A stretch of DNA of 64,000 nt from Mesorhizobium sp. LSHC420B00 (GTDB lineage Bacteria; Pseudomonadota; Alphaproteobacteria; Rhizobiales; Rhizobiaceae). The notes below the pieces were generated by a model. The model had not been told where the DNA came from. It did not search any database and saw only the letters and a list, made by a program, of their open reading frames with translations. The stretch is from contig NZ_AYVY01000002.1 of assembly GCF_000503055.1 (NCBI RefSeq), positions 297,379-361,378 of the forward strand. Reading direction: 5' to 3'. Of the stretch, positions 1-64,000 are shown piece after piece; the stretch's first letter is position 1; each line of letters starts with the position of its first letter. Position numbers and translations under genes: made by a program.

Positions 1-39
1 CCCGAGGGGAGAAGAGATCGCCAACGCTGGTGCCCGCCT

Positions 40-115
40 CCTCTCCCCTCGGGGAGAGGTCGGATTGCCCCGAATTGCCCTTCGCAATTCGGTTGGCAAT
101 CCGGGTGAGGGGGCG
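40..115. repeat. RIME-like palindromic intergenic repeat
   Basis: Nested inverted repeats fill this stretch. CCTCTCCCC at 40-48 pairs with GGGGAGAGG at 51-59 over a 2-nt loop. GGATTGCC at 62-69 pairs with GGCAATCC at 95-102, enclosing CCGAATTGC at 70-78 with GCAATTCGG at 84-92. The mix of short GC-rich palindromes around GGGGAGAGG and GCAATCC is typical of the mosaic intergenic repeats of Rhizobiales. It lies downstream of the minus-strand GFA gene and may serve as its transcript end. Positions 1-39 and 116-152 repeat the same vocabulary but hold no gene I can support. Confidence 0.65.
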
Positions 116-152
116 CTTGCCCATACGCGATAGCGAACGGGGAGAAGAAACG

Positions 153-650
153 CTAATCCACCCACATCCCGGTTCGTTTGTGCCAGTCGGCGATCGACTC
201 TTCCGGGTAGACATCGAAGACCTTGTCGCCCTTGCCGATATCGGGCTCGACCCAGTTCGCCTTGTATTTCAGCATCAGATGCACCTTCTCCGGCGGCTTC
301 GGCAGGTTTGTGTCGATTGCCGAGGCAAACGGATGCACCAGCTCCGGCCAGGTTGGATCGTAGAGCCAGAGTGCCGTCCCGCATTTCGTGCAGAAGTTCC
401 GTTCGCCCGTCGAGATCTCGCGTTGCGGGTGCTCGTCGTCCTCGATCTCGGCCCGGTAGACGCCGAGGTGGCGCTTGCCCTCGATTTTCAGCGTCTCGTA
501 ATCGGCGCCGAGATTGATGGCGAAACCGCCGCCGCCCTGCTGCTTGCGGCAGATCGAGCAGTAGCACAGCATGAACGGCACCGGCGTGTGGCTTTCCACC
601 TCGAAACGCACGGCATTGCACCGGCAGGACCCTTTGAGCAGAAGCGGCAT
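153..650 (-). CDS. GFA family (glutathione-dependent formaldehyde-activating-like) protein, 165 aa
   Basis: Small Cys-rich zinc protein of the GFA/CENP-V fold. Visible motifs are GSCRC near residue 7, CYCSICRKQ near residue 30 and CTKCG about two thirds along, which together form the expected structural and catalytic zinc sites. I start it at 650 (MPLLLKGSCRC) because the family begins just before the first Cys pair; the same frame stays open upstream to 947, but that part is antisense to the TfoX-like gene. GFA proteins are often annotated as formaldehyde-activating enzymes, though most members have no proven substrate. A second family member lies at 55514-55912. Confidence 0.85.
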   Translation of the reverse strand: MPLLLKGSCRCNAVRFEVESHTPVPFMLCYCSICRKQQGGGGFAINLGADYETLKIEGKRHLGVYRAEIEDDEHPQREISTGERNFCTKCGTALWLYDPTWPELVHPFASAIDTNLPKPPEKVHLMLKYKANWVEPDIGKGDKVFDVYPEESIADWHKRTGMWVD

Positions 651-740
651 GAAAAACTCCGATGAAACTGATTCTGAACTTGTCAGGATGGTGCCGGTAG
701 CGGCGATGACAAGGGGAAATCCCGGTGACATGATCGCGCC

Positions 741-1064
741 ATGGACAACGAGCGCATAGAAGAGCTTTTCGAAGGCCTCGGCCCGGTCAGCATCCGCAAG
801 CTGTTCGGCGGCAAGGGCATCTATTTCGATGGCGTCATCGTCGCCATTGTCATCCGTGGCGAATTGATGCTGAAGGCCGACGCCGAAAGCGCCCCGGATT
901 TCGAAGCGGCCGGCTGCCGGCAATGGACCTATACCGGCTCGCGCCACGGAAAGCTGGTGTCGATGCCCTATTGGAGCGTTCCCGACAGCGCTTTCGACGA
1001 CCCCGACGAGATGGCGATCTGGGCGCGCCGCGCCTACGAGGCAGGACGGCGCGCCGGCAAATAG
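741..1064 (+). CDS. TfoX/Sxy N-terminal domain protein, 107 aa
   Basis: Single TfoX N-terminal domain: residues 12-30 (PVSIRKLFGGKGIYFDG) carry the family pattern of a small mixed alpha/beta domain, followed by a W-x-Y segment near 63 and a helical C-terminus. In gamma-proteobacteria TfoX/Sxy activates competence with CRP, but stand-alone N-terminal domains like this are widespread in rhizobia and their role is unknown. It is divergent from the GFA gene (90 bp between starts) and convergent with the PfkB kinase gene. Confidence 0.8.
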   Translation: MDNERIEELFEGLGPVSIRKLFGGKGIYFDGVIVAIVIRGELMLKADAESAPDFEAAGCRQWTYTGSRHGKLVSMPYWSVPDSAFDDPDEMAIWARRAYEAGRRAGK

Positions 1065-1098
1065 GCTGCGTCATGCTTCGGCAATTCTGGGCCGCATT

Positions 1099-2040
1099 TC
1101 ACGCCAGGTCCCGCGCCTCGGGCACGAGCGCCAGCGCCTCGGCAAAGCCGGCACCGCTGAAGGCCGCAACAGTATCGGCGCTCTCGACGGCGAGCATAGA
1201 TACGGCAACGCCTTCGCGCAGTGCCGCGCGCAGCGTCAGGCCGCGCAGCCGGGCGGCGATCGTGGCACCTGCCAGCGCGTCGCCGGCGCCGCTCATATCC
1301 GCCCGCTTGTGTATCGGCGGTGGCAGGATCGAAAATGCGCCGGTTTCGTCGAAACCGAGCACTGGATCATCGCCGGCGGTCACCACGCCGCTTTTCAGAC
1401 CGGCGCGTCTCAGGCCGTCGACGATGCCTTGATCATCAGCATCGATGTCGACGCCGGCGAGCACGCCGGCCTCGTGCCGGTTCATGAAGGCGAGTGCCAG
1501 AAGGTTAAGCACCGGCGTCAGCCGCGCCGCTTTGCTGGGCGAGACGGCAAGCGCAAACACCGGCTTGCCGGCGGCGAGAGCAGCCAGCCGCTCCACCGCG
1601 GAAGACGGCAGGTTGGCGTCGCACAACACCGCGTCGGCTGAATCGATCGCTTCGCGCACCTTGGCGCGGCGGATCTGCTTGGGAAGCGCCAGCTCGTAGA
1701 GCACCATGTCGGCAAGGCCGGCGATCAGCCTGCCGTCGCTATCGACCAGCATCGTATGGCTTGGCGTCGCGCGGTCGAGGAACACCGCCGACAAATCGGC
1801 AATGCCGGCCTCGGTGACGGCGCGTAAAACCGTGTCGCCCGGGGCATCGCCGCCGCGCACCGAAAGCAGCGAGGCCGAGACGCCGCGCCGCACCGCACAG
1901 CGCAAGGCGTTGAAGGCGGCGCCGCCGACATGCTCGCGCATCGTGCCGGGGTTGGAAGCGGCCGGCACGAAGGCGCCGGCAACCCGGCCGCGCCGCTCGA
2001 TATAGGCGCCACCCACGGCCAGGATCGTCGGGGATTTCAT
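1099..2040 (-). CDS. PfkB family carbohydrate/nucleoside kinase
   Basis: Ribokinase-like sugar kinase of about 313 aa. The N-terminus has the GG-x(2)-FN substrate-side motif (HVGGAAFNAL) and the C-terminus has the PfkB signature DMSGAGDALAGA with the catalytic Asp in GAGD. The N-terminal SNPGTMREHVGG stretch resembles pseudouridine kinases (PsuK), but no pseudouridine-5'-phosphate glycosidase gene is nearby, so the substrate is open. Start taken at 2040 (second of two adjacent Met codons; 2043 is equally possible). The frame continues to 2136, but that leader lacks family similarity. Confidence 0.82.
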   Translation of the reverse strand: MKSPTILAVGGAYIERRGRVAGAFVPAASNPGTMREHVGGAAFNALRCAVRRGVSASLLSVRGGDAPGDTVLRAVTEAGIADLSAVFLDRATPSHTMLVDSDGRLIAGLADMVLYELALPKQIRRAKVREAIDSADAVLCDANLPSSAVERLAALAAGKPVFALAVSPSKAARLTPVLNLLALAFMNRHEAGVLAGVDIDADDQGIVDGLRRAGLKSGVVTAGDDPVLGFDETGAFSILPPPIHKRADMSGAGDALAGATIAARLRGLTLRAALREGVAVSMLAVESADTVAAFSGAGFAEALALVPEARDLA

Positions 2041-2235
2041 CATGCCGGCAAAATGCCCTTTGCTGTTGCCCGGGAGGAGACTAGGTCGCCGGGCGGAACC
2101 CTGCAATCGCGGGAGCGATTCGGATGGTGACGGCAACGGCGCCGCATGCGAGGCGGGATACGTCCGGAAGCAAAATTGCGAAACAAAAATAGAACAAATA
2201 TGGATATCAGTTATTTTTCAAACCCTTGGGGCTCA

Positions 2236-2264
2236 TTGACAAATGAGAACAAACGAGGTACATT
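2236..2264 (+). promoter_or_regulatory. recA promoter with SOS-like operator
   Basis: A -35 hexamer TTGACA (2236-2241) is followed by a 17-nt spacer and a -10 TACATT (2259-2264). Inside the spacer, GAAC-N7-GTAC (2247-2261) matches the alphaproteobacterial LexA site (direct repeat GAAC-N7-GAAC, that is GTTC-N7-GTTC on the other strand) with one mismatch. LexA bound here would block RNA polymerase, which fits SOS induction of recA. Promoter and box are read directly; LexA control is inference from the known alphaproteobacterial consensus. Confidence 0.68.
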
Positions 2265-2320
2265 CTTTTAAGGATTGCGGGATTGTCCGGCCTCCATTGA
2301 CGACCACGGGGTGATGTATC

Positions 2321-3418
<1,098 letters not shown>

Positions 3419-3498
3419 GAAAAGCGACGCCTCCCGGAGCGTCAGCCAGGTTTGGATTTGATGTTTTGATTTTGAGTTTGCGTAATCGGTACATTTTG

Positions 3499-3523
3499 AA
3501 CCGCCGGCCCCGTGCCGGCGGTT
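3499..3523 (+). terminator. Inverted repeat after recA
   Basis: AACCGCCGG (3499-3507) pairs perfectly with CCGGCGGTT (3515-3523) over a 7-nt loop. The following bases are only weakly T-rich, so it is either a poor intrinsic terminator for recA or part of the alaS leader. A second short stem (CCGCCG at 3639-3644 with CGGCGG at 3650-3655) lies just upstream of the alaS start. Confidence 0.45.
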
Positions 3524-3677
3524 GGCGTTTGACGGCGAGTCAGACGCATTTCAAAGCGCCGGTGAAAGCCGGGATTTGAGCCCATTTGGTGTTTCTGGAC
3601 AGGCTGCGGTGCGACCGCTAAAAGGCCATGTCTATTTTCCGCCGGCAGCCGGCGGTTCTCTCGAAAAGGCAGTATAC

Positions 3678-6344
3678 ATGAGTGGCGTCAACGAGATCCG
3701 GTCGGCATTTCTCGACTATTTTCGCAAGGAAGGTCACGAGGTCGTCGCGTCGAGCCCGCTGGTGCCGCGCAACGACCCGACGCTGATGTTCACCAATGCC
3801 GGCATGGTGCAGTTCAAGAACGTTTTCACCGGTCTGGAGAAGCGGCCCTATTCGCGTGCGACGACTGCCCAGAAGAGTGTTCGTGCCGGCGGCAAGCACA
3901 ACGACCTCGACAATGTCGGCTACACCGCGCGACACCTGACCTTCTTCGAGATGCTCGGCAATTTCTCCTTCGGCGATTATTTCAAGGAGCGCGCCATAGA
4001 GCTTGCCTGGAACCTGATCACCAGGGAGTTCGGGCTGAAGAAGGACAAGCTGCTGGTCACCGTCTATCACAACGACGACGAGGCCGCCTCCTACTGGAAG
4101 AAGATCGCCGGTCTTTCCGACGATCGCATCATCCGCATCGCGACCTCGGACAATTTCTGGGCAATGGGCGACACCGGACCGTGCGGGCCGTGTTCGGAGA
4201 TATTCATCGACCGTGGCGAGCACATCTGGGGTGGCCCTCCCGGCAGTCCCGAGGAGGATGGCGACCGTTTCCTCGAATTCTGGAACCTGGTGTTCATGCA
4301 GTATGAACAGGTGACGAAGGACGAGCGCGTCGACCTGCCGCGTCCGTCGATCGACACGGGCATGGGCCTCGAGCGCATGGCCTCCATCCTGCAAGGGGTT
4401 GAAAGCGTCTTCGAGACCGACCTGTTCCGCCACCTGATCGACGCTGCGTCGTCGGCGCTTGGCCGCGGTCCGGATGCGGACACCGTCGCATCGTTCCGCG
4501 TCATCGCCGACCACTTGCGTTCGTCCTGCTTCCTGGTCGCCGACGGTGTGCTGCCGTCCAACGAAGGGCGGGGCTACGTGCTTCGTCGCATCATGCGCCG
4601 CGCCATGCGCCACGCGCAGTTGCTCGGCTCGAATGAGCCGCTGATGTGGAAGCTGGTGCCGGCGCTGGTCCGCGAGATGAGCCAAGCCTACCCGGAACTG
4701 GTGCGCGGCGAGCAGATGATCACCGAGACGCTGAAGCTTGAGGAAACTCGTTTCCGCAAGACGCTGGTGCGAGGCTTGGGCTTGCTTTCGGAGGCGACGG
4801 AAAAGTTGGTCTCCGGCGACATGCTGGATGGCGAGACAGCGTTCAAGCTCTACGACACCTATGGCTTTCCGCTCGATCTGACGCAGGACGCGCTGCGCCA
4901 GCGCAACATCTCGGTCAACCTTGCCGGCTTCACCGAGGCGATGGAGCGGCAGAAGACGGAGGCGCGCAAAAGCTGGGCTGGTTCCGGTGAGGCCGCAACC
5001 GAAACGGTATGGTTCGCGGTGCGTGAGGAGAACGGCGCCACCGAATTCCTGGGCTATGAGACCGAGCAGGCGGAAGGCCTCGTCCAGGCGCTGGTCAGGG
5101 ACGGCAAGACCGTCGACAGTGCCGGCAAAGGCGACGCCGTTGCCGTGGTTGTCAACCAGACGCCGTTCTATGGCGAGTCCGGTGGCCAGATGGGCGATAC
5201 CGGCGTCATTTCAGGCGACGGGTTCTCGATCGAGATATCCGATACGCAGAAGAAGGCCGATGGGCTTTTCGTCCATGTCGGCAAGGTGGCCAACGGTACG
5301 GTCAAGACGGGCGCGACCGTCGAGCTGAGGGTGGACCACGCGCGCCGCTCCAGGCTGCGCGCGAACCATTCCGCCACGCATCTGATCCATGAGGCGCTGC
5401 GCGAGGTGCTGGGTACCCATGTGGCGCAGAAGGGCTCACTGGTCGCGCCCGAGCGTCTGCGCTTCGACATCTCCCACAACAAGCCGATCTCGCCGGACGA
5501 GCTCGAAGAGGTCGAGCGCATGGCAAACGAAATCGTCGTTCAGAATAGCCCTGTAACCACGCGCCTGATGTCGGTCGACGACGCCATTGCCGAAGGCGCC
5601 ATGGCGCTGTTTGGCGAGAAATATGGCGATGAAGTGCGCGTCGTTTCGATGGGCACGGGCCTGCATGGCGCCAAGGCCAACCGGCCCTATTCGGTCGAGC
5701 TATGCGGCGGCACCCATGTCAGGGCGACCGGCGATATCGGCCTGGTGCGCATCGTGTCCGACAGCGCGGTCGCTGCCGGCGTGCGCCGCATCGAGGCGTT
5801 GACCGGCGAGGCGGCCAGAAAGCATCTCGACGAGCAGGACAAGCGGCTGAAGGCGGCCGCCGCCGCGCTGAAGATTTCGCCGGCCGATGTGCCGGCCCGC
5901 GTCGAGGCACTGCTCGACGAGCGCAAGAAGCTCGAAAAGGAGCTGACCGAGGCGCGCAAGAAACTGGCGCTCGGCGATCGCTCGCCAGCCGGTGTGCCTG
6001 CGGAAAACGAAACGATTGCCGGTGTCGGTTTTCTCGGCAAGGCGGTATCGGGCGTCTCGCCAAAGGATTTGAAGCCGCTGGCCGATGCCGGCAAGAAGTC
6101 GCTCGGCTCCGGCGTCGTCGTCTTTGTCGGCGCCGGCGAGGACAACAAGGCGAGCGTCGTCGTCGCGGTCACCGATGATCTGACCGGCCGCTTCAGCGCA
6201 ATCGATCTGGTGCGCGTCGCGTCCGCGGCATTGGGCGGGCAGGGCGGCGGCGGTCGACCCGATATGGCCCAGGCCGGCGGCCCGGACGGCTCGAAGGCCG
6301 AAGACGCGATCGCTGCGGTGAAAGCGGCTCTCGAGACGGCGTGA
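3678..6344 (+). CDS. alaS: Alanine--tRNA ligase
   Basis: Class II synthetase that charges tRNA(Ala), 888 aa. The N-terminal catalytic core starts [15 protein letters not shown]; the editing domain holds HSATH at residues 564-568 and CGGTH at 676-680, the four zinc/editing ligands; the C-terminal DHHA1 domain ends in the Gly-rich [16 protein letters not shown]. The frame is open back to 3522, but the family N-terminus begins at 3678 and the intervening 52 codons look like leader sequence. Confidence 0.98.
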
Positions 6345-6410
6345 ACCTGCACCGGGGGCGGGCACGGCCGAAATGGCGCGCCGCCCAGCGGACATCCTTG
6401 AGGGCCTGAT

Positions 6411-7205
6411 ATGCCGACGCTGACGATGTATCAGGTCGACGCCTTTGCCGAACAGGCCTTCCAGGGCAACCCTGCCGCCGTTCTCCTTTTGGAGGAGTGG
6501 CTGCCGGAGCAGGTAATGCAGGCCATCGCCAACGAAAACAATCTTGCCGAAACGGCGTTTGTGCGGGCGAATGGCAAAGGTTGGGATTTGCGCTGGTTCA
6601 CGCCGGTCCATGAAGTCGACTTCTGCGGCCATGCCACTCTTGCGGCCGCCCATGTGCTGACCACGGAATACAGTGGTCAGGGCGAAATGGCCTTCGCCAC
6701 CCGGGTGGGCGAGTTGCGGGTTTCCCAGCGGGAAGGGGCCTATCAGCTCGATCTGCCGTGTTTTCCGCCGCAGCCCGTCGAGGAAGAGCTGAAGTCGGCG
6801 CTGCAAGCGATATTGTCTCAGCGGACGGTTGCGGGCTTCCGCAATTTCGAGAACCTGTTTGTCGAGCTTGCCGACGAGACAAGCGTGCGATCTTTCGTTC
6901 CCGATCTGCTCAGGATCGGACGTTTTCATCCTCTCGGCTTGGTCATTACCGCGCCTGGGCAGGCCCATGATTTCGTCTCGCGTTATTTCGTGCCCGGAGC
7001 AGGCATTCCCGAGGATCCGGTAACCGGCTCCATTCATGCGACGCTGGTGCCTTACTGGGCTGAAAAACTCGGCAAGACGCATCTGTCGGCATTCCAATAC
7101 TCGCAACGCGGCGGGCACTTGCTATGCGAGCTGGCCGGAGATCGCGTGCTGATCACAGGCCGTGCGAAGACCTTTATGAAGGCGGAGATCTACCTTCCCG
7201 ATTGA
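6411..7205 (+). CDS. PhzF family isomerase-like protein
   Basis: Full-length member (264 aa) of the PhzF/diaminopimelate-epimerase fold. The N-terminus carries the family pattern QVDAFAEQAFQGNPAAV, the catalytic Glu sits in NNLAETAF near residue 47, and the second half has GIPEDPVTGSIH, the conserved substrate-pocket loop. PhzF itself isomerises an anthranilate derivative in phenazine synthesis, but no phenazine genes are present; most such proteins have unknown substrates. It lies 66 bp after alaS and may be co-transcribed with it. Confidence 0.88.
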   Translation: MPTLTMYQVDAFAEQAFQGNPAAVLLLEEWLPEQVMQAIANENNLAETAFVRANGKGWDLRWFTPVHEVDFCGHATLAAAHVLTTEYSGQGEMAFATRVGELRVSQREGAYQLDLPCFPPQPVEEELKSALQAILSQRTVAGFRNFENLFVELADETSVRSFVPDLLRIGRFHPLGLVITAPGQAHDFVSRYFVPGAGIPEDPVTGSIHATLVPYWAEKLGKTHLSAFQYSQRGGHLLCELAGDRVLITGRAKTFMKAEIYLPD

Positions 7206-7237
7206 GCGGTATTTCGCAGTGGGTCGCCTTCGGCGAA

Positions 7238-7430
7238 GCTGCCGATCTCCCCCTTTGCGGGGGAGATGGCAGGGCAGAGGGGGGTGCTGTCCCTCCGACT
7301 GTCAGCCCAATCGGAGCCACGTTCTCAGGCCGTTCCCAATTGGAAAGGATCAGTCGAAGGTTAGCGATCCTTCACACCCCCCTCTGTCCTGCCGGACATC
7401 TCCCCCGCAAGGGGGAGATTGGATGTCACT
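7238..7430. repeat. Composite inverted repeat (RIME-like)
   Basis: Two inverted copies of a palindromic unit face each other. The left unit (about 7243-7288) contains GATCTCCCCC, GGGGGAGAT and GCAGAGGGGGGTG; the right unit (about 7374-7428) contains CACCCCCCTCTG, GGACATCTCCCCC and GGGGGAGATTGG. The middle (7289-7373) is less repetitive. The same units recur at 49199-49360. This accounts for most of the gap between the convergent PhzF-like and GST genes and may act as a bidirectional transcript end. Confidence 0.7.
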
Positions 7431-7478
7431 TCGGCTTTCGCTAATCACCAGAAGGCCTATTGCCGAATGCTTGTCTCC

Positions 7479-8105
7479 TCACTCTGCCTTTTCGGTCTTC
7501 GCAAAACCCGCACGCGCCGCGATGCGCACATACCAATCCTGGATATCGGCAAACTCCGCCAGCAGTTTTCGCCCCTCGGCGACCTTGACGAAATAGCCGA
7601 TGATCGGTGCGGCGTGCAGGTCGGCCAGCGTCAGTTCCGTCCCCAACAGCCAAGGCCCTTCGGCTTTCAGCGAAGACAGCGCCTGCAATGCCGTTCTCGC
7701 CTGCCTCAACCCGTTGGCGATCACGGCTTCGTCGGGCGGCGTTTTTTCCAGCCGCTCGACGGCGACATCCCAGACCATGGCCCTGTAGGCGTAGGCGTCG
7801 AGCAGGCCGGTGATCTGGTTCATGCGTGATCGAGGCCGGGCTTCGACCGGTTGCAGCGCCGGGCCGTCAAAGGCTTCGTCGACATAACGGGCAATCGCGC
7901 CGGTCTCGTAAAGGCGAAAGCCGTCATGCTCGAAGGCTGGGATGCGGCCGAACGGCTGGTGCTCGAAGTACCAGCCGGGAATGCCGTCCGCCGCAAAGAT
8001 GTCGACGGGCACCAGCTCGTAGCCGACGCCCTTTTCCTCGAGCACCAGCCGCACGATGCGCACATAGACGCTGTAGTCCGCGCCGTAGACGACGGGCTTG
8101 TCCAT
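7479..8105 (-). CDS. Glutathione S-transferase family protein
   Basis: Protein of 208 aa with an N-terminal thioredoxin-like domain (DYSVYVRIVRLVLEEKG, then the cis-Pro loop FGRIPAF and the glutathione-contacting ETGAIARY at about 67-74) and an all-helical C-terminal domain with the conserved TLADLHAAP capping motif. The first helix carries Tyr/Ser candidates for thiol activation. The start at 8105 lies 11 bp after the icd stop on the same strand, so it is probably co-transcribed with icd. The substrate is not predictable. Confidence 0.87.
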   Translation of the reverse strand: MDKPVVYGADYSVYVRIVRLVLEEKGVGYELVPVDIFAADGIPGWYFEHQPFGRIPAFEHDGFRLYETGAIARYVDEAFDGPALQPVEARPRSRMNQITGLLDAYAYRAMVWDVAVERLEKTPPDEAVIANGLRQARTALQALSSLKAEGPWLLGTELTLADLHAAPIIGYFVKVAEGRKLLAEFADIQDWYVRIAARAGFAKTEKAE

Positions 8106-8116
8106 GTCGGAGGAGC

Positions 8117-9328
8117 TCAGGCCATCGCCTTCTGCAAATTCTCGTCGATCTTGTCGAGGAAGCCGGTGGTCGAAAGCCATGGCTGGTCGGGACCGATCAG
8201 CAGCGACAGGTCCTTGGTCATGAAGCCGGACTCGACCGTCTGGATGCAGACCCGTTCCAGCGTCTCGGCAAAACGCTTCAGTTCGGCATTGTCGTCGAGC
8301 TTGGCGCGGTGGGCGAGGCCGCGCGTCCAGGCAAAGATCGAGGCGATCGAATTGGTCGAGGTCTCCTCGCCCTTCTGGTGCTGGCGATAGTGGCGGGTGA
8401 CGGTGCCGTGCGCGGCCTCCGCCTCGACGGTCTTGCCGTCCGGCGTCATCAGCACCGAGGTCATCAGGCCGAGCGAGCCGAAGCCTTGCGCCACCGTGTC
8501 CGACTGCACGTCGCCATCATAATTCTTGCAAGCCCAGACATAGCCGCCCGACCATTTCAGGCTGGAGGCCACCATGTCGTCGATCAGCCGGTGCTCGTAC
8601 CAGAGTTTCTTGGCCTTGAACTCGGCTTCGAACTCCGCCTCGTAGACCTCCTGGAAGATATCCTTGAAGCGGCCGTCATAGGCCTTGAGGATGGTGTTCT
8701 TGGTCGACAGGTAGACGGGGTAATTGCGCAGCAGGCCGTAATTCAGCGAGGCGCGGGCGAATTCGCGGATCGACTCGTCGAGATTGTACATGGCCATGGC
8801 GACACCGGCGCCGGGTGCGTCGAAGACGTCGTGCTCGATCACCTGGCCGTCCTCGCCGACGAACTTGATCGTCAGCTTGCCCTTACCGGGAAAGCGGAAG
8901 TCGGTGGCGCGGTACTGGTCGCCGAAGGCGTGGCGGCCGACGATGATCGGCTTGGTCCAGCCGGGCACCAGCCGCGGCACGTTCTTCATAATGATCGGCT
9001 CGCGAAAGATGGTGCCGCCGAGGATGTTGCGGATGGTGCCGTTCGGCGACTTCCACATCTTCTTCAGCTTGAATTCCTCGACGCGCTGCTCGTCGGGCGT
9101 GATCGTCGCGCATTTCACGCCGACGCCGTATTTCTTGATGGCATTGGCCGAATCGATGGTCACCTGGTCGTTGGTGGCGTCGCGGTGCTCGATACCGAGA
9201 TCGTAATATTCGAGCTTGAGGTCGAGATAAGGGTGGATCAGCTTGTCCTTGATGAACTGCCAGATGATGCGGGTCATCTCGTCGCCGTCGAGTTCGACGA
9301 CCGGGTTCGCCACCTTGATCTTCGCCAT
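8117..9328 (-). CDS. icd: Isocitrate dehydrogenase [NADP(+)]
   Basis: TCA-cycle enzyme converting isocitrate to 2-oxoglutarate, CO2 and NADPH. The 403-aa length and the opening [20 protein letters not shown] are typical of the homodimeric eukaryote-like class used by alphaproteobacteria. The metal/substrate segment [19 protein letters not shown] and the cofactor segment [15 protein letters not shown] are intact. The start at 9328 follows family length; the frame is open further upstream. The 206 bp to the divergent TrmJ-like gene should hold the promoters of both. Confidence 0.97.
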
Positions 9329-9534
9329 GGAAAGAATGCCTCGCTTTTGGGGAACGGAACGGCCTTGCCCGCACGGCTGCCGGCCCTGGGATGCGGCCCG
9401 TATATCAAAGGCTTTTTGGCCGCGCAAACGGCGAACCGCGCCGTAGTGCCGGCATTCTTTGCGAAAGCTTCATTTTCGCCGCCAAATGTGGCAGGGGACT
9501 GCGAAATGCCGCAAACAGCAGTTCATTGACAACC

Positions 9535-10401
9535 ATGACCGCCACCCAGGATCCCGACAACCCTCTTGCCTCCGGAACGCCTGCGTCCGGACCGGCGATC
9601 ATCCTGGTCGAGCCACAGCTCGGCGAGAACATCGGCATGGTTGCACGCGCCATGGCCAATTTCGGCCTTGCCGAACTGCGCCTCGTCAATCCGCGTGACG
9701 GCTGGCCGAGCGAGAAGGCGCGTGCCGCGGCAAGCCGCGCCGACCATGTCATCGATGCCGTCGAGGTGTTCGACGACCTGGCCTCGGCAGTCGCCGACTT
9801 GAACTTCGTCTTCGCCACCACGGCGCGCGCGCGCGACAATTTCAAACCGGTGCGCGGCCCGGTCGAGGCGGGCAGGGCGCTGCGCGCGCGGCAGCGGGCC
9901 GGCCAGCGCACCGGCATCCTGTTCGGCCGCGAGCGCTTCGGCCTCTATAATGACGAGGTCGGCCTTGCCGACGAGATCATCACCTTCCCCGTCGATCCAG
10001 CCTTCTCCTCGCTCAACATCGCCCAGGCGGCCCTGCTGATGTCCTATGAATGGATGAAGTCCGGCCTGGAAGACGAGACCAGGACCAACTTCTCCGGTCC
10101 CGAAATGCCGCCAGCTGCCAAGGAAGAATTGCACGCCCTGTTTGCGTATCTGGAAGGTGCACTGGAGGCGCGCGGCTATTTCCGCCCGGCACCGAAGAAG
10201 CCGAAGATGGTCGACAATTTGCGCGCAGTGCTGACCCGCCCCGGTTTTGCCGAGCCGGAGCTCAAGGTGCTACGCGGTATTATATCATCGCTGGACAGGT
10301 TCTCGCCGGCCATGCCACGCGGCGATGGATCGCCCGGCGACGATCCAAGGCGGCTCCCGGCGGCCGCGGCACGCGCCGGAAAGGCGAAGGACAAAGACTA
10401 G
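9535..10401 (+). CDS. TrmJ-type RNA 2'-O-methyltransferase (SPOUT family)
   Basis: SpoU/TrmH-like SAM-dependent methyltransferase, 288 aa. The N-terminal SPOUT knot begins AIILVEPQLGENIGMVARAM with the conserved N-x-G-x-x-A-R of motif 1; motif 2 is ILFGRERFGL and motif 3 SSLNIAQAALLMSYE. The helical C-terminal extension is that of TrmJ, which methylates position 32 of tRNAs; assignment to TrmJ rather than another SPOUT subgroup is probable, not certain. Start chosen at 9535 because the family core begins about 20 residues later. Confidence 0.88.
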   Translation: MTATQDPDNPLASGTPASGPAIILVEPQLGENIGMVARAMANFGLAELRLVNPRDGWPSEKARAAASRADHVIDAVEVFDDLASAVADLNFVFATTARARDNFKPVRGPVEAGRALRARQRAGQRTGILFGRERFGLYNDEVGLADEIITFPVDPAFSSLNIAQAALLMSYEWMKSGLEDETRTNFSGPEMPPAAKEELHALFAYLEGALEARGYFRPAPKKPKMVDNLRAVLTRPGFAEPELKVLRGIISSLDRFSPAMPRGDGSPGDDPRRLPAAAARAGKAKDKD

Positions 10402-10468
10402 CCTTCGAGTTACCCATATCTCACCAGTAACCGAATGTTATTTGATGTGATCCATTGTCTGGAAAACG

Positions 10469-11125
10469 ATGGATCCTCGGATGTTTAGCTCGGATATCGG
10501 TCGTCCTCGCTTTTTCTTCTATTCGGCGGCCTTGCTGGTTGCGGAAATCGTGACCTTTGTGCTGTGCGTCGTGCTGACCATCGGCATCGAGGGTTTGGCC
10601 AATTCGAAGCCCGGACCTTCCAGGGAAGGGCTGGCCGCGGCCGTTCTCGTCGCCTCGCTGGTGATTGTTCTGTTCCGCGCGAATTTCGCCTGGCGTCGAA
10701 GCCGCGATGCGCAAGGGTCCGGTTGGATCCTTTGGTCGTATATCGTGTTCTCGACCCTGTTTGCGATTCTGCAGGCCGGCACTGTTCTTGTCGTAAAGTT
10801 CGACGGCGACGAGTCGCATTCCGGCCTTAACCTGCTGGGATTAGCTCTCGTCGGGCTGTGGGCGGTCATCTTGGCGGCCAAGCCGGCGGGCGGTAGCTCT
10901 TCGGATATGGCGTCATCCCTGAGTTTCGACGATTTCGACCCGCCCGGGCCGCTGCGCGGCGCCGCGGCGCCCCATTCAGAGTCGGCCGCCGGCGTGGCGG
11001 CCCTGGCTCCGGCCTATGCCATGCGGGCCGCACCGGTGCCGTCGAACCACCCTGCATCTCACCCTGCATCTCCGGCGAACGGCCGGCCGCGGGCCGGCGG
11101 CTTCGGCAAGCGGGGCCTTGTGTGA
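10469..11125 (+). CDS. DUF805-like inner-membrane protein
   Basis: Membrane protein of 218 aa. Four hydrophobic segments are visible (about 18-43, 53-70, 88-108, 120-136). Between segments 2 and 3 sits RRSRDAQGSGWILW, resembling the DUF805 signature R-R-x(2)-D-x-G-x-S-G-W. The C-terminal 80 residues are Pro/Ala/Ser-rich and probably disordered in the cytoplasm. Function unknown. It stands alone between the TrmJ-like gene and murI, both on the same strand. Confidence 0.65.
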   Translation: MDPRMFSSDIGRPRFFFYSAALLVAEIVTFVLCVVLTIGIEGLANSKPGPSREGLAAAVLVASLVIVLFRANFAWRRSRDAQGSGWILWSYIVFSTLFAILQAGTVLVVKFDGDESHSGLNLLGLALVGLWAVILAAKPAGGSSSDMASSLSFDDFDPPGPLRGAAAPHSESAAGVAALAPAYAMRAAPVPSNHPASHPASPANGRPRAGGFGKRGLV

Positions 11126-11259
11126 CCGTCTCGCCGCATCAAGGCCATGATGGTTCCAGATAGAAGCGGCCGGGATAAAGCATCATTGGCCGAAGCAAAA
11201 AGCATGGGCCGAACCTTCTCTCGTGATCTCGTTTGTGATTCCCAGGCCTTAGTGACTCA

Positions 11260-12078
11260 ATGATAATGACCAGTCCATCGAGCGCCCGTCCGATCCTGAT
11301 GTTCGATTCCGGCATTGGCGGCCTCACTGTGCTGCGTGAGGCGCGCGTCCTGATGCCTGACCGCCGCTTCATCTATGTCGCCGACGACGCGGCGTTCCCC
11401 TTCGGCGCCTGGGAGGAGCCGGCGCTGAGAACACACATCCTAGAGTTGTTCGCCAGGCTGCTCGAACGGTTTTCGCCGGCTATTTCGGTCATCGCCTGCA
11501 ACACCGCCTCGACGCTGGTCATCGATGCGTTGCGCGAGAGGTTTCCCGGCCACCCTTTCGTCGGCACCGTGCCGGCCATCAAGCCAGCGGCGGAACGCAC
11601 GCGCTCAGGCCTAGTTTCGGTGCTGGCTACGCCCGGCACCGTCAAGCGCCAGTACACGCGCGACCTGATCAGCAAATGGGCGCAGAAATGCCATGTCCGC
11701 CTGGTCGGCAGCGACAAGCTGGCGGGATTGGCCGAAGCCTATATGCGCGATGGTTTTGTCGACGAGGACGCCGTGCGCGCCGAGATCGCGCCGTGCTTCG
11801 TCGAGCATGACGGGTTACGCACCGACATCGTCGTGCTTGCCTGCACCCATTATCCGTTTTTGGCCAACCGCATGCGCAAGACAGCACCTTGGCCGGTCGA
11901 CTGGCTCGACCCGGCCGAGGCGATCGCACGCCGCGCGCTGTCGCTGCTCGCCGATACCGAGGCCCGTTATCGCAGAGAGGTACTGCCGGAAGGCGCCGAT
12001 TTTGCCGTCTTCACCTCGAACGAGGCCGATTTTCCGACGCGCCGGCTGATGCAGGGATTTGGCCTGGCGGTATCCTGA
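11260..12078 (+). CDS. murI: Glutamate racemase
   Basis: Interconverts L- and D-glutamate for peptidoglycan synthesis. The protein is 272 aa, with the N-terminal [13 protein letters not shown] and the two catalytic cysteines in their usual settings: ACNTAS (Cys80) and ACTHYPFL (Cys195). Two Met codons two residues apart (11260, 11266) could start translation; no clear ribosome site decides. Monocistronic in appearance. Confidence 0.96.
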
Positions 12079-12157
12079 CCCCAGGCACTTTGGTGCTCCG
12101 GGAACATCAGCCCAGGGCGATGCGTTCTTTTCTCATTGAGGAACAGGAGAAACGATC

Positions 12158-12346
12158 ATGCCAGCCACCTCGAAAGCCCAGCAGAAAGCCGCCGGTGCTG
12201 CACTGTCCGCCAAGCGTGGCGAGACCAAGAAGAGCGAGCTCAAAGGCGCGTCGAAGGGAATGTATAAATCCATGAGCGAAAAACAGCTCGAGGAATTCGC
12301 CGAGACCAAGCGCAAGGGCCTGCCGGAAAAGAAATCGAAACACTGA
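12158..12346 (+). CDS. DUF3008 family small basic protein, 62 aa
   Basis: Very short Lys-rich protein starting MPATSKAQQKAAGAALSAKR and ending GLPEKKSKH, matching the DUF3008 pattern common in rhizobia and plant-associated bacteria. It has no signal peptide or membrane segment and is probably a cytosolic, stress-related protein of unknown role. A good ribosome site (AGGAG at about 12145) precedes the ATG. Confidence 0.8.
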   Translation: MPATSKAQQKAAGAALSAKRGETKKSELKGASKGMYKSMSEKQLEEFAETKRKGLPEKKSKH

Positions 12347-12381
12347 TCGACTGACCATTCTGGCGGCGGATGCCGGTCGAT

Positions 12382-12407
12382 AAAAAGCCCGCGGCTGAGC
12401 CGCGGGC
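12382..12407 (-). terminator. Intrinsic terminator of the His-rich small gene
   Basis: GCCCGCGGC (12387-12395) and GCCGCGGGC (12399-12407) form a perfect 9-bp stem with a 3-nt loop. On the minus strand it is followed by a run of five T (12382-12386), so it ends transcripts of the gene at 12437-12649; it may also stop read-through from the plus-strand DUF3008 gene. Confidence 0.85.
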
Positions 12408-12436
12408 CCTGAAGTCTCAACCGGCGAGGGCGAAAA

Positions 12437-12649
12437 TTACCAGTTCCATCCCCAACCGCAGCGCCGCACTTTGTAGCGGATGACCTTGCGATGACCGTGC
12501 CGCCACACCACCTTCTTCTTGACCACGATGCGGCAGACCTGGTGATGCCTGTGGCCGTGCCAATGCCGGGCCTGCGCCGGCTCGGGCGCGACCGCCATCG
12601 TGCCGGCCATCACCGCGGCTCCTACCAACGTAAGGAAGAACTTCTTCAT
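12437..12649 (-). CDS. Exported small His/Arg-rich protein, 70 aa
   Basis: Residues 1-28 form a Sec signal peptide (MKKFFLTLVGAAVMAGTMAV, cleavage near AQA-RH). The mature 42-residue chain is very basic and His-rich (RHWHGHRHH, later WRHGHRK), has two Cys and ends in Trp-Gly repeats. This pattern suggests periplasmic metal or polyanion binding, which is inference only. Its own terminator follows. It is too short and unusual to name. Confidence 0.7.
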   Translation of the reverse strand: MKKFFLTLVGAAVMAGTMAVAPEPAQARHWHGHRHHQVCRIVVKKKVVWRHGHRKVIRYKVRRCGWGWNW

Positions 12650-12809
12650 GCGAATTCCAGCTCCTCTGACTTCAGTCCCTTCCTGATGCCGCTGGCGCAA
12701 CCTCCCGCCACATCCGGCACGTTCTACAACCGCAACACTATCCGGTTCGGCGATTCGCGCCAGCCGGAAGCTTGACAGCGGTTAAATCTCCGTTTAACCA
12801 GCCCACCAA

Positions 12810-12840
12810 CACCGGGCCGCAATGCCCGGTGGTTTTCTTT
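12810..12840 (+). terminator. Intrinsic terminator upstream of rpsD
   Basis: CACCGGGC (12810-12817) and GCCCGGTG (12824-12831) form an 8-bp stem with a 6-nt loop, followed by GTTTTCTTT. No plus-strand gene ends nearby. A TTGACA at 12772-12777 with a weak TAACCA 17 nt downstream lies just before it, so this may be an attenuator in the rpsD leader rather than the end of a gene. Confidence 0.65.
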
Positions 12841-12907
12841 ATGTGTGCAAGACGTTTGGAAGCCGGTTTTAATTTCCTGATGTCCTGTTTGAAATGACGT
12901 GTCCCGT

Positions 12908-13006
12908 GGGTTTTCCGTCGCGTTGCGTGGAAAACCCTGTCAGGTCTCGAAAACGGGGGCCAGAGGAGGGCGCGTTTCCTTCACCCGGACCATGAGGTTC
13001 CGGGTG
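12908..13006 (+). promoter_or_regulatory. Structured rpsD 5' leader (two hairpins)
   Basis: Two perfect stems precede the rpsD ribosome site. GGGTTTTCC (12908-12916) pairs with GGAAAACCC (12929-12937), and CACCCGGA (12982-12989) pairs with TCCGGGTG (12999-13006). The second is followed by a T/G-rich stretch (TGTTGTTTT) and ends about 10 nt before the GAAAGGGA ribosome site. S4 is a known translational repressor in other bacteria, so an autoregulatory leader is plausible. The 12650-13028 gap holds no other gene that I can support. Confidence 0.5.
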
Positions 13007-13028
13007 TGTTGTTTTGAAAGGGAATGCG

Positions 13029-13646
13029 ATGAGCAAGCGCGAATCCGCGAAGTACAAGATCGACCGCCGTCTTGGCGAAAACATCTGGGGCCGCCCGAAG
13101 TCCCCGGTCAACAAGCGTGAATACGGCCCCGGCCAGCATGGCCAGCGCCGCAAGGGCAAGCTTTCCGATTTCGGCCTGCAGCTGCGCGCCAAGCAGAAGC
13201 TGAAGGGCCACTATGGCGACGTTTCGGAAAAGCAGTTCCGCAAGGTCTATGAAGAGGCGGACCGCCGCAAGGGCGACACCTCGGAGAACCTGATCGGCCT
13301 GCTCGAATCGCGCCTCGACGCAGTCGTCTACCGCGCCAAGTTCGTACCGACCATCTTTGCGGCGCGCCAGTTCGTCAATCACGGCCACGTCAACGTCAAC
13401 GGCAAGCGCGTCAACATCGGCTCGTACCGCTGCAAGCCGGGCGACGTCATCGAAGTGCGCGAGAAGTCGAAGCAGCTGGTCATCGTGCTGGAATCGGTGG
13501 GCCTGGCCGAGCGCGACGTGCCCGATTACATCGAGGCCGACCACAACAAGATGACCGCCGCCTTCACGCGCATCCCCGGCCTGGCCGACGTTCCGTTTGC
13601 CGTGCAGATGGAACCGAATCTGGTCGTCGAATTCTATTCGCGCTGA
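13029..13646 (+). CDS. rpsD: 30S ribosomal protein S4
   Basis: Primary 16S rRNA-binding protein that nucleates assembly of the 30S body. At 205 aa it has the standard length, with the N-terminal [19 protein letters not shown], the S4 RNA-binding domain from about residue 95 ([12 protein letters not shown] ... [14 protein letters not shown]) and the C-terminal VVEFYSR. As usual in alphaproteobacteria it is transcribed alone, away from the alpha operon. The start at 13029 follows a strong GAAAGGGA. Confidence 0.99.
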
Positions 13647-13673
13647 TCGGCGCGTTCGTACGCGATACAAGCG

Positions 13674-13705
13674 AAGGCCGCCCTATCGGGGCGGCCTTAC
13701 TTTTT
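13674..13705 (+). terminator. rpsD intrinsic terminator
   Basis: AAGGCCGCCC (13674-13683) and GGGCGGCCTT (13689-13698) form a perfect 10-bp stem with a 5-nt loop, followed by ACTTTTT. It lies 27 bp after the rpsD stop. Confidence 0.93.
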
Positions 13706-13799
13706 CGTTCCTTTTTCGCGGCGTGATTCCGAAATCGATTTCGATTTTCGGTTCGATGCGCTACTGCGGGCGGCAACAGGACTTTAGGGCCGACGCGCC

Positions 13800-14693
13800 G
13801 TGAACATGCAGCCAGACGCCGAAACGCTCGAACCGGTCGCCGACGCCGAAGGCGGCTTTCATCCGCTGTTTGCCGATGTGCCGTCCTCCGTCGAGTTCAA
13901 CAAGCTGCGCAAGCGGCTGCTGCGGCTTGCCCGCCAGGCGATCGACGATTTCTCAATGGTGAGGCCCGGCGACCGCTGGCTGGTCGCTCTGTCGGGCGGC
14001 AAGGATTCCTACGGCCTGCTTGCCGTGCTGCTCGATCTCAAATGGCGCGGGCTGCTGCCGATCGAGCTGTTGGCCTGCAATCTCGACCAGGGCCAGCCGA
14101 ACTTTCCCAAGCACATATTGCCCGACTATCTCGACAGCCATGCCATTCCGCATCGCATCGAATATCAGGACACCTATTCTGTGGTCATCGACAAGCTGGC
14201 CGAGGGCAGCACCTATTGCTCGCTGTGTTCGCGGCTGCGGCGCGGCCATCTCTATCGCATTGCCCGCGAGGAGGGCTGCTCGGCGCTGGTGCTCGGCCAT
14301 CACCGCGAAGACATTCTGGAAACCTTCTTCATGAACCTGTTCCATGGCGGACGCCTCGCCGCCATGCCGCCGAAGCTGCTCAACGACGAAGGCGACGTCA
14401 TGGTGCTGCGGCCGCTCGCCTATTGTGCGGAAGCCGATCTCGAGAAATTCGCCGGCGCCATGAAATTCCCGATAGTTCCGTGCGATCTGTGCGGTAGCCA
14501 GGAAGGCCTGCAGCGCAACGCCATGAAAGCGATGCTCGACGACATCGAGAAGCGCATGCCCGGCCGCAAGGACACCATGATCCGTGCCATGGCCAATGTG
14601 CGGCGCTCGCATCTGCTCGACAGGACGCTGTTCGATTTCGCCGCCCTCAACGATGCTCTTAACGCAAAGCAAGACGGTCCCCATGACATTTGA
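13800..14693 (+). CDS. ttcA: tRNA 2-thiocytidine biosynthesis protein TtcA
   Basis: Fe-S-dependent PP-loop ATPase that thiolates cytidine 32 of some tRNAs. The PP-loop SGGKDS is at residues 65-70; cluster cysteines occur in CSLC (140, 143) and CDLC (228, 231), as in characterised TtcA. Length 297 aa. The first codon is GTG at 13800; an ATG follows at 13806. The stop overlaps the next gene by 11 nt, indicating translational coupling. Confidence 0.93.
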
Positions 14694-15510
14694 CGACAGC
14701 GCGATCGACTGGCTTGCCGACCTTCTGTCGGACGCTGCCGTCGCCGAGATCATGCCGCGCTTTCGCCGGTTGAGTGAGGGCGACGTGCGTCGCAAGACCT
14801 CGGCCGCCGATCTTGTGACCGAGGCCGACGTGAATGCCGAGCGGCTCATCACCGCCAGGCTGCTTCAGCGTTATCCCAAGGCGATGATCGTCGGCGAGGA
14901 GGCCTGCTCCGACGACCCGACGCTGCTCGACGGTCTCGGCGATGCCGAACTCGCCTTCGTCGTCGACCCGGTCGACGGCACCTTCAACTTCGCCTCCGGC
15001 GTGCCGCTGTTCGGCGTCATGCTTGGCGTCGTGGTCAAGGGCGAGACGGTCGCCGGCATCATCCACGATCCCGTCGGCAAGGACTGGCTGGTCGGCGTCA
15101 GCGGCGCCGGCAGTCATATTCGGCACGCGCATGGCAATTTCGAAAAAGTCCATGTCGCCAAACCGGCGCCGATATCGGAAATGACTGGAGCGGTCTCGTG
15201 GCACTATCTACCCGAGCCGGACCGCTCACGCCTGGCGCGCAATCAGACCAAGTCGCTGTCGCAGTTCAACTATCGCTGCGCAGCCCACGAATACCGCCTG
15301 CTGGCCAGCGGCCACGGCCATTTCGTCGTCTATAACAAGCTGATGCCGTGGGACCATCTGGCCGGCGTACTGATCCATGCCGAGGCCGGCGGTTATGCCG
15401 CGCGCTTCGACGGCAGCGCCTATCTGCCGTCACATGTCGGAGGTGGCCTGCTGGTCGCGCCGGACAGGGAAAGCTGGCGGGAGCTGCGCCGCGAGCTTTG
15501 GGCGGAATAG
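14683..15510 (+). CDS. Inositol monophosphatase family protein
   Basis: Mg-dependent phosphatase of the IMPase/CysQ/HisN superfamily, 275 aa. Metal site motifs are VGEEA (near 67-71), DPVDGTFNF (near 91-99) and the C-terminal PWDHLAG. Members hydrolyse inositol phosphate, histidinol phosphate or PAP; the sequence read alone does not tell which. The ATG at 14683 overlaps the ttcA stop, so the two are co-translated. Confidence 0.9.
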
Positions 15511-15532
15511 TTTTATCCGCCAGCGCGTAAAA

Positions 15533-16795
15533 CTAGACCGGCGGGTTTTGCGGCTGGAACAGCCTGCCGCGCTCGGCGATGAGAATCATCAGCAGCGCCG
15601 CCACCGACACGCTGCAGAACCCGGCGGCCAGCGGCGTTACCGTACCGTTGAAGGCCTGGCCGATCAGCGTGCCGAGGATGCCGCCAAGAAATGTCTGCAT
15701 GAACCCGAGAATCGACGAGGCGGTGCCGGCCAGGTGACCGAGCGGCTCCATGGCGAGCGCGTTGAAGTTCGCGCCGAGCGCGCCGAACGGTACCATGGCG
15801 CAGGCAAAGAAAGTAATGAAGAGCCAGAGCGGCATCTTCATTTCGATGGAAACGACCAGCCAGGCAAGGCTGATGGCCAGAAACAGCAGCAGCGCGCTTT
15901 GCGACAGACGGCGCATGCCGATGCGGCCGACGAGGCGCGAGTTGAGGTAGTTGGAAAAAGCAAGCACGCCGGCAACCCCCGCGAAGATGACCGGGAACAT
16001 CTCGCCGACATCGAACACGCTGACATAGATCTGCTGGGCCGAGGCGATGAAGCCGAACATGGCGCCGAAGATGAAGGTGCTGGCGAAGGCGTAGCAGAGC
16101 GCGATGCGGTTGGTGAGAACGATGCGGAAGCCGCCGATGATGGAGGACAGCGTCAGCGGCCGGCGATATTCTGGATGTAGTGTCTCGGGCAGGCGCAACA
16201 GCGACCAGGCGGACACGATCAGCGCGCCGGCCGCCATGGTGACGAAGATCACGTGCCAGGTCGCAAACAGCATGATGAATTGGCCGATACCGGGTGCCAC
16301 CACCGGAATTGCCATGAACACCATGAAGATCAAGGACATGACTTCGGCCATGCGCCTTCCGTCGAACGTATCGCGCACGATCGAGACGGCAATGACGCGC
16401 GTCGCCGCCGCGCCGATGCCTTGCACGGCCCGGCATAGCAGAAGCGTGGCGAATGACGGGGCGACTGCAGCAGCGCCCGCCGCCGCAACATAGATCACCA
16501 GCCCGGCAACCAGCGGAGCGCGGCGCCCGAAGCGGTCCGAGACGGGCCCGAAGAACAATTGCCCACCGCCGAAGCCCAGTATGTAGGCGGTGATCACATA
16601 TTGCCGGTGGTTTTCATTTTCGACGCCGAGCGAGGCGCCGATCTGCTGCAGCGCCGGCAACATGATGTCGATGGCCAGCGAATTGAGCGCCATCAGCGCC
16701 GCGCATAGCGCGATGAATTCCCAGCGCGGAATAGGCAAGGTGCTTGCCTTTTGCTGCGCTTGTGCTTGCTGATCCACGGCCAGTCCGATCTTCAA
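15533..16795 (-). CDS. MFS drug-efflux transporter, Bcr/CflA type
   Basis: Twelve-helix major facilitator protein of 420 aa. Motif A between helices 2 and 3 reads GPVSDRFGRRAPL, the proton-coupled antiporter pattern, and helix 4 begins RAVQGIGAAATRVIA as in Bcr/CflA exporters. Likely expels small drugs or metabolites across the inner membrane. It converges with the IMPase-family gene and has no adjacent regulator. Confidence 0.88.
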   Translation of the reverse strand: MKIGLAVDQQAQAQQKASTLPIPRWEFIALCAALMALNSLAIDIMLPALQQIGASLGVENENHRQYVITAYILGFGGGQLFFGPVSDRFGRRAPLVAGLVIYVAAAGAAAVAPSFATLLLCRAVQGIGAAATRVIAVSIVRDTFDGRRMAEVMSLIFMVFMAIPVVAPGIGQFIMLFATWHVIFVTMAAGALIVSAWSLLRLPETLHPEYRRPLTLSSIIGGFRIVLTNRIALCYAFASTFIFGAMFGFIASAQQIYVSVFDVGEMFPVIFAGVAGVLAFSNYLNSRLVGRIGMRRLSQSALLLFLAISLAWLVVSIEMKMPLWLFITFFACAMVPFGALGANFNALAMEPLGHLAGTASSILGFMQTFLGGILGTLIGQAFNGTVTPLAAGFCSVSVAALLMILIAERGRLFQPQNPPV

Positions 16796-16938
16796 ACGAA
16801 AATGCGCCGGCGTGCCGACGCATCCATTCGTTCATTGCCCCGATAGCGGGCACAACTTTTTGCCAAGGTGCCCCGGCGCTAAGCGCATGACCCCGACAAT
16901 CGCAGTCGATCTTCGGAGAGCCATACGCAAAACAGAAG

Positions 16939-17274
16939 TCAGGCGGCGCCTTTGACGCTGACGCCCTTTTCGACGAGGAAGGTCTGCAATTCGCCCGCCT
17001 GGAACATCTCGCGGATGATGTCGCAGCCGCCGACGAATTCGCCCTTGACGTAGAGCTGCGGGATGGTCGGCCAGTTGGAATAGTCCTTGATGCCTTGCCG
17101 TAGCTCGGCCGACGTCAGCACGTCGACACCCTTATAGTCGGCGCCGATATAGTCGAGGATCTGCACGACCTGGCCGGAAAATCCGCATTGCGGGAAGCCG
17201 GGCGTGCCTTTCATGAAGAGAACAACGTCGTTGCCCTTCACTTCATTGTCGATGTAGTCGTTGATGCCGCTCAT
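16939..17274 (-). CDS. grxD: Monothiol glutaredoxin (Grx4/GrxD type)
   Basis: CGFS-type glutaredoxin of 111 aa that carries a [2Fe-2S] cluster with glutathione and hands it to partners, often together with BolA. The active site CGFS is at residues 30-33, preceded by [11 protein letters not shown], and the TIPQLYV cis-Pro loop and GGCDI glutathione-binding loop follow. Start at 17274 (MSGINDYI) by family N-terminus. Normally next to bolA; here bolA lies 1.7 kb upstream with two other genes between. Confidence 0.96.
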
Positions 17275-17436
17275 GGAATACCCTTTCATGCCTGTGGGAG
17301 TCAGGCTCGAACATTACCCTTCAAATAAACCCATGGGTTGCGCGAAACAAGATGTTTGCCGCCTTGCCATGCAAATGGCGCAAAGGAACGTCTGATCTTG
17401 TGCCAAGCCGTTGGCCACCATCTTTCCCGAGGCGCG

Positions 17437-18232
17437 ATGAAAAGACGATATCTCGCCGGGTTCCTCCTCGCCGTTCTGCTCGCCGCACTGGCCTTGATTT
17501 GGTGGGCCAGGTCGCCGAGACAGCCACCCCTCGTCGTCGGCGGTGAATTGCCGGCGCCGTGCCGCGACGCGAGCTTCGAGGCGGCCGGCCTACGTGGTCT
17601 GCGAAATCGATCTGCGCCGCTATGACATCGGTGTGTTCCACGTAGGCCTCGACGGCAAGGCCTTCGGTTCCCTGGACAAATTCGACAAGGCGATGGCGGA
17701 TCAGGGCCGGCCGGTGCTGCTCGCCATGAACGCCGGCATGTATCACCAAGATCTGACCCCAGTCGGCCTTCTCGTCGAAGACGGCCGGGAGAAGGCGCCG
17801 CTCAACGTCGCCGACAGCGAAGGCAATTTCTTCCTGAAACCGAATGGCGTATTCGTGGTCCGCAAGGACGGCAAGGCGGCGGTCATGGAGACAAGTGCCT
17901 ATGCCGCGGCCAGGCCGGACGTGATGGTCGCAACGCAATCCGGCCCGATGCTGGTGATCGACGGACGGCTTCATCCTCGATTCGAGCAGAACGGCACATC
18001 GCGCTATATCCGCAACGGCGTCGGCGTGCGTGACGAAAACACCGTCGTGCTGGCGATCTCGCGCTCTGAAGTCAGCCTCGGCAGCTTCGCACGGCTGTTT
18101 CGAGATGCGCTCAATTGCCCCAATGCGCTTTTCTTCGACGGGGTCGTTTCGGCGCTGTCGAATGGCGAGCGGATGATTGTTGGTGGAAACTATCCGGCCG
18201 GGCCGATCATTGCCGTTTCGGCGAAAAGGTGA
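17437..18232 (+). pseudogene. Phosphodiester glycosidase (NAGPA/DUF2233-like) family gene, frameshifted
   Basis: Two frames together encode one protein. From 17437 a membrane anchor is read (MKRRYLAGFLLAVLLAALAL) then PPCRD-like sequence, which runs out of frame near 17588; from about 17590 the +1 frame gives AYVVCEIDLRRYDIGVFHVG and continues to the stop at 18232 with the family features MNAGMYHQ, KPNGVF, TQSGPMLV and RYIRNGVG. One extra G in the GCGGCCGGCC run would explain it. The intact protein would be an exported or anchored NAGPA-like glycosidase of about 265 aa. True decay and sequence error cannot be told apart here. Confidence 0.72.
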
Positions 18233-18280
18233 GGGAAATTTATTCGTGCGCACGCACGCCTATGAATGCAGGCGCCAAAC

Positions 18281-18973
18281 TCAGTTCGGCAAAATGCCTG
18301 GGGTCGACCATTTCCATCTCAGGCGCGGGAAGCGGCTCGACGAAGCGGTCGGCGTCCAGCCCGTATCGGCAAGGCCGTTGAGGATATCGCCGAGCGGTCT
18401 GCGATAGGATTCAACATAGGGATTGGGCTCGCCAAAACCTCCCCAATGCATGCCCCAGCGATTCGTTTCAAAATAGGTTTTCGTCCCGCGCGTGCGCGTG
18501 TCCTGCCAGTCGCGCATTGGATGGCCCATAGAGAACACCAGCCAGCCGCCCGGGCAGGAGACGCGATGAAACTCAGCGAATACCGGCTCCAGTTTTTCGA
18601 CATAGTCGAGCGCCAGCGAGCAAAGTATGCGGTCGAAACTGCCATCCGCGAGCCAGTCGAGGGCCCTTTCGACATTGCCAAGCCGGATATCGACATCGAG
18701 CCCAGCGCAGCGCTGACGTGCCAAAGCCAGCATTTCCGGCGTAATGTCGAAGGCACTTACCCGCGCACCTGAGCGAGCCAGCTTTTCCGAGCAGATACCG
18801 GAGCCGCAGCCGGCGTCCAGTATGTTCAGACCCGTCACGTCGCCCAGCAACTCCAGCGAGGCCGGCCGTTCGTAGAGGGCATTGTGCGGCTTGATCGGCG
18901 CCAGCGCATCATAGCGCTCGGCAAAGGAAGCATAGGCACTGACTGCAACCGGATCGCTGTCGCCTTTGGCCAT
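18281..18973 (-). CDS. Class I SAM-dependent methyltransferase, C-terminus apparently frameshifted
   Basis: The SAM-binding motif LDAGCGSG lies near residue 51, followed by FDITPEML and LCSLALDYVE, typical of UbiE/Methyltransf_11 proteins. The last 23 codons (TASSSRF to the stop) look wrong: the frame next to it encodes DRFVEPLPAPEMEMVDPRHF and then ELSLAPAFIGVRAHE, a normal family end, stopping at 18240. One lost nucleotide near 18350 would account for this. With that end, the gene would stop 7 bp from the convergent glycosidase gene. Substrate unknown. Confidence 0.75.
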   Translation of the reverse strand: MAKGDSDPVAVSAYASFAERYDALAPIKPHNALYERPASLELLGDVTGLNILDAGCGSGICSEKLARSGARVSAFDITPEMLALARQRCAGLDVDIRLGNVERALDWLADGSFDRILCSLALDYVEKLEPVFAEFHRVSCPGGWLVFSMGHPMRDWQDTRTRGTKTYFETNRWGMHWGGFGEPNPYVESYRRPLGDILNGLADTGWTPTASSSRFPRLRWKWSTPGILPN

Positions 18974-18993
18974 GACTTCCCGCTTGCGTAGAA

Positions 18994-19227
18994 TTAGTCC
19001 GGCACGCTGGTCTGCAGGGCAAGCGCGTGCAGCACGCCGCCCATGTTGCCCTTCAGCGCGTCATAGACCATCTGGTGCTGCTGGACGCGGCTTTTGCCGC
19101 GAAAGCTTTCGGCCACCACCTCCGCCGCATAATGGTCGCCATCGCCGGCCAGGTCGCGAATCGTCACCTTGGCGTCCGGAATGCCTTCCTTGATCAGCCG
19201 TTCGATGTCGTGGGCGTCCATTGCCAT
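18994..19227 (-). CDS. bolA: BolA family protein
   Basis: Small (77 aa) BolA fold protein: FRGKSRVQQHQMVYDAL contains the invariant His used for cluster ligation with monothiol glutaredoxins, and the tail HALALQTSVP is typical. BolA-Grx complexes traffic [2Fe-2S] clusters and sense iron. Lies 86 bp after purL on the same strand, as in other rhizobia. An alternative Met is two codons in. Confidence 0.93.
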   Translation of the reverse strand: MAMDAHDIERLIKEGIPDAKVTIRDLAGDGDHYAAEVVAESFRGKSRVQQHQMVYDALKGNMGGVLHALALQTSVPD

Positions 19228-19313
19228 GCGAGGATTCCTTGTTCAGGTCGTGAACTCATAGATATGGTCGAAACGGCGGATGAACCACAGTGAAACGGCT
19301 CCACTCGATCACA

Positions 19314-21554
19314 TCACGGGTCCACGACCTCATTTGCCATGAAGCGAGGGAACCAGGATTCGTGGGCAGCGGTCAATTCACTGACCGGTATCGCACGTGC
19401 CTCGCCCAGCTTCAGTTCGCTGCCGCCGGTCGAGCCGATCCACGGTGCAAAAATGCCGAGCTTGCTTTGCTGTTCGCGAATGGCATCCCACGCCTCGCTC
19501 TGCGGGTCGATCGACAGCGTCAGCAGATAGCGGCCCTGATCCTCGCCGAACCAGACCGGGATCGGATCGGTGCCGATCAGGCCGGGGATGGTCGCGCCGA
19601 TGCCGGAGGCCATCGCCATCTCGGCCAACGCCACCGCGATGCCGCCATCGGAAACGTCATGCGCCGCGGTAACGACGCCCGACGCAATCAGCGCCCGCAC
19701 ATGGTCACCGACGCGCTTTTCGTGATCGAGATCGACGGGCGGCGGCGGGCCGTCGGCACGGCCATGGATGTCGCGCATATAGACCGATTGGCCAAGATGC
19801 GTGCCCCACATGGTCGGTGCGCCGACCAGCACGATCATCTGGCCTTCGGCGGCAAAGCCGATCCGCACCATTTTCGACCAATCGGCAATCAGCCCGACGC
19901 CGCCGATGGTTGGTGTCGGCAGTATGCCTTGGCCGTTGGTCTCATTGTAGAGCGAGACGTTGCCGGAGACGATCGGGAAGCCCAGCGCCCTGCAGGCATC
20001 GCCAATACCTTTCACCGCGCCGACCAACTGACCCATGATCTCCGGCCGTTCCGGATTGCCGAAATTAAGGTTGTCGGTGGCCGCGAGCGGCAAGGCACCG
20101 GTGGCGGTAAGATTGCGCCAGCATTCGGCCACCGCCTGCTTGCCTCCCTCGTAGGGGTCGGCCTCGCAATAGCGCGGCGTCACGTCGGAGGAGAAGGCGA
20201 GCGCCTTGGTCGGATGACCGTCGATCCGCACGACGCCGGCATCGCCGCCGGGAAGCTGCAACGAATTGCCTTGGATCAGCGTGTCGTACTGCTCCCACAC
20301 CCAGCGGCGCGAGGACAGGTCCGGCCCGCCAAGCAGCTTCAGCAAAGCCTCGGCCACATCGGTTTGCGGTGCATCGCCGGCGCCCAATGGCGCCGGCTTC
20401 TTCGGCTCGACCCAGGGACGGTCATATTCCGGCGCCTGGTCGCCGAGATCCTTGATCGGCAGGTTGGCGACCTCGTCGCCCTGGTGCAGCACGCGGAAGC
20501 GCAGATCGTCGGTGGTCTTGCCGACGATGGCAAAGTCGAGGCCCCATTTGTGGAAGATCGCCTCGGCCTGTTTTTCCTTTTCGGGGCGCAGCACCATCAG
20601 CATGCGCTCCTGGCTCTCCGAAAGCATCATCTCATAAGCGCTCATGCGCTCTTCACGCACCGGCACCTTGTCGAGATCGAGCTCAATGCCGAGGTCGCCC
20701 TTGGCGCCCATTTCGACCGCCGAGCAGGTGAGACCAGCGGCACCCATGTCCTGGATGGCAATAACGGCGCCGGACGCCATCAGTTCGAGGCAGGCTTCGA
20801 GCAGGCATTTTTCGGTGAAGGGATCGCCAACCTGGACCGTGGGCCGCTTCTCGTCGATCTTGTCGTCGAATTCGGCCGAGGCCATGGTGGCGCCGCCGAC
20901 GCCGTCGCGACCGGTCTTGGCGCCGAGATAGACGACCGGCAGGCCGACGCCCTTGGCCTCGGACAAAAAGATTGCGTCCGTCTTCGCGAGGCCCGCGGCA
21001 AACGCATTGACCAGGATATTGCCATTGTAGCGGGCGTCGAAATTGACCTCCCCGCCGACCGTCGGCACGCCGAAGGAATTGCCATAGCCACCGACGCCGG
21101 AAACGACGCCGGCAACGAGGTGCCTGGTTTTGGGATGATCCGGCGCACCGAAGCGCAGCGCGTTCATCGCCGCGATCGGCCGCGCGCCCATGGTGAAGAC
21201 ATCGCGCAGGATGCCGCCGACGCCGGTCGCCGCTCCCTGATAAGGCTCGATATATGAGGGATGGTTATGGCTCTCCATCTTGAAGACGACGCAGTCGCCG
21301 TCGCCGATGTCGACCACGCCGGCATTCTCGCCCGGGCCCTGGATGACTTGCGGCCCGGTGGTCGGCAGCGTACGCAGCCATTTTTTCGAGGATTTGTAGG
21401 AACAATGCTCGTTCCACATCGCGGAAAAAATACCGAGTTCGGTAAAGCTCGGCTCGCGCCCGACCAGGTCGAGGATGCGTTGGTACTCGTCGGGCTTCAG
21501 CCCGTGCGCGGCAATGAGTTCCGGAGTGATCGGCACGGAATTGGAAATGGTCAT
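19314..21554 (-). CDS. purL: Phosphoribosylformylglycinamidine synthase subunit PurL
   Basis: Catalyses the ATP-dependent FGAR to FGAM step of purine synthesis, as the small-type PurL (746 aa) that needs PurS and PurQ, both found in this locus. Typical stretches are [15 protein letters not shown] near 45-60, [10 protein letters not shown] near 95-105 and GGxGxGGNSFG-like loops ([10 protein letters not shown]). Start taken at MTISNSVP (21554); an earlier Met is at 21563. Downstream bolA is on the same strand. Confidence 0.98.
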
Positions 21555-21703
21555 GATCGGCAATTTGTGTCCTTGGGATCGAGTCCCGTCTTATCGCAAG
21601 CTTTGCAGCCGATACACCCCGTCGGATGACTAAAACGACGGAAAGCAACAGCTTGCCGCAAGTAGCGGAAGATCGCCACTCGACCCGCCGGTTTCAAGCC
21701 GGT

Positions 21704-23116
21704 TCAGGAAAAGCTGTCGTAGCCGGCGCGGCCTTCGTCCAGAAGCCGCCGGATCACAGCGACGCCGTGCGCAATATCGTCCCGCTGTCGCGGCTGCGAG
21801 ATGCCAAACCGCACGCCGTGAAAGGCCTGTTCGGAACGCCCCGCCTTGAACTCGTCCTCGTCGTCGATGAGCACGCCATGTTCGAGGCAAGCCTGTTTGA
21901 AAGTGCCGGAAAGCCATGGGTCCGGCAAAGTGAGCCAGACGAACGGCACATTATCCAGCGCCTTGAAGTCGAAGCCGTCGAGTGTCTCGCGCACGATCGC
22001 GATGCGCGCACCGATCTCGGCAATGCTGCGCTTGCGCATCTCGGCGGCCTGACCGGACAACACCAGCCGGCTGCCCACCTCCGCCAGCAGAAAGGGCAGG
22101 CCGCCCGTCATCATCTTATGGGCAACCCGGATGCGGTGACGATAGGCCGGCGGGCAAGCGAGCCAACCGCCGCGAACACCCGCCGCGACCGATTTCGACA
22201 GGCCGCCGGCAACGATGGTCCGTTCGGGAGCATATTCGGCCAGTAAAGGCGTCGGGTCGTCGGTCAGTCCGCCATAGAGATCGTCCTCGATCAAGACGAC
22301 GTTATATTGACGGGCGACATGCGCGATTGCCTCGCGGCGCGATGCCGACAGCGTTGTCAGCGTCGGGTTCTTGGCCGTCGGCATCAAAAACATCATCTTC
22401 GGGTGCTTTTGTGCGCAGACGCGCTCGAAATCCTGGGGATCGATGCCCTCGTCGTCAGCCGCCACCAGTGCGGTCCGGCGACCGATCAGGCCGGCGCTGC
22501 GGGAGATCTGCGAATAGGTGAGGTGCTCGAAGACGACATAGTCGCCGGGGGCGGTGAGCCCCGCAATTGTTGCCATCACCGCGGCGTGGGTGCCGAGCGT
22601 GGGGACAATGGCATCCGCCGCCGGGCGATAGGAATTGCGCGACAGCCAGCGCCTGCCGGCCTCGAACCAGCGGTCCGGGAAATCACGCGTGTAGCTTGAA
22701 ATCTCATGCGGATGGTCTTGCGCCGTGCGTGTCAACACATCGGCGACGATGGCACCCTGGCCGACATCCGGTGCGGCGGTGCTATCGAAGCGCATCTTGT
22801 CGCCGGGCGCATCCATATAGCGCGTGCCTTGTTCGACCGGCTCCAGGAAATCCGGCTTTGCGCTTTCCGACTGCTGAGCGAGAACATAGGTTCCGCGGCC
22901 CACCTCGCCGCTGACCAATCCCCGCTCGCGCAGCAATTGATAGGCCCTGCCGACGGTGCCGACGGTCGTGCCGATGTCGTATGCCAGATCGCGCTGCGGC
23001 GGCAGCTTTGCCCCTGCACCGATCAGGCCGCGGTCGATGTCCGTCTCGATGGAATCGGCAAGCCGCTGATAGAGCGGGCCGGTACCCGCGGTAAGATCTG
23101 GAAGCCAAGTTGTCAT
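21704..23116 (-). CDS. MocR-type GntR regulator with aminotransferase domain
   Basis: Protein of 470 aa. Residues 1-75 are a GntR winged helix (LYQRLADSIETDIDRG ... GAKLPPQRDLAYDIG, VGTVGRAYQLLRERG); residues 95-465 are a fold-type I aminotransferase with ALIEDDLYG-like VLIEDDLYGGL and the PLP lysine in GGLSKSVAAG. Such regulators sense PLP or amino compounds and usually act on a divergent gene; here that is the DUF1127 gene 93 bp away. The nearby purine genes are probably not its target. Confidence 0.9.
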   Translation of the reverse strand: MTTWLPDLTAGTGPLYQRLADSIETDIDRGLIGAGAKLPPQRDLAYDIGTTVGTVGRAYQLLRERGLVSGEVGRGTYVLAQQSESAKPDFLEPVEQGTRYMDAPGDKMRFDSTAAPDVGQGAIVADVLTRTAQDHPHEISSYTRDFPDRWFEAGRRWLSRNSYRPAADAIVPTLGTHAAVMATIAGLTAPGDYVVFEHLTYSQISRSAGLIGRRTALVAADDEGIDPQDFERVCAQKHPKMMFLMPTAKNPTLTTLSASRREAIAHVARQYNVVLIEDDLYGGLTDDPTPLLAEYAPERTIVAGGLSKSVAAGVRGGWLACPPAYRHRIRVAHKMMTGGLPFLLAEVGSRLVLSGQAAEMRKRSIAEIGARIAIVRETLDGFDFKALDNVPFVWLTLPDPWLSGTFKQACLEHGVLIDDEDEFKAGRSEQAFHGVRFGISQPRQRDDIAHGVAVIRRLLDEGRAGYDSFS

Positions 23117-23187
23117 GGTGACAATTTTTTACATTGCACCAGGATGTGAGTCAATACATATCAGATCGGCGGCGAGAAGGGTACAAT
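23117..23187. promoter_or_regulatory. Candidate MocR operator/promoter region
   Basis: In the divergent gap, GGTGACAAT (23117-23125) and ATTGCACC (23133-23140) form an imperfect inverted repeat, and a related GTACAAT lies at 23181-23187. On the minus strand a TTGACT is followed 17 nt later by TAAAAA close to the regulator's start, so the inverted repeat would overlap its promoter. Autoregulation is inferred from family habit; the half-sites are short. Confidence 0.35.
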
Positions 23188-23209
23188 CCGAAGTTTTGGC
23201 AGAAAGAAA

Positions 23210-23461
23210 ATGGCTACAATAGAGACAATCCGCCCCGTTAGGGCTGAATTGCAGATGCAGGTGGCGCCTCCGTTAGGCCGGCCAACCTATGTTAGTCGGC
23301 TGGTGCGTACGCTCGGATCCTTCGCGAGATGGATTGGCAGGCTAATGGATCGTCGGCGCAGCCGGCTGGTCCTGCTCGAGATGACCGACGACCAGCTCAA
23401 GGACATAGGCATTACGCGTTGTGATGCCCATCGTGAGGGCCTCAGGCCGTTCTGGGACTGA
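23210..23461 (+). CDS. DUF1127 domain protein, 83 aa
   Basis: The C-terminal half carries the DUF1127 pattern (LVLLEMTDDQLKDIGITRCDA) after an Arg-rich linker (LMDRRRSRL). Small Arg-rich DUF1127 proteins in alphaproteobacteria bind RNA and affect phosphate, growth or stress responses. The N-terminal 35 residues are unusual and have no recognised motif. Divergent from the MocR-type regulator, which may control it. Confidence 0.8.
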   Translation: MATIETIRPVRAELQMQVAPPLGRPTYVSRLVRTLGSFARWIGRLMDRRRSRLVLLEMTDDQLKDIGITRCDAHREGLRPFWD

Positions 23462-23479
23462 GGGTTGAGGCACCGCACT

Positions 23480-24121
23480 TTAGCGGACGCCCGCCGCCCT
23501 GAGCCTCGATACGCCGTGGTCCACAAGCACGGCCACGATACACAGAACCAGAAAAAGCCCGGTGATGGCCAGAGCCGAGACGGCGACGCTGGCCGCCCCG
23601 TGTTTGGAGACGTCGAGGAATGGATAGGGTACTTCGCCGACGATCGGCGCCCGCAGCAGCGCGTAGGCCAGATAGGCGATCGGATAGATCATCCACCACG
23701 AGATGTCACGCCATCGCGTCGAGCCGTCGGCGCCCGCCACAAGCCACCACAGCACGAACACCACCGGCGTCACATAGTGCAGGAGCACGTCGCAGAGCAG
23801 GAACAGCCCTTGCGGCTGCCAAAGCTGCGCCAGGACCGTGGCGTAGATAATGAGGACCAGGCTTATGGCGACGGCTACGCCCGCCCCTATCCGTGGCCCG
23901 GCAAAGGCCGGAAACCAGGCATAACCCGTCGACGACAGCAACGAGGCATGGACGAGCACCGCGCCGATGTTGGTCAGGATGGTGAAGAAGCTGAAATAGA
24001 AGACCAGCGAGCCGACAAAGCCGCGGCCGGCTTCCATTGATGCCGGGACGGTGATGCAGAGCTGCAGGACGAGCCCGGCCAGGCCGACGACCAGACCGGT
24101 GATCTGCAGCAAGCGACCCAT
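23480..24121 (-). CDS. Pr6Pr family integral membrane protein
   Basis: Protein of 213 aa with six hydrophobic helices and polar motifs typical of Pr6Pr/FAR-17a-like proteins: FYFSFFTILTNIGAVLVH near 40-60, LLHYVTPVVFVLWW near 108-122 and WWMIYPIAYLAYAL near 140-155. Function unknown. Start at 24121 (MGRLLQITG); only 4 bp separate it from the lipoprotein gene upstream on the same strand, so GST, lipoprotein and this gene form one unit. Confidence 0.78.
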   Translation of the reverse strand: MGRLLQITGLVVGLAGLVLQLCITVPASMEAGRGFVGSLVFYFSFFTILTNIGAVLVHASLLSSTGYAWFPAFAGPRIGAGVAVAISLVLIIYATVLAQLWQPQGLFLLCDVLLHYVTPVVFVLWWLVAGADGSTRWRDISWWMIYPIAYLAYALLRAPIVGEVPYPFLDVSKHGAASVAVSALAITGLFLVLCIVAVLVDHGVSRLRAAGVR

Positions 24122-24125
24122 TGGG

Positions 24126-24536
24126 CTAGGCAGCAGCGCCACAGGCCGGATTGCCGGCCTGCCAGCGGGCAATGTCCGAGCCGATGCGGCCGCCGAGCGG
24201 TTCCGCCATCAATGGGCCGAACACGTCGACGCGGCTCGAATTGCCTTGCGCCTGCACGACCAGCAACGGCTTTCCGCCATAATGTTTGGCCGGCACCAGC
24301 AGGAAGCGCGGCGTGCCGCTGAACGAATTCAGCTCGTTGGCCATCTGATAGGATTTGAAGGCAGGGTCCTTGCTGGCGATCCAGCATTTGTGGGCAGCTA
24401 TTGCCACCTGCTCCATGGCAAGCAGTGACGCGCTCTTGCCCGCCGGCGCCGGCGTGCTCTTCGGGCTTGACTGGCATGAGGCGAGTACAAGCCCGGCGGC
24501 AGTAGCGACGGCGAGGCGGGCGAGTGTCAATCGCAT
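24126..24536 (-). CDS. Putative lipoprotein, 136 aa
   Basis: Signal peptide MRLTLARLAVATAAGLV ends in lipobox VLASC with the lipidated Cys at 21; a Ser at +3 suggests outer-membrane sorting. The mature part starts with a Pro/Ser-rich linker and has two further Cys (HKCWIAS and NPACG). No family recognised. Placed 2 bp after the GST gene on the same strand. Confidence 0.72.
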   Translation of the reverse strand: MRLTLARLAVATAAGLVLASCQSSPKSTPAPAGKSASLLAMEQVAIAAHKCWIASKDPAFKSYQMANELNSFSGTPRFLLVPAKHYGGKPLLVVQAQGNSSRVDVFGPLMAEPLGGRIGSDIARWQAGNPACGAAA

Positions 24537-24538
24537 GG

Positions 24539-25204
24539 TCAAGCGGCGCCCATCTCGAGTTCGGACAGAAAGATCTTCAGACCGTCTGTCATCTCACCCC
24601 AGACGCGCGACAGCGCCGGATGCTGCAAGGCGATTTGCTCATAGGCATCGAATTTCGGATAGGCGTCAAGCAGGTCGGGGCGGCCGATCGTCGCCCTGAA
24701 ATTGTTGAAGACGAAGCGGGTCGGCGTCAGCCACGCATCGGCGAAGGAGATGTCGTCGCCGAGCGCGAACGGGCCATGCGCCATGCGGGCCTCGATTGCC
24801 GCAAGCCCGTGATGCAATCGGGCGAACTGTGCCTTGATGTCCGCCTCGTTGCGCTGCGGCACGAAATAGAGCTCGAACAGCTTCATCGTTGGGGCGAGCA
24901 CGTCAAGGTCGGTGATGCGGGCGAACATGCGCACCAACGCCCGGTCTTTCGAATCCTTGGGCAGCAGCGCTGGCTCGGGAAAGCGCTCCTCCAGATATTC
25001 GGCAATGACCACGGATTCGACGATCGTTTCGCCCGAGCCGGTGATCAGCACTGGAATCCGGTTGAGCGGGGAGATGGCACGGAATGCCTCGGGAATGGGA
25101 AACCCAGGCGGCGGTGCAATGACCTTGAGCGGCACGTTCTTGATGTAGGCCAGCGCCCGCACGATCGACGAATAGGGCGACAGCGGTCGCGAATAGAGTT
25201 TCAT
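24539..25204 (-). CDS. Glutathione S-transferase family protein
   Basis: Protein of 221 aa: N-terminal thioredoxin-like half starting MKLYSRPLSPYSSIVRAL (Ser/Tyr candidates near 9-13), cis-Pro loop PLNRIPVL, glutathione contact ETIVESVVIAEYLEE, and a helical C-terminal half with ISFADAWLTPTRF. Resembles the MaiA/zeta-like branch, but the substrate is unknown. It lies 31 bp after the purQ stop, on the purine operon strand. Confidence 0.86.
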   Translation of the reverse strand: MKLYSRPLSPYSSIVRALAYIKNVPLKVIAPPPGFPIPEAFRAISPLNRIPVLITGSGETIVESVVIAEYLEERFPEPALLPKDSKDRALVRMFARITDLDVLAPTMKLFELYFVPQRNEADIKAQFARLHHGLAAIEARMAHGPFALGDDISFADAWLTPTRFVFNNFRATIGRPDLLDAYPKFDAYEQIALQHPALSRVWGEMTDGLKIFLSELEMGAA

Positions 25205-25235
25205 GACCGTCGCTCCAGGAGGAAGATTGAATGCA

Positions 25236-25904
25236 TCAAGCGGCGATGCCCAGCGCGCTTTCGAACAGCGCCCGGCCGTCGCTGCCGCCATGCGCCGCTT
25301 CAATCAGGTTCTCGGGATGCGGCATCAGGCCGAGCACATTGCCACGGCCGTTGACAATGCCGGCAATGCCGTTGATCGAGCCGTTGGGATTGGTGCCTTC
25401 GGCATATCGGAACACCACCTGGCCTTCGCCTTCGAGGCGGGCCAGCGTTTCGGCATCAGCAAAATAATTGCCGTCATGATGCGCCACCGGCGCGCGGATG
25501 ACCTGGCCCGGCTGATAGCGGCGGGTGAACATCGTGTTGGCATTGGCGATCTGCAGCTTGACTTGCCGGCAGACGAATTTCAGCGAGGTGTTGCGCATCA
25601 ATGCACCCGGCAACAGGCCGGCCTCGACCAGGATCTGGAAGCCGTTGCAGACGCCGATGACCGTGACGCCCTTGGCCGCCTTTTCGGCCACAGCCCGCAT
25701 CACCGGCATGCGCGCGGCAATAGCGCCGCAGCGCAGATAATCGCCAAAGGAAAAGCCGCCGGGAATGGCGATCAGGTCGACATCGGGAATTTCAGTGTCG
25801 GTCTGCCAGACGGTGACCGGCGGCGTGCCGGAAATCTTGGTCAGCGCCGCGATCATGTCACGGTCGCGATTAAGGCCGGGGAGCAGGACGACGGCTGATT
25901 TCAT
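25236..25904 (-). CDS. purQ: Phosphoribosylformylglycinamidine synthase subunit PurQ
   Basis: Class I glutaminase subunit that supplies ammonia to PurL, 222 aa. The nucleophile Cys86 lies in VIGVCNGFQ, and His196/Glu198 in LGLMPHPEN complete the triad. The start overlaps the kptA stop as ATGA (25901-25904), so it is translationally coupled to kptA instead of purS, its usual neighbour. Confidence 0.98.
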
Positions 25905-26452
25905 GAGAATTCATGCTCGTTGAGTTGGAACAGATATCGCGGCAAAACATGGCTGGTCAGCCAGACGCCATTTTCGGAAAGAAAAAATAAGGCGCCGTTT
26001 TTGGCCATGTTTTCCGAGTCGATCCGCAGGATAACACTTCTCCCCTTGCGGCGCTGTGCGACGATCACAGCTGTTTCAATGTCTTTTGACAAATGAACGT
26101 GCTGCCGAGACTGGCTGATCAAGCCTTCTCGTAAGATGCTGGGGAGAAACTCTTCCTTGGTGCCGTGATATAAGACTGTTGGAGGAATTGATGGCGACAG
26201 GCCGAGATCAATCTCGACACTGTGGCCTTGAACCGCACGGACACGATCACCGTCGATTGCAAAGCGCTTTTTCGGGTTCTCGTCGATGATCCGAACAACC
26301 TCGGCGGCGGATGTGCCGAACTTCGCCTGAATCGCCGCGCAAAGTTTGTTGAGATCAGTCCAACCGTTCTCATCCAAAGTCAGCCCCGCTTCATGGGGAG
26401 CATGGCGTAAAACAAGACTCATGAACTTCGATATCTGGATGTCTTTCGACAA
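25901..26452 (-). CDS. kptA: RNA 2'-phosphotransferase (Tpt1/KptA family)
   Basis: Transfers the 2'-phosphate from RNA to NAD+, giving ADP-ribose 1'',2''-cyclic phosphate in characterised homologues. At 183 aa it has the family length, with the N-terminal winged-helix lobe ([21 protein letters not shown]) and the ADP-ribosyltransferase-like lobe with LYHGT (94-98) and RQHVHLS (116-122). Bacteria lack tRNA introns, so its natural substrate is unclear. Sits between purS (2 bp) and purQ (ATGA overlap), an unusual place. Confidence 0.93.
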
Positions 26453-26454
26453 GC

Positions 26455-26706
26455 TCAGCCGATCTCCACCGCGTAATTCTCAATCACCGTATTCGCCAGA
26501 AGCTTGTCGCACATAGCTTTCAGATCGGCCTCGGCCTTGGCCTTGTCGCCCTCGGCAAGCTCGATATCGAAAACCTTGCCTTGCCGCACCTGGCCGACGC
26601 CGCCGAAACCCATTCCGGAAAGCGCATGCTCGATTGCCTTGCCTTGTGGGTCGAGCACGCCGTTCTTGAGGGTTACGGTAATGCGGGCCTTGATCACGCT
26701 GGACAT
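26455..26706 (-). CDS. purS: Phosphoribosylformylglycinamidine synthase subunit PurS
   Basis: Small (83 aa) subunit that bridges PurL and PurQ. The pattern RITVTLKNGVLDPQGKAIEHAL and the C-terminal NTVIENYAVE are diagnostic. Start at 26706 (MSSVIKARI) by homology; 31 bp after purC. Confidence 0.96.
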   Translation of the reverse strand: MSSVIKARITVTLKNGVLDPQGKAIEHALSGMGFGGVGQVRQGKVFDIELAEGDKAKAEADLKAMCDKLLANTVIENYAVEIG

Positions 26707-26737
26707 GCTCCTGTTCACCTGTTGAGCGGGCAAGCCG

Positions 26738-27532
26738 TCAGTGCGGCTTGCCTTTGACACCGTCGGTCGATGCGACGAGCACCGGTCCGGCAGGGCGCGG
26801 CGGTTCGTTCTCGTTCATGATGCCGAGGCGGCGGGCAACTTCCTGATAGGCTTCGACGAGCCCGCCCATGTCGCGGCGGAAGCGGTCCTTGTCGAGCTTG
26901 TCCTGGGTCGCCACGTCCCACAGCCGGCAGGAATCCGGCGAGATCTCGTCGGCGACGACGATGCGCATCATATCGCCTTCGAACAGGCGGCCGCATTCGA
27001 TTTTGAAATCGACGAGCTGGATCCCGACGCCCATGAACAGGCCGGAAAGGAAGTCGTTGACGCGAATGGCCAGCGCCATGACGTCGTCGATCTCCTGCGG
27101 GCTCGCCCAGCCGAAGGCGGTGATGTGCTCTTCCGATACCATCGGATCGTCGAGCGCATCGGCCTTGTAATAGAATTCGATGATCGAGCGCGGCAGCACG
27201 GTGCCTTCCTCGATGCCCAAGCGCTTGGCCAGCGAGCCGGCGGCGACGTTGCGCACCACCACTTCGAGCGGGATGATCTCGACTTCCTTGATCAGCTGCT
27301 CGCGCATGTTGAGCCGGCGGATGAAGTGGGTCGGAATGCCCATCCGGTTGAGATGATTGAAGATGTGCTCGGAAATGCGGTTGTTGAGCACGCCTTTGCC
27401 ATCGACGATTTCATGCTTCTTCTTGTTGAAAGCGGTGGCGTCGTCCTTGAAGAACTGGATCAGCGTGCCAGGCTCCGGTCCCTCATAAAGGATCTTGGCC
27501 TTGCCTTCATAAATGCGGCGGCGATTTTTCAT
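26738..27532 (-). CDS. purC: Phosphoribosylaminoimidazole-succinocarboxamide synthase
   Basis: SAICAR synthase, joining aspartate to CAIR in purine synthesis. Length 264 aa; typical motifs are [29 protein letters not shown] at the N-terminus (N-lobe ATP site), [11 protein letters not shown] and [10 protein letters not shown], and [12 protein letters not shown]. First gene of the purC-purS-kptA-purQ run. The 270-bp gap upstream (27533-27802), shared with the divergent zeta-subunit gene, should hold the promoters; no other feature stands out there. Confidence 0.98.
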
Positions 27533-27802
27533 CTGATTTTTCTCTGGATTTGCGGGCAGGCGGCAAGCGACCAGTTCCTGTCCGTCTGCCTAAAATAAGA
27601 TGGCGACGGTGGGGTTCAATGCCGGTGTCTATCCCAATCGCACTGTTTGCTCAATCGGCAAATCCTTTCAATCAACCGCTTTCGGGGACCGAAATGCCGC
27701 AGCGCAGCAGGCAATGTAGCATATTGACCGGCCGGCGCCCTTTTGGTTTGTGCTCCGGCAACACATATTGGCACAACGAATCGGATTTCACGGAGGGATG
27801 CC

Positions 27803-28123
27803 ATGAGCAGCATGAAAGACCGCGAAGAGGGCTTTGAGCGCAAATTCGCATTCGACGAGGAACTTCGATTCAAGGCTGCGGCACGCCGCAACAGAGCGCT
27901 CGGCCTGTGGGCTGCCGAAAAGCTCGGCAAGTCAGGCGCCGAGGCCGACGCCTATGCCAGGGAAGTGGTCGTCAGCGACATCGAGGAAGCCGGCGATCAC
28001 GACGTTTTCCGCAAGATACGCAAGGATTTCGATGCAGCCGGCATCGACCAGTCGGACCATCAGATCCGCCGCACCATGGATGAATTGATGGCGCAGGCGA
28101 TTGAGCAGATCAAGAACACCTGA
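27803..28123 (+). CDS. ATPase inhibitor subunit zeta (DUF1476)
   Basis: Alphaproteobacterial F1FO-ATPase inhibitor of 106 aa. The N-terminal MKDREEGFERKFAFDEELRFKA-like stretch is the inhibitory region that inserts into F1; the rest forms a four-helix bundle, with SDIEEAGDHDVFRKIRKDF. Blocks wasteful ATP hydrolysis. Start at 27803 after GGAGGG; another Met is three codons in. Followed by a strong terminator. Confidence 0.92.
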   Translation: MSSMKDREEGFERKFAFDEELRFKAAARRNRALGLWAAEKLGKSGAEADAYAREVVVSDIEEAGDHDVFRKIRKDFDAAGIDQSDHQIRRTMDELMAQAIEQIKNT

Positions 28124-28160
28124 TCCTTCCACCGACATCGATCGAATGCTGGACCAATCG

Positions 28161-28190
28161 ACCGCCCGGCCTAACCGGGCGGTTTTTCTT
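28161..28190 (+). terminator. Intrinsic terminator after the zeta-subunit gene
   Basis: ACCGCCCGG (28161-28169) pairs with CCGGGCGGT (28175-28183), 9-bp perfect stem with a 5-nt loop, running into TTTTTCTTT. Confidence 0.94.
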
Positions 28191-28243
28191 TGCCTTTGCG
28201 GTCATTTCCGGCTGAATTGCTGCAAGCAAAGAGGAAATCACCA

Positions 28244-29017
28244 ATGTCCCTGAAGTCACGCCTGGCGGCCGACGAGACGCTGTTCACCGCATGGTCCGGC
28301 GTGCCGGATGCCCTGACTGTCGAGATATTGGCCAGACAAGGGTTCGACGCGGTTACGCTCGACATGCAGCATGGTGGCCATCACGAGGACAGCGTGCTGC
28401 GCGGGCTTGTGCCGGTGCTGGCGGCCAACAAGCCGGCGCTGGTGCGCATCCCGGTCGGCCGCTTCGACATGGCCAGCCGCGCGCTCGACTTCGGCGCCGA
28501 GGCTGTGATCGCCCCGATGGTGAATTCGGTGGCGGACGCAAAGCTGTTTGCCGCCGCCATGAAATACCCGCCACTCGGCGAGCGCTCCTGGGGGCCGACC
28601 TATGCCTTTCCGCGCCATGGCAAGGGCGATTATGCCGACTGGCTGCGCGACAGTAACCAGCGCACCATGGCGTTCGCCATGGTCGAAACGCGCGCCGCGC
28701 TTGATGCACTCGACGGCATTCTCGACACGCCGGGTATCGACGGGATCTTCCTCGGCCCGTCGGATTTCTCGATCGCCTGGTCGAAGGGAACCACCGTCAG
28801 TTCGACGCTGGAGAGCATGATGGAGACCGTCGCCTCGATCGCCGAGCGCACCCGCAAAGCCGGCAAGCATGCGGCGATCTATGTGATGGAACCGGCCATC
28901 GCCGGTCGCGTGGTGTCGATGGGTTACCGGCTGCTGGCGATGGGTTCCGAGCATTCGCTGATTTCGCTTGGGGCAAAGACCCTGCTGAGCAGCGTCAGGG
29001 GTTCAATCGCTTCCTAG
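28244..29017 (+). CDS. HpcH/HpaI aldolase/citrate lyase family protein
   Basis: Class II (metal-dependent) pyruvate aldolase-type TIM barrel, 257 aa. The pattern includes FDAVTLDMQHGGH near 34-46, ALVRIPVGR near 68-76, AEAVIAPMVNSV near 91-102 and the metal Glu in MVETRAALD with Asp in GIDGIFLGPSDFS. Family members cleave 4-hydroxy-2-oxo acids, but the substrate cannot be read from sequence. The stop overlaps the convergent hydrolase gene by 4 bp. Confidence 0.88.
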   Translation: MSLKSRLAADETLFTAWSGVPDALTVEILARQGFDAVTLDMQHGGHHEDSVLRGLVPVLAANKPALVRIPVGRFDMASRALDFGAEAVIAPMVNSVADAKLFAAAMKYPPLGERSWGPTYAFPRHGKGDYADWLRDSNQRTMAFAMVETRAALDALDGILDTPGIDGIFLGPSDFSIAWSKGTTVSSTLESMMETVASIAERTRKAGKHAAIYVMEPAIAGRVVSMGYRLLAMGSEHSLISLGAKTLLSSVRGSIAS

Positions 29018-29571
29018 AGATCCGTCAGGAATTTCGCGAACGTCATCGACCCTTCGGGCCAGGGGCCAAAGCCGGAATCCGCGTTGAGATGGCCGGCATC
29101 GCCGGCGTCGATGAACAGCGAGCCCCAAGCCGCGGCAATGTCCTCGGCGACGCCGAAGGCGCAGAACGGGTCGTTGCGGCTGGCGATCACCACCGACGGA
29201 AACGGCAGCGGGTCACGCGGATAGGGACCGAAGGTCATCAGGTGCCTCGGCTTTATCTTTGGATTGGCGACATCGGGCGGCGCCACGAAAAAAGCGCCGG
29301 CGACCGGCCGCTCGAACCGAGACAAGGCCTGGATGACCGCGGCGACGCCAAGCGAATGGGCGACGATGACGACCGGCCGCTCGGCCTCGTTAACCGCCTT
29401 GGCGACACCGGCCGTCCAATCCTCGCGCACCGGCTTCGACCATTCCGCCTGTTCGACGCGGCGCGCTGTCGATAGTTTCGACTGCCAGCGGCTCTGCCAA
29501 TGATCGGGGCCGGAATTGGTGTAGCCCGGCACGATGAGAATATCTGCTTCCCTGACTTTCATGGCGCGCAT
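29014..29571 (-). CDS. RBBP9/YdeN-type serine hydrolase (paralogue 1)
   Basis: Small alpha/beta hydrolase of about 185 aa: LIVPGYTNSGPDHWQSRW, nucleophile elbow AHSLGV, Asp in SRNDPFC and His in GDAGHLNADSG. The same features occur in the paralogue at 30648-31220. Two nearby Met codons (29571, 29562) could start it; the 29571 start gives MRAMKVREAD. No substrate known; RBBP9-like proteins in bacteria are uncharacterised esterases. Confidence 0.82.
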   Translation of the reverse strand: MRAMKVREADILIVPGYTNSGPDHWQSRWQSKLSTARRVEQAEWSKPVREDWTAGVAKAVNEAERPVVIVAHSLGVAAVIQALSRFERPVAGAFFVAPPDVANPKIKPRHLMTFGPYPRDPLPFPSVVIASRNDPFCAFGVAEDIAAAWGSLFIDAGDAGHLNADSGFGPWPEGSMTFAKFLTDL

Positions 29572-29833
29572 GTAGCGAGAGGCGCTGTCGGGTGCAACCG
29601 GGTATAAACTCAACAGCGACACGCAAACGGCCTCTCACGAGCCCGGTTCTGCTCGCTATTGTGAACACCATGTTCGCTTCTTGCGCTCTTGTGTGAACGA
29701 TCGCGATCGACGATCTGTCGCCAGGAAAGAATGGCTGTTCCGAGATTTTGGCACGGACACGGCGTAGAATGATTGATGGCGCCGGGTTCCTCTGTTGGAA
29801 GCTTGTCGAGCGCCGCCTGAACGGAGCACTTTG

Positions 29834-30646
29834 ATGAGCGAACTGCCTTTTGCCGCGACGACCCCGGTCAGCGTTGCCCGCGTCGGCTTGCGGGCGCGCC
29901 ATGCAGAAAATCTCGCTGCCTACTATCGCAAAGTCGTCGGTTTGCAGGAACTGAGCCGCTCCGGCGGCACGATCACGCTCGGCGCAGTCAATCGTCCTTT
30001 GCTCGACATCGAAGCGGATCCGGCTGCGAAACCGGATGACCCGCGCAGCGCCGGTCTTTTCCACACCGCCTTCCTACTACCCAGTCGGGCCGATCTCGGC
30101 CGCTGGATCAATCACGCCATCGCCGGCAAGATTGGCATCGAGGGCGCGTCCGATCATCTGGTCAGCGAGGCGCTTTATCTGACCGACCCGGAAGGCAACG
30201 GCATCGAGATCTATGCCGACCGCCGTCCGCAGGACTGGAAATGGAACGGCGACAAGATCGCGATGGCGACGGAGCGGCTGAACATCCCTTCGGTGGTTGC
30301 CGAAGTGCCGGCCGGCGACACCGGCTGGCAGGGCGCGCCGGAAAACAGCATTATCGGCCACGTCCATTTGCGGGTCGGCAGGCCGGAAGAAGCCGAAGCA
30401 TGGTGGCACCAGGAGTTCGGTTTCGACACGGTGGCAAAATATGGTGGCGCGGCGGTGTTCCTGTCGTCCGGCGGCTATCATCACCACATTGGCGCAAATG
30501 CGTGGCAGAGCCCGGGTGCCGGTCGCCGAGATCCCTCCCGCTCCGGCCTGGCCTGGGTCGAGATGCGTTCGGACAATGCCGCGAGCGACACTACCCGCGA
30601 GGATCCGTGGGGCACAGTGATAAGGACGGTTCCCGGTAAGGCGTAG
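29834..30646 (+). CDS. VOC/glyoxalase superfamily protein (CatE-like)
   Basis: Two tandem vicinal-oxygen-chelate domains (about 15-125 and 165-262) in 270 aa, the arrangement of catechol 2,3-dioxygenase-like CatE proteins. Candidate metal ligands are His in LFHTAF near 76, His in GHVHLRVG near 176 and Glu in WVEMRSDN. Start at 29834 after GGAG. Flanked on both sides by paralogous RBBP9-type hydrolases on the opposite strand. The 29572-29833 gap upstream holds no recognisable feature. Confidence 0.85.
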   Translation: MSELPFAATTPVSVARVGLRARHAENLAAYYRKVVGLQELSRSGGTITLGAVNRPLLDIEADPAAKPDDPRSAGLFHTAFLLPSRADLGRWINHAIAGKIGIEGASDHLVSEALYLTDPEGNGIEIYADRRPQDWKWNGDKIAMATERLNIPSVVAEVPAGDTGWQGAPENSIIGHVHLRVGRPEEAEAWWHQEFGFDTVAKYGGAAVFLSSGGYHHHIGANAWQSPGAGRRDPSRSGLAWVEMRSDNAASDTTREDPWGTVIRTVPGKA

Positions 30647-30647
30647 G

Positions 30648-31220
30648 CTAGAGGTTAGCCTTCTCGAGTAAGCGTCCTAGCATCAGCAGGCCCGCTGGCC
30701 ATACGCCCAGGCGGGCCTCGTTTCCCATATGGCCGAGATCGCCGGCATCGGCGATATCCGCGCCCCAGGCTGCGGCAAAAGCGGTCGCCTTGTCGAAGGT
30801 GACGCGCGGGTCGCTGCGGCTCGCCACCACCAATGCCGGGAAGGGCAGGCGCTTCAGCGGCATCGGCGCGAACGGGCGCACCGCGTCGAATGAGGGATCG
30901 GTATCCTCGACATTGGTCGCGGCGACCAGGAACGCCGCCGCGACCTTGTCGAGCTGGCTTTGACTGGCCCCGGAAGCCCACTTCACCGCCGTCGCCACTG
31001 CCAGCGAATGTGCAAGCAGCACGATGCGGCGCGGTGCGGCGGCCACCGCAGCATCCACCTGGCCGATCCAGTCTTCAGGCTTCGGCCGGTCCCACTCTGC
31101 CTGCAGCACGCGGCTCGAATTGGGGAGCACCCTGCACCAATGCGACATCCAATGATCCGGTCCGGAATTGCCGCGGCCGGGCAGGGCAAGAAAATCGAAA
31201 TCTCCGGCCGCCGAAATCAT
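30648..31220 (-). CDS. RBBP9/YdeN-type serine hydrolase (paralogue 2)
   Basis: Protein of 190 aa with FLALPGRGNSGPDHWMSHW, AHSLAV elbow, SRSDPRVTF and GDLGHMGNEA, the same layout as the hydrolase at 29014-29571. The ATG overlaps the purB stop by one base (31218-31222), so it is likely translated from the purB transcript. Substrate unknown. Confidence 0.83.
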   Translation of the reverse strand: MISAAGDFDFLALPGRGNSGPDHWMSHWCRVLPNSSRVLQAEWDRPKPEDWIGQVDAAVAAAPRRIVLLAHSLAVATAVKWASGASQSQLDKVAAAFLVAATNVEDTDPSFDAVRPFAPMPLKRLPFPALVVASRSDPRVTFDKATAFAAAWGADIADAGDLGHMGNEARLGVWPAGLLMLGRLLEKANL

Positions 31221-32527
31221 CAGGCTTCTCCGAACACTCGGCTGAAGATCGTGTCGACATGCTTGGTATGATAGCCCAAGTCGAATTTCTCGCGGATCTC
31301 GGCCTCAGGCAGGGCTGCAACAACGTCCTTGTCGGCCAAAAGTTCCTCAAGGAAATCAGCGCCTTGCTCCCACACCTTCATGGCATTGCGCTGCACCAGC
31401 CGGTAGGCTTCCTCACGCGAAATGCCGGCTTGCGTCAGCGCCAGCAGCACGCGCTGCGAATGCACGAGGCCGCGGAACTTGTTCATGTTCTTCAGCATGT
31501 TGTCGGGGTAGACCAGCAGTTTGTCGATGACGCTGGTCAGCCGTGACAGCGCGAAATCGAGCGTCACCGTCGCGTCGGGCCCGATCATGCGCTCGACCGA
31601 CGAGTGCGAGATGTCGCGCTCGTGCCACAGCGCCACATTCTCCATTGCCGGCAGCGCGAAGGAGCGCACCATGCGAGCAAGGCCGGTGAGGTTCTCGGTC
31701 AGCACCGGGTTGCGCTTGTGCGGCATCGCCGACGAGCCCTTTTGTCCGGGCGAAAAATACTCCTCCGCCTCCAGTACCTCGGTGCGCTGCAGATGGCGCA
31801 TCTCGATCGCCAGCCGCTCGATCGACGAGGCGATGACGCCGAGCGTGGCGAAGAACATCGCATGGCGGTCGCGCGGGATCACCTGCGTCGACACCGGCTC
31901 GGGCTTCAGCCCAAGTTTCTTGGCCACGTACTCTTCGACATAGGGGTCGATATTGGCGAAGGTGCCGACCGCACCCGAGATGGCGCAGGTGGCGATGTCC
32001 TCGCGTGCGTGCACCAGCCTCTCGCGGCAGCGCGAGAATTCGGCATAGGCCTGCGCCAGCTTGACGCCGAAAGTGGTCGGCTCGGCATGGATGCCGTGGC
32101 TGCGGCCGATGGTAATCGTATCCTTGTGCTCGAAGGCGCGGCGCTTGAGCGCCGCAAGCAGCCCGTCAATGTCGGCCAGGAGGATGTCGCTGGCCCGGGT
32201 GAGCTGCACGGCAAAACAGGTGTCGAGAACGTCGGAGGATGTCATGCCCTGATGGATGAAGCGGGCATCCGGCCCGACGAATTCGGCAAGATGGGTGAGA
32301 AAGGCGATGACGTCGTGCTTGGTGACGCGTTCGATCTCGTCGATGGCTTCGACATCGAATTTCGCCGCCCCGCCTTTCTCCCAAATGGTCTTGGCGGCCT
32401 CCTTCGGGATGACGCCGAGCTCGGCCAATGCGTCGCAGGCGTAGGCCTCGATCTCGAACCAGATGCGGAACCGGGTTTCGGGCGACCAGATGGCCACCAT
32501 TTCCGGCCGGGAGTAGCGAGGGATCAT
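31220..32527 (-). CDS. purB: Adenylosuccinate lyase
   Basis: Releases fumarate from SAICAR and from adenylosuccinate, two steps of purine synthesis. The 435-aa protein has the superfamily signature GSSAMPHKRNP with the catalytic Ser loop, plus TSSDVLDT and SHGIHAEPTTFG. Start at 32527 (MIPRYSRPEMV). It heads the purine locus; purC lies about 3.7 kb downstream on the same strand. Confidence 0.98.
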   Translation of the reverse strand: MIPRYSRPEMVAIWSPETRFRIWFEIEAYACDALAELGVIPKEAAKTIWEKGGAAKFDVEAIDEIERVTKHDVIAFLTHLAEFVGPDARFIHQGMTSSDVLDTCFAVQLTRASDILLADIDGLLAALKRRAFEHKDTITIGRSHGIHAEPTTFGVKLAQAYAEFSRCRERLVHAREDIATCAISGAVGTFANIDPYVEEYVAKKLGLKPEPVSTQVIPRDRHAMFFATLGVIASSIERLAIEMRHLQRTEVLEAEEYFSPGQKGSSAMPHKRNPVLTENLTGLARMVRSFALPAMENVALWHERDISHSSVERMIGPDATVTLDFALSRLTSVIDKLLVYPDNMLKNMNKFRGLVHSQRVLLALTQAGISREEAYRLVQRNAMKVWEQGADFLEELLADKDVVAALPEAEIREKFDLGYHTKHVDTIFSRVFGEA

Positions 32528-32586
32528 CAGTCGGTCCTGACTTGCAAGAGCATTTGCCCGCGTCCTAACAGAGGCAAGCAAAATGC

Positions 32587-33087
32587 TCAACGTTGCTGGC
32601 GCGCAAACCAGACACTGGCGACAGCCAGCGCAATGAAACCGAGCGGAAAATACAGCCGGATGCCGAGGACGACGAACTGGTAGAGCGCCGTCAACATCGT
32701 GAACACGAACTGGAAAACCCAGGTGATGGTGAGCGCGGGCGCATGCCATTGGACATAGTAGGAGCGGTATTGCAGCCCAAAGAGGCCGCCGGTGAAGGCG
32801 ATAGTCACGGTGAGAAGGCAGACGAAGGCGGCAGCGAGGGCGATCTCCCAGTTGCGTCCGAGGGAGACGAGTCGCGCCAGAAACAGCCCAACCGGGAAGG
32901 CCAGCGCGCCGCCGGCAGCATAAAGCAGCGAGACGAAGCGGACCTTCGCCGGGGTCTCCCAATCGTACAGCTGCAGATTGAGCAGCGCGCTGGCGCCCAT
33001 CGCCATGGCCCACAACAAGGCACCGACAAAAGCGGTGCGCAGCGGCGGCAAGGAGCGGCGGAGACGGCGCAGAGCGCGATAGCGCAT
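32587..33087 (-). CDS. Conserved membrane protein of unknown function
   Basis: About 166 aa with four predicted helices (around 17-38, 50-70, 79-100, 116-160 as a long pair). Basic N-terminus (RYRALRRLRRS) suggests a cytoplasmic start. Could also begin at 33102 (MTFPAMRYRA), overlapping the DUF2259 stop at 33099. No family recognised. Confidence 0.65.
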   Translation of the reverse strand: MRYRALRRLRRSLPPLRTAFVGALLWAMAMGASALLNLQLYDWETPAKVRFVSLLYAAGGALAFPVGLFLARLVSLGRNWEIALAAAFVCLLTVTIAFTGGLFGLQYRSYYVQWHAPALTITWVFQFVFTMLTALYQFVVLGIRLYFPLGFIALAVASVWFARQQR

Positions 33088-33098
33088 GGCGGGGAACG

Positions 33099-33824
33099 TC
33101 ACAGGCGACCGGTTACCGCGATCCAGCGATAGTCCGGCCCTTCGAAGCCGTATTGGCGCACCGCGATCAGCACGGCATAGGCGCCGAGGCTATCCAGTGA
33201 AAATGTCTGGACCGCGCCGATCTGGTGCCCATTCGGACAGCCGCGGCTTTGCGGGATTGATTTGTCCTCGTGAATAATCCTCGTCTGGCCGCCGTCCTTC
33301 GCCTCGATGCGCAGCAGGCGAAAGCCGTTGATCTCGCCCTGGCTCTGGCAGCGTTCGGTGTCATTCATGCCGATCTGGTCGAGCCGGAACTCGAGCGGAT
33401 CGTCGACCGGCGAAAAGATCGGGCGCGGATTGACCACCATGCGGAAGGGATCGGCAGAAAGCTCGGTCACCGGGTTGAAGCCGGCGGTGATGCCGCGATT
33501 TGCCGTGAGTTCCGCCTGACTGACGATCGCTTCGCCCTTTTGCCGAGCCTGCAGCCGCGCTGCGTCCACCATGGCATTCTCGTCTTCGAGCCGGACTCGG
33601 ATCGGCGATCCCTTGAGAAAACTGTCGTCGGCCGTGTCGATGTAATAGCGGTTGGCATACGGGAATCCCGATCCGTCCTGGACGCCATATTCTTCGAAGG
33701 CGAAGATGCCGCGGTCACGGCTGAAGCCGAGGATCTCAAGCTCGGCGACATCGCCTGCGTAGGCAGCGACCGAAGTTGCAAGCTGGGCGAACAGGCAGAC
33801 GGCAAACAGGGCAAGATTTCGCAT
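33099..33824 (-). CDS. DUF2259 family predicted secreted protein
   Basis: Signal peptide of 23 residues (cleavage after AYA-GD), then a 218-residue periplasmic domain: AELEILGFSRDRGIFAFEEYGVQDGSGFPYA and later RQYGFEGPDYRWIAVTG, both typical of DUF2259. Role unknown. Overlaps or abuts the membrane protein gene downstream, suggesting a joint envelope function. Confidence 0.82.
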   Translation of the reverse strand: MRNLALFAVCLFAQLATSVAAYAGDVAELEILGFSRDRGIFAFEEYGVQDGSGFPYANRYYIDTADDSFLKGSPIRVRLEDENAMVDAARLQARQKGEAIVSQAELTANRGITAGFNPVTELSADPFRMVVNPRPIFSPVDDPLEFRLDQIGMNDTERCQSQGEINGFRLLRIEAKDGGQTRIIHEDKSIPQSRGCPNGHQIGAVQTFSLDSLGAYAVLIAVRQYGFEGPDYRWIAVTGRL

Positions 33825-33954
33825 GGGGCTTTCCGTTCAGGCAGTCGACGTCGTTAAATTCCCTATCACGATGCTGTCAAAAGATCGTGCTAACTGAAAC
33901 ACGAAGTCGATGCATCCAATCCGGCTGTCGTTTGTTATTGTCGGCAGCTTCACC

Positions 33955-34051
33955 GCATCGTGCCTTCCGAAAATCAGAATCGATTTTCGGAAGGGCACGA
34001 TGCATTGATTCAAAATGTTTAGAGCATCCTTTGCGCGTCCAAAGGACGCGC
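33955..34051. repeat. Intergenic palindromic repeats upstream of the DUF2171 gene
   Basis: A long imperfect palindrome joins 33955-33975 (GCATCGTGCC, TTCCGAAAATC) with 33982-34003 (GATTTTCGGAA, GGGCACGATGC) over a 6-nt loop. It is followed by GCGCGTCC (34033-34040) paired with GGACGCGC (34044-34051) over AAA. A shorter relative, GATTCCGAAATCGATTTC, is at about 13726-13743. Looks like a dispersed rhizobial intergenic element. It fills the gap between the DUF2259 and DUF2171 genes. Confidence 0.65.
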
Positions 34052-34072
34052 GGCGCCCTAAGGGAGACCCCC

Positions 34073-34327
34073 ATGACCGATGCAGCCAAGATCCGCGAAC
34101 GTATGGAAGTGATCGGCGCCGACGGCGTCCATGTCGGCACCGTCGACAAGATCGACGGGGATCGCATCAAGCTGACCAAGCGCGACAGCGGCGAGGGCGC
34201 TCACAGGGGCCATCACCACTTCATTCCTCTCAGCCTCGTCGCCGAGGTCGAGGGCCAGAAGGTGCGCCTGTCGGCAAACTCGGATGTTGCGGTCACGTTC
34301 GAGGAAGAAAAATCCGACCCCACCTGA
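34073..34327 (+). CDS. DUF2171 domain protein, 84 aa
   Basis: Begins MTDAAKIRERMEVIGADGVHVG and continues with VDKIDGDRIKLTKRDS and HHHFIPLSLV, the PRC-barrel-like DUF2171 pattern. Likely cytosolic; role unknown. AGGGAG before the ATG. Preceded by the palindromic repeat region. Confidence 0.85.
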   Translation: MTDAAKIRERMEVIGADGVHVGTVDKIDGDRIKLTKRDSGEGAHRGHHHFIPLSLVAEVEGQKVRLSANSDVAVTFEEEKSDPT

Positions 34328-34373
34328 TCATAGTCCAGTCTGACTACTGCTCACCGAATGAGCGTCGGCGCGT

Positions 34374-35393
34374 TCAGCGCGACGACCAGACCGGGAAGAG
34401 ATCGCCCTCGGCCGGCGTCGCGGCAAAGACGCCGCGGCTGATGGCGCGCGCCATCGTCGCGCCGGCAGCTGCGTAGAGATCGATTGCATCGTTGGGCCCG
34501 AGCTCGATGCCGCTCTTGCCCGTTGCCAGCGCGAAGACCAGATCGCCGTCGGCGGGCGTGTGCGTCGGCCAAATGGCACGGACAAAGCCGTCATGCGCTG
34601 ATATCGCCAGGCGTTTGGCGGCGGCCTTGGTGAGGACCGCATCAGTGGCGATCACGGCGATGGTCGTGTTGGCGCCGGTTTCCGCCTGCTCTGCGGCATG
34701 CTTGTCACGGAACTTCAGCAGGATCTTTCTGGCACCGTCAGGCATCGGGTGGGGATAGCCTAAGCCGCCGAACTCGTCGCCGATCTCGAACGGTGCCGCC
34801 CAGAAATGGCGGCTCCCGGCGACCGTCACCGAGCCGGTCGGGTTGACGGCGGCGAGCGCGCCGATGGTGACGCCGCTGTCCAGCATTGTCGAGGCCGAGC
34901 CGAGCCCGCCCTTCAGACCGGAGCTCAGCGCGCCGGCACCCGCGCCGGCGGTGCCGAGCGCAAAGTCTATCGCGGCGGCTTGCGCGGCTTCGTAGCCGAG
35001 GTCGCGGTAAGGCGGATACCGGCCCCAATCCTTGTCGCCGCCATTGCGCAGGTCGAACAGGATCGCCGCCGGCACGATCGGCACGCGAAAGCCGCCGACC
35101 TCGACGCCCATGCCTCTTTCGCGCAATGCCGCCTGTACCCCCGACGCGGCGTCGAGGCCAAAGGCCGAACCGCCCGAAAGCACCACGGCGTGGATGGCAT
35201 GGATTGAATTGTGCGGCTCGAGCAGGTCGGTTTCGCGGGTGCCCGGCGCACCGCCCAGGATTTGCACGCCGGCCACGGCCGGTTCGTCGCAGATGACGGT
35301 GGTCACACCGGATTTCAGCTTGGCATTCGCCGCATTGCCAACCCGCAAGCCGGCAACGTCGGTGATGAGATTGCGCGGACCGGTATGGAACAT
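34374..35393 (-). CDS. P1/S58 family autoprocessing hydrolase (NylC/DmpA-like)
   Basis: N-terminal-nucleophile amidohydrolase of 339 aa. The cleavage-site motif is ANTTIAVIATDA with Asn242-Thr243, as in NylC (6-aminohexanoate-oligomer hydrolase), where self-cleavage exposes the Thr nucleophile. Other family stretches are NLITDVAGLRVGNA and VVLSGGSAFGLDAASG. Known relatives cleave beta-aminopeptides, D-amino acid esters or nylon oligomers. The start overlaps the stop of the binding-protein gene as TAATG, so both are translated together. Confidence 0.87.
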   Translation of the reverse strand: MFHTGPRNLITDVAGLRVGNAANAKLKSGVTTVICDEPAVAGVQILGGAPGTRETDLLEPHNSIHAIHAVVLSGGSAFGLDAASGVQAALRERGMGVEVGGFRVPIVPAAILFDLRNGGDKDWGRYPPYRDLGYEAAQAAAIDFALGTAGAGAGALSSGLKGGLGSASTMLDSGVTIGALAAVNPTGSVTVAGSRHFWAAPFEIGDEFGGLGYPHPMPDGARKILLKFRDKHAAEQAETGANTTIAVIATDAVLTKAAAKRLAISAHDGFVRAIWPTHTPADGDLVFALATGKSGIELGPNDAIDLYAAAGATMARAISRGVFAATPAEGDLFPVWSSR

Positions 35394-36466
35394 TATTGGC
35401 TCTCCGCCCGCACGAAACGGCCGCCGTCGAAACGGTAGGCACGATAAGGATTTTGCGTCAGGTCGCCTTTCTCGTCAAAGCGGATCGGCCCGATCGCCGT
35501 AGTGAAGTCATGTCCAGTAAGCAGGTCAGCCAGGCTTTTGCCGGAGGTTTCGGAAGCCGCAAAGGCCTCGCGGGCGATCTCGACCGCGGCATAGGCGGGA
35601 AGCGTATAACCATCCGGCACGATGTTTTGTGCGACAAAGCTTTGCAGCACCTTGGGGTCGGCGACGTCAACCCATTCGGGCGGCGCGATCATTAGCGTGC
35701 CGACGGCGTAAGGCACGTCGCCGAGCGGCGCGCGCAGCGCTTCACCGCCGGCAAACACCATGCCGGTATCGAGCTGGCCGGCGTCGCGGCCCATAATGGC
35801 GACATCATCGCCGTCACCACCGGCAAAGACATGCGTTGCGCCGGCTTTCTTCAGTCGGCCGATCAGGCCGATCTGGTTGTCGAGCTGCGGCCGGAACGTG
35901 TCGACGAACACTGGCTTCAATGCCGCCTGCTCGGCGGCAGACCGAAACGTCTCGGCCATTTCGCGGCCATAGATCGTGCCATCGTCGACGATAGCGAACA
36001 GCTCGTTCTGCCATAGGCGGGTGAGGGTGGCGGCGACGGCATTGCGCTCGTCGTCGCCGCGCGGCCCGAGACGATAGATCGGCCATCCCGTCTTGGCGCG
36101 CCGGTCGGTCAGGCTTTCCGTGCGCACGCCGACGGTGATCACCGGGATGTCGGCATCCTTGAGGATCGGCAGAGCCGCCTCGATTGCGTCGGTGCACAGA
36201 AAACCGATGACGACCTTGACCTTGGCCGCGGCGAATTCCCGCGCGGCGGCAACGCCGCCAGCGGCCGTGCAGGCGTCATCGATCGTCCTGATCTCGGTAT
36301 CACTCGCTTCAGCCGCCATTGTCGCGCCTGCCTCGATCTGCTTGCCGAGGATCGCCGACGGCCCCGACAAAGGCGCCGCGACACCGATCAGCAGCGTCTC
36401 GGCACTCGCACTACCGGCGAGCGAGAGCCAGGCCAGCACCGCTATCGTGGTTGTCCAAGGTCGCAT
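35393..36466 (-). CDS. Periplasmic amino-acid-type ABC substrate-binding protein (LivK-like)
   Basis: Signal peptide MRPWTTTIAVLAWLSLAGSASA, then a type I periplasmic-binding fold: IGVAAPLSGPSAILGKQIEAG, an IDDACTAAGG loop, IGFLCTDAIEAALPIL and RLGPRGDDERNAV. Total 357 aa. No permease or ATPase gene is nearby, so it is an orphan binding protein or works with a distant transporter. Coupled to the NylC/DmpA-like hydrolase. Confidence 0.85.
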   Translation of the reverse strand: MRPWTTTIAVLAWLSLAGSASAETLLIGVAAPLSGPSAILGKQIEAGATMAAEASDTEIRTIDDACTAAGGVAAAREFAAAKVKVVIGFLCTDAIEAALPILKDADIPVITVGVRTESLTDRRAKTGWPIYRLGPRGDDERNAVAATLTRLWQNELFAIVDDGTIYGREMAETFRSAAEQAALKPVFVDTFRPQLDNQIGLIGRLKKAGATHVFAGGDGDDVAIMGRDAGQLDTGMVFAGGEALRAPLGDVPYAVGTLMIAPPEWVDVADPKVLQSFVAQNIVPDGYTLPAYAAVEIAREAFAASETSGKSLADLLTGHDFTTAIGPIRFDEKGDLTQNPYRAYRFDGGRFVRAESQ

Positions 36467-36586
36467 GCGAGCGAAGAATTCCTCCGCGCCGGTCGCGTGT
36501 TTTGCCGGCGCCAATGCCGTCAAGACCTAAAGGCTGGCCAGCTTTGGCGCAACACGCGAATTCGGGATATAGCTCAAGCACTTCGC

Positions 36587-36615
36587 TTGTGGCATGCAAT
36601 ATGCGGTCATATATA
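36587..36615 (+). promoter_or_regulatory. Predicted promoter of the flavin reductase gene
   Basis: TTGTGG (36587-36592), 17-nt spacer and TATATA (36610-36615), with the GTG start 32 nt downstream. It lies in the 180-bp gap divergent from the binding-protein gene. Confidence 0.5.
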
Positions 36616-36646
36616 ACGGCTGGTTCTGACTAACGGAAAATCATCG

Positions 36647-37141
36647 GTGCTGAAGAAGAATGAAATCGGGCCGCAGGCCTACCGCGACGCTATGGCCCAT
36701 TTTGCCGGCCATGTGCATGTGGTCACCACTGATGGCCCGGCGGGCAAGCGTGGCGCGACGGTGATCGCGGCCTGCTCGGTGTCGGACACGCCGCCGACCA
36801 TCCTGGTCTGCCTCAATCGTGAAAATCCCAAGAACGAGCCGTTTGTGAAAAACGGCAAATTTGCCCTGAACACGCTGGCTTCGGATCAGGAGCCGCTATC
36901 GATCGGCTTTTCCGGCATCACCGGCCTGCCGGTCGAGGAGCGTTTCGCATTGGCCGAATGGGACGTCATCTCGACCGGTGCGCCGACGTTGAAGGGCGCG
37001 CTTGCCGTCTTCGACTGCGAGCTGATCGACACCAAGGATTTGGCCACTCATCGTGTGCTTTTTGGCAAGGTGACAGGCCTGCGCACCGGCGATAATTTGC
37101 GGCCGCTGATCTATCACGACCGCAGCTACCACGCTCTGTAG
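36647..37141 (+). CDS. Flavin reductase family protein
   Basis: Flavin reductase-like split barrel of 164 aa: YRDAMAHFAGHVHVVTTDGPAG, TVIAACSVSDTPPTILVCLN and the C-terminal PLIYHDRSYHAL, where the last part closes over the flavin. Such proteins supply FMNH2 to two-component monooxygenases; no oxygenase gene is adjacent. Start is GTG at 36647 with no upstream ATG in frame. Confidence 0.87.
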   Translation: MLKKNEIGPQAYRDAMAHFAGHVHVVTTDGPAGKRGATVIAACSVSDTPPTILVCLNRENPKNEPFVKNGKFALNTLASDQEPLSIGFSGITGLPVEERFALAEWDVISTGAPTLKGALAVFDCELIDTKDLATHRVLFGKVTGLRTGDNLRPLIYHDRSYHAL

Positions 37142-37172
37142 AGGCTTTGATGGCCGCGTCCATGGAGATCAA

Positions 37173-38102
37173 ATGACCGAGCTGAAATCGCGCCCCGTGC
37201 CGCGGACCATCGACGAGACGCTCGATCTGTTGACCAGTGCGGATTATGTGGCGGACCGGTCGCTGGCGACTGTGCTGTTTTTGTCGCTGCGCATGAAGCG
37301 TCCGCTGTTCCTTGAGGGTGAGGCGGGCGTCGGCAAGACCGAGATCGCCAAGGTGCTGGCCGAGGCCCTTGGCCGTAGGCTGATCCGCCTGCAATGCTAT
37401 GAAGGGCTCGATGTCTCGTCTGCCGTCTACGAGTGGAACTACGCCGCGCAGATGATCGAAATCCGCATGGAGGAGGCGGCCGGCAAGGTTGACCGCTCCG
37501 ACATGGAACGCAACGTCTTTTCCGAAAAGTATCTGATCCGCCGCCCGGTGCTCGATGCGCTGACTGGCAAGGCGGGCGCCGCACCGGTGTTCCTGATCGA
37601 CGAACTCGACCGCACCGACGAGGCCTTCGAGGCATTCCTGCTCGAAATCCTTTCCGATTTCCAGGTGACGGTGCCCGAACTCGGCACCATCAAGGCGGAG
37701 GAGCCGCCGATCGTCATCATCACCACCAACCGCACGCGCGAAATCCACGACGCGCTGAAGCGGCGCTGCCTTTATCACTGGGTCGATTATCCCAATGCCG
37801 AGCGCGAGCTTGAGATCGTCCGCCGAAAGGTGCCGCAGGCCAACAGCCGGCTTTCGGCCGAGGTCGTTTCATTCATCCAGAAGCTGCGTCAGATCGAGCT
37901 GTTCAAGGTGCCCGGCGTCGCCGAGACCATTGACTGGGCCGGCGCGCTGACCGAACTCGACAAGGTGGCGTTGGACCCTGAGACGGTTTCCGACACGATT
38001 GGCGTGCTGCTGAAATACCAGGACGATATTGCCCGCATCGGTGAGGGCGAAGGCCGGCGCATCCTCAACGAGGTCAAGGCCGAGCTGTCGGCGGCGGAGT
38101 AG
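37173..38102 (+). CDS. MoxR-type AAA+ ATPase (CoxD-like)
   Basis: AAA+ chaperone-like ATPase of 309 aa: Walker A GEAGVGKT at 49-56, Walker B VFLIDELDR, sensor IIITTNRTRE and a C-terminal lid. Working with VWA-domain proteins, MoxR ATPases mature metal enzymes; in the CO dehydrogenase cluster CoxD helps build the Mo-Cu site. First gene of a five-gene unit (37173-42033); the gap to the next is 4 bp. Confidence 0.9.
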   Translation: MTELKSRPVPRTIDETLDLLTSADYVADRSLATVLFLSLRMKRPLFLEGEAGVGKTEIAKVLAEALGRRLIRLQCYEGLDVSSAVYEWNYAAQMIEIRMEEAAGKVDRSDMERNVFSEKYLIRRPVLDALTGKAGAAPVFLIDELDRTDEAFEAFLLEILSDFQVTVPELGTIKAEEPPIVIITTNRTREIHDALKRRCLYHWVDYPNAERELEIVRRKVPQANSRLSAEVVSFIQKLRQIELFKVPGVAETIDWAGALTELDKVALDPETVSDTIGVLLKYQDDIARIGEGEGRRILNEVKAELSAAE

Positions 38103-38106
38103 GGCG

Positions 38107-39351
38107 ATGCCGCGTGCGGAACCCAAAGAGGCAACGGCGGACGGGCGGATCGCCGACAACGTCGTCTATTTCTCCCGCACCTTGCGCAAGGCCGGTATGC
38201 GTGTCGGACCGGCCTCGGTCAAAGACGCCATCGAGGCAGTGCTCGCTGCCGGCATCGGCTCGCGTGACGATTTCTACTGGACGCTGCACGCCGTGCTGGT
38301 CTCGAGGCACGAAGATCACGCCACCTTCGACGAGACCTTCCGGCTGTTCTGGAAGTCGCACGAGCTGATCGAAAAGATGCTGGCGATCTTTTCGCCGATC
38401 GCTCCCGACAACAAAGGGAAGCAAAAACCCCGCGCGGCCGAGAACCGCGTCAGCCAGGCGATGTTCGAGGGTCACCAGAAGAACCAGCCGGCGCAGGAAG
38501 TTCCCGAGATCGAGGTCGACGCGCGCTTCACCTTCTCCGGCAACGAGGTGCTGAGAGGCAAGGATTTTGCCCAGATGAACGCCGCCGAGATGGCCGACGC
38601 CAAGATAGCGATCGCCCAGTTGCGGCTGCCCGTCGACATGGTTCGGACGCGGCGTTTCAAAGCCGATGCGCATGGCCGCCGTATCGATCCGCGCGCCATG
38701 ATGCGCTCGGCTGCGCGCACCGGCGGCGAGTTGATCCTGCCTAAATTCCGCTCGCCCCGCGAAGTCCATCCGCCGCTGGTGGTGCTTGCCGACATTTCCG
38801 GTTCTATGAGCCAGTACACGCGGATCTTCCTGCATTTCCTGCATGCGCTGACGGAAAAGCGCCGGCGCGTGCACGCCTTCGTCTTCGGCACCAGGCTTAC
38901 CAATCTGACCCGTCAGATGCGGCATCGCGATCCCGATGCCGCACTCGCCGACTGTTCTGCCGCGGTAAAGGACTGGTCGGGCGGCACGCGCATCGGCGAT
39001 ACGCTGGCAGAATTCAACCGTTTTTGGTCGCGCCGCGTGCTGGGGCAAGGCGCGGTGGTACTGCTGATCACCGATGGGCTGGAGCGCGACGAGGTCGCCG
39101 GCCTGTCGGAGGAAATGGAACGGCTGCATAAATCCTGCCGGCGGCTGATCTGGCTGAACCCGCTGCTGCGCTTCGACGGCTTCGAGGCGCGCGCCCGCGG
39201 CGTCAGGGCGATGCTGCCGCATGTCGACGAATTCCGTTCGGTGCACAATCTCGACGCGCTCGCCGATCTCTGTGCGTCGCTGGACAAGAATTCGGTGCGT
39301 TCGGTCGACCCGCGCCGGTGGATCCAGGCTGGCGCGAAGCGCGTCGCATAA
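38107..39351 (+). CDS. VWA domain protein (CoxE-like)
   Basis: Protein of 414 aa with a von Willebrand A domain in the second half: the MIDAS motif DISGSMS is at residues 229-235 and DGLERDE follows. The N-terminal half (ADNVVYFSRTLRKAGMRVGPASV) matches CoxE-type partners of MoxR ATPases. Presumed co-chaperone in maturation of a molybdenum hydroxylase. Confidence 0.9.
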   Translation: MPRAEPKEATADGRIADNVVYFSRTLRKAGMRVGPASVKDAIEAVLAAGIGSRDDFYWTLHAVLVSRHEDHATFDETFRLFWKSHELIEKMLAIFSPIAPDNKGKQKPRAAENRVSQAMFEGHQKNQPAQEVPEIEVDARFTFSGNEVLRGKDFAQMNAAEMADAKIAIAQLRLPVDMVRTRRFKADAHGRRIDPRAMMRSAARTGGELILPKFRSPREVHPPLVVLADISGSMSQYTRIFLHFLHALTEKRRRVHAFVFGTRLTNLTRQMRHRDPDAALADCSAAVKDWSGGTRIGDTLAEFNRFWSRRVLGQGAVVLLITDGLERDEVAGLSEEMERLHKSCRRLIWLNPLLRFDGFEARARGVRAMLPHVDEFRSVHNLDALADLCASLDKNSVRSVDPRRWIQAGAKRVA

Positions 39352-39376
39352 CCACATGTCTCCCAGGGAGAAAATC

Positions 39377-39715
39377 ATGGAACACAGTGTCTATCTCGAT
39401 GAAGCCCGCGACCCGCTGATCATCGCGGAGGGCTGGATGAAGGACGGCAAGGACGTCGCCATTGCCACCGTGGTCGAAACCTGGGGTTCGGCACCGCGGC
39501 CGGTCGGTAGCCATCTGGTCATCGACACCGAAGGCAATTTCCATGGCTCCGTTTCGGGCGGCTGCGTCGAAGGCGCAGTGGTGACCGAAGCAATCGACGT
39601 CATCGATAGCGGCAAGGCGAAGATGCTGGAGTTCGGGGTCGCCGATGAGACTGCGTGGCAGGTCGGCCTGTCCTGTGGCGGCCGCATCAAGGTCTATGTC
39701 GAAAGATTGGGCTGA
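39377..39715 (+). CDS. XdhC family protein, N-terminal half only
   Basis: 112 aa covering just the XdhC/CoxI N-terminal domain: VAIATVVETWGSAPRPVGSHLVI, SVSGGCVEGAVVTEA and LSCGGRIKVYVE. XdhC proteins bind and sulfurate the molybdenum cofactor before insertion. Start at 39377, preceded by AGGGAG; another ATG at 39356 is less well placed. The other half is encoded by the next gene. Confidence 0.87.
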   Translation: MEHSVYLDEARDPLIIAEGWMKDGKDVAIATVVETWGSAPRPVGSHLVIDTEGNFHGSVSGGCVEGAVVTEAIDVIDSGKAKMLEFGVADETAWQVGLSCGGRIKVYVERLG

Positions 39716-39721
39716 TTGTCG

Positions 39722-40426
39722 ATGGATCCTTACGCGCTGAAGACACTCAACGCCGAACGTCGTGCCCGCCGCGCGGCGATTTTGGTAACCGATCTTGGTG
39801 ACGGCCGGGACCGTATCGTGCGCGAGGGCGACCAGGTTGCCGGCGAACTCGGGGCAGCCATCGCCAAGGCATTCCGCACCGGCAATTCCGGGTCGGTCGA
39901 AGCTGGGGGACGGGCCTTCTTCCTCAACGCACATCTGCCGCAGCCACGCCTGGTGGTGATCGGCGCCGTCCACATCAGCCAGGCGCTTGCACCGATGGCC
40001 AGGATCGCCGGCTATCCCGTCGAGATCATCGATCCGCGCACGGCGTTTGCCACGTCCGACCGCTTTCCCGACATCGCGCTGCATGCCGAATGGCCGGAGG
40101 ATGTCCTGAAGCGTCAGCCGCTCGACGGCTATACCGCGCTGGCTGCCCTCACTCATGATCCGAAGATCGACGATTTCGCGCTGAAGGCGGCGCTCGACGC
40201 CAACTGCTTCTATGTCGGGGCGCTTGGCAGTCGCAAGACCCATGCGAAACGCGTCGAACGCTTGCTGGCCTTGGGCGCGACCGCCGACCAGATCGCCCGC
40301 ATTCATGCACCGATCGGCCTCGACATTGGGGCTGCCAGCCCGGCCGAGATCGCCGTCGCGGTGTTGGCGCAAGCGATCCACGCCTTTCGCTCTCGCGGCC
40401 TCGAATCCAAAGGCGCGGTCGCGTGA
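39722..40426 (+). CDS. XdhC family protein, Rossmann-domain half
   Basis: 234 aa with the XdhC C-terminal Rossmann domain: RLVVIGAVHISQALAPMA near 78-95, EIIDPRTAFATSDRF and VGALGSRKTHAKRVERL. The usual fused XdhC is split here between two genes 6 bp apart. The first 75 residues are a variable linker. ATG at 39722; a TTG two codons earlier is possible. Confidence 0.86.
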   Translation: MDPYALKTLNAERRARRAAILVTDLGDGRDRIVREGDQVAGELGAAIAKAFRTGNSGSVEAGGRAFFLNAHLPQPRLVVIGAVHISQALAPMARIAGYPVEIIDPRTAFATSDRFPDIALHAEWPEDVLKRQPLDGYTALAALTHDPKIDDFALKAALDANCFYVGALGSRKTHAKRVERLLALGATADQIARIHAPIGLDIGAASPAEIAVAVLAQAIHAFRSRGLESKGAVA

Positions 40427-42033
40427 AATTTGGTCCCGTTCCGATCGATGCGGCCGAAGGGGCAGTGCTGGCGCACGCCACCACAGCCGGAGAGCGCCGC
40501 TTCCGCAAGGCGCACAGGCTAAGCGCCGAGGATGTGTCCCTGTTGAAGGCCTCCGGGATTTCCGAGGTCGTCGCGGCGGTGTTGGCGCCCGATGATCTCA
40601 GCGAGGATGCCGCGGCCGAAAAGCTCGCCGCATATATGATCCATCGCAACATCGAGGCGAAGCGCGCTGCGACCGGCAGGGTCAACCTCCACGCGCAGGC
40701 TGCCGGCATATTCACCGTCGACGCGGCGATGATCGACGCCATCAATGCCGTCGATCCGACGATTACCATCGCCACGCTGGCGCAGCATGCGCCGGTCGAA
40801 AAAGGTCAGATGGTTGCGACGGTGAAAATCATTCCGTTTGCGGTCGCCTTCGCTTTGGTCGATGCGGTGGCAAGGATCTGCGCCGAGGGCGAGATTTTTG
40901 CGGTCAACGCCTATCAGCCGGTGCGCGTCGGCGTCATCCAGACGGTGCTGCCCGGCATCAAGCCGAGCGTGCTCGACAAGACGCTGCGCGTCACCGAAGC
41001 GCGCCTGGCGCGTTCGGGCAGCCGGCTGACGACGGAGCGTCGAACCCCGCATGAGGTCAGCCCCGTCGCCGAGGCTGCCGCCTCGCTGATCCGCGACAAC
41101 GATATGGTGGTGATCTTCGGCGCCTCGGCGATGGCCGATTTCGGCGACGTCGTGCCCGCCGCCATCGAAAGGGCAAGCGGCACCGTCATTCGCGCCGGCA
41201 TGCCGGTCGATCCTGGCAATCTGCTGGTGCTCGGCAATCTAGGCGGCAAGCGCATCATCGGTGCGCCCGGTTGCGCCCGTAGCCCCAAGGAGAACGGCTT
41301 CGACTGGGTGCTCGACCGGCTGATTGCTGGTCTCGACGTGACCGCCAGGGATATTGCCGGCATGGGCGTTGGCGGGCTGCTGATGGAAATTCCGACGCGG
41401 CCGCAGCCGCGCGAGCCGCTGCCGGCCAAAGCAGAACCAAGGGTCGAGACGGTGCTTCTGGCGGCCGGCCGCTCCAGCCGCATGAGCGGGCCGAACAAGC
41501 TTTTGGCGCTGTTCGACGGCAAGCCCCTGGTCCGCCGCACCGCCGAACGCGCGGTCGGTTCGAAAGCCGCGGCCACCATCGTCGTCACCGGCCACGAGCG
41601 CGAGCGCGTGCGCAGCGCACTGTCGGGCATGGATGTGACCTTCGCCGACAATCCGGATTTCGCCGAGGGTCTGTCTTCGTCGCTGAAGGCAGGCATCGCC
41701 AAGGTTTCTGGCGACGCCGCCGGCGCCCTGATCGTCCTCGGCGATATGCCGGGCGTCGCCTCGGCCGACCTCGACAGGCTGATCGAGGCGTTCCGCAAGT
41801 CCGAAGGGCGATCGGTGGTGCGCGCCTCTCATAATGGCCGGCGCGGCAACCCGGTGCTGCTGCCGCGCTCGCTGTTCGCCGCCATCGCTCACCTCGAAGG
41901 CGATACCGGTGCCCGTCATCTGGTCGAGGCCGAAGGGCTCGACGTCATCGATGTCGAGATCGGCGAAGGGGCGGCCGTCGATGTCGACACGCGCGAGGCG
42001 CTGGAAAGCGCCGGCGGCGTGCTGCAGGATTGA
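40423..42033 (+). CDS. Molybdopterin-binding/MobA-like nucleotidyltransferase fusion (MocA-like)
   Basis: 536 aa, two domains. Residues 1-330 are a MoeA/MogA-like molybdopterin-binding domain (VVIFGASAMADFGDVVPAAI, GKRIIGAPGCARSPKENGFDW). Residues 343-536 are a nucleotidyltransferase with LLAAGRSSRMSGPNKLL and LIVLGDMPGV, as in MocA, which attaches CMP to form the MCD cofactor of molybdenum hydroxylases. GTG start overlaps the preceding stop (GTGA). Last gene of the unit. Confidence 0.88.
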   Translation: MKFGPVPIDAAEGAVLAHATTAGERRFRKAHRLSAEDVSLLKASGISEVVAAVLAPDDLSEDAAAEKLAAYMIHRNIEAKRAATGRVNLHAQAAGIFTVDAAMIDAINAVDPTITIATLAQHAPVEKGQMVATVKIIPFAVAFALVDAVARICAEGEIFAVNAYQPVRVGVIQTVLPGIKPSVLDKTLRVTEARLARSGSRLTTERRTPHEVSPVAEAAASLIRDNDMVVIFGASAMADFGDVVPAAIERASGTVIRAGMPVDPGNLLVLGNLGGKRIIGAPGCARSPKENGFDWVLDRLIAGLDVTARDIAGMGVGGLLMEIPTRPQPREPLPAKAEPRVETVLLAAGRSSRMSGPNKLLALFDGKPLVRRTAERAVGSKAAATIVVTGHERERVRSALSGMDVTFADNPDFAEGLSSSLKAGIAKVSGDAAGALIVLGDMPGVASADLDRLIEAFRKSEGRSVVRASHNGRRGNPVLLPRSLFAAIAHLEGDTGARHLVEAEGLDVIDVEIGEGAAVDVDTREALESAGGVLQD

Positions 42034-42065
42034 CAAACCGAAGCCGAAAAACGCATGGCTGCGGG

Positions 42066-42983
42066 ATGGCCTTTCGTTCTTGCTTCCGGTTCCGCTTGCC
42101 CCCCTCTGGCCTCCCGGCCCTGCTGATCGCGATTTTTTTGTCGCTCTCTTGTGCCGCCTACGCCAACGCTCTCGAACTCAAACCCTTCAAGGATGATCTG
42201 TTCGCCTATCCGGCGACGCTCTCATCCGAAAACAACGGCGCCTATACGGTCATCGACTATCGTGAGTTGCGCGACATCAACGCCCGTGACGAAGTGCCTG
42301 AGCGTCGTGTGCACGCGCAATACACCGATACCGGCGTGCGCAAGGTGCAGCAGGATCTGTTGCTGAAGACCGACGCTGGAGATGTCCGCCACATTGCCGT
42401 CGGCAAAGTCGGGGGCGCCAGCATCATCGTGCTTTACCTGCACGGGCAGGGCGGCAGCCGTAAGCAGGGCACCGACGACATCACCTTTGGCGGCAATTTC
42501 AACCGCATCAAGAACCTGATGGCCGGCAATGGCGGCCTCTATCTGTCGCCGGATTTTTCCGACTTCGGCGACACCGGTGCCGCCCAGATCGCTGCGTTGA
42601 TCGGCCACTATGCCGAGCAGTCGCCGGGCGCAAAAATCTTCGTCGCCTGTGGCTCGATGGGCGGTTCGTTATGCTGGAAGCTGGCCGATCGCAAGGACAC
42701 CGGCGGGCGCATCGACGGGCTGCTGCTGCTCGGCTCGCTGTGGGATGAGAGTTTCTTCTCAAGCCCCGCATTCAAGCGTCGTGTGCCGGTCTTCTTCGGC
42801 CAGGGTAGCAAGGACCCGGTGTTTCCAATCGAGAAACAGGAAGGCTTCTTCCGATCGATCCTAGCCAAATCGAGAACCTATCCGACCCGCTTCGTCCGTT
42901 TTGAAACTGGCACGCATGGCACGCCAATCCGCATGACCGACTGGCGGGGTACACTCAACTGGATGTTATCGAAGGCCCCCTAG
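42066..42983 (+). CDS. Exported alpha/beta hydrolase-like protein
   Basis: Begins with an Arg-containing signal sequence (RFRLPPSGLPALLIAIFLSL) and probable cleavage after YANA near residue 35. The 270-residue mature part has VLYLHGQGGS (oxyanion region), ACGSMGGSLC as the nucleophile elbow, QGSKDPVFPI with the acid, and TGTHGTP for the His. Substrate unknown. Total 305 aa. The stop overlaps that of the convergent gene. Confidence 0.75.
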   Translation: MAFRSCFRFRLPPSGLPALLIAIFLSLSCAAYANALELKPFKDDLFAYPATLSSENNGAYTVIDYRELRDINARDEVPERRVHAQYTDTGVRKVQQDLLLKTDAGDVRHIAVGKVGGASIIVLYLHGQGGSRKQGTDDITFGGNFNRIKNLMAGNGGLYLSPDFSDFGDTGAAQIAALIGHYAEQSPGAKIFVACGSMGGSLCWKLADRKDTGGRIDGLLLLGSLWDESFFSSPAFKRRVPVFFGQGSKDPVFPIEKQEGFFRSILAKSRTYPTRFVRFETGTHGTPIRMTDWRGTLNWMLSKAP

Positions 42984-44011
42984 GGCGCGGTGTTGTAGTC
43001 GACGACCGTCTGCGGATTTTCCTCGCCGTCGTAAGACGCGTCGACGTCGTACTGGACCAGGGAAAAATCGCCGTTGCGAAACAGATATGTCCCCGATGAA
43101 GAGGCATCGCCGATGCCACGCCATTTGTTGAACGTAGCGATCGTCTTGGTCTCTTCGTCGTAATCGGAATTGGTTGCCCAGCCGGAGGTCTGGAAGCCAA
43201 CTATGGTCATGCCCAGCAATTTGCCTTCGCTGTCGTTGTTTTCGTAGCGAATGTCCATTTCGGGTTCGGCGAACTGCAATTGCCTGACGCCGAGCACGTC
43301 GTCGCTCATGTAATAAATAGAGCTTTCGTTATAGGCCGCGGCCGAGCAGGAGAAGTGGAAAAGCCGCGTTTCCCTTTCGGGATCACTGGCAGCCGCATCC
43401 TTGTCCTTATAGTGGATCGAGAAAATGTCCGGCTCCTGCGCCAAAAGATCCTTGTCGCACTGGTCGCCATAAGTCGTGGCAAACGCTCTGTTGGCCTGCT
43501 CAAGCGCTGCGTCCTTCTTCGGCGGCGGCGGTCCTTCGCCGCAGCTTGCCGGCACGGCATCCTCGAAATCGGCCTTTGACGGTTTCAGCGCACCCTTGTC
43601 GATGAAGATCGAGCGAAATGGCGGTTCCTGGATCGAGGCGTTGATCTGGCGCAGCGTATAGCAGCCGGCAAAGACATTTTCGCTGCCGTCCTTGGCTGTC
43701 GCCCGGATGGCGACCGGAACGCTGTAGTAGATACTGCCGGCAGCACCGTCTTCGGACACACCACCGGTTTTTACGTCGACCGTGTCGGTGCCGTCATAGC
43801 CTTTGACGAAGGAGTTGAAATCCTTGGCCGGCTTGGTGTCGCCGAAATAGTCCCAGGCGCGCGCGAATTCGTGCCGGCTGATGGCACTATAAAGCGACCG
43901 GATGACCGCTTCGGCATTCGACCTGTCGTCGATATAAGGCGCGTCTGCGGCGAGCGCCGATTGGCCGGCAAGAGAGATAAAAGCGGCCGTTGCGAAAAGG
44001 GCGCGTCTCAT
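42980..44011 (-). CDS. Exported protein with DUF1176-like C-terminus
   Basis: Signal peptide MRRALFATAAFISLAGQSALA, then a 320-aa periplasmic protein. The C-terminal part (NKWRGIGDASSSGTYLFRNGDFSLVQ) looks like DUF1176, which has a similar closing motif; the middle has paired Cys. Role unknown. The start at 44011 (MRRALF) places a typical signal sequence first; the frame extends to 44077. Confidence 0.68.
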   Translation of the reverse strand: MRRALFATAAFISLAGQSALAADAPYIDDRSNAEAVIRSLYSAISRHEFARAWDYFGDTKPAKDFNSFVKGYDGTDTVDVKTGGVSEDGAAGSIYYSVPVAIRATAKDGSENVFAGCYTLRQINASIQEPPFRSIFIDKGALKPSKADFEDAVPASCGEGPPPPKKDAALEQANRAFATTYGDQCDKDLLAQEPDIFSIHYKDKDAAASDPERETRLFHFSCSAAAYNESSIYYMSDDVLGVRQLQFAEPEMDIRYENNDSEGKLLGMTIVGFQTSGWATNSDYDEETKTIATFNKWRGIGDASSSGTYLFRNGDFSLVQYDVDASYDGEENPQTVVDYNTAP

Positions 44012-44134
44012 CGGGAACCTCCACTCGATGAAAAATCCTATCATATCGATTGCGGCGACGTGGTGACGCTTGAACAATCGCGTGCGAAAGCGCTACCTCT
44101 CGCCGTCGGCAGTCGGGCCGCGTGGAGATTTCTT

Positions 44135-44641
44135 GTGACCATATCAATGTATGAAGCATCCGTGCCGGTATTTTCGGCGAGGCTGAAGGCACTGGCCAAC
44201 GTCCTGAGCATTGCCGAGCAAAATGCGGCTGACCGGAAGATCGATCCGCAGGTGTATCTCACGGCGAGGCTGGCGCCGGACATGTTCGCCCTGACCAGGC
44301 AGGTACAGATTGCCACCGATCACGCCAAGGGCGCGCCGTCGCGGCTGGCCGGGCGTGAGGTGCCAAAATACGAGGACAATGAGGCGAGCTTCGCCGATCT
44401 GCAGGCCCGCCTTAGCAAGACATTGGCTCATCTCGCGACATTTTCGGCGGCCGAATTCGATGGTTCAGATGACAGGATGGTCGAACTGAGGCTTGCGGGA
44501 CGCGAGGTTTCGATGCCAGGAATGCAGTATCTGTTGCATGCCGCCATGCCCAATTTCTATTTCCACCTGACCACTGCCTATGACATCCTGCGCCACAACG
44601 GCGTGCCATTGGGCAAGTCGATCTTCCTCGGATTGCGTTGA
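44135..44641 (+). CDS. DUF1993 family protein
   Basis: 168 aa. Opening MTISMYEASVPVFSARLKALANVL and the C-terminal PNFYFHLTTAYDILRHNGV are diagnostic of DUF1993, a helical DinB-like family with no proven function. I use the GTG at 44135, because family members begin with this TIS-x-Y segment and GGAG lies just upstream; ATG at 44147 is the alternative. Confidence 0.82.
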   Translation: MTISMYEASVPVFSARLKALANVLSIAEQNAADRKIDPQVYLTARLAPDMFALTRQVQIATDHAKGAPSRLAGREVPKYEDNEASFADLQARLSKTLAHLATFSAAEFDGSDDRMVELRLAGREVSMPGMQYLLHAAMPNFYFHLTTAYDILRHNGVPLGKSIFLGLR

Positions 44642-44653
44642 GATTCGCTCAGG

Positions 44654-44680
44654 AGATATCCCGGCCGCGCCGGGATATCT
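44654..44680. terminator. Hairpin between convergent genes
   Basis: AGATATCCCGGC (44654-44665) and GCCGGGATATCT (44669-44680) form a perfect 12-bp stem with a 3-nt loop. It has no T-tract on either side but is placed to end both the DUF1993 gene and the small minus-strand gene at 44694. Confidence 0.65.
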
Positions 44681-44693
44681 CGCGGTGCACTGT

Positions 44694-44858
44694 TTAGCGC
44701 AAGGACATTTCCCGGGCGATGCGTGGGAAATCGGCCGGCTTGACCTCGATATCGGCGCGATCGGCATTGCTCATCGAATGGAGTAGCGCCAGTGCCGCGC
44801 GATAGCGCAGCTGTTCCCGCGGACGCGGACGGGCGAACATTTCAGTGAAGAATCCCAT
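44694..44858 (-). CDS. Small DUF1127-like protein, 54 aa
   Basis: Short frame: starts MGFFTEMFARPRPREQLRYR and ends FPRIAREMSLR. The second half (SNADRADIEVKPADFPRIA) resembles the DUF1127 core motif, which usually reads DRELADIGL-x-R-x-DI. A GAGGGG ribosome site lies 9 nt upstream at 44868-44873. Convergent with the DUF1993 gene, and followed by the hairpin at 44654-44680. I consider it a real gene on start context and composition. Confidence 0.6.
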   Translation of the reverse strand: MGFFTEMFARPRPREQLRYRAALALLHSMSNADRADIEVKPADFPRIAREMSLR

Positions 44859-45064
44859 GATTCAAGCCCCTCTATTGAAACCTCCGCGGCCTTCAATATA
44901 GGCGGATCATGACGATTGTGCAGTGCAGCATTCGCATGGCAGCCATGCTGCCCCGATCTTTTTTGACATAATTCGGCTGGTCCGGCGAAACTTCTGCGGC
45001 ACTTCGACCGTATGCGTCAGTGCCGGCATTTGGCCGGTTTTTCCTCGCCATTCCTGGCGAACTT

Positions 45065-45096
45065 CCGGACTGCATGCACATGCAGTCCGGCTTTTT
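45065..45096 (+). terminator. Strong orphan intrinsic terminator
   Basis: CCGGACTGCATG (45065-45076) and CATGCAGTCCGG (45079-45090) pair perfectly over 12 bp with a 2-nt formal loop and then CTTTTTATT. No plus-strand gene ends within the preceding 400 bp, so it may end an unannotated small RNA in 44880-45064. The rest of the 44859-45243 gap shows no gene. Confidence 0.8.
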
Positions 45097-45243
45097 ATTG
45101 GCCGTGGGGATAAACCCCGTTCGCCGGCATCCTGGGAAAGTCGCCTGGCCTGCCGGCGGCGGGCTTGGAAGCGGCCGGCGCTTTCCTGTATGCTATTGCT
45201 TCCTCCTCGCGCAGCCGCGCAAAATTCCCGCCGGAGAACCTCC

Positions 45244-46311
45244 ATGCACAAACGCCGCCTCGGCCAGACCGATCTTTTCGTGTCGCAGATCTGCCTCGGC
45301 TCGATGACCTGGGGCCAGCAGAACACCGAGGCGGACGGTCACGCTCAGATGGATTTGGCGTTTGCGCGCGGCGTCAATTTCATCGACACCGCCGAACTCT
45401 ATCCGATCCCGCCCAAGGCCGAGACGCAGGGCCGCACCGAGACAATCATCGGCAACTGGATGAAGGAGAAGCGCAATCGCGGCCAGGTGATCATCGCCTC
45501 GAAAGTGGTTGGCCGCACCGCCAACACCTGGTTTCGCGGCGACCGCCCGTCGAAGCTGGTGCGCGCCGACATCTTCGACGCTATTGATAAGTCACTCGCC
45601 AGGCTCAACACCGATTACATCGATCTCTACCAGATCCATTGGCCGGAACGCGACGTACCGTGGGGCGCCAATCCGAACCGCATCGGCGCCGTGCCGCGAC
45701 GCTCCGATGCCGCCGGCGTGCCGGAGGGCGAGACGCCGATCGCCGAGACGCTTGGTGTGTTCGACGAGCTGGTGAAGGCCGGCAAGATCCGCCACTTCGG
45801 CCTGTCGAACGAGAATTCCTGGGGCGTCATGCGTTTCATTGCCGAAGCCGACAAGGGCCTCGGCCCGCGCGTCGTCTCGTTGCAGAACGCCTATAATTTC
45901 GTCAACCGCACCTTCGAGGTGAACCTTGCCGAAGTCTGCGAGCGCGAGCAGGTGTCGCTGCTTGCCTATTCGCCGCTGGCGCAAGGCTATTTGACCGGCA
46001 AATACGATCATGGCGCGCGGCCGCAGGGCTCGCGCTCGCAGTTGTTCAACCGCGGCCAGCGCTACGAGACGCCGAATGCTGCCGAAGTGCAGCTCGAATA
46101 CAACCGGTTGGCGCGCACCTTCGGCATGGAGCCGGCCCTGTTTGCCAATGCCTATGTCTCGAACCGGCCCTTGGTCACTTCGAACATCATCGGTGCCACC
46201 ACCATTTCGCAACTCGAAATGGCGCTCTCTTCCGCCAACGTGGTCTGGACCGAGGACATGCAGAAAGCCGTCGATGCGATCCACCAGCGCGTCGGCAATC
46301 CGTGCCCGTGA
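45244..46311 (+). CDS. Aldo/keto reductase
   Basis: NADP-dependent TIM-barrel reductase of 355 aa, resembling the Tas/YajO type. The catalytic tetrad is visible: FIDTAELY (Asp, Tyr), ASKVVG (Lys) and LYQIHWP (His). SNENSWGVMRF and AYSPLAQGYLTGKY are further family marks. ATG at 45244 follows GGAGAA. Next gene, in the same direction, starts 48 bp after the stop. Confidence 0.93.
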   Translation: MHKRRLGQTDLFVSQICLGSMTWGQQNTEADGHAQMDLAFARGVNFIDTAELYPIPPKAETQGRTETIIGNWMKEKRNRGQVIIASKVVGRTANTWFRGDRPSKLVRADIFDAIDKSLARLNTDYIDLYQIHWPERDVPWGANPNRIGAVPRRSDAAGVPEGETPIAETLGVFDELVKAGKIRHFGLSNENSWGVMRFIAEADKGLGPRVVSLQNAYNFVNRTFEVNLAEVCEREQVSLLAYSPLAQGYLTGKYDHGARPQGSRSQLFNRGQRYETPNAAEVQLEYNRLARTFGMEPALFANAYVSNRPLVTSNIIGATTISQLEMALSSANVVWTEDMQKAVDAIHQRVGNPCP

Positions 46312-46359
46312 GGCGTCGAGACGTGATCGTCCGATGATCATAAGGGGAGGGGAACAGCC

Positions 46360-47624
46360 ATGGACTTCCGGATCGACGCGGTGCGCGCAAAATTTCCGGC
46401 CTTGTCGCTGACCGACAAGGGCCGCAGGCGCATCTATCTCGACAATCCTGCCGGCACGCAGGTGCCGCAGGCGGTGGCGGACGCGGTGTCACGCTGCCTG
46501 CTGACCACCAATGCCAATCTCGGCGGCTTCTTCGAGACCACCATCGCGGCACAAGACATCGTCGACGAGGCCCATCTGGCGATGGCGGATTTCCTTGGCG
46601 CGGCAAGTCCGCGGGAAATCATCATCGGCGCCAACATGACGACGTTGACCTACCACATGTCGCGAACGCTTGGCCGTACGATGAAACCCGGCGACGAGAT
46701 CATCCTCACCCGCATGGACCATGAGGGCAACATCTCACCCTGGCTGCAACTGGCTGAAGACCTTGGCCTTGTCGTGCGCTGGCTACCTTTCGACCAGCAG
46801 AGCTGGCAGATCGAGGAGGCGGCGCTCGCCGCGCTGCTTTCCGAGAGGACGCGGCTCATCGCGCTCAACTACGCCAGCAATCTCACCGGGGTCGATCAAC
46901 CGGGTGAAGGCGTTGACCCGCACTGCCAGGCAGGCCGGTGCGTTGGTCTACGTTGATGCCGTGCAGTTCGCCCCGCATGGCCTGATCGACGTCCAAAATC
47001 TCGGCTGTGATTTCCTGATCTGCTCGGCCTACAAGTTCTTCGGCCCACATATGGGAATTTTGTGGGGCAGGCTGGACGTCGTCGATGCGCTGAAGCCGTA
47101 CAAATGCCGTTGCTCGTCCAATGCCTTGCCGGAGCGCTTCGAGCTCGGCACGCCGCAAATTGAATTGATGGCCGGCCTGTCGGCGGCGGTCGATTATCTT
47201 GCCGAGCTGGGCGCGGCGGCCGGCGATCAAGCATCGCGCCGCCAGAAAATAACCAAGGCCTTCGAATTGTCGATCGCTTACGAGAACCCGCTGGCGCAAC
47301 GGCTGATCGACGGTCTGTCGGATATTGCCGGCCTGACCATCCACGGCATCACCGATCCGAAGCGGATCAATGAGCGCGTGCCGACGGTGTCCTTCACCGT
47401 CCAAGGCATCGTGCCGGAGGCGATCGTGCGGCAGATGAATGCGGAAAACATCCCTATGGTCCGGCCACAACTACGCCTGGGAGATTGTGCACCAGCTCGG
47501 CATTCCGGCCGACCAGGGCGTCGTGCGCATAGGCATCGCTCATTACAACACTTCAGCCGAGATCGACGAGACGCTGGAGAGTGTGCACCGCGTTGTCGCC
47601 ATGCTGAGGCAGGAACGATCCTGA
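46360..47624 (+). pseudogene. Class V aminotransferase/cysteine-desulfurase-like gene with two frameshifts
   Basis: The family product (about 420 aa, VC1184-like branch) is spread over three frames. Frame 1 (from 46360) covers RIYLDNPAGTQ to YASNLTG; an extra G in the GGGG at 46888-46891 breaks it. Frame 2 continues SINRVKALTRTARQAGALVY, then CSAYKFFGPHMG with the PLP lysine, to MNAENI. A second shift near 47450-47460 leads into WSGHNYAWEIVHQLG and the stop at 47624. As read, no full-length protein is made. Decay or sequence errors are equally possible. Confidence 0.78.
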
Positions 47625-47642
47625 GCGCGCCTCGCGGGCCGA

Positions 47643-48674
47643 TCATCGCTTGTGGGCGCCGCCAAAACCGGTGAGGAAGGCGGTGAGATTGTCGCCGAGC
47701 TCGTCGCAGAGATAGCCGCCTTCCTGGACGATGACTGTCGATAGGCCGAGACCGGCGATGGCCTCGCCAATGCGCGAGAAACCGGGCGTGCTCACCGACA
47801 GCCCACCGAACGGATCGCCCTCGAAGGCGTCGAGGCCGAGCGCCACCACCAGCGCTTCTGGCGCAAAGGCGCGGATACGCTGGAAAGCCACGTCCAGTGC
47901 TTCGAGGAATGCGGCGTCGCCGGATTTGCGCGGCAGCGGCAGGTTGAGATTGTAGCCGAGGCCGGCGCCTTCGCCGCGCTCGTCGGCATGGCCCCAGAAA
48001 AACGGATAGAAGCGCACCGGGTCGGCATGCAGCGACACGGTGAGCACGTCCGGCCGGGCATAGAAGATGCCCTGCGTGCCATTGCCGTGATGCAGGTCGA
48101 CGTCGAGGATCGCCACCCGCGCCGCTTGCTTGCGCAGAACCCGTGCGGCGACCGCCGAATTGTTGATGAAGCAGAAGCCGCCGGCGACCTCGGCAAAGGC
48201 GTGATGGCCGGGCGGACGGCAGAGCGCATAGGCTGAAGGCACGCCCGACATCACCGCCTCGGCTGCTTCAACCGCGCTCCAGGCGCTCCACAGTGCGCTC
48301 TGCCACGTCTCGCCGGAGATCGGGCAGGCGGTGTCGGCCATGTGGTAGCCGGCCTGGCCGACTGCCGAGGCAGGATAGGAGCCGTGCCGCGCGATCGGAT
48401 GGATGTTGGGAATGACCTCGGCAGAGGCACCCTCGATGCGCTGCCAGCGCGCGAAGATATGCTGGAGGAAATCGAGATATTCGGGCGTATGCACCGCCGC
48501 AATCGGGCCGAGCCCGTGATCCCGCGGCCGTTCGATCGTGCAGCCGGCAGCCTTTGCGCCGGCTAGCAATCGCTCGACCCGTTCCGGCTTTTCCGGATTG
48601 GGCTGCGGCGCGCCGCTTGAGAGGAACGCCTTCGGGTCGTGGCGCTTCTGTTCTTCGGCATAGAAGGCTTTCAT
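47643..48674 (-). CDS. Histone deacetylase/acetylpolyamine amidohydrolase family protein
   Basis: Zinc deacetylase of 343 aa: catalytic His pair in CRPPGHHAF (157-158), metal ligands in DVDLHHGNGT (Asp193, His195) with a further Asp in GLDAFEGDP, and GGYLCDELG near the C-terminus. The Y-x-H-P-E-like front end (TPEYLDFLQHI) is closer to acetylpolyamine amidohydrolases than to histone enzymes. ATGA overlap with the GNAT gene upstream indicates co-translation. Confidence 0.9.
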   Translation of the reverse strand: MKAFYAEEQKRHDPKAFLSSGAPQPNPEKPERVERLLAGAKAAGCTIERPRDHGLGPIAAVHTPEYLDFLQHIFARWQRIEGASAEVIPNIHPIARHGSYPASAVGQAGYHMADTACPISGETWQSALWSAWSAVEAAEAVMSGVPSAYALCRPPGHHAFAEVAGGFCFINNSAVAARVLRKQAARVAILDVDLHHGNGTQGIFYARPDVLTVSLHADPVRFYPFFWGHADERGEGAGLGYNLNLPLPRKSGDAAFLEALDVAFQRIRAFAPEALVVALGLDAFEGDPFGGLSVSTPGFSRIGEAIAGLGLSTVIVQEGGYLCDELGDNLTAFLTGFGGAHKR

Positions 48675-49180
48675 GTTGGCTCCTCCGGTGCATCGGCGAA
48701 GGCGAAAAAGGCGTCGCCGACGATCTTCTGCACCTGCTCGTAACTCGACCAGGCAATGCCCAACCGTTCGTAAAAAGCCTTGGCGGTCTCGTTGTCGGTA
48801 TCGACGGACAGCCTGAGATAGACGCCGCCTGCCTTCCGGCACTGCGCCGCCACCCGGCGCAGCAGGCGCTCGCCGATCCTGCGGCCGCGAAACCGGTCCT
48901 CGACGTAGAGGTCCTGCACATAGACGCCGGCTCGTCCCATCCATGTCGAGAAGATCGGAAAATGCAGGCAAAGCCCGGCAAATTCGCCGCCGACTTCGGC
49001 GATCAAGGTCGAGAAGGCAGGCTTTTCGCCAAAGCCATAGGTGCGGAGATCCGCAGCTGTCGAGGTGATCTCCTGATGTGCGCCGACATGCGCGCCGAGC
49101 CGTAGGAGTGCGGCGTGGATGGTTTCGACGTCCTCCACCCGGCCGGGGCGGATAAGCACGTTTGTGGATGGCGTACTCAC
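48671..49180 (-). CDS. GNAT family N-acetyltransferase
   Basis: 169 aa. The acetyl-CoA-binding motif A is VEDRFRGRRIGERLLRRVA near 92-110, preceded by VYVQDLYV, and the C-terminal part AKAFYERLGIAWSS matches spermidine/spermine-type or RimI-like acetyltransferases. Pairing with a deacetylase gene by ATGA overlap suggests opposing acetylation and deacetylation of the same compound, which is inference. Confidence 0.87.
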   Translation of the reverse strand: MSTPSTNVLIRPGRVEDVETIHAALLRLGAHVGAHQEITSTAADLRTYGFGEKPAFSTLIAEVGGEFAGLCLHFPIFSTWMGRAGVYVQDLYVEDRFRGRRIGERLLRRVAAQCRKAGGVYLRLSVDTDNETAKAFYERLGIAWSSYEQVQKIVGDAFFAFADAPEEPT

Positions 49181-49198
49181 GGCAGGCAGGGCGCCCAG

Positions 49199-49360
49199 GC
49201 ACCCCCCTCTGTCCTGCCGGACATCTCCCCCTCAAGGGGGGAGATTGGATGTCGCGCCGGGTTTCGCCATTCACCAACGTTGCAGGGTGGGCAGCGAGAT
49301 CGAAGCTGCCGATCTCTCCCCTTGAGGGAGAGATGGCCGGCAGGCCAGAGGGGGGTGTGC
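49199..49360. repeat. Composite inverted repeat, second copy
   Basis: Same units as at 7238-7430 in swapped order: CACCCCCCTCTG, GGACATCTCCCCC, GGGGGGAGATTGG (49200-49249) first, then GATCTCTCCCC, GAGGGAGAGATGG and CAGAGGGGGGTG (49311-49357). It lies between the acetyltransferase and the BKACE gene, in an otherwise tight run, and could end or stabilise the upstream transcript. Confidence 0.72.
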
Positions 49361-49373
49361 CGGAGCGCAACCA

Positions 49374-50303
49374 TCAGAACGCCACACGGTCGCCGCCCTT
49401 GAGCGCCAGCATCTGCCGCGCCTCGGCCGGCGTCGCGACGTCCAGCGACAGCCCGTCGAGCACGCTGCGGATACGGCGGACCTGGTCGGCATTGGACTTG
49501 GCCAGTTGGCGCCCGTCGTAGAGGCTGTCCTCCAGCCCGACGCGGACATTGCCGCCCATCGCCGCCGCAATCGAGATCATCGGCATCTGATGGCGTCCGG
49601 CGGCCAGCACCGAAAACTGGTAGCTGTCGCCGAACAGTTTGTCGGCGATGCGCTTCATGTGGATCAGGTTTTCGGGATCGGCGCCGATGCCACCGAGGAT
49701 GCCGAACACGAACTGGATGAACAGCGGTCCCGACACCAGCCCGCGGTCGCGGAAATGCGCCAGCGAGTAGAGGTGGCCGACATCGTAGCACTCGAATTCA
49801 AAGCGCGTGCCGCAACCACGCCCAAGCTTCTCAAGCACCGTCTCCATGTCGGCAAAGGTGTTCTTGAAGATCGTGTCGCGGGTCGCCTCGAGCAGCTTCG
49901 GCTCCCATTCGTGCTGCCACTCCCGCGGCCGCTCGAGCATGGGGAACAGCGCGAAATTCATCGAGCCCATGTTGAGCGAGCACATTTCCGGCTCCGCCCT
50001 GAGCGGGGCGGCCAACCGCTGGTCGAGCGTCATCAGCGAGGAGCCACCGGTGGTGATGTTGATCACTGCGTCGGTCGCCTGCTTGATGCGCGGCAGGAAC
50101 TGCATGAACACCTCGGGGTCGGCGGTCGGCCTTCCATCCTTGGGGTCGCGGGCGTGAAGATGCAGGATCGAGGCACCGGCTTCGGCGGCGGCGATCGCGT
50201 CGGCGGCGATCTGGTCCGGCGTCACCGGCAGATGCGGCGACATCGATGGTGTGTGCACCGACCCGGTGACGGCGCAGGTGATAATGATTTTTCGCGGCGC
50301 CAT
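49374..50303 (-). CDS. Beta-keto acid cleavage enzyme (BKACE, DUF849)
   Basis: Zinc TIM-barrel enzyme of 309 aa that condenses a beta-keto acid with acetyl-CoA and splits it into acetoacetate and a new CoA ester. Zinc ligands HLH are His48 and His50 (ILHLHARDPKDGRP); ITTGGSS (near 88), CSLNMGSMNFA and GGNVRVGLEDSLY are further family marks. The specific keto acid varies between subfamilies and cannot be read here. 10 bp after the aminotransferase. Confidence 0.93.
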   Translation of the reverse strand: MAPRKIIITCAVTGSVHTPSMSPHLPVTPDQIAADAIAAAEAGASILHLHARDPKDGRPTADPEVFMQFLPRIKQATDAVINITTGGSSLMTLDQRLAAPLRAEPEMCSLNMGSMNFALFPMLERPREWQHEWEPKLLEATRDTIFKNTFADMETVLEKLGRGCGTRFEFECYDVGHLYSLAHFRDRGLVSGPLFIQFVFGILGGIGADPENLIHMKRIADKLFGDSYQFSVLAAGRHQMPMISIAAAMGGNVRVGLEDSLYDGRQLAKSNADQVRRIRSVLDGLSLDVATPAEARQMLALKGGDRVAF

Positions 50304-50313
50304 GGTTCGGCCC

Positions 50314-51681
50314 TCAGCCTTCGACCGGCAGGTCGAGTTCACCGGCCAGCACTTCGAGCGAGTCGCCGATGATGGCTACGATCTCGCCGATCTGCGCGGC
50401 GGTGACGATCATCGGCGGCGCGACCATGAAATTGTCGCCGTCGACGCCGCCCTTGACCTTGCGTCCGTAGATGATCAGTCCGCGCTCATAGGCGAGGTCG
50501 AGCAGCCGCTGGGTGGCCTTCTTTGCCGGCTCGATCGGCCTCAGCGTATCTGGGTCGGCGACCATTTCGGCACCTGTGAGCAGGCCCTTGCCGCGGACGT
50601 CGGCGATGAACGGAAACCGCTTCGCCAATCCCTTCAGCTCGTCCATCAAAAGCTTGCCCATATCGGCCGCATTGGCGATCAGGCCGAGACGGTCCATCTC
50701 GCCGAGCACGGCGAGCCCGGCGGCGCAGGCGAGCGGGTTGCCGGCATAGGTATGGCCATGCTGGAAGCCGCCCGATGCGAGCAATGGCTGCACCAGCCGC
50801 ATCGGTGCCGCCAGCGCGCCGAGCGGCGCGTAGCCCGAGCCCAGCCCCTTCGACAGCGCAACGATGTCGGGCTTGCAGTTCCAGTGGTCGCCGCCGAGGA
50901 ATTTTCCGGTGCGACCGGCGCCGCTCATCACCTCGTCATGGATGAGCAGGATGCCGTAGCGATCGCAGATCTCGCGGATGCGCGGATAGTAGCTGTCCGG
51001 CGCCACCAGTGCTGCCGTGGCAGCGCCGCCGACCGGCTCCATGATGAAGGCGAGCACGCTGTCCGGCCCCTCGGCGAGAATCTTCTCCTCCAGCATGTCG
51101 GCATAGCGGATGCCGCGCTGTTCCATCGAAAGATTGTCGCGGTCGCGCCAGGCGATGGGCGCCGGCACGGTCGGCATCACTTGCATCATCGGCGCAAATG
51201 TTTCGGCCAGCGCATCGTCGCCGGTGACGGCGAGCGCACCCAGCGTGCCGCCATGATAGGACGGAAAACGCGTGATCACCTTCCAGCGGCTGGGCTGGCC
51301 GGTGGCGACCGCCCATTGCCGCGCCAGCTTGACGCAGGATTCCGTTGCCTCCGAGCCGCCGGAGACGAAAAAGATGCGGTCCAGGCCCTCGGGGAGTTTG
51401 GCCGCCAGTTGCCGCGCGAGCTCCTCGGCCGGTTCGTTCTCGAAATGCAGGCGGTAGGCGAAGGTGGCGCGGTCCATCTGCCGTTTCATCGCGTCGAGCA
51501 CGTTGCGGTTGGAGTGGCCGATATTGGCGACCATCGGCCCGCTCGATCCGTCGATGAAGCGGCGGCCATCCTGCGTCCACATGTAGATGCCTTCGGCGCG
51601 GTCGATCAGCGGCCGACGCAGGCTGGACAGATAAAACAGATGCGAGGCTTCGCGGGCTTCCGGGACAGGGGGCTTCAGCAT
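50314..51681 (-). CDS. Class III pyridoxal-phosphate aminotransferase
   Basis: 455 aa from MLKPPVPEAREAS. Omega-amino acid or beta-amino acid type: FVSGGSEATESCVKLAR, SYHGGTLGAL, LLIHDEVMSGAGRTGKF, and PLP lysine in ALSKGLGSGYAPLG. Start at 51681, which follows GGAAAG and sits 1 nt from the preceding stop; 51714 would overlap 30 nt and has no ribosome site. Probably makes the keto acid that BKACE consumes. Confidence 0.92.
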   Translation of the reverse strand: MLKPPVPEAREASHLFYLSSLRRPLIDRAEGIYMWTQDGRRFIDGSSGPMVANIGHSNRNVLDAMKRQMDRATFAYRLHFENEPAEELARQLAAKLPEGLDRIFFVSGGSEATESCVKLARQWAVATGQPSRWKVITRFPSYHGGTLGALAVTGDDALAETFAPMMQVMPTVPAPIAWRDRDNLSMEQRGIRYADMLEEKILAEGPDSVLAFIMEPVGGAATAALVAPDSYYPRIREICDRYGILLIHDEVMSGAGRTGKFLGGDHWNCKPDIVALSKGLGSGYAPLGALAAPMRLVQPLLASGGFQHGHTYAGNPLACAAGLAVLGEMDRLGLIANAADMGKLLMDELKGLAKRFPFIADVRGKGLLTGAEMVADPDTLRPIEPAKKATQRLLDLAYERGLIIYGRKVKGGVDGDNFMVAPPMIVTAAQIGEIVAIIGDSLEVLAGELDLPVEG

Positions 51682-51682
51682 G

Positions 51683-53323
51683 TCATGGCTTTCCAAGATA
51701 GCGGTCGAGGACATTTCTGGTGACGCGCTCGACCATCGCGTCCTGCCTTAGCAGGCCGGCGACCCATTCGCAGCTTCCTGCGTGAAACACCTCGCCCTTG
51801 CCGCGCGGGAAATTGACGATCATGCCGTTGCCGCGTTTGACCTTGTCGAGATTGGCGTCGCTTGCCTCGCCGAACAGCGTTTCGGCGGTGAAGCGACCGT
51901 CCTCGTCGCCGAGGAACTGGTCCTCGAACGGAATGTCGGCGCTTTCCTCGACCTGGGCAGCCATGCCGACCGCGAGCACCTGCAGGCCGTCCGGTGCGCC
52001 GCTGTCGGGCGTGGGGTAGGGCAGGCCGCCGCGGATCTCGAAATCGAGCCCGTCGACCTCGTAGCCATAGACATGGCTGTCGGCGCCGAGCAGGTCGCCA
52101 TAGTAGATGCCGGTGCCGGCAAACGCCCAATGCTCAGGCCGGTAGACCGGAAAGCCGCGTACGCCGCGCGGCGCGCAGCCGCCCCAGCCCGCATAGACGC
52201 CTCTTGTCGCGTTGAGGCCGAAGGTCGCCGCACCCGGCCGGCCGATTTCCGGCGCTTCCCAGGAATTGGTGGCGCGCCTTATATCGCCGCCGCGATAGGC
52301 CGGGTCCTCTGCGCGAGCGCGGTATTTGTAGCAGACCTGCCGGCGGCCTTCGTCCTCCAGCCTGGTCTGCCACATGAAATTGCCGGCGAAGCGCGCCGCT
52401 TGGCCGCCGCGCTCGACATAGGTGTCGACCGCATCGCGCATCTCCCAGGTCCAGTATTCGTCGTGGCCGACGAAGACGACGCAGTCGTAGCCGTCGAGAA
52501 TGTCGGGCGAAAAATGCAGATCGTGCTGGCTGGCAAGATCGACGGCGTAGCCGGCACGCTCGGCGAAGCGGAAGAAATGGCTGTCATAGCTTGCCCAGCC
52601 GGACGAGGCGTATTTCTTCGAATGGCCGGTGGCAAACGCCCATTCCATATGCGGATAGCGCGGCACGGTTTTCGGCGGCACGGCGACTTCGAGCGGCACG
52701 CGCGGCGCGTCCCTGGGCAGCACGACGAAGCCGCGGCACCAAGGCCGCTGCGTCGACACTATTCGTGCATACTGGTCGCGGCCTGGCCCGGTGATGCCTT
52801 CGTAATGGTTGGAACCGCCCCATGTGTTGTAGGCGAGCCAGGTGCCGGTGGCCGCGACCTGCAGCACGCGACCAAGCTTCTTGCCGGGCTGCGGCGCGAC
52901 GATGAAAAGATGGTGGTAGCGGATCGGCTTGCCGTCGCGAGCGTCGGCTTCAAGCGTGACGCGATAGGCGCCGGACGGCCAGTCGTCGCCGATGCAAAAT
53001 TCGAACGATGCTTCCCAGCCGCAGCCCTCGACCGAACACTGATCAGGCGTATCCTGCCAGCGCGCCGCGATCCCGGTCCTTTCGAATATCGTCGTTTCCG
53101 TACCGCCGTCGCGGACGATCGCGATGCCGAAACTGGCGGCCGTCGAGCTGACATGCAGCGCCACCATCTCGCCGGGGTGGTAGGAAAAACGGTCGCTGTA
53201 GCACCAGATTTCGCCGCGCCCGCCATCCATACCCGGCCATTCCCAGTAATGGCTGCGCACCGCCTGGCGTCGCTGCTCCGGCGTCAGTCCGAAATCGGGA
53301 AACTCGGTCGGCAGATGGTTCAT
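51683..53323 (-). CDS. N,N-dimethylformamidase large-subunit-like protein
   Basis: 546 aa similar to the C-terminal part of the dimethylformamidase large subunit: GRVLQVAATGTWLAYNTWGGSNHY near 152-175, VVFVGHDEYWTWEMRDAVD near 275-295, and VERGGQAARFAGNFMWQ. Known enzyme hydrolyses formamides using an iron site; here the N-terminal domain of the 760-residue enzyme is missing and no small-subunit gene is adjacent. Start at 53323. First gene of the minus-strand unit. Confidence 0.85.
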   Translation of the reverse strand: MNHLPTEFPDFGLTPEQRRQAVRSHYWEWPGMDGGRGEIWCYSDRFSYHPGEMVALHVSSTAASFGIAIVRDGGTETTIFERTGIAARWQDTPDQCSVEGCGWEASFEFCIGDDWPSGAYRVTLEADARDGKPIRYHHLFIVAPQPGKKLGRVLQVAATGTWLAYNTWGGSNHYEGITGPGRDQYARIVSTQRPWCRGFVVLPRDAPRVPLEVAVPPKTVPRYPHMEWAFATGHSKKYASSGWASYDSHFFRFAERAGYAVDLASQHDLHFSPDILDGYDCVVFVGHDEYWTWEMRDAVDTYVERGGQAARFAGNFMWQTRLEDEGRRQVCYKYRARAEDPAYRGGDIRRATNSWEAPEIGRPGAATFGLNATRGVYAGWGGCAPRGVRGFPVYRPEHWAFAGTGIYYGDLLGADSHVYGYEVDGLDFEIRGGLPYPTPDSGAPDGLQVLAVGMAAQVEESADIPFEDQFLGDEDGRFTAETLFGEASDANLDKVKRGNGMIVNFPRGKGEVFHAGSCEWVAGLLRQDAMVERVTRNVLDRYLGKP

Positions 53324-53479
53324 GGACACCGCTAAGGTCGAAGGCCGCCATTTCGGCCATCCGCCGGCCAAGCGTCAATTGGAAACGATCGGGCCAGTCA
53401 TCGCCGGGCTGCTCCCTTGGCCTTGCCGGACAAACAGACTATCTCACAAAACGCGGCCTTGTCCGCCACGGGAGCCGAT

Positions 53480-53728
53480 ATGCTGAGAGTGCAAAAGGTT
53501 AGGGTCAACGACATTTACGTGCCGACCGCGCGCAAGAAGACGCTGCATCCCGAGACCGTCCGCCATCTTGCCGAGGACATTCTGGAAAACGGCATGAATA
53601 CGCCGATCCAGGTGCGCCATGACGGCAAGCGCCATATCCTGGTCGAAGGCCTGCATCGGCTCGAAGCGGCCAAGTGGCTCGGCGAGACTGAGATCGACGC
53701 CTATCTGGTGCAAGCCAAGCGCCACTGA
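53480..53728 (+). CDS. ParB/Srx-like domain protein, 82 aa
   Basis: Only the ParB N-terminal (nuclease-like) fold is present: KVRVNDIYVPTARKKTLHPETV, NGMNTPIQVRHDG and LVEGLHRLEAAKWLGETEI. It lacks the DNA-binding and dimerisation domains of partition ParB, so a role in segregation is unlikely. The ATG at 53480 follows GGGAG at 53470-53474. Function unknown. Confidence 0.82.
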   Translation: MLRVQKVRVNDIYVPTARKKTLHPETVRHLAEDILENGMNTPIQVRHDGKRHILVEGLHRLEAAKWLGETEIDAYLVQAKRH

Positions 53729-53851
53729 AGCCACTCGGTTCCGTCGTTCGAATCTCCGGTTCCGCGGATTTTTTCTCGTGGACCGTGTCGGCTTGCGTCT
53801 TGTCGGTTCGTCCTAGACACGAAAGCCAAACCCGACATGTGAGGAAACACC

Positions 53852-54337
53852 ATGACCACCAAGCTCGACATCGCCCCCAACTCCGACCGCGAGCTGGTTC
53901 TCGCCCGCATCATCGATGCACCGCGCGAGAACGTCTATCGCTGCTGGACCGAGCCGAAGCTGTTGACGCAATGGTTTGCGCCGAAGCCGTGGACGACGCC
54001 GCGCGCTGAGATGGACGTTCGCGCCGGCGGCACCAGCCTGGTCGTCATGGCCGGTCCCGACGGCAACGAGTTTGCGAACCCCGGCGTCTTCCTCGAAGTC
54101 GTGCCGGGCAGGAAGCTCGTCTTCACCGATGCCTATACCAAGGCGTGGGAGCCTTCCGCCAAACCGTTCATGACCGGCATTGTGACACTCGAGGACGAGG
54201 GCACGGGCAAGACCCGCTACGTCGCCCGGGTTGCGCATTGGTCGGTCGCCGACCGCGAACAGCACGAGAAAATGGGTTTTCACGAGGGCTGGGGCCAGTG
54301 CGCCGAACAGCTCGAGGAAGTCGCAAAGCGACTTTGA
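53852..54337 (+). CDS. SRPBCC/AHSA1 family protein
   Basis: 161 aa START-like domain: LVLARIIDAPRENVYRCWTEPKLLTQWF at the N-terminus, EVVPGRKLVFTDAY in the middle, and KMGFHEGWGQCAEQLEEVAKRL at the end, the standard AHSA1 pattern. It may bind a hydrophobic ligand; no function known. Ribosome site GGAA 10 nt before ATG. Probably co-transcribed with the hydrolase 24 bp downstream. Confidence 0.92.
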   Translation: MTTKLDIAPNSDRELVLARIIDAPRENVYRCWTEPKLLTQWFAPKPWTTPRAEMDVRAGGTSLVVMAGPDGNEFANPGVFLEVVPGRKLVFTDAYTKAWEPSAKPFMTGIVTLEDEGTGKTRYVARVAHWSVADREQHEKMGFHEGWGQCAEQLEEVAKRL

Positions 54338-54361
54338 TGCAAACGGGAGAGGGAGACTGAC

Positions 54362-55318
54362 ATGTCCAGATCGATATTTTTCGCCATTTTCGCTTCGGCC
54401 GCCGCGCTGTTTGCGGCGCCGGGCACCATCAACGCTGAGGAGGCCAAGCCCGCCATGACGACCGCAACCGCAACATTGCCGAAGCCGGAAAAATCCGGCC
54501 TGCTGCCGATCAACGGTTTGAACTATTATTACGCCGTCTATGGTAAGGGCGAGCCGCTGCTTCTGCTGCATGGCGGGCTCGGCACGACGGATATGTTCGC
54601 GCCGATCCTGCCGAAGCTTACCGAAAACCGCACCGTCATCGGCGTCGACCTGCAGGGCCATGGCCGCACCGCACTCGGCGACCGGCCGCTCAGCCTGGAG
54701 GCGATGGGCGACGACATGGCGGCGATCGTCAAGGCGCTCGGCTACGACAAGGTCGACGTCATGGGTTATTCGCTGGGTGGCGGCGTCGCCTTCCGCATGG
54801 CCGTGCAGCATCCCGAGGCGGTGCGCCGGCTGGTGCTGGTCTCGACCCCCTACGCCGCGGACGGCTTCTATGCCGAGATGCGTGGCCAGCAGGCACAGGT
54901 CGGCGCGGCGATGGCTGACATGATGAAGGACACGCCGATGTACAAATCCTACGTCGCCGTTGCGCCGCATCCGGAGGATTTTCCGAAACTCCTCGATCAA
55001 CTTGGCGCCTATATGCGCAAGGACTACGATTATTCCGCCGACGTGCCGAAGCTGAAAATGCCGGTGATGCTGGTGTTCGGCGACAGCGACATGTACCGGC
55101 CCGAGCACGAGATCAAATTCTACCAGATGCTCGGCGGCGGATTGAAGGACGCCGGCTGGATGCGCGAGAACCTGTCGCAGAACCGCCTGGCGATCGTGCC
55201 GAACCGCACCCACTACGATGTGTTCTTCGCGCCGGAGCTCACAGCTGCCGCGCTGCCGTTCCTCAATGGCGAGACCAAGGTCAAGACCTGGGACGAAGTC
55301 GTCAACGAAACGAACTGA
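54362..55318 (+). CDS. Exported alpha/beta hydrolase
   Basis: Signal peptide (cleavage near AEEAK, about residue 25), then a hydrolase fold: LLLLHGGLGTT (oxyanion), GYSLGGG with nucleophile Ser137, GDSDMYRPEH with the acid, and PNRTHYDVF with the His. 318 aa. Similar to lactonase/esterase-type proteins; substrate unknown. A strong hairpin follows at 55335-55364. Confidence 0.9.
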   Translation: MSRSIFFAIFASAAALFAAPGTINAEEAKPAMTTATATLPKPEKSGLLPINGLNYYYAVYGKGEPLLLLHGGLGTTDMFAPILPKLTENRTVIGVDLQGHGRTALGDRPLSLEAMGDDMAAIVKALGYDKVDVMGYSLGGGVAFRMAVQHPEAVRRLVLVSTPYAADGFYAEMRGQQAQVGAAMADMMKDTPMYKSYVAVAPHPEDFPKLLDQLGAYMRKDYDYSADVPKLKMPVMLVFGDSDMYRPEHEIKFYQMLGGGLKDAGWMRENLSQNRLAIVPNRTHYDVFFAPELTAAALPFLNGETKVKTWDEVVNETN

Positions 55319-55334
55319 CACGCAGTCAATTGTC

Positions 55335-55367
55335 TGCCGGCCGTCTCCCGCGAGACGGCCGGCATTT
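55335..55367 (+). terminator. Terminator after the exported hydrolase gene
   Basis: TGCCGGCCGTCTC (55335-55347) and GAGACGGCCGGCA (55352-55364) form a perfect 13-bp stem with a 4-nt loop and a short TTT. Confidence 0.85.
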
Positions 55368-55452
55368 CGTCAATGAGGCCTTGGCGCGGCGCATCGGCCA
55401 GTCGTGTATCGGTCGCATCACAGCTATAGATGGCGCCATCAAAGCTTTTCAA

Positions 55453-55481
55453 TTGACGCTACCGCGCCTATCGATAGGTAT
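55453..55481 (+). promoter_or_regulatory. Possible GFA2 promoter with palindrome
   Basis: TTGACG (55453-55458) lies 16-17 nt before TAGGTAT (55475-55481). The perfect palindrome CCTATCGATAGG (55468-55479) overlaps the -10 region and could be an operator. The GFA gene starts 33 nt further on. Confidence 0.4.
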
Positions 55482-55513
55482 GCCGCCTATCCTCACAGGC
55501 AGGGAAACGGGCG

Positions 55514-55912
55514 ATGGCTGGGTATCAGGGCGGGTGTTTGTGCGGCGCGGTGCGCTACCGCGCCGAGGCAGCACCGATCAATGAGCGCGTCTGCCATTGC
55601 CGGTTGTGCCAGAAGGCGCTGGGTGCCGCCTTCAACGCGCGCATGCTGTTCCGTATCGACGATGTGACGGTCGACGGACCGCTGGCGATGGTGAATTCCT
55701 CGCCCGATCTCAAGCGCGGCTTTTGCCCGCGCTGCGGCACGACGATGTTTTCCCGGCGCGATTCCGCCGGCATCATCGGCGTCACCACCGGCTCGCTCGA
55801 TGACCCCTCAGTGTTCAGGCCCGAGATGCATATCTGGACCGCCTCGAAGCAGCCCTGGGTGCAGATCGACGACGGCCTGCCGCAATATGAAGGCGCGCCA
55901 CCTCCGGTTTGA
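55514..55912 (+). CDS. GFA family protein
   Basis: 132 aa zinc protein: GCLCGAVRYR, CHCRLCQKALGAAF and FCPRCGTTMF carry the conserved cysteines. Shorter than the copy at 153-650 and distinct in sequence. Catalytic role unproven. Confidence 0.88.
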   Translation: MAGYQGGCLCGAVRYRAEAAPINERVCHCRLCQKALGAAFNARMLFRIDDVTVDGPLAMVNSSPDLKRGFCPRCGTTMFSRRDSAGIIGVTTGSLDDPSVFRPEMHIWTASKQPWVQIDDGLPQYEGAPPPV

Positions 55913-56030
55913 GGTGAAATCTGGACAAAATTTAATCCAAAGCGACACGAGATAGCCGGCAAAGCGTCATTGGCGGGCCATCATTGCTGCCTATCTATTG
56001 CGTGCGGGCGGCAGTCGAGGAGGCGACGGA

Positions 56031-56243
56031 ATGAACGACAGCATCAACACCCTGGACGAACTCTTGAGCGATCCGATGATCAAGCTGGTGATGGAGCGCG
56101 ACCGCGTGCAACCGGCAGAACTTCGCACGCTGCTCGAAGAAAAGGTCCGCCGGGCGGACGATGATGTGGCGGTCAACGATCGTTTTGTACCGCCGGCCCA
56201 CCTGATGGCCACGACCTGCCACAAGCTGTGGCTGTGCGGCTAG
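56031..56243 (+). CDS. Small hypothetical protein, 70 aa
   Basis: Mostly helical, charged protein (LDELLSDPMIKLVMERDRVQP, LRTLLEEKVRRADDD) ending in two Cys. A strong GAGGAGG ribosome site 6 nt upstream supports it. No family recognised with certainty. Convergent with the GNAT-like gene 13 bp away. Confidence 0.7.
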   Translation: MNDSINTLDELLSDPMIKLVMERDRVQPAELRTLLEEKVRRADDDVAVNDRFVPPAHLMATTCHKLWLCG

Positions 56244-56256
56244 GGTCTTGAAGCGG

Positions 56257-57171
56257 TTAGCCGGAATTTGCCGGCAAATAGCTGTAATGGCTGCGGAAAT
56301 AAGCGAGTTTGAAGCCGAGACGTGCATAGTTGCGATAGGCCGGCCCGTCGCGTTCGGCTTGCGGCGCCTCGATATGGGCCACGAACAGTTTTGCACCGGC
56401 CGCAAGTCCGTCGCGCACCATCGCTTCGCCGAGCATTGCATCGAGATCGAAGCTCGGCGCCATGATGCCGGGCACCGGCGCGTCGATGCCGCTCCAGGCC
56501 ATGCCGTCGGCGCCGATGAACATCGAGCGCACCGCCGCCACCGCGCCGTCCCGCCGCAGCATGTAATGGCGCCAGCCGCGCCGGCCGGCCAGCGCCAGTA
56601 ACCACGGTGAGGTCGGCAACCGGTATTGGCTGTCGATGAACCCAGCCCATTCCCTTGCCGTTGCCGGCGTCACCCGCTCGACCGAGACATCCTCCGTCGG
56701 GAAAAGCGGCTCCGCTGGCAACGGCGTGGCGTCGCGAAAGATGCGTTCCCAGCCTCCCTGACGCTGCAGGCCGCGCGCCTCGAGCCAGCAGCTGAGCGTC
56801 GCGGGCTCGGTGTGTGGGTTGGTGTAGAACCAGGGCCGCAGAATGCCGGCGTCGCGATAATGCCTCAGAAGCGTATCGAGCCGGCTCTCGGTGGCCGCGC
56901 TATCGACACCAAGGTTCTTGACGCAGTTGAAATGGATGAACGGGATCGTCGTGCAGGTGGTCCAGACGAGATCGCCCTCTTCGGCGATGGCTAGGCCTTG
57001 CCTTGCGGCAAAGTCTGCCGGGGCGGCGCGATAGAGATCGAGCCAGGCATCGACCTCAGCGCGTTCGATGACGCGGCTGAGATCGCCGGATATCTCGTCG
57101 ATCCCGATGGCGGGCGAGCGTGGCTCCGGCGTGACTAAGGGCTGCAATTCTGACAGGGCGGCGGGCTGCAT
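56257..57171 (-). CDS. GNAT-fold acetyltransferase-like protein
   Basis: 304 aa. The first half has VWTTCTTIPFIHFNCVKNLG and WFYTNPHTEP, a degenerate GNAT lobe; the second has GRRGWRHYMLRRDGAVAAVRSMFI and a motif-A-like area with YARLGFKLAYFRSHY at the C-terminus. Resembles tandem GNAT proteins of unknown substrate. Its promoter region contains the palindrome at 57203-57222. Confidence 0.72.
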   Translation of the reverse strand: MQPAALSELQPLVTPEPRSPAIGIDEISGDLSRVIERAEVDAWLDLYRAAPADFAARQGLAIAEEGDLVWTTCTTIPFIHFNCVKNLGVDSAATESRLDTLLRHYRDAGILRPWFYTNPHTEPATLSCWLEARGLQRQGGWERIFRDATPLPAEPLFPTEDVSVERVTPATAREWAGFIDSQYRLPTSPWLLALAGRRGWRHYMLRRDGAVAAVRSMFIGADGMAWSGIDAPVPGIMAPSFDLDAMLGEAMVRDGLAAGAKLFVAHIEAPQAERDGPAYRNYARLGFKLAYFRSHYSYLPANSG

Positions 57172-57202
57172 AACTTCCTCCCAAGTAGTGCCTTACACCG
57201 TA

Positions 57203-57222
57203 AGATTAGTAGAGACTAATCT
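57203..57222. promoter_or_regulatory. Perfect palindromic operator
   Basis: AGATTAGT (57203-57210) and ACTAATCT (57215-57222) form a perfect inverted repeat with a 4-nt centre, the size of a TetR-type operator. It is 31 bp upstream of the GNAT-like gene and 33 bp upstream of the short plus-strand frame at 57255, exactly between two divergent starts. Confidence 0.6.
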
Positions 57223-57254
57223 CATGCCATGAGTTGTCAAGCGGAGGCAGCGAC

Positions 57255-57353
57255 ATGGCCAAACGTTGGAGGGATAGCGCGCCTCCGTCCCGCCGACGTC
57301 TCGACGAGAGCCCTAATAATTCGATTCAAACTTTGTTGGTAGTTTCTTGTTAG
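57255..57353 (+). pseudogene. Short reading frame, possible truncated TetR-type regulator
   Basis: 32 codons beginning MAKRWRDSAPPSRRRLDESP, after a GGAGG ribosome site. The Arg/Pro-rich front resembles the opening of TetR repressors, but no helix-turn-helix follows before the stop at 57353, and no continuation was seen in other frames. With the operator upstream this suggests a regulator that lost most of its gene. Weak identification. Confidence 0.35.
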
Positions 57354-57422
57354 GAATCCAGCTTGGTTTGTCCGGCGGCGTTGTCCTGCCTTCGGTCTGT
57401 TGTGTTTTGCGTACAGGTCCAG

Positions 57423-58442
57423 ATGCGGTTATCAGGCGTCGTCATCTTCTCGATCGCAGCGCTGTGCCTTGCCGGCTGCACGTCGACCTCCAGCGTCGAT
57501 GCGCTGCAAGTGCCGTCCAGCGAGACCACCAGCTCGGTTGTGCGGCCACCCGCGCCGATCGCCTCGGCAGCGATAGCTGACGCCGCGCCCGCCTTCGCGC
57601 AACAGGAGCAGGACGAGCAGCCGGTTGCTTTGGCGGCGCCCGACCAAAGCATCGAACCGCCGGCCGAACCAATTGCCCTGGTATCGCCGCCGAAGCGGCC
57701 GACACGCGCAGCACCGGCAATGCTTGCCGAGCCGGTCACGCGCTATGGTTTTCGCGACGCCAAGCCGATCAATTTCGGCAAGTCCTCCTCGCCAAGGCGC
57801 CTTGCCGTCCATGGCGTCGACGTTTCGCGCTGGCAGGGCAATGTGAACTGGCAAAAGCTGCGCGCCCAGGGCGCCAATTTCGCCTACATCAAGGCGACCG
57901 ACGGCGGCGATCATATCGACCCGATGTTTACCAGGAACTGGCGCAATGCCGACGCCGCCGGCCTGAAGCGCGGCGCCTATCATTTCTTCTACTGGTGCCG
58001 CACCGCCGGCGAGCAGGCGGACTGGTTCATCCGCAACGTGCCGAGGGTCGAGGGTGCGCTGCCGCCGGTGATCGACGTCGAGTGGAACGGCGAATCCAGC
58101 TGCAAGCGCCGCCCGTCCCGGCAAAAGGTGCTGGAGAAGATGCAGGTGTTCATGGACAAGCTCGAGCGCCACTACGGCCAGCGGCCGATCATCTACACCG
58201 CGCCCGACTTCTACCGCGACAATCTGCGCGGCGCATTCCCAGATTATCCATTCTGGCTGCGCGCCGTGGCGGCGCATCCGTCAAAGGTCTATCCCGGCCG
58301 CAAATGGCTGTTCTGGCAATATTCCGGCTCCGGCCTGTCGCACGGTGTGAGAGGCCGCATCGACCTCAACGTGTTCCATGGCGACGAGAGGGCCTGGCGC
58401 GACTGGACTGGCGGACGGCAGATGGTGGCCGACGCGGAGTAG
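57423..58442 (+). CDS. GH25 lysozyme-like lipoprotein
   Basis: Muramidase-like glycosidase of 339 aa. Lipobox LAGC gives lipidated Cys19; a 100-residue Ala/Pro-rich linker follows; the GH25 domain starts at HGVDVSRWQGNVNW (about 131), with catalytic residues in IDVEWNGE (Asp218, Glu220) and IIYTAPDFYRDN later. Probably an envelope-anchored peptidoglycan hydrolase. Start at 57423 (MRLSGVVIF); the frame continues upstream to 57363 without a signal. Confidence 0.9.
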   Translation: MRLSGVVIFSIAALCLAGCTSTSSVDALQVPSSETTSSVVRPPAPIASAAIADAAPAFAQQEQDEQPVALAAPDQSIEPPAEPIALVSPPKRPTRAAPAMLAEPVTRYGFRDAKPINFGKSSSPRRLAVHGVDVSRWQGNVNWQKLRAQGANFAYIKATDGGDHIDPMFTRNWRNADAAGLKRGAYHFFYWCRTAGEQADWFIRNVPRVEGALPPVIDVEWNGESSCKRRPSRQKVLEKMQVFMDKLERHYGQRPIIYTAPDFYRDNLRGAFPDYPFWLRAVAAHPSKVYPGRKWLFWQYSGSGLSHGVRGRIDLNVFHGDERAWRDWTGGRQMVADAE

Positions 58443-58454
58443 CGGCAGCTCCTT

Positions 58455-58485
58455 CCTTCTCCCCTTGTGAGGCCTTTGCACAGAA
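58455..58485 (+). repeat. Left arm of the IS5 element and flank
   Basis: 31-bp sequence matching the right arm at 59643-59673 as an inverted repeat at 29 of 31 positions. The inner 17 bases, GAGGCCTTTGCACAGAA (58469-58485), look like an IS5-type terminal repeat; the outer 14 (CCTTCTCCCCTTGT) resemble the rhizobial palindromic repeats. Just inside, CAGAATC (58481-58487) pairs with GATTCTG (58496-58502). Confidence 0.75.
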
Positions 58486-59659
58486 TCGGATTGGTGATTC
58501 TGTGGCGTGGTCGCTACGGGAGATTCGCGGATGGTTGATCGTGTGCTTGGTCAATTGAGCTTGGCGGACGGCCTTGCGGTGTCGGATGAGACGATCTTCG
58601 ATCTTGTTGCGAAGGAGATCGACTGGGGTCCGATCGACGGGCTTTTGGGCGCACGCAGCGGAGCCGGGCCGGGCACGGCCAGCTATCCGGCGCCAGTGCT
58701 GATGCGCTGCCTTTTGTTGGGCGCATGGCATGGGCTGAGCGATCCAGCGCTTGAGGCACAGATCCGCGACCGGCTGTCGTTCCGCCGCTTTGCCGGCTTC
58801 AGCCTTTCGGACCGCACGCCCGACCATTCGACGCTGTGGCGCTTCCGCGAGGAGCTGACGCGCGAGCGGCTGATCGACAAGGTGTTCGAGGAGATCAACC
58901 GCCAGCTTGAGGACAAGGGCCTGATCGTCAAGCGCGGCACGCTGGTCGATGCCTCGTTCCTGCAAGCTCGCGGCCGCCCGCCGAAACAGCCCAAGAAGGG
59001 CCACCAGGGCCCGGTCAAGCCATCGGCGGACAAGGATGCGCGCTGGGGTAAGAAGGGCAAGAAGAGCACCTTCGGCTACAAGATGCACATCGGCGTCGAC
59101 CAGGATCATACGCTGATCCGGCGCGTCGAGGTGAGCGACGCTTCGGTCACCGACACCGAGCCGGCCGACGCACTGATCAGCGGCGATGAAAGGGCGGTCT
59201 ATGGCGATCAGGCTTATTATACCCACGCCAGACATGCCCGGCTGGTCGAGGCAGGCATCAAGGACCGCCTGATGCGGCGGCCCAACAAACATCATCCCGA
59301 GTTGCCGCCGCGCCAGAAGCGGCGCAACCAGCTGATCGCCAAGGTGCGGGCGGCGGTCGAGCGACCCTTCGCCGTGTTCAAGGAGAGCTATGCCATGCGG
59401 CGCCTGCGCTTCTTCAACCTCGCCGCCAACCGAACGCAGTGCATGCTGGCGGCCTGCGCCTACAACCTGCGCCGCATGGTCAGCACCCTCCATCCGCCTG
59501 GCGAGAAGCCGGCATAAGCAGGAGTCCGTCCGTAATCGGCCGGATGAGCCGATTATCCTGAAAAATGCCGCGCTGAACGGCCAAGCAGCGCTCTCCGACG
59601 CTCAAAAAAGCATATATGCCTCAAATCGCATATCTATGCGCCTTCTCTGCAAAGGCCCC
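58469..59659 (+). mobile_element. IS5-family insertion sequence
   Basis: About 1.19 kb, with one transposase gene and near-identical 17-bp terminal repeats: GAGGCCTTTGCACAGAA on the left and its counterpart ending TTCTCTGCAAAGGCCCC on the right (15 of 17). The flanking 14 bp on each side are perfectly complementary to each other, so the element sits inside a palindrome or the repeats extend further; no direct target duplication is evident. It separates the GH25 gene from hicB. Confidence 0.82.
58531..59517 (+). CDS. IS5-family transposase
   Basis: DDE transposase of 328 aa. N-terminal DUF772-like domain (DWGPIDGLLGARSG, PAPVLMRCLLLGAWHGLSD); catalytic Asp140 in GTLVDASFLQ, Asp226 in VYGDQAYY and Glu278 in AAVERPFAVFK, with the following Tyr-x(2)-Arg region (SYAMRRLRF). 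Start at 58531 after a GGGAGA site; a GTG at 58507 is in frame but lacks a site. Apparently intact. Confidence 0.93.
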   Translation: MVDRVLGQLSLADGLAVSDETIFDLVAKEIDWGPIDGLLGARSGAGPGTASYPAPVLMRCLLLGAWHGLSDPALEAQIRDRLSFRRFAGFSLSDRTPDHSTLWRFREELTRERLIDKVFEEINRQLEDKGLIVKRGTLVDASFLQARGRPPKQPKKGHQGPVKPSADKDARWGKKGKKSTFGYKMHIGVDQDHTLIRRVEVSDASVTDTEPADALISGDERAVYGDQAYYTHARHARLVEAGIKDRLMRRPNKHHPELPPRQKRRNQLIAKVRAAVERPFAVFKESYAMRRLRFFNLAANRTQCMLAACAYNLRRMVSTLHPPGEKPA

Positions 59660-59673
59660 ACAAGGGGAGAAGG
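59643..59673 (-). repeat. Right arm of the IS5 element and flank
   Basis: Inverted partner of 58455-58485 (29 of 31 identical). Inner 17 bases are 59643-59659; outer 14 (59660-59673) read ACAAGGGGAGAAGG. Between the transposase stop and this arm lie 125 bp without a gene, with an A/T-rich stretch near 59605-59640. Confidence 0.75.
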
Positions 59674-59686
59674 GAATACGCAGCTT

Positions 59687-59893
59687 CTACGCCTCTACAT
59701 ATTCCGCCAGGCTGACACCTTTGGGCACATCCAGTCCATCGGCACGCAGGCCTTCGATATGAAAGCGTATTGCGTCGCGGATTTCGGCTTCCACTTCAGG
59801 CACAGTTGCAGCGGTGGCGATGCAGCCGGGCAGATCCGGCACATAGGCGGAAAAATTGTTTCCAGCTTTTTCAATCACCACCGCGTATCGCAT
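59687..59893 (-). CDS. hicB: HicB-like antitoxin
   Basis: 68 aa covering the HicB partial RNase H-like domain: YAVVIEKAGNNFSAYVPDLPGCIATA and EVEAEIRDAIRFHIEGL. No C-terminal DNA-binding domain is present, as in short HicB proteins. Neutralises HicA. 1 bp after hicA. The stop is 14 bp from the IS flank. Confidence 0.9.
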   Translation of the reverse strand: MRYAVVIEKAGNNFSAYVPDLPGCIATAATVPEVEAEIRDAIRFHIEGLRADGLDVPKGVSLAEYVEA

Positions 59894-59894
59894 G

Positions 59895-60098
59895 TCATCG
59901 CTCCTTCAGACCGGACTGTTTGAGGATGCTGTTCAGTGTACCTGGCGCAACCTCTTCAGACGGCTTGCCGGCCACGGTGACGCGACCGGCTTTGATTTCA
60001 TGCTTATATTGGCGATGACTGCCCTTAGTTGCAATCAGATACCAGCCATCGGTCTCCAGCAAGCGAATGACTTCGCGGACCGTGAGCCGAGGCGGCAT
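59895..60098 (-). CDS. hicA: HicA-like mRNA interferase toxin
   Basis: 67 aa double-stranded-RNA-binding-like fold: TVREVIRLLETDGWYLIATKGSHRQYKH with the catalytic His28 in GSHRQY, then GRVTVAGKPSEEVAPGTLNSILKQSGL. HicA proteins cut mRNA and are held in check by HicB. Starts 6 bp after the nrdJ stop, so it could be read from the nrdJ transcript. Confidence 0.92.
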   Translation of the reverse strand: MPPRLTVREVIRLLETDGWYLIATKGSHRQYKHEIKAGRVTVAGKPSEEVAPGTLNSILKQSGLKER

Positions 60099-60104
60099 CT
60101 TTCC

Positions 60105-63100
60105 TCAGCTACACCCGCTCGTCGCCCCACAAGTGTCGCACTTCTCGCAAGTCCCGTTCCTCACCATCGTGAAATTGTGGCATTCCGAGCATTCGTTGCC
60201 GGTGTAGCCCTGCATCAATGATTGCTGGCGCCGGTTGGCGGCGAGCGCTTTGGCTTCGGCTGCTTCTTTCGCCGCCTCGTCGGTGAACAGCTCCGTCGGG
60301 TCGGACGCTTCCGCGTAGACGATGTCCTCGACCGGTTCCCTGGCGCGTTCCTCATAGTCGCGCTTGTAGGCGATGGCTTCGTCGCTTGCCGGCTTCAGCG
60401 TCAGCACGTTGGAGCCGGAGAAGGCGGTCGGTGCAGTACGGGCCGGAATTCCGGAGCCCGAACCGGCAAAACCCTTGGGCTCGGCGCCCATGCCCGACAC
60501 CAGCTTGACCGGCGAGGCACCGCGGGTGAGACCCTTGGAGAAGGGCGTCGCCTTGCCTTCGTTGATGCCACGCCCGAGTGCGGTCTTGTCGAAATCCGAC
60601 TGGTCGACATGGGCGAGGTCGTGGCGGCCGAGATAGGAGACGGCAAGTTCGCGGAACACGTAGTCGAGGATCGACGTGGCGTTCTTGATGGCGTCGTTGC
60701 CCTGCACCATGCCGGCCGGCTCGAACTTGGTGAAGGTGAAGGCCTCGACATATTCGTCGAGCGGCACGCCATATTGCAGGCCGAGCGAGATGGCGATGGC
60801 GAAGTTGTTCATCATCGCCCGGAAGGCGGCACCTTCCTTGTGCATGTCGATGAAGATCTCGCCGATACGGCCGTCGTCGAACTCGCCGGTCCTGAGATAG
60901 ACTTTGTGGCCGCCGACGACCGCCTTCTGGGTATAGCCCTTGCGGCGGTTCGGCAGTTTTTCGCGGTCGCGGTAGAGACGCTCGACGACGCGCTCGACGA
61001 TCTTCTCGGTCACCTGAACGGCGCGCTGTGCGGCCGGTGCCGCGATCAGCTGCTCGACGGCTTCGTCGTCGTCCTCTTCACCATCGGCGAGCAGCGAGGC
61101 ATTGAGCGGCTGCGAGAGCTTCGAGCCGTCGCGATAGAGCGCGTTGGCCTTCAGCGCCAGCTTCCACGACAGCATGTAGGCGCCTTTGGCGTCTTCCACC
61201 GTCGCGTCGTTCGGCATGTTGATGGTCTTGGAAATGGCGCCGGAGATGAAGGGCTGTGCCGCCGCCATCATCATGATGTGGCTGTTGATCGACAGCGAAC
61301 GCTTGCCGATCTTGCCGCACGGGCTGGCGCAGTCGAACACCGGCAGGTGTTCGGCCTTCAGGAACGGCGCGCCTTCCAGCGTCATCGCCCCGCAGACATG
61401 GATGTTGGCGGCCTCGATGTCCTTCTTCGAGAAACCCAGCGCCGGCAGCATCTCGAACGAGAAATCGTTGAGCTGCTCATCGGTGAAGCCAAACGTCTCC
61501 TTCACCCAGTCGGCGCCCAGCGTCCACTGGTTGAAGACGAACTTGATGTCGAAGGCCGACTTCAGCGCGGCATTGAGTGCTGCGATCTTGTCGTCGGTAA
61601 AGCCTTTTGCCTTGAGCGAGCCGGGGTTGATGCCCGGCGCCTGGTTGAGATTGCCGTGGCCGACGGCATAGGCCTCGATCTCGGCGATCTGGCTCTCGGA
61701 ATAGCCGAGCGTGCGCAGCGCTTCGGGCACCGCACGGTTGATGATCTTGAAATAGCCGCCGCCGGCGAGCTTCTTGAATTTCACCAGCGCGAAGTCGGGC
61801 TCGATGCCGGTGGTATCGCAATCCATCACCAGGCCGATCGTGCCGGTCGGGGCGATCACCGTTGCCTGCGCATTGCGGTAGCCATGCTCCTCGCCGAGCT
61901 CGATGGCGCGGTCCCAGGCAGCCTTGGCATGGTCGGCAAGGTCCTGCTGCTTGAGATCCGAGGCGACCAGCGGCACCGGGTTGACGGCAAGCTTCTCGTA
62001 GCCGTCCCTTTCGCCATAGGCAGCGCGGCGGTGGTTGCGCATGACGCGCAGCATGTTCTGCGCATTGCGGTCGTAGTCGGGGAAGGCGCCGAGCTCGGCG
62101 GCCATTTCGGCCGAGGTGGCATAGGCGGTGCCGGTCATGATCGCGGTGAGAGCGGCGCAGATGGCGCGACCCTCGTCGGAATCATAGGGAATGCCCGAGG
62201 TCATCAGCAGGCCGCCGATATTGGCGTAGCCGAGGCCGAGCGTGCGGTACTCGTAGGAAAGCTTGGCGATCTCCTTCGACGGGAACTGCGCCATCATGAC
62301 CGAGATTTCCAGGACCATGGTCCACAGCCGCACCGTGTGCTCGTAGGCAGCGATGTCGATAGTGCCGTCGGCGTTGCGATAGGGCAGTAGGTTGATCGAC
62401 GCCAGATTGCAGGCGGTGTCGTCGAGGAACATGTATTCCGAGCACGGATTGGACGCCCGGATCGCCCCGGCCGAGGCGCAGGTGTGCCAGTCGTTCATCG
62501 TCGTGTTGAAATGCAGGCCGGGATCGGCCGACGCCCAGGCGGCATAGCCGATCTTTTCCCAGAGATCGCGCGCCTTCAGCGTCTTCAGCACCTTGCCGTC
62601 CTTGCGGGCGGTGAGATGCCAGTCGCCATCCTGCTCGACGGCGCGCAGGAAATCGTCCTTCAGCGACACCGAATTGTTGGAATTCTGGCCGGAAACGGTG
62701 AGATAGGCGTCCGAATCCCAGTCGGTGTCGTAGGTCTTGAACGACATCGAGGTGTAGCCCTGCCTGGCGAACTGGATGACGCGGTAGATGTAGTTCTCCG
62801 GCACCGCGTCTTTCTTGGCTGCCTTGATCTCGCGCTTCAGCGCGGTGTTGACCGCCGGGTCGAAGCAGTCGTCGCCATTGCCTTCGCAGTTGATGCAGGC
62901 CTTCATGATCGCTTCGAGATGCTTCTTGACGATCTTCGAGCCGGTGACCAGCGAGGCGACCTTCTGCTCCTCATTGACCTTCCAGTCGATGAATTCCTCG
63001 ATATCGGGATGATCGGCGTCGACGATGACCATTTTCGCGGCGCGACGCGTCGTGCCGCCCGACTTGATGGCGCCCGCCGCGCGGTCGCCGATCTTGAGGA

Positions 63101-63869
63101 AGCTCATCAGCCCCGACGAGCGGCCGCCGCCCGACAGCTTTTCGCCTTCGCCGCGCAGGAACGAGAAGTTGGAGCCGGTGCCGGAACCGTATTTGAACAG
63201 GCGCGCCTCACGCACCCACAAATCCATGATGCCGCCCTCGTTGACGAGGTCGTCCTGCACGCCCTGGATGAAGCAGGCATGCGGCTGCGGATGCTCGTAG
63301 GACGACTTCGACTTGGTCAGCTTGCCGGTGAACGGGTCGACATAGAAATGGCCCTGGCTCGGACCGTCGATGCCATAGGCCCAGTGCAGGCCGGTGTTGA
63401 ACCATTGCGGCGAATTCGGCGCGACGCGCTGGGTGGCCAGCATATAGGCGAGCTCGTCGCGGAAGGCGCGCGCGTCTTCCTCCGATTTGAAGTAGCCGCC
63501 CTTCCAGCCCCAATAGGTCCAGGTGCCGGCAAGCCGGTCGAAGACCTGGCGGGCGTCGGTCTCGGAACCGTAGCGCTCGGCTTCCGGCAGCTTGGCCAGT
63601 CCGGCCTCGTCGGCGACGGAGCGCCACAGGAAGGAGGGAACTTGCGTCTCTTCGACCTTCTTCAGCCGTGCCGGGACGCCAGCCTTGCGGAAATATTTCT
63701 GCGCCAGGATATCGGCGGCAACCTGGGAGAACTGAGCCGGCACATCGATGTTGTCCAAGCGGAACACCACCGAGCCATCCGGATTCTTGATCTCGGAAAG
63801 CGCCTTGCGGAATTCGATCTCCGCGTAGGCGGATTGTCCTGGCTTGGTGAAACGACGCTCGATGCGCAT
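60105..63869 (-). CDS. nrdJ: Vitamin B12-dependent ribonucleotide reductase
   Basis: Adenosylcobalamin-dependent class II enzyme that reduces ribonucleotides to deoxyribonucleotides, 1254 aa, the usual rhizobial length. Visible blocks are [38 protein letters not shown] (active-site region), [17 protein letters not shown] and a C-terminal Cys-rich tail [20 protein letters not shown] for re-reduction. Start at 63869 (MRIERRFT). The upstream gap 63870-64000 is cut by the window edge. Confidence 0.97.
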
Positions 63870-63883
63870 TGGTCCGGTCCCTT

Positions 63884-63901
63884 TTGTCTATATATAGCGC
63901 T
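63884..63901 (-). promoter_or_regulatory. Possible NrdR box / -10 element upstream of nrdJ
   Basis: CTATATATAG at 63888-63897 is a palindrome with the core of the NrdR box (consensus near ACACTATATATAGTG). NrdR boxes normally come in pairs about 30 bp apart and no second copy is visible, so it may only be a promoter -10. It lies 19 bp before the nrdJ start. Confidence 0.35.
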
Positions 63902-64000
63902 TTTCCCAGAGGATTTCTGCCCTCTTGACGAAACGCGCGTGTCCGCCGTCTGCCGGCGTTCGAAAACCGCCCGGCTCTCATCCTCACAGTCTCCGCCGCC

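Follow-up and report, generated by a model that had tools for sequence, protein, structure and literature searches.

The five enzyme genes at 47643-53323, on the minus strand of the window (the whole stretch of 64,000 nucleotides of Mesorhizobium sp. LSHC420B00 that was analysed), belong to a locus that is near-universal in this rhizobial genus and whose gene order recurs in other rhizobial genera. In general terms, there is roughly an even chance that these genes form an operon for the catabolism of a beta-amino acid with a second, terminal amine, arriving as an amide or N-acyl derivative. The best single guess for that substrate, a tentative one, is beta-lysine, which would yield 4-aminobutyrate. 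The evidence consists of gene content, order, conservation, active-site residues and substitutions in relatives, from which the substrate and the activities are predicted.

Layout and conservation of the unit

From 53323 downwards, the genes encode a DMFase-like amidase, a class III aminotransferase (AT), a beta-keto acid cleavage enzyme (BKACE), a GNAT and an HDAC-family deacetylase. The original prediction described five minus-strand enzyme genes, 1-10 nt apart and with an ATGA overlap, and its positions, frames, families and spacings were all borne out, the five reading frames being intact and free of internal stops:

51683..53323, minus strand: DMFase-like amidase (P0001), 546 aa, single chain; Pfam DMFA2_C, fold and active-site residues; front end of the unit
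50314..51681, minus strand: class III aminotransferase (AT), 455 aa; Pfam Aminotran_3; putative beta-amino acid transaminase
49374..50303, minus strand: BKACE (P0003), 309 aa; Pfam BKACE, NF053538, E171/R254
49200..49357, no strand: inverted repeat in the BKACE-GNAT gap, two arms of 49 nt separated by 60 nt; likely insertion
48671..49180, minus strand: GNAT N-acetyltransferase (P0004), 169 aa, GTG start; Pfam Acetyltransf_1; putative amine-masking role
47643..48674, minus strand: HDAC-family deacetylase, APAH type, 343 aa; Pfam Hist_deacetyl; putative unmasking of an acetylated non-polyamine substrate

The genes nearly abut, with 1 nt between amidase and AT, 10 nt between AT and BKACE, and a 4-nt ATGA overlap of GNAT and HDAC. 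The one exception is the 193-nt gap between BKACE and GNAT, whose inverted arms (2 x 49 nt) are 90% complementary; since this gap measures at most 60 nt in 35 of 61 loci, the repeat is likely an insertion. Scanning the run for promoters and terminators is uninformative, because the counts (1 promoter-like site vs 1.0 expected, 5 terminator-like sites vs 3.6 expected) are near those of shuffled sequence.

The comparison of neighbourhoods in other rhizobia, proposed as a check on the original prediction, found conserved co-occurrence in other genera, which supports the claim of a shared catabolic unit. An ortholog of the amidase is present in 96 of 99 genomes of the genus, and among 40 loci hand-picked from those 96 genomes AT lies within a few genes of it in all 40, GNAT in 39 and HDAC in 39, the single miss of the latter two being a locus cut by a contig end (L212). 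BKACE is found in 33 of these loci and all five genes in 32. Outside the genus, the five-gene run occurs in seven loci not titled Mesorhizobium (L074, L075, L076, L079, L080, L084, L085) and also on a Pararhizobium plasmid. This conservation in the genus, in other genera and on a plasmid supports the proposed scheme.

Nonetheless, the DMFase-like protein is not the fixed member that it had been taken for: AT-BKACE-(GNAT)-HDAC occurs in loci with no DMFase-like gene. This is the core of the system; its front ends differ between loci (DMFase-like, M20 or none), the DMFase-like gene being one kind among them. Three further surveys weaken the scheme. Homologs of the amidase below 70% identity mostly lack the context, as 40 of 42 at 40-60% identity have no AT, BKACE or HDAC nearby and none of four at 60-70% has any; five of the nine plasmid BKACE regions opened are without AT-HDAC context; and only 8 of 20 HDAC-seeded loci fetched (out of 88 genomes with an HDAC match) have AT and BKACE, so HDAC identity alone was rejected as a finder of the unit. 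The distances of AT, BKACE and HDAC over 62 loci correlate with r 0.82-0.90, computed with no species-tree control, and for this reason were set aside as evidence.

Enzyme families and active sites

The amidase matches Pfam DMFA2_C (E 3.1e-67, 228.1 bits, gathering cut-off 27). Its sequence alone finds no PDB match at E 0.01, and PDB matching required a 20-sequence profile. The predicted model (pLDDT 77.1, pTM 0.85, with the near-site residues 160-164 and 169-172 below 50) shares its fold with N-acetyl-(R)-beta-phenylalanine acylase (8huy, 8i59, 8i5a; Z 30.0 over 420 residues, with an rmsd of 3.0 and 24% identity) and with the large subunit of N,N-dimethylformamidase (6lvb; Z 28.8-29.6), the six best rows spanning Z 28.8-30.0 and the next, unrelated one standing at 13.8. 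To judge from the titles of the PDB entries, the acylase family hydrolyses an amide to release a beta-amino acid, and the common fold supports the scheme. In DMFase, Y399 and E521 are iron ligands and H519 and N547 are catalytic (accessible text of PMC7686228). The profile alignment places Y399, H519, E521 and N547 on the identical residues Y165, H287, E289 and N315 of the amidase, which are invariant across 20 homologs; the third ligand, Y440, falls outside the aligned stretches, and Y174, invariant in the same 20, is its candidate counterpart. P0001 is nevertheless shorter than both relatives, with 546 residues vs about 730-776 in the acylases, and DMFase has about 280 extra residues where P0001 has residues 64-72. 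No gene for a DMFase small subunit was seen at the locus between the amidase and its neighbours. DMF is unlikely to be the native substrate because of these gene neighbours.

The AT belongs to Aminotran_3 (E 9.2e-92), and its best NCBIfam model, PRK07483, scores 432.8 bits, under the cut-off of 485. Besides matching Pfam BKACE (E 7.7e-108), the BKACE scores 527.3 bits against NF053538 (3,5-dioxohexanoate:acetyl-CoA acetone transferase; curated cut-off 430), and BKACE15 of Paracoccus denitrificans (8RIO; 392 bits), which belongs to the same family and matches over the full length, has its catalytic Glu/Arg pair, E171 and R254, kept at the same numbers in P0003. The substrates of BKACE15 are neutral, beta-ketohexanoate and 3,5-dioxohexanoate being examples (accessible text of PMC11961710), and this, together with the placement in NF053538, supports the scheme. 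The GNAT matches Acetyltransf_1 (E 1.8e-14) and reaches none of the NCBIfam cut-offs; among the 11 NCBIfam models listed for it at E <= 0.001, none is named as an AblB-type beta-lysine N-acetyltransferase.

The HDAC-family enzyme (Hist_deacetyl, E 9.8e-76; best PDB match 3men, 348.1 bits) shares with acetylpolyamine amidohydrolases (APAH; M. ramosa 3q9b, Marinobacter 6phr) the fold family, the tandem His, the metal ligands and the Tyr. In 79 cluster copies, which are partly non-independent since some genomes are counted twice, H157, H158, D193 and H195 are kept throughout; D282 is kept in 78 copies and Y321 in 77, with gaps in the others. However, E117, E17 and E106 of the M. ramosa enzyme are A116, F17 and V105 here, and E117 is the residue that binds the polyamine N4 amine (accessible text of PMC5454378). 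Position 116 is A in 70 and S in 9 of the 79 cluster copies, and a glutamate in none. Hence, of the designation 'acetylpolyamine-type deacetylase' the family stands and the polyamine-binding glutamate does not, which supports the scheme: the enzyme would unmask an acetylated non-polyamine substrate. The missing glutamate is no distinguishing mark of the cluster copies, because it is likewise absent in all 13 non-cluster copies examined.

Substitutions in relatives and the proposed pathway

An AT-seeded search of 398 genomes of the phylum returned 23 at E <= 1e-115, of which 14 lie outside the genus, and a close set was defined as the 12 loci with an AT identity of at least 57%. BKACE stands beside AT in 10 of them and a CoA-transferase in the other two (G460, G603); more distantly, G400 (AT 46%) carries both CoA-transferase A and B together with a thiolase, and G858 (AT 44%) a thiolase and an AMP-binding (acyl-CoA) ligase, instead of BKACE. 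All these substitutes, in four genomes, carry out beta-keto acid reactions, which suggests that the AT makes, and BKACE consumes, a beta-keto acid, the AT thus being a probable beta-amino acid transaminase. The proposed order of amidase, transaminase giving a beta-keto acid, and BKACE is supported. HDAC is present in 8 of the 12 loci, three others (G277, G460, G603) have an M20 deacylase of the ArgE/DapE kind that scores over its NCBIfam cut-off, and neither is seen in G539; this replacement also favours the scheme. GNAT is absent from four of the 12 and from G248, which weakens the scheme and implies that the acetyl masking would not always be local.

Nor do the five enzymes have to occur together at a single locus. 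BKACE is absent from seven of the 40 genus loci and, outside the genus, from L071-L073, with no substitute identified at those loci, and the losses in the genus weaken a strict five-step scheme. A second BKACE (60-64%) is encoded elsewhere in the genome in 9 of 9 BKACE-less genomes tested vs 23 of 32 with a local copy, and its sampled neighbourhoods (protease- and azoreductase-like genes) appear unrelated to the unit; it was therefore rejected as an in-trans replacement.

Some relatives carry an ABC transporter, a LysR regulator and a thioesterase beside the unit. The transporters are of the polar-amino-acid type or of a polyamine-like SBP_bac_8 type, which agrees with the scheme, the latter with weak PotD/YdcS matches in some clusters. 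In the genome analysed here, the binding protein of the relatives has no ortholog (best 36% identity), nor is there any match to their thioesterase at 1e-5 or to their LysR at 1e-60, and this weakens the scheme. Accordingly, the statement that the run has no transporter or regulator holds for this genome, but not for the system.

In the scheme that we favour, the DMFase-like amidase would free the beta-amino acid, as its fold and active-site residues suggest, and GNAT would acetylate the terminal amine, which would keep the keto acid formed afterwards neutral and unable to cyclise. AT would then convert the beta-amino acid to the beta-keto acid, and BKACE, following its family chemistry, would turn this and acetyl-CoA into acetoacetate and an omega-acetamidoacyl-CoA. 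Release of the acid would fall to a thioesterase, whose gene adjoins the unit in relatives and was not found in this genome, and the HDAC-family enzyme would strip the acid of its acetyl group to leave an omega-amino acid. The idea that acetylation and deacetylation handle an amine is upheld as a reading.

Alternative explanations and the beta-lysine route

The same chemistry could act on an N-acyl aliphatic or aromatic beta-amino acid with no second amine, the amidase and HDAC (or M20) being alternative beta-amino deacylases and GNAT detoxifying the free amine. We consider this somewhat unlikely. The tunnels of HDAC-family enzymes are suited to acetamides that terminate a linear chain and not to those on a branched carbon, and the amino-acid and polyamine-like transporters point to a charged, zwitterionic compound; on the other hand, N-acetyl-(R)-beta-phenylalanine acylase is among the closest relatives of the amidase with a solved structure, and varying front ends are what a varying acyl group would lead one to expect. 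In addition, the substrates of BKACE group G1 are hydrophobic or polar without charge (accessible text of PMC4922564), which would favour this reading if P0003 belonged to that group. A polyamine/beta-alanine route, with HDAC deacetylating an acetylpolyamine, AT converting beta-alanine to malonate semialdehyde and BKACE giving formyl-CoA and acetoacetate, is very improbable in view of the absent E117, and the replacement of BKACE by CoA-transferase and thiolase would suit a longer beta-keto acid rather than malonate semialdehyde. There is, nonetheless, the precedent of BKACE15, which cleaves malonate semialdehyde to these products in vitro and also works alongside a beta-alanine transaminase in engineered E. 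coli (accessible text of PMC11961710), and the PotD/YdcS-like transporters of some clusters would fit.

GNAT and HDAC might also constitute a protein-acetylation switch that regulates the AT/BKACE pathway and has no catabolic role. Such pairs exist, as AcuA/AcuC for acetyl-CoA synthetase (AcuC: accessible text of PMC11532494), but the exchange of HDAC for a deacylase of a small-molecule family in 3 of 12 AT loci, and the clusters that keep HDAC with no GNAT, make this very improbable. We assign a similarly low probability to five enzymes of unrelated pathways staying together in the genus through ancestry only: the loss of BKACE in seven loci and the isolated amidase homologs below 70% identity would agree with it, but the order is kept across genera and plasmids at identities down to about 50-60%, and functional substitutes occupy the same place in other genomes.

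Returning to the catabolic scheme, a beta-lysine route of matching order is said to have been described biochemically in a Pseudomonas around 1979-81. It reportedly starts with N6 acetylation and a transaminase (EC 2.6.1.65), and is said to continue with cleavage of 3-keto-6-acetamidohexanoate and a 4-acetamidobutyryl-CoA deacetylase (EC 3.5.1.51). To our knowledge, that route is known only biochemically. The GNAT, AT, BKACE and HDAC families would each fit one of its steps, and the genes of these four enzyme types lie here side by side, as the route would need. The label 'undescribed pathway' may therefore be too strong for the chemistry. The literature searched, which leaves out many subscription papers and probably the old beta-lysine ones, contains no description of this cluster and no gene cluster assigned to the route. 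In the genus of G361, the one Pseudomonadota genus searched for a possible Pseudomonas link, an AT match (E <= 1e-105, 44% identical) exists in 1 of 199 genomes, where thiolase and ligase take the place of BKACE, and that genus was rejected as a carrier of the unit.

It is possible, though we hold it with considerable reserve, that these are the genes of the reported route: GNAT as beta-lysine N6-acetyltransferase, AT as N6-acetyl-beta-lysine transaminase, BKACE as the 3-keto-6-acetamidohexanoate cleavage enzyme and HDAC as 4-acetamidobutyryl-CoA or 4-acetamidobutyrate deacetylase, plus an iron-type DMFase-fold acylase as an added rhizobial front end. If so, several orphan enzyme activities would gain candidate genes together, a locus present in nearly all genomes of a rhizobial genus would link a DMFase-fold amidase to the catabolism of amino acids, and HDAC-family deacetylases would be predicted to act as small-molecule deacetylases on carboxylates, as opposed to polyamines or proteins. 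Two features of these clusters, the transporters and the DMFase-like front end, lie outside the Pseudomonas route as it is reported.

Gene layout and catalytic residues

Judged by their sequences, the five genes proposed to form a degradation pathway are a real, conserved catabolic unit, carried by a genome of 7.05 Mb, and the coordinates and minus strand originally given for them match the gene calls exactly:

51683-53323, minus strand, N,N-dimethylformamidase (DMFase)-like amidase
50314-51681, minus strand, class III aminotransferase (AT)
49374-50303, minus strand, beta-keto acid cleavage enzyme (BKACE)
48671-49180, minus strand, GNAT
47643-48674, minus strand, HDAC-family deacetylase

In this order, the genes are separated by 1 nt, 10 nt and 193 nt, and the last two overlap by 4 nt. 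The 193-nt gap is occupied by two inverted 49-nt arms, a repeat that is probably an insertion, since the BKACE-GNAT gap is at most 60 nt in 35 of 61 related loci. As for the flanks, a small, divergent ParB_N-like gene (53417-53728, plus strand; 23.6 bits against a cut-off of 26.3) lies beside the amidase gene and has a counterpart in all 40 genus loci fetched, beyond the transporter block where that block exists. A cysteine-desulfurase-like gene (46366-47621, plus strand; TIGR01976 type in the relative L034), matched in 36 of the 40, reads in three different frames in the window and is thus broken in this assembly. The genome has a second DMFase-like gene, 74% identical, on a contig of 3.5 kb (L048; G000:C69:149-1780), where no AT, BKACE, GNAT or HDAC was found.

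A profile of 20 amidase homologs aligns with DMFase at 9e-23 and with N-acetyl-(R)-beta-phenylalanine acylase at about 1e-20. The residues Y399, H519, E521 and N547, named as active-site residues of DMFase in its description (PMC7686228), correspond in the profile alignment to Y165, H287, E289 and N315 of the amidase, which are invariant in 20/20 homologs; the register was checked by the E521A structure entry, and DMFase Y440 falls outside the aligned stretches. The predicted amidase model (pLDDT 77.1, pTM 0.85; residues 160-164 and 169-172 poorly predicted) resembles the acylase (Z 30.0) and DMFase (Z 29.6), unrelated chains reaching at most 13.8. BKACE retains E171 and R254 of BKACE15 from Paracoccus denitrificans (8RIO), and the HDAC its catalytic residues.

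Conservation and core of the unit

An amidase ortholog (at least 76% identity) is present in 96 of the 99 genus genomes; this search returned none in G620, and only matches of 45% and 52%, not orthologs, in G626 and G702. Among 40 hand-picked loci from ortholog-bearing genomes, AT is found in all, GNAT and HDAC in 39 each (L212 ends at a contig end) and BKACE in 33, with all five genes in 32. Eleven loci also have LysR together with a full polar-amino-acid ABC transporter, and 10 have a 4HBT thioesterase. The AT slot holds two types, one about 90% identical to the window's AT and the other about 69% (L053, L065, L088, L219 and L221, 86-98% identical among themselves), and the adjoining genes stay at 82-95% despite this, which looks like replacement in place.

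A separate scan covered the best 80 amidase loci in named genomes, partly shared with the 40-locus set. With an amidase of at least 86% identity (19 loci), AT, GNAT and HDAC occur in 19 each and BKACE in 12; at 70-86% (15 loci), AT and GNAT occur in 14 each, BKACE in 12 and HDAC in 11, with all five in 9. Seven of these nine bear titles other than Mesorhizobium (Nitratireductor aquimarinus, Rhizobium herbae, Rhizobium sp. Root1334, Aliihoeflea, Phyllobacterium pellucidum, Ensifer oleiphilus and a Rhizobiales bacterium), and an independently annotated Pararhizobium plasmid carries LysR followed by all five genes in order. At 60-70% (4 loci) no locus has AT, BKACE or HDAC as neighbours, and at 40-60% 40 of 42 loci lack all three; the distant Rhodobacteraceae MAG loci L117 and L132 have HDAC, GNAT and BKACE near amidases of 49% and 45%. 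Other amidase homologs of about 45-52% (L097, L099, L112, L113, L118 and others) lie near tandem ATPase matches, which suggest other kinds of ABC transporters.

When the search was seeded with the HDAC, 88 of 398 phylum genomes had a match, and AT and BKACE were present at 8 of the 20 loci fetched, seven of them without an amidase gene. In six of these amidase-less loci (G551, G537, G041, G531, G575 and G579), LysR stands divergently and the ABC transporter is of the SBP_bac_8 type, its binding protein matching YdcS, PotD and PotF only weakly; an FAD oxidoreductase gene follows HDAC in four of the six. Regarding plasmids, nine BKACE regions were opened from 163 records: AT and HDAC lie beside BKACE in four but not in the other five. 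Phyllobacterium zundukense and Shinella plasmids carry AT-BKACE-GNAT-HDAC without amidase, and a Parasedimentitalea plasmid AT-BKACE-HDAC plus an M20 hydrolase. Because HDAC-seeded and plasmid loci keep it without the amidase, the core of the unit is AT-BKACE-(GNAT)-HDAC, the DMFase-like amidase being one front end. Of the original prediction of an undescribed five-enzyme pathway, the shared unit stands, while its membership and its novelty had to be amended.

Gene substitutions, proposed pathway and substrate

An AT-seeded search of 398 phylum genomes gave 23 at E <= 1e-115, 14 of them outside the genus and 12 of these with an AT of at least 57% identity. BKACE lies next to AT in ten of the 12, and in the others (G460 and G603) a CoA-transferase takes its place (in G460 both of its subunits were confirmed, in G603 the one that was scanned). 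In G400 (AT 46%), AT and a transporter are separated by genes for CoA-transferase A and B and a thiolase, and an HDAC lies behind; G500 (AT 46%) gave no further match to the unit within the stretch searched. In the genus of G361, one of 199 genomes has an AT match (G858, 44%), followed by a thiolase and an AMP-binding ligase. The versions of the unit with a substitute for BKACE are at L273, L274, L277 and L248, the last with an S-type pyocin-like gene (13454-14650, minus strand) near the G858 variant. BKACE and the pairs of a thiolase with either a CoA-transferase or a ligase all process beta-keto acids, so AT likely acts on a beta-amino acid and yields a beta-keto acid. Concerning the deacetylase, eight of the 12 loci have HDAC and three (G277, G460, G603) an ArgE/DapE M20 deacylase scoring above the curated cut-off; G539 showed neither in the stretch searched, and a different contig of G603 carries an HDAC of 53%. 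The replacement of HDAC by an N-acyl amino acid deacylase hints that HDAC, too, acts on a small N-acyl amino acid. GNAT-like matches occur in 8 of the 12.

The pathway model was derived from gene content before any comparison with the beta-lysine route; the predicted order of reactions is supported in outline. The amide would be removed, the terminal amine masked by acetylation, and transamination would give a neutral beta-keto acid, whose cleavage would yield acetoacetate and an acyl-CoA; thioester hydrolysis and removal of the acetyl mask would follow. The relatives' transporter, LysR and thioesterase have no ortholog in this genome, so uptake and thioester hydrolysis need other proteins; that thioesterase is only weakly linked to betainyl-CoA thioesterase (24.9 bits, cut-off 592). 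Counting against the model, GNAT is absent from some clusters, and BKACE is missing from 7 of 40 genus loci and from L071-L073 elsewhere, where no substitute was identified; another BKACE (60-64%) exists in 9/9 BKACE-less genomes tested, and also in 23 of 32 others.

The beta-lysine route of a Pseudomonas, reportedly described around 1979-81, is said to proceed by N6-acetylation, a transaminase (EC 2.6.1.65), cleavage and deacetylation (EC 3.5.1.51). Its step order is that of the model, and four families may be matched to four steps, which is suggestive but not proof; a literature search aimed at this route found no paper in the library searched, and another listed beta-lysine papers on osmolytes. 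Altogether, we infer with good support that the substrate is a beta-amino acid, with moderate support that it carries a terminal amine, and tentatively that it might be beta-lysine.

Polyamines fit less well. In the acetylpolyamine amidohydrolase of M. ramosa, E117 binds the inner amine of polyamines (PMC5454378). This position is A or S in 79/79 cluster HDACs, which are poor candidates for polyamine deacetylases because that residue is absent; its absence does not mark the cluster, since all 13 aligned non-cluster relatives have A or S too. At the position that we take, via the GDP-x-G motif, to be the HDAC10 gatekeeper, Phe is found in 77/79 cluster copies versus 3/13 non-cluster relatives.
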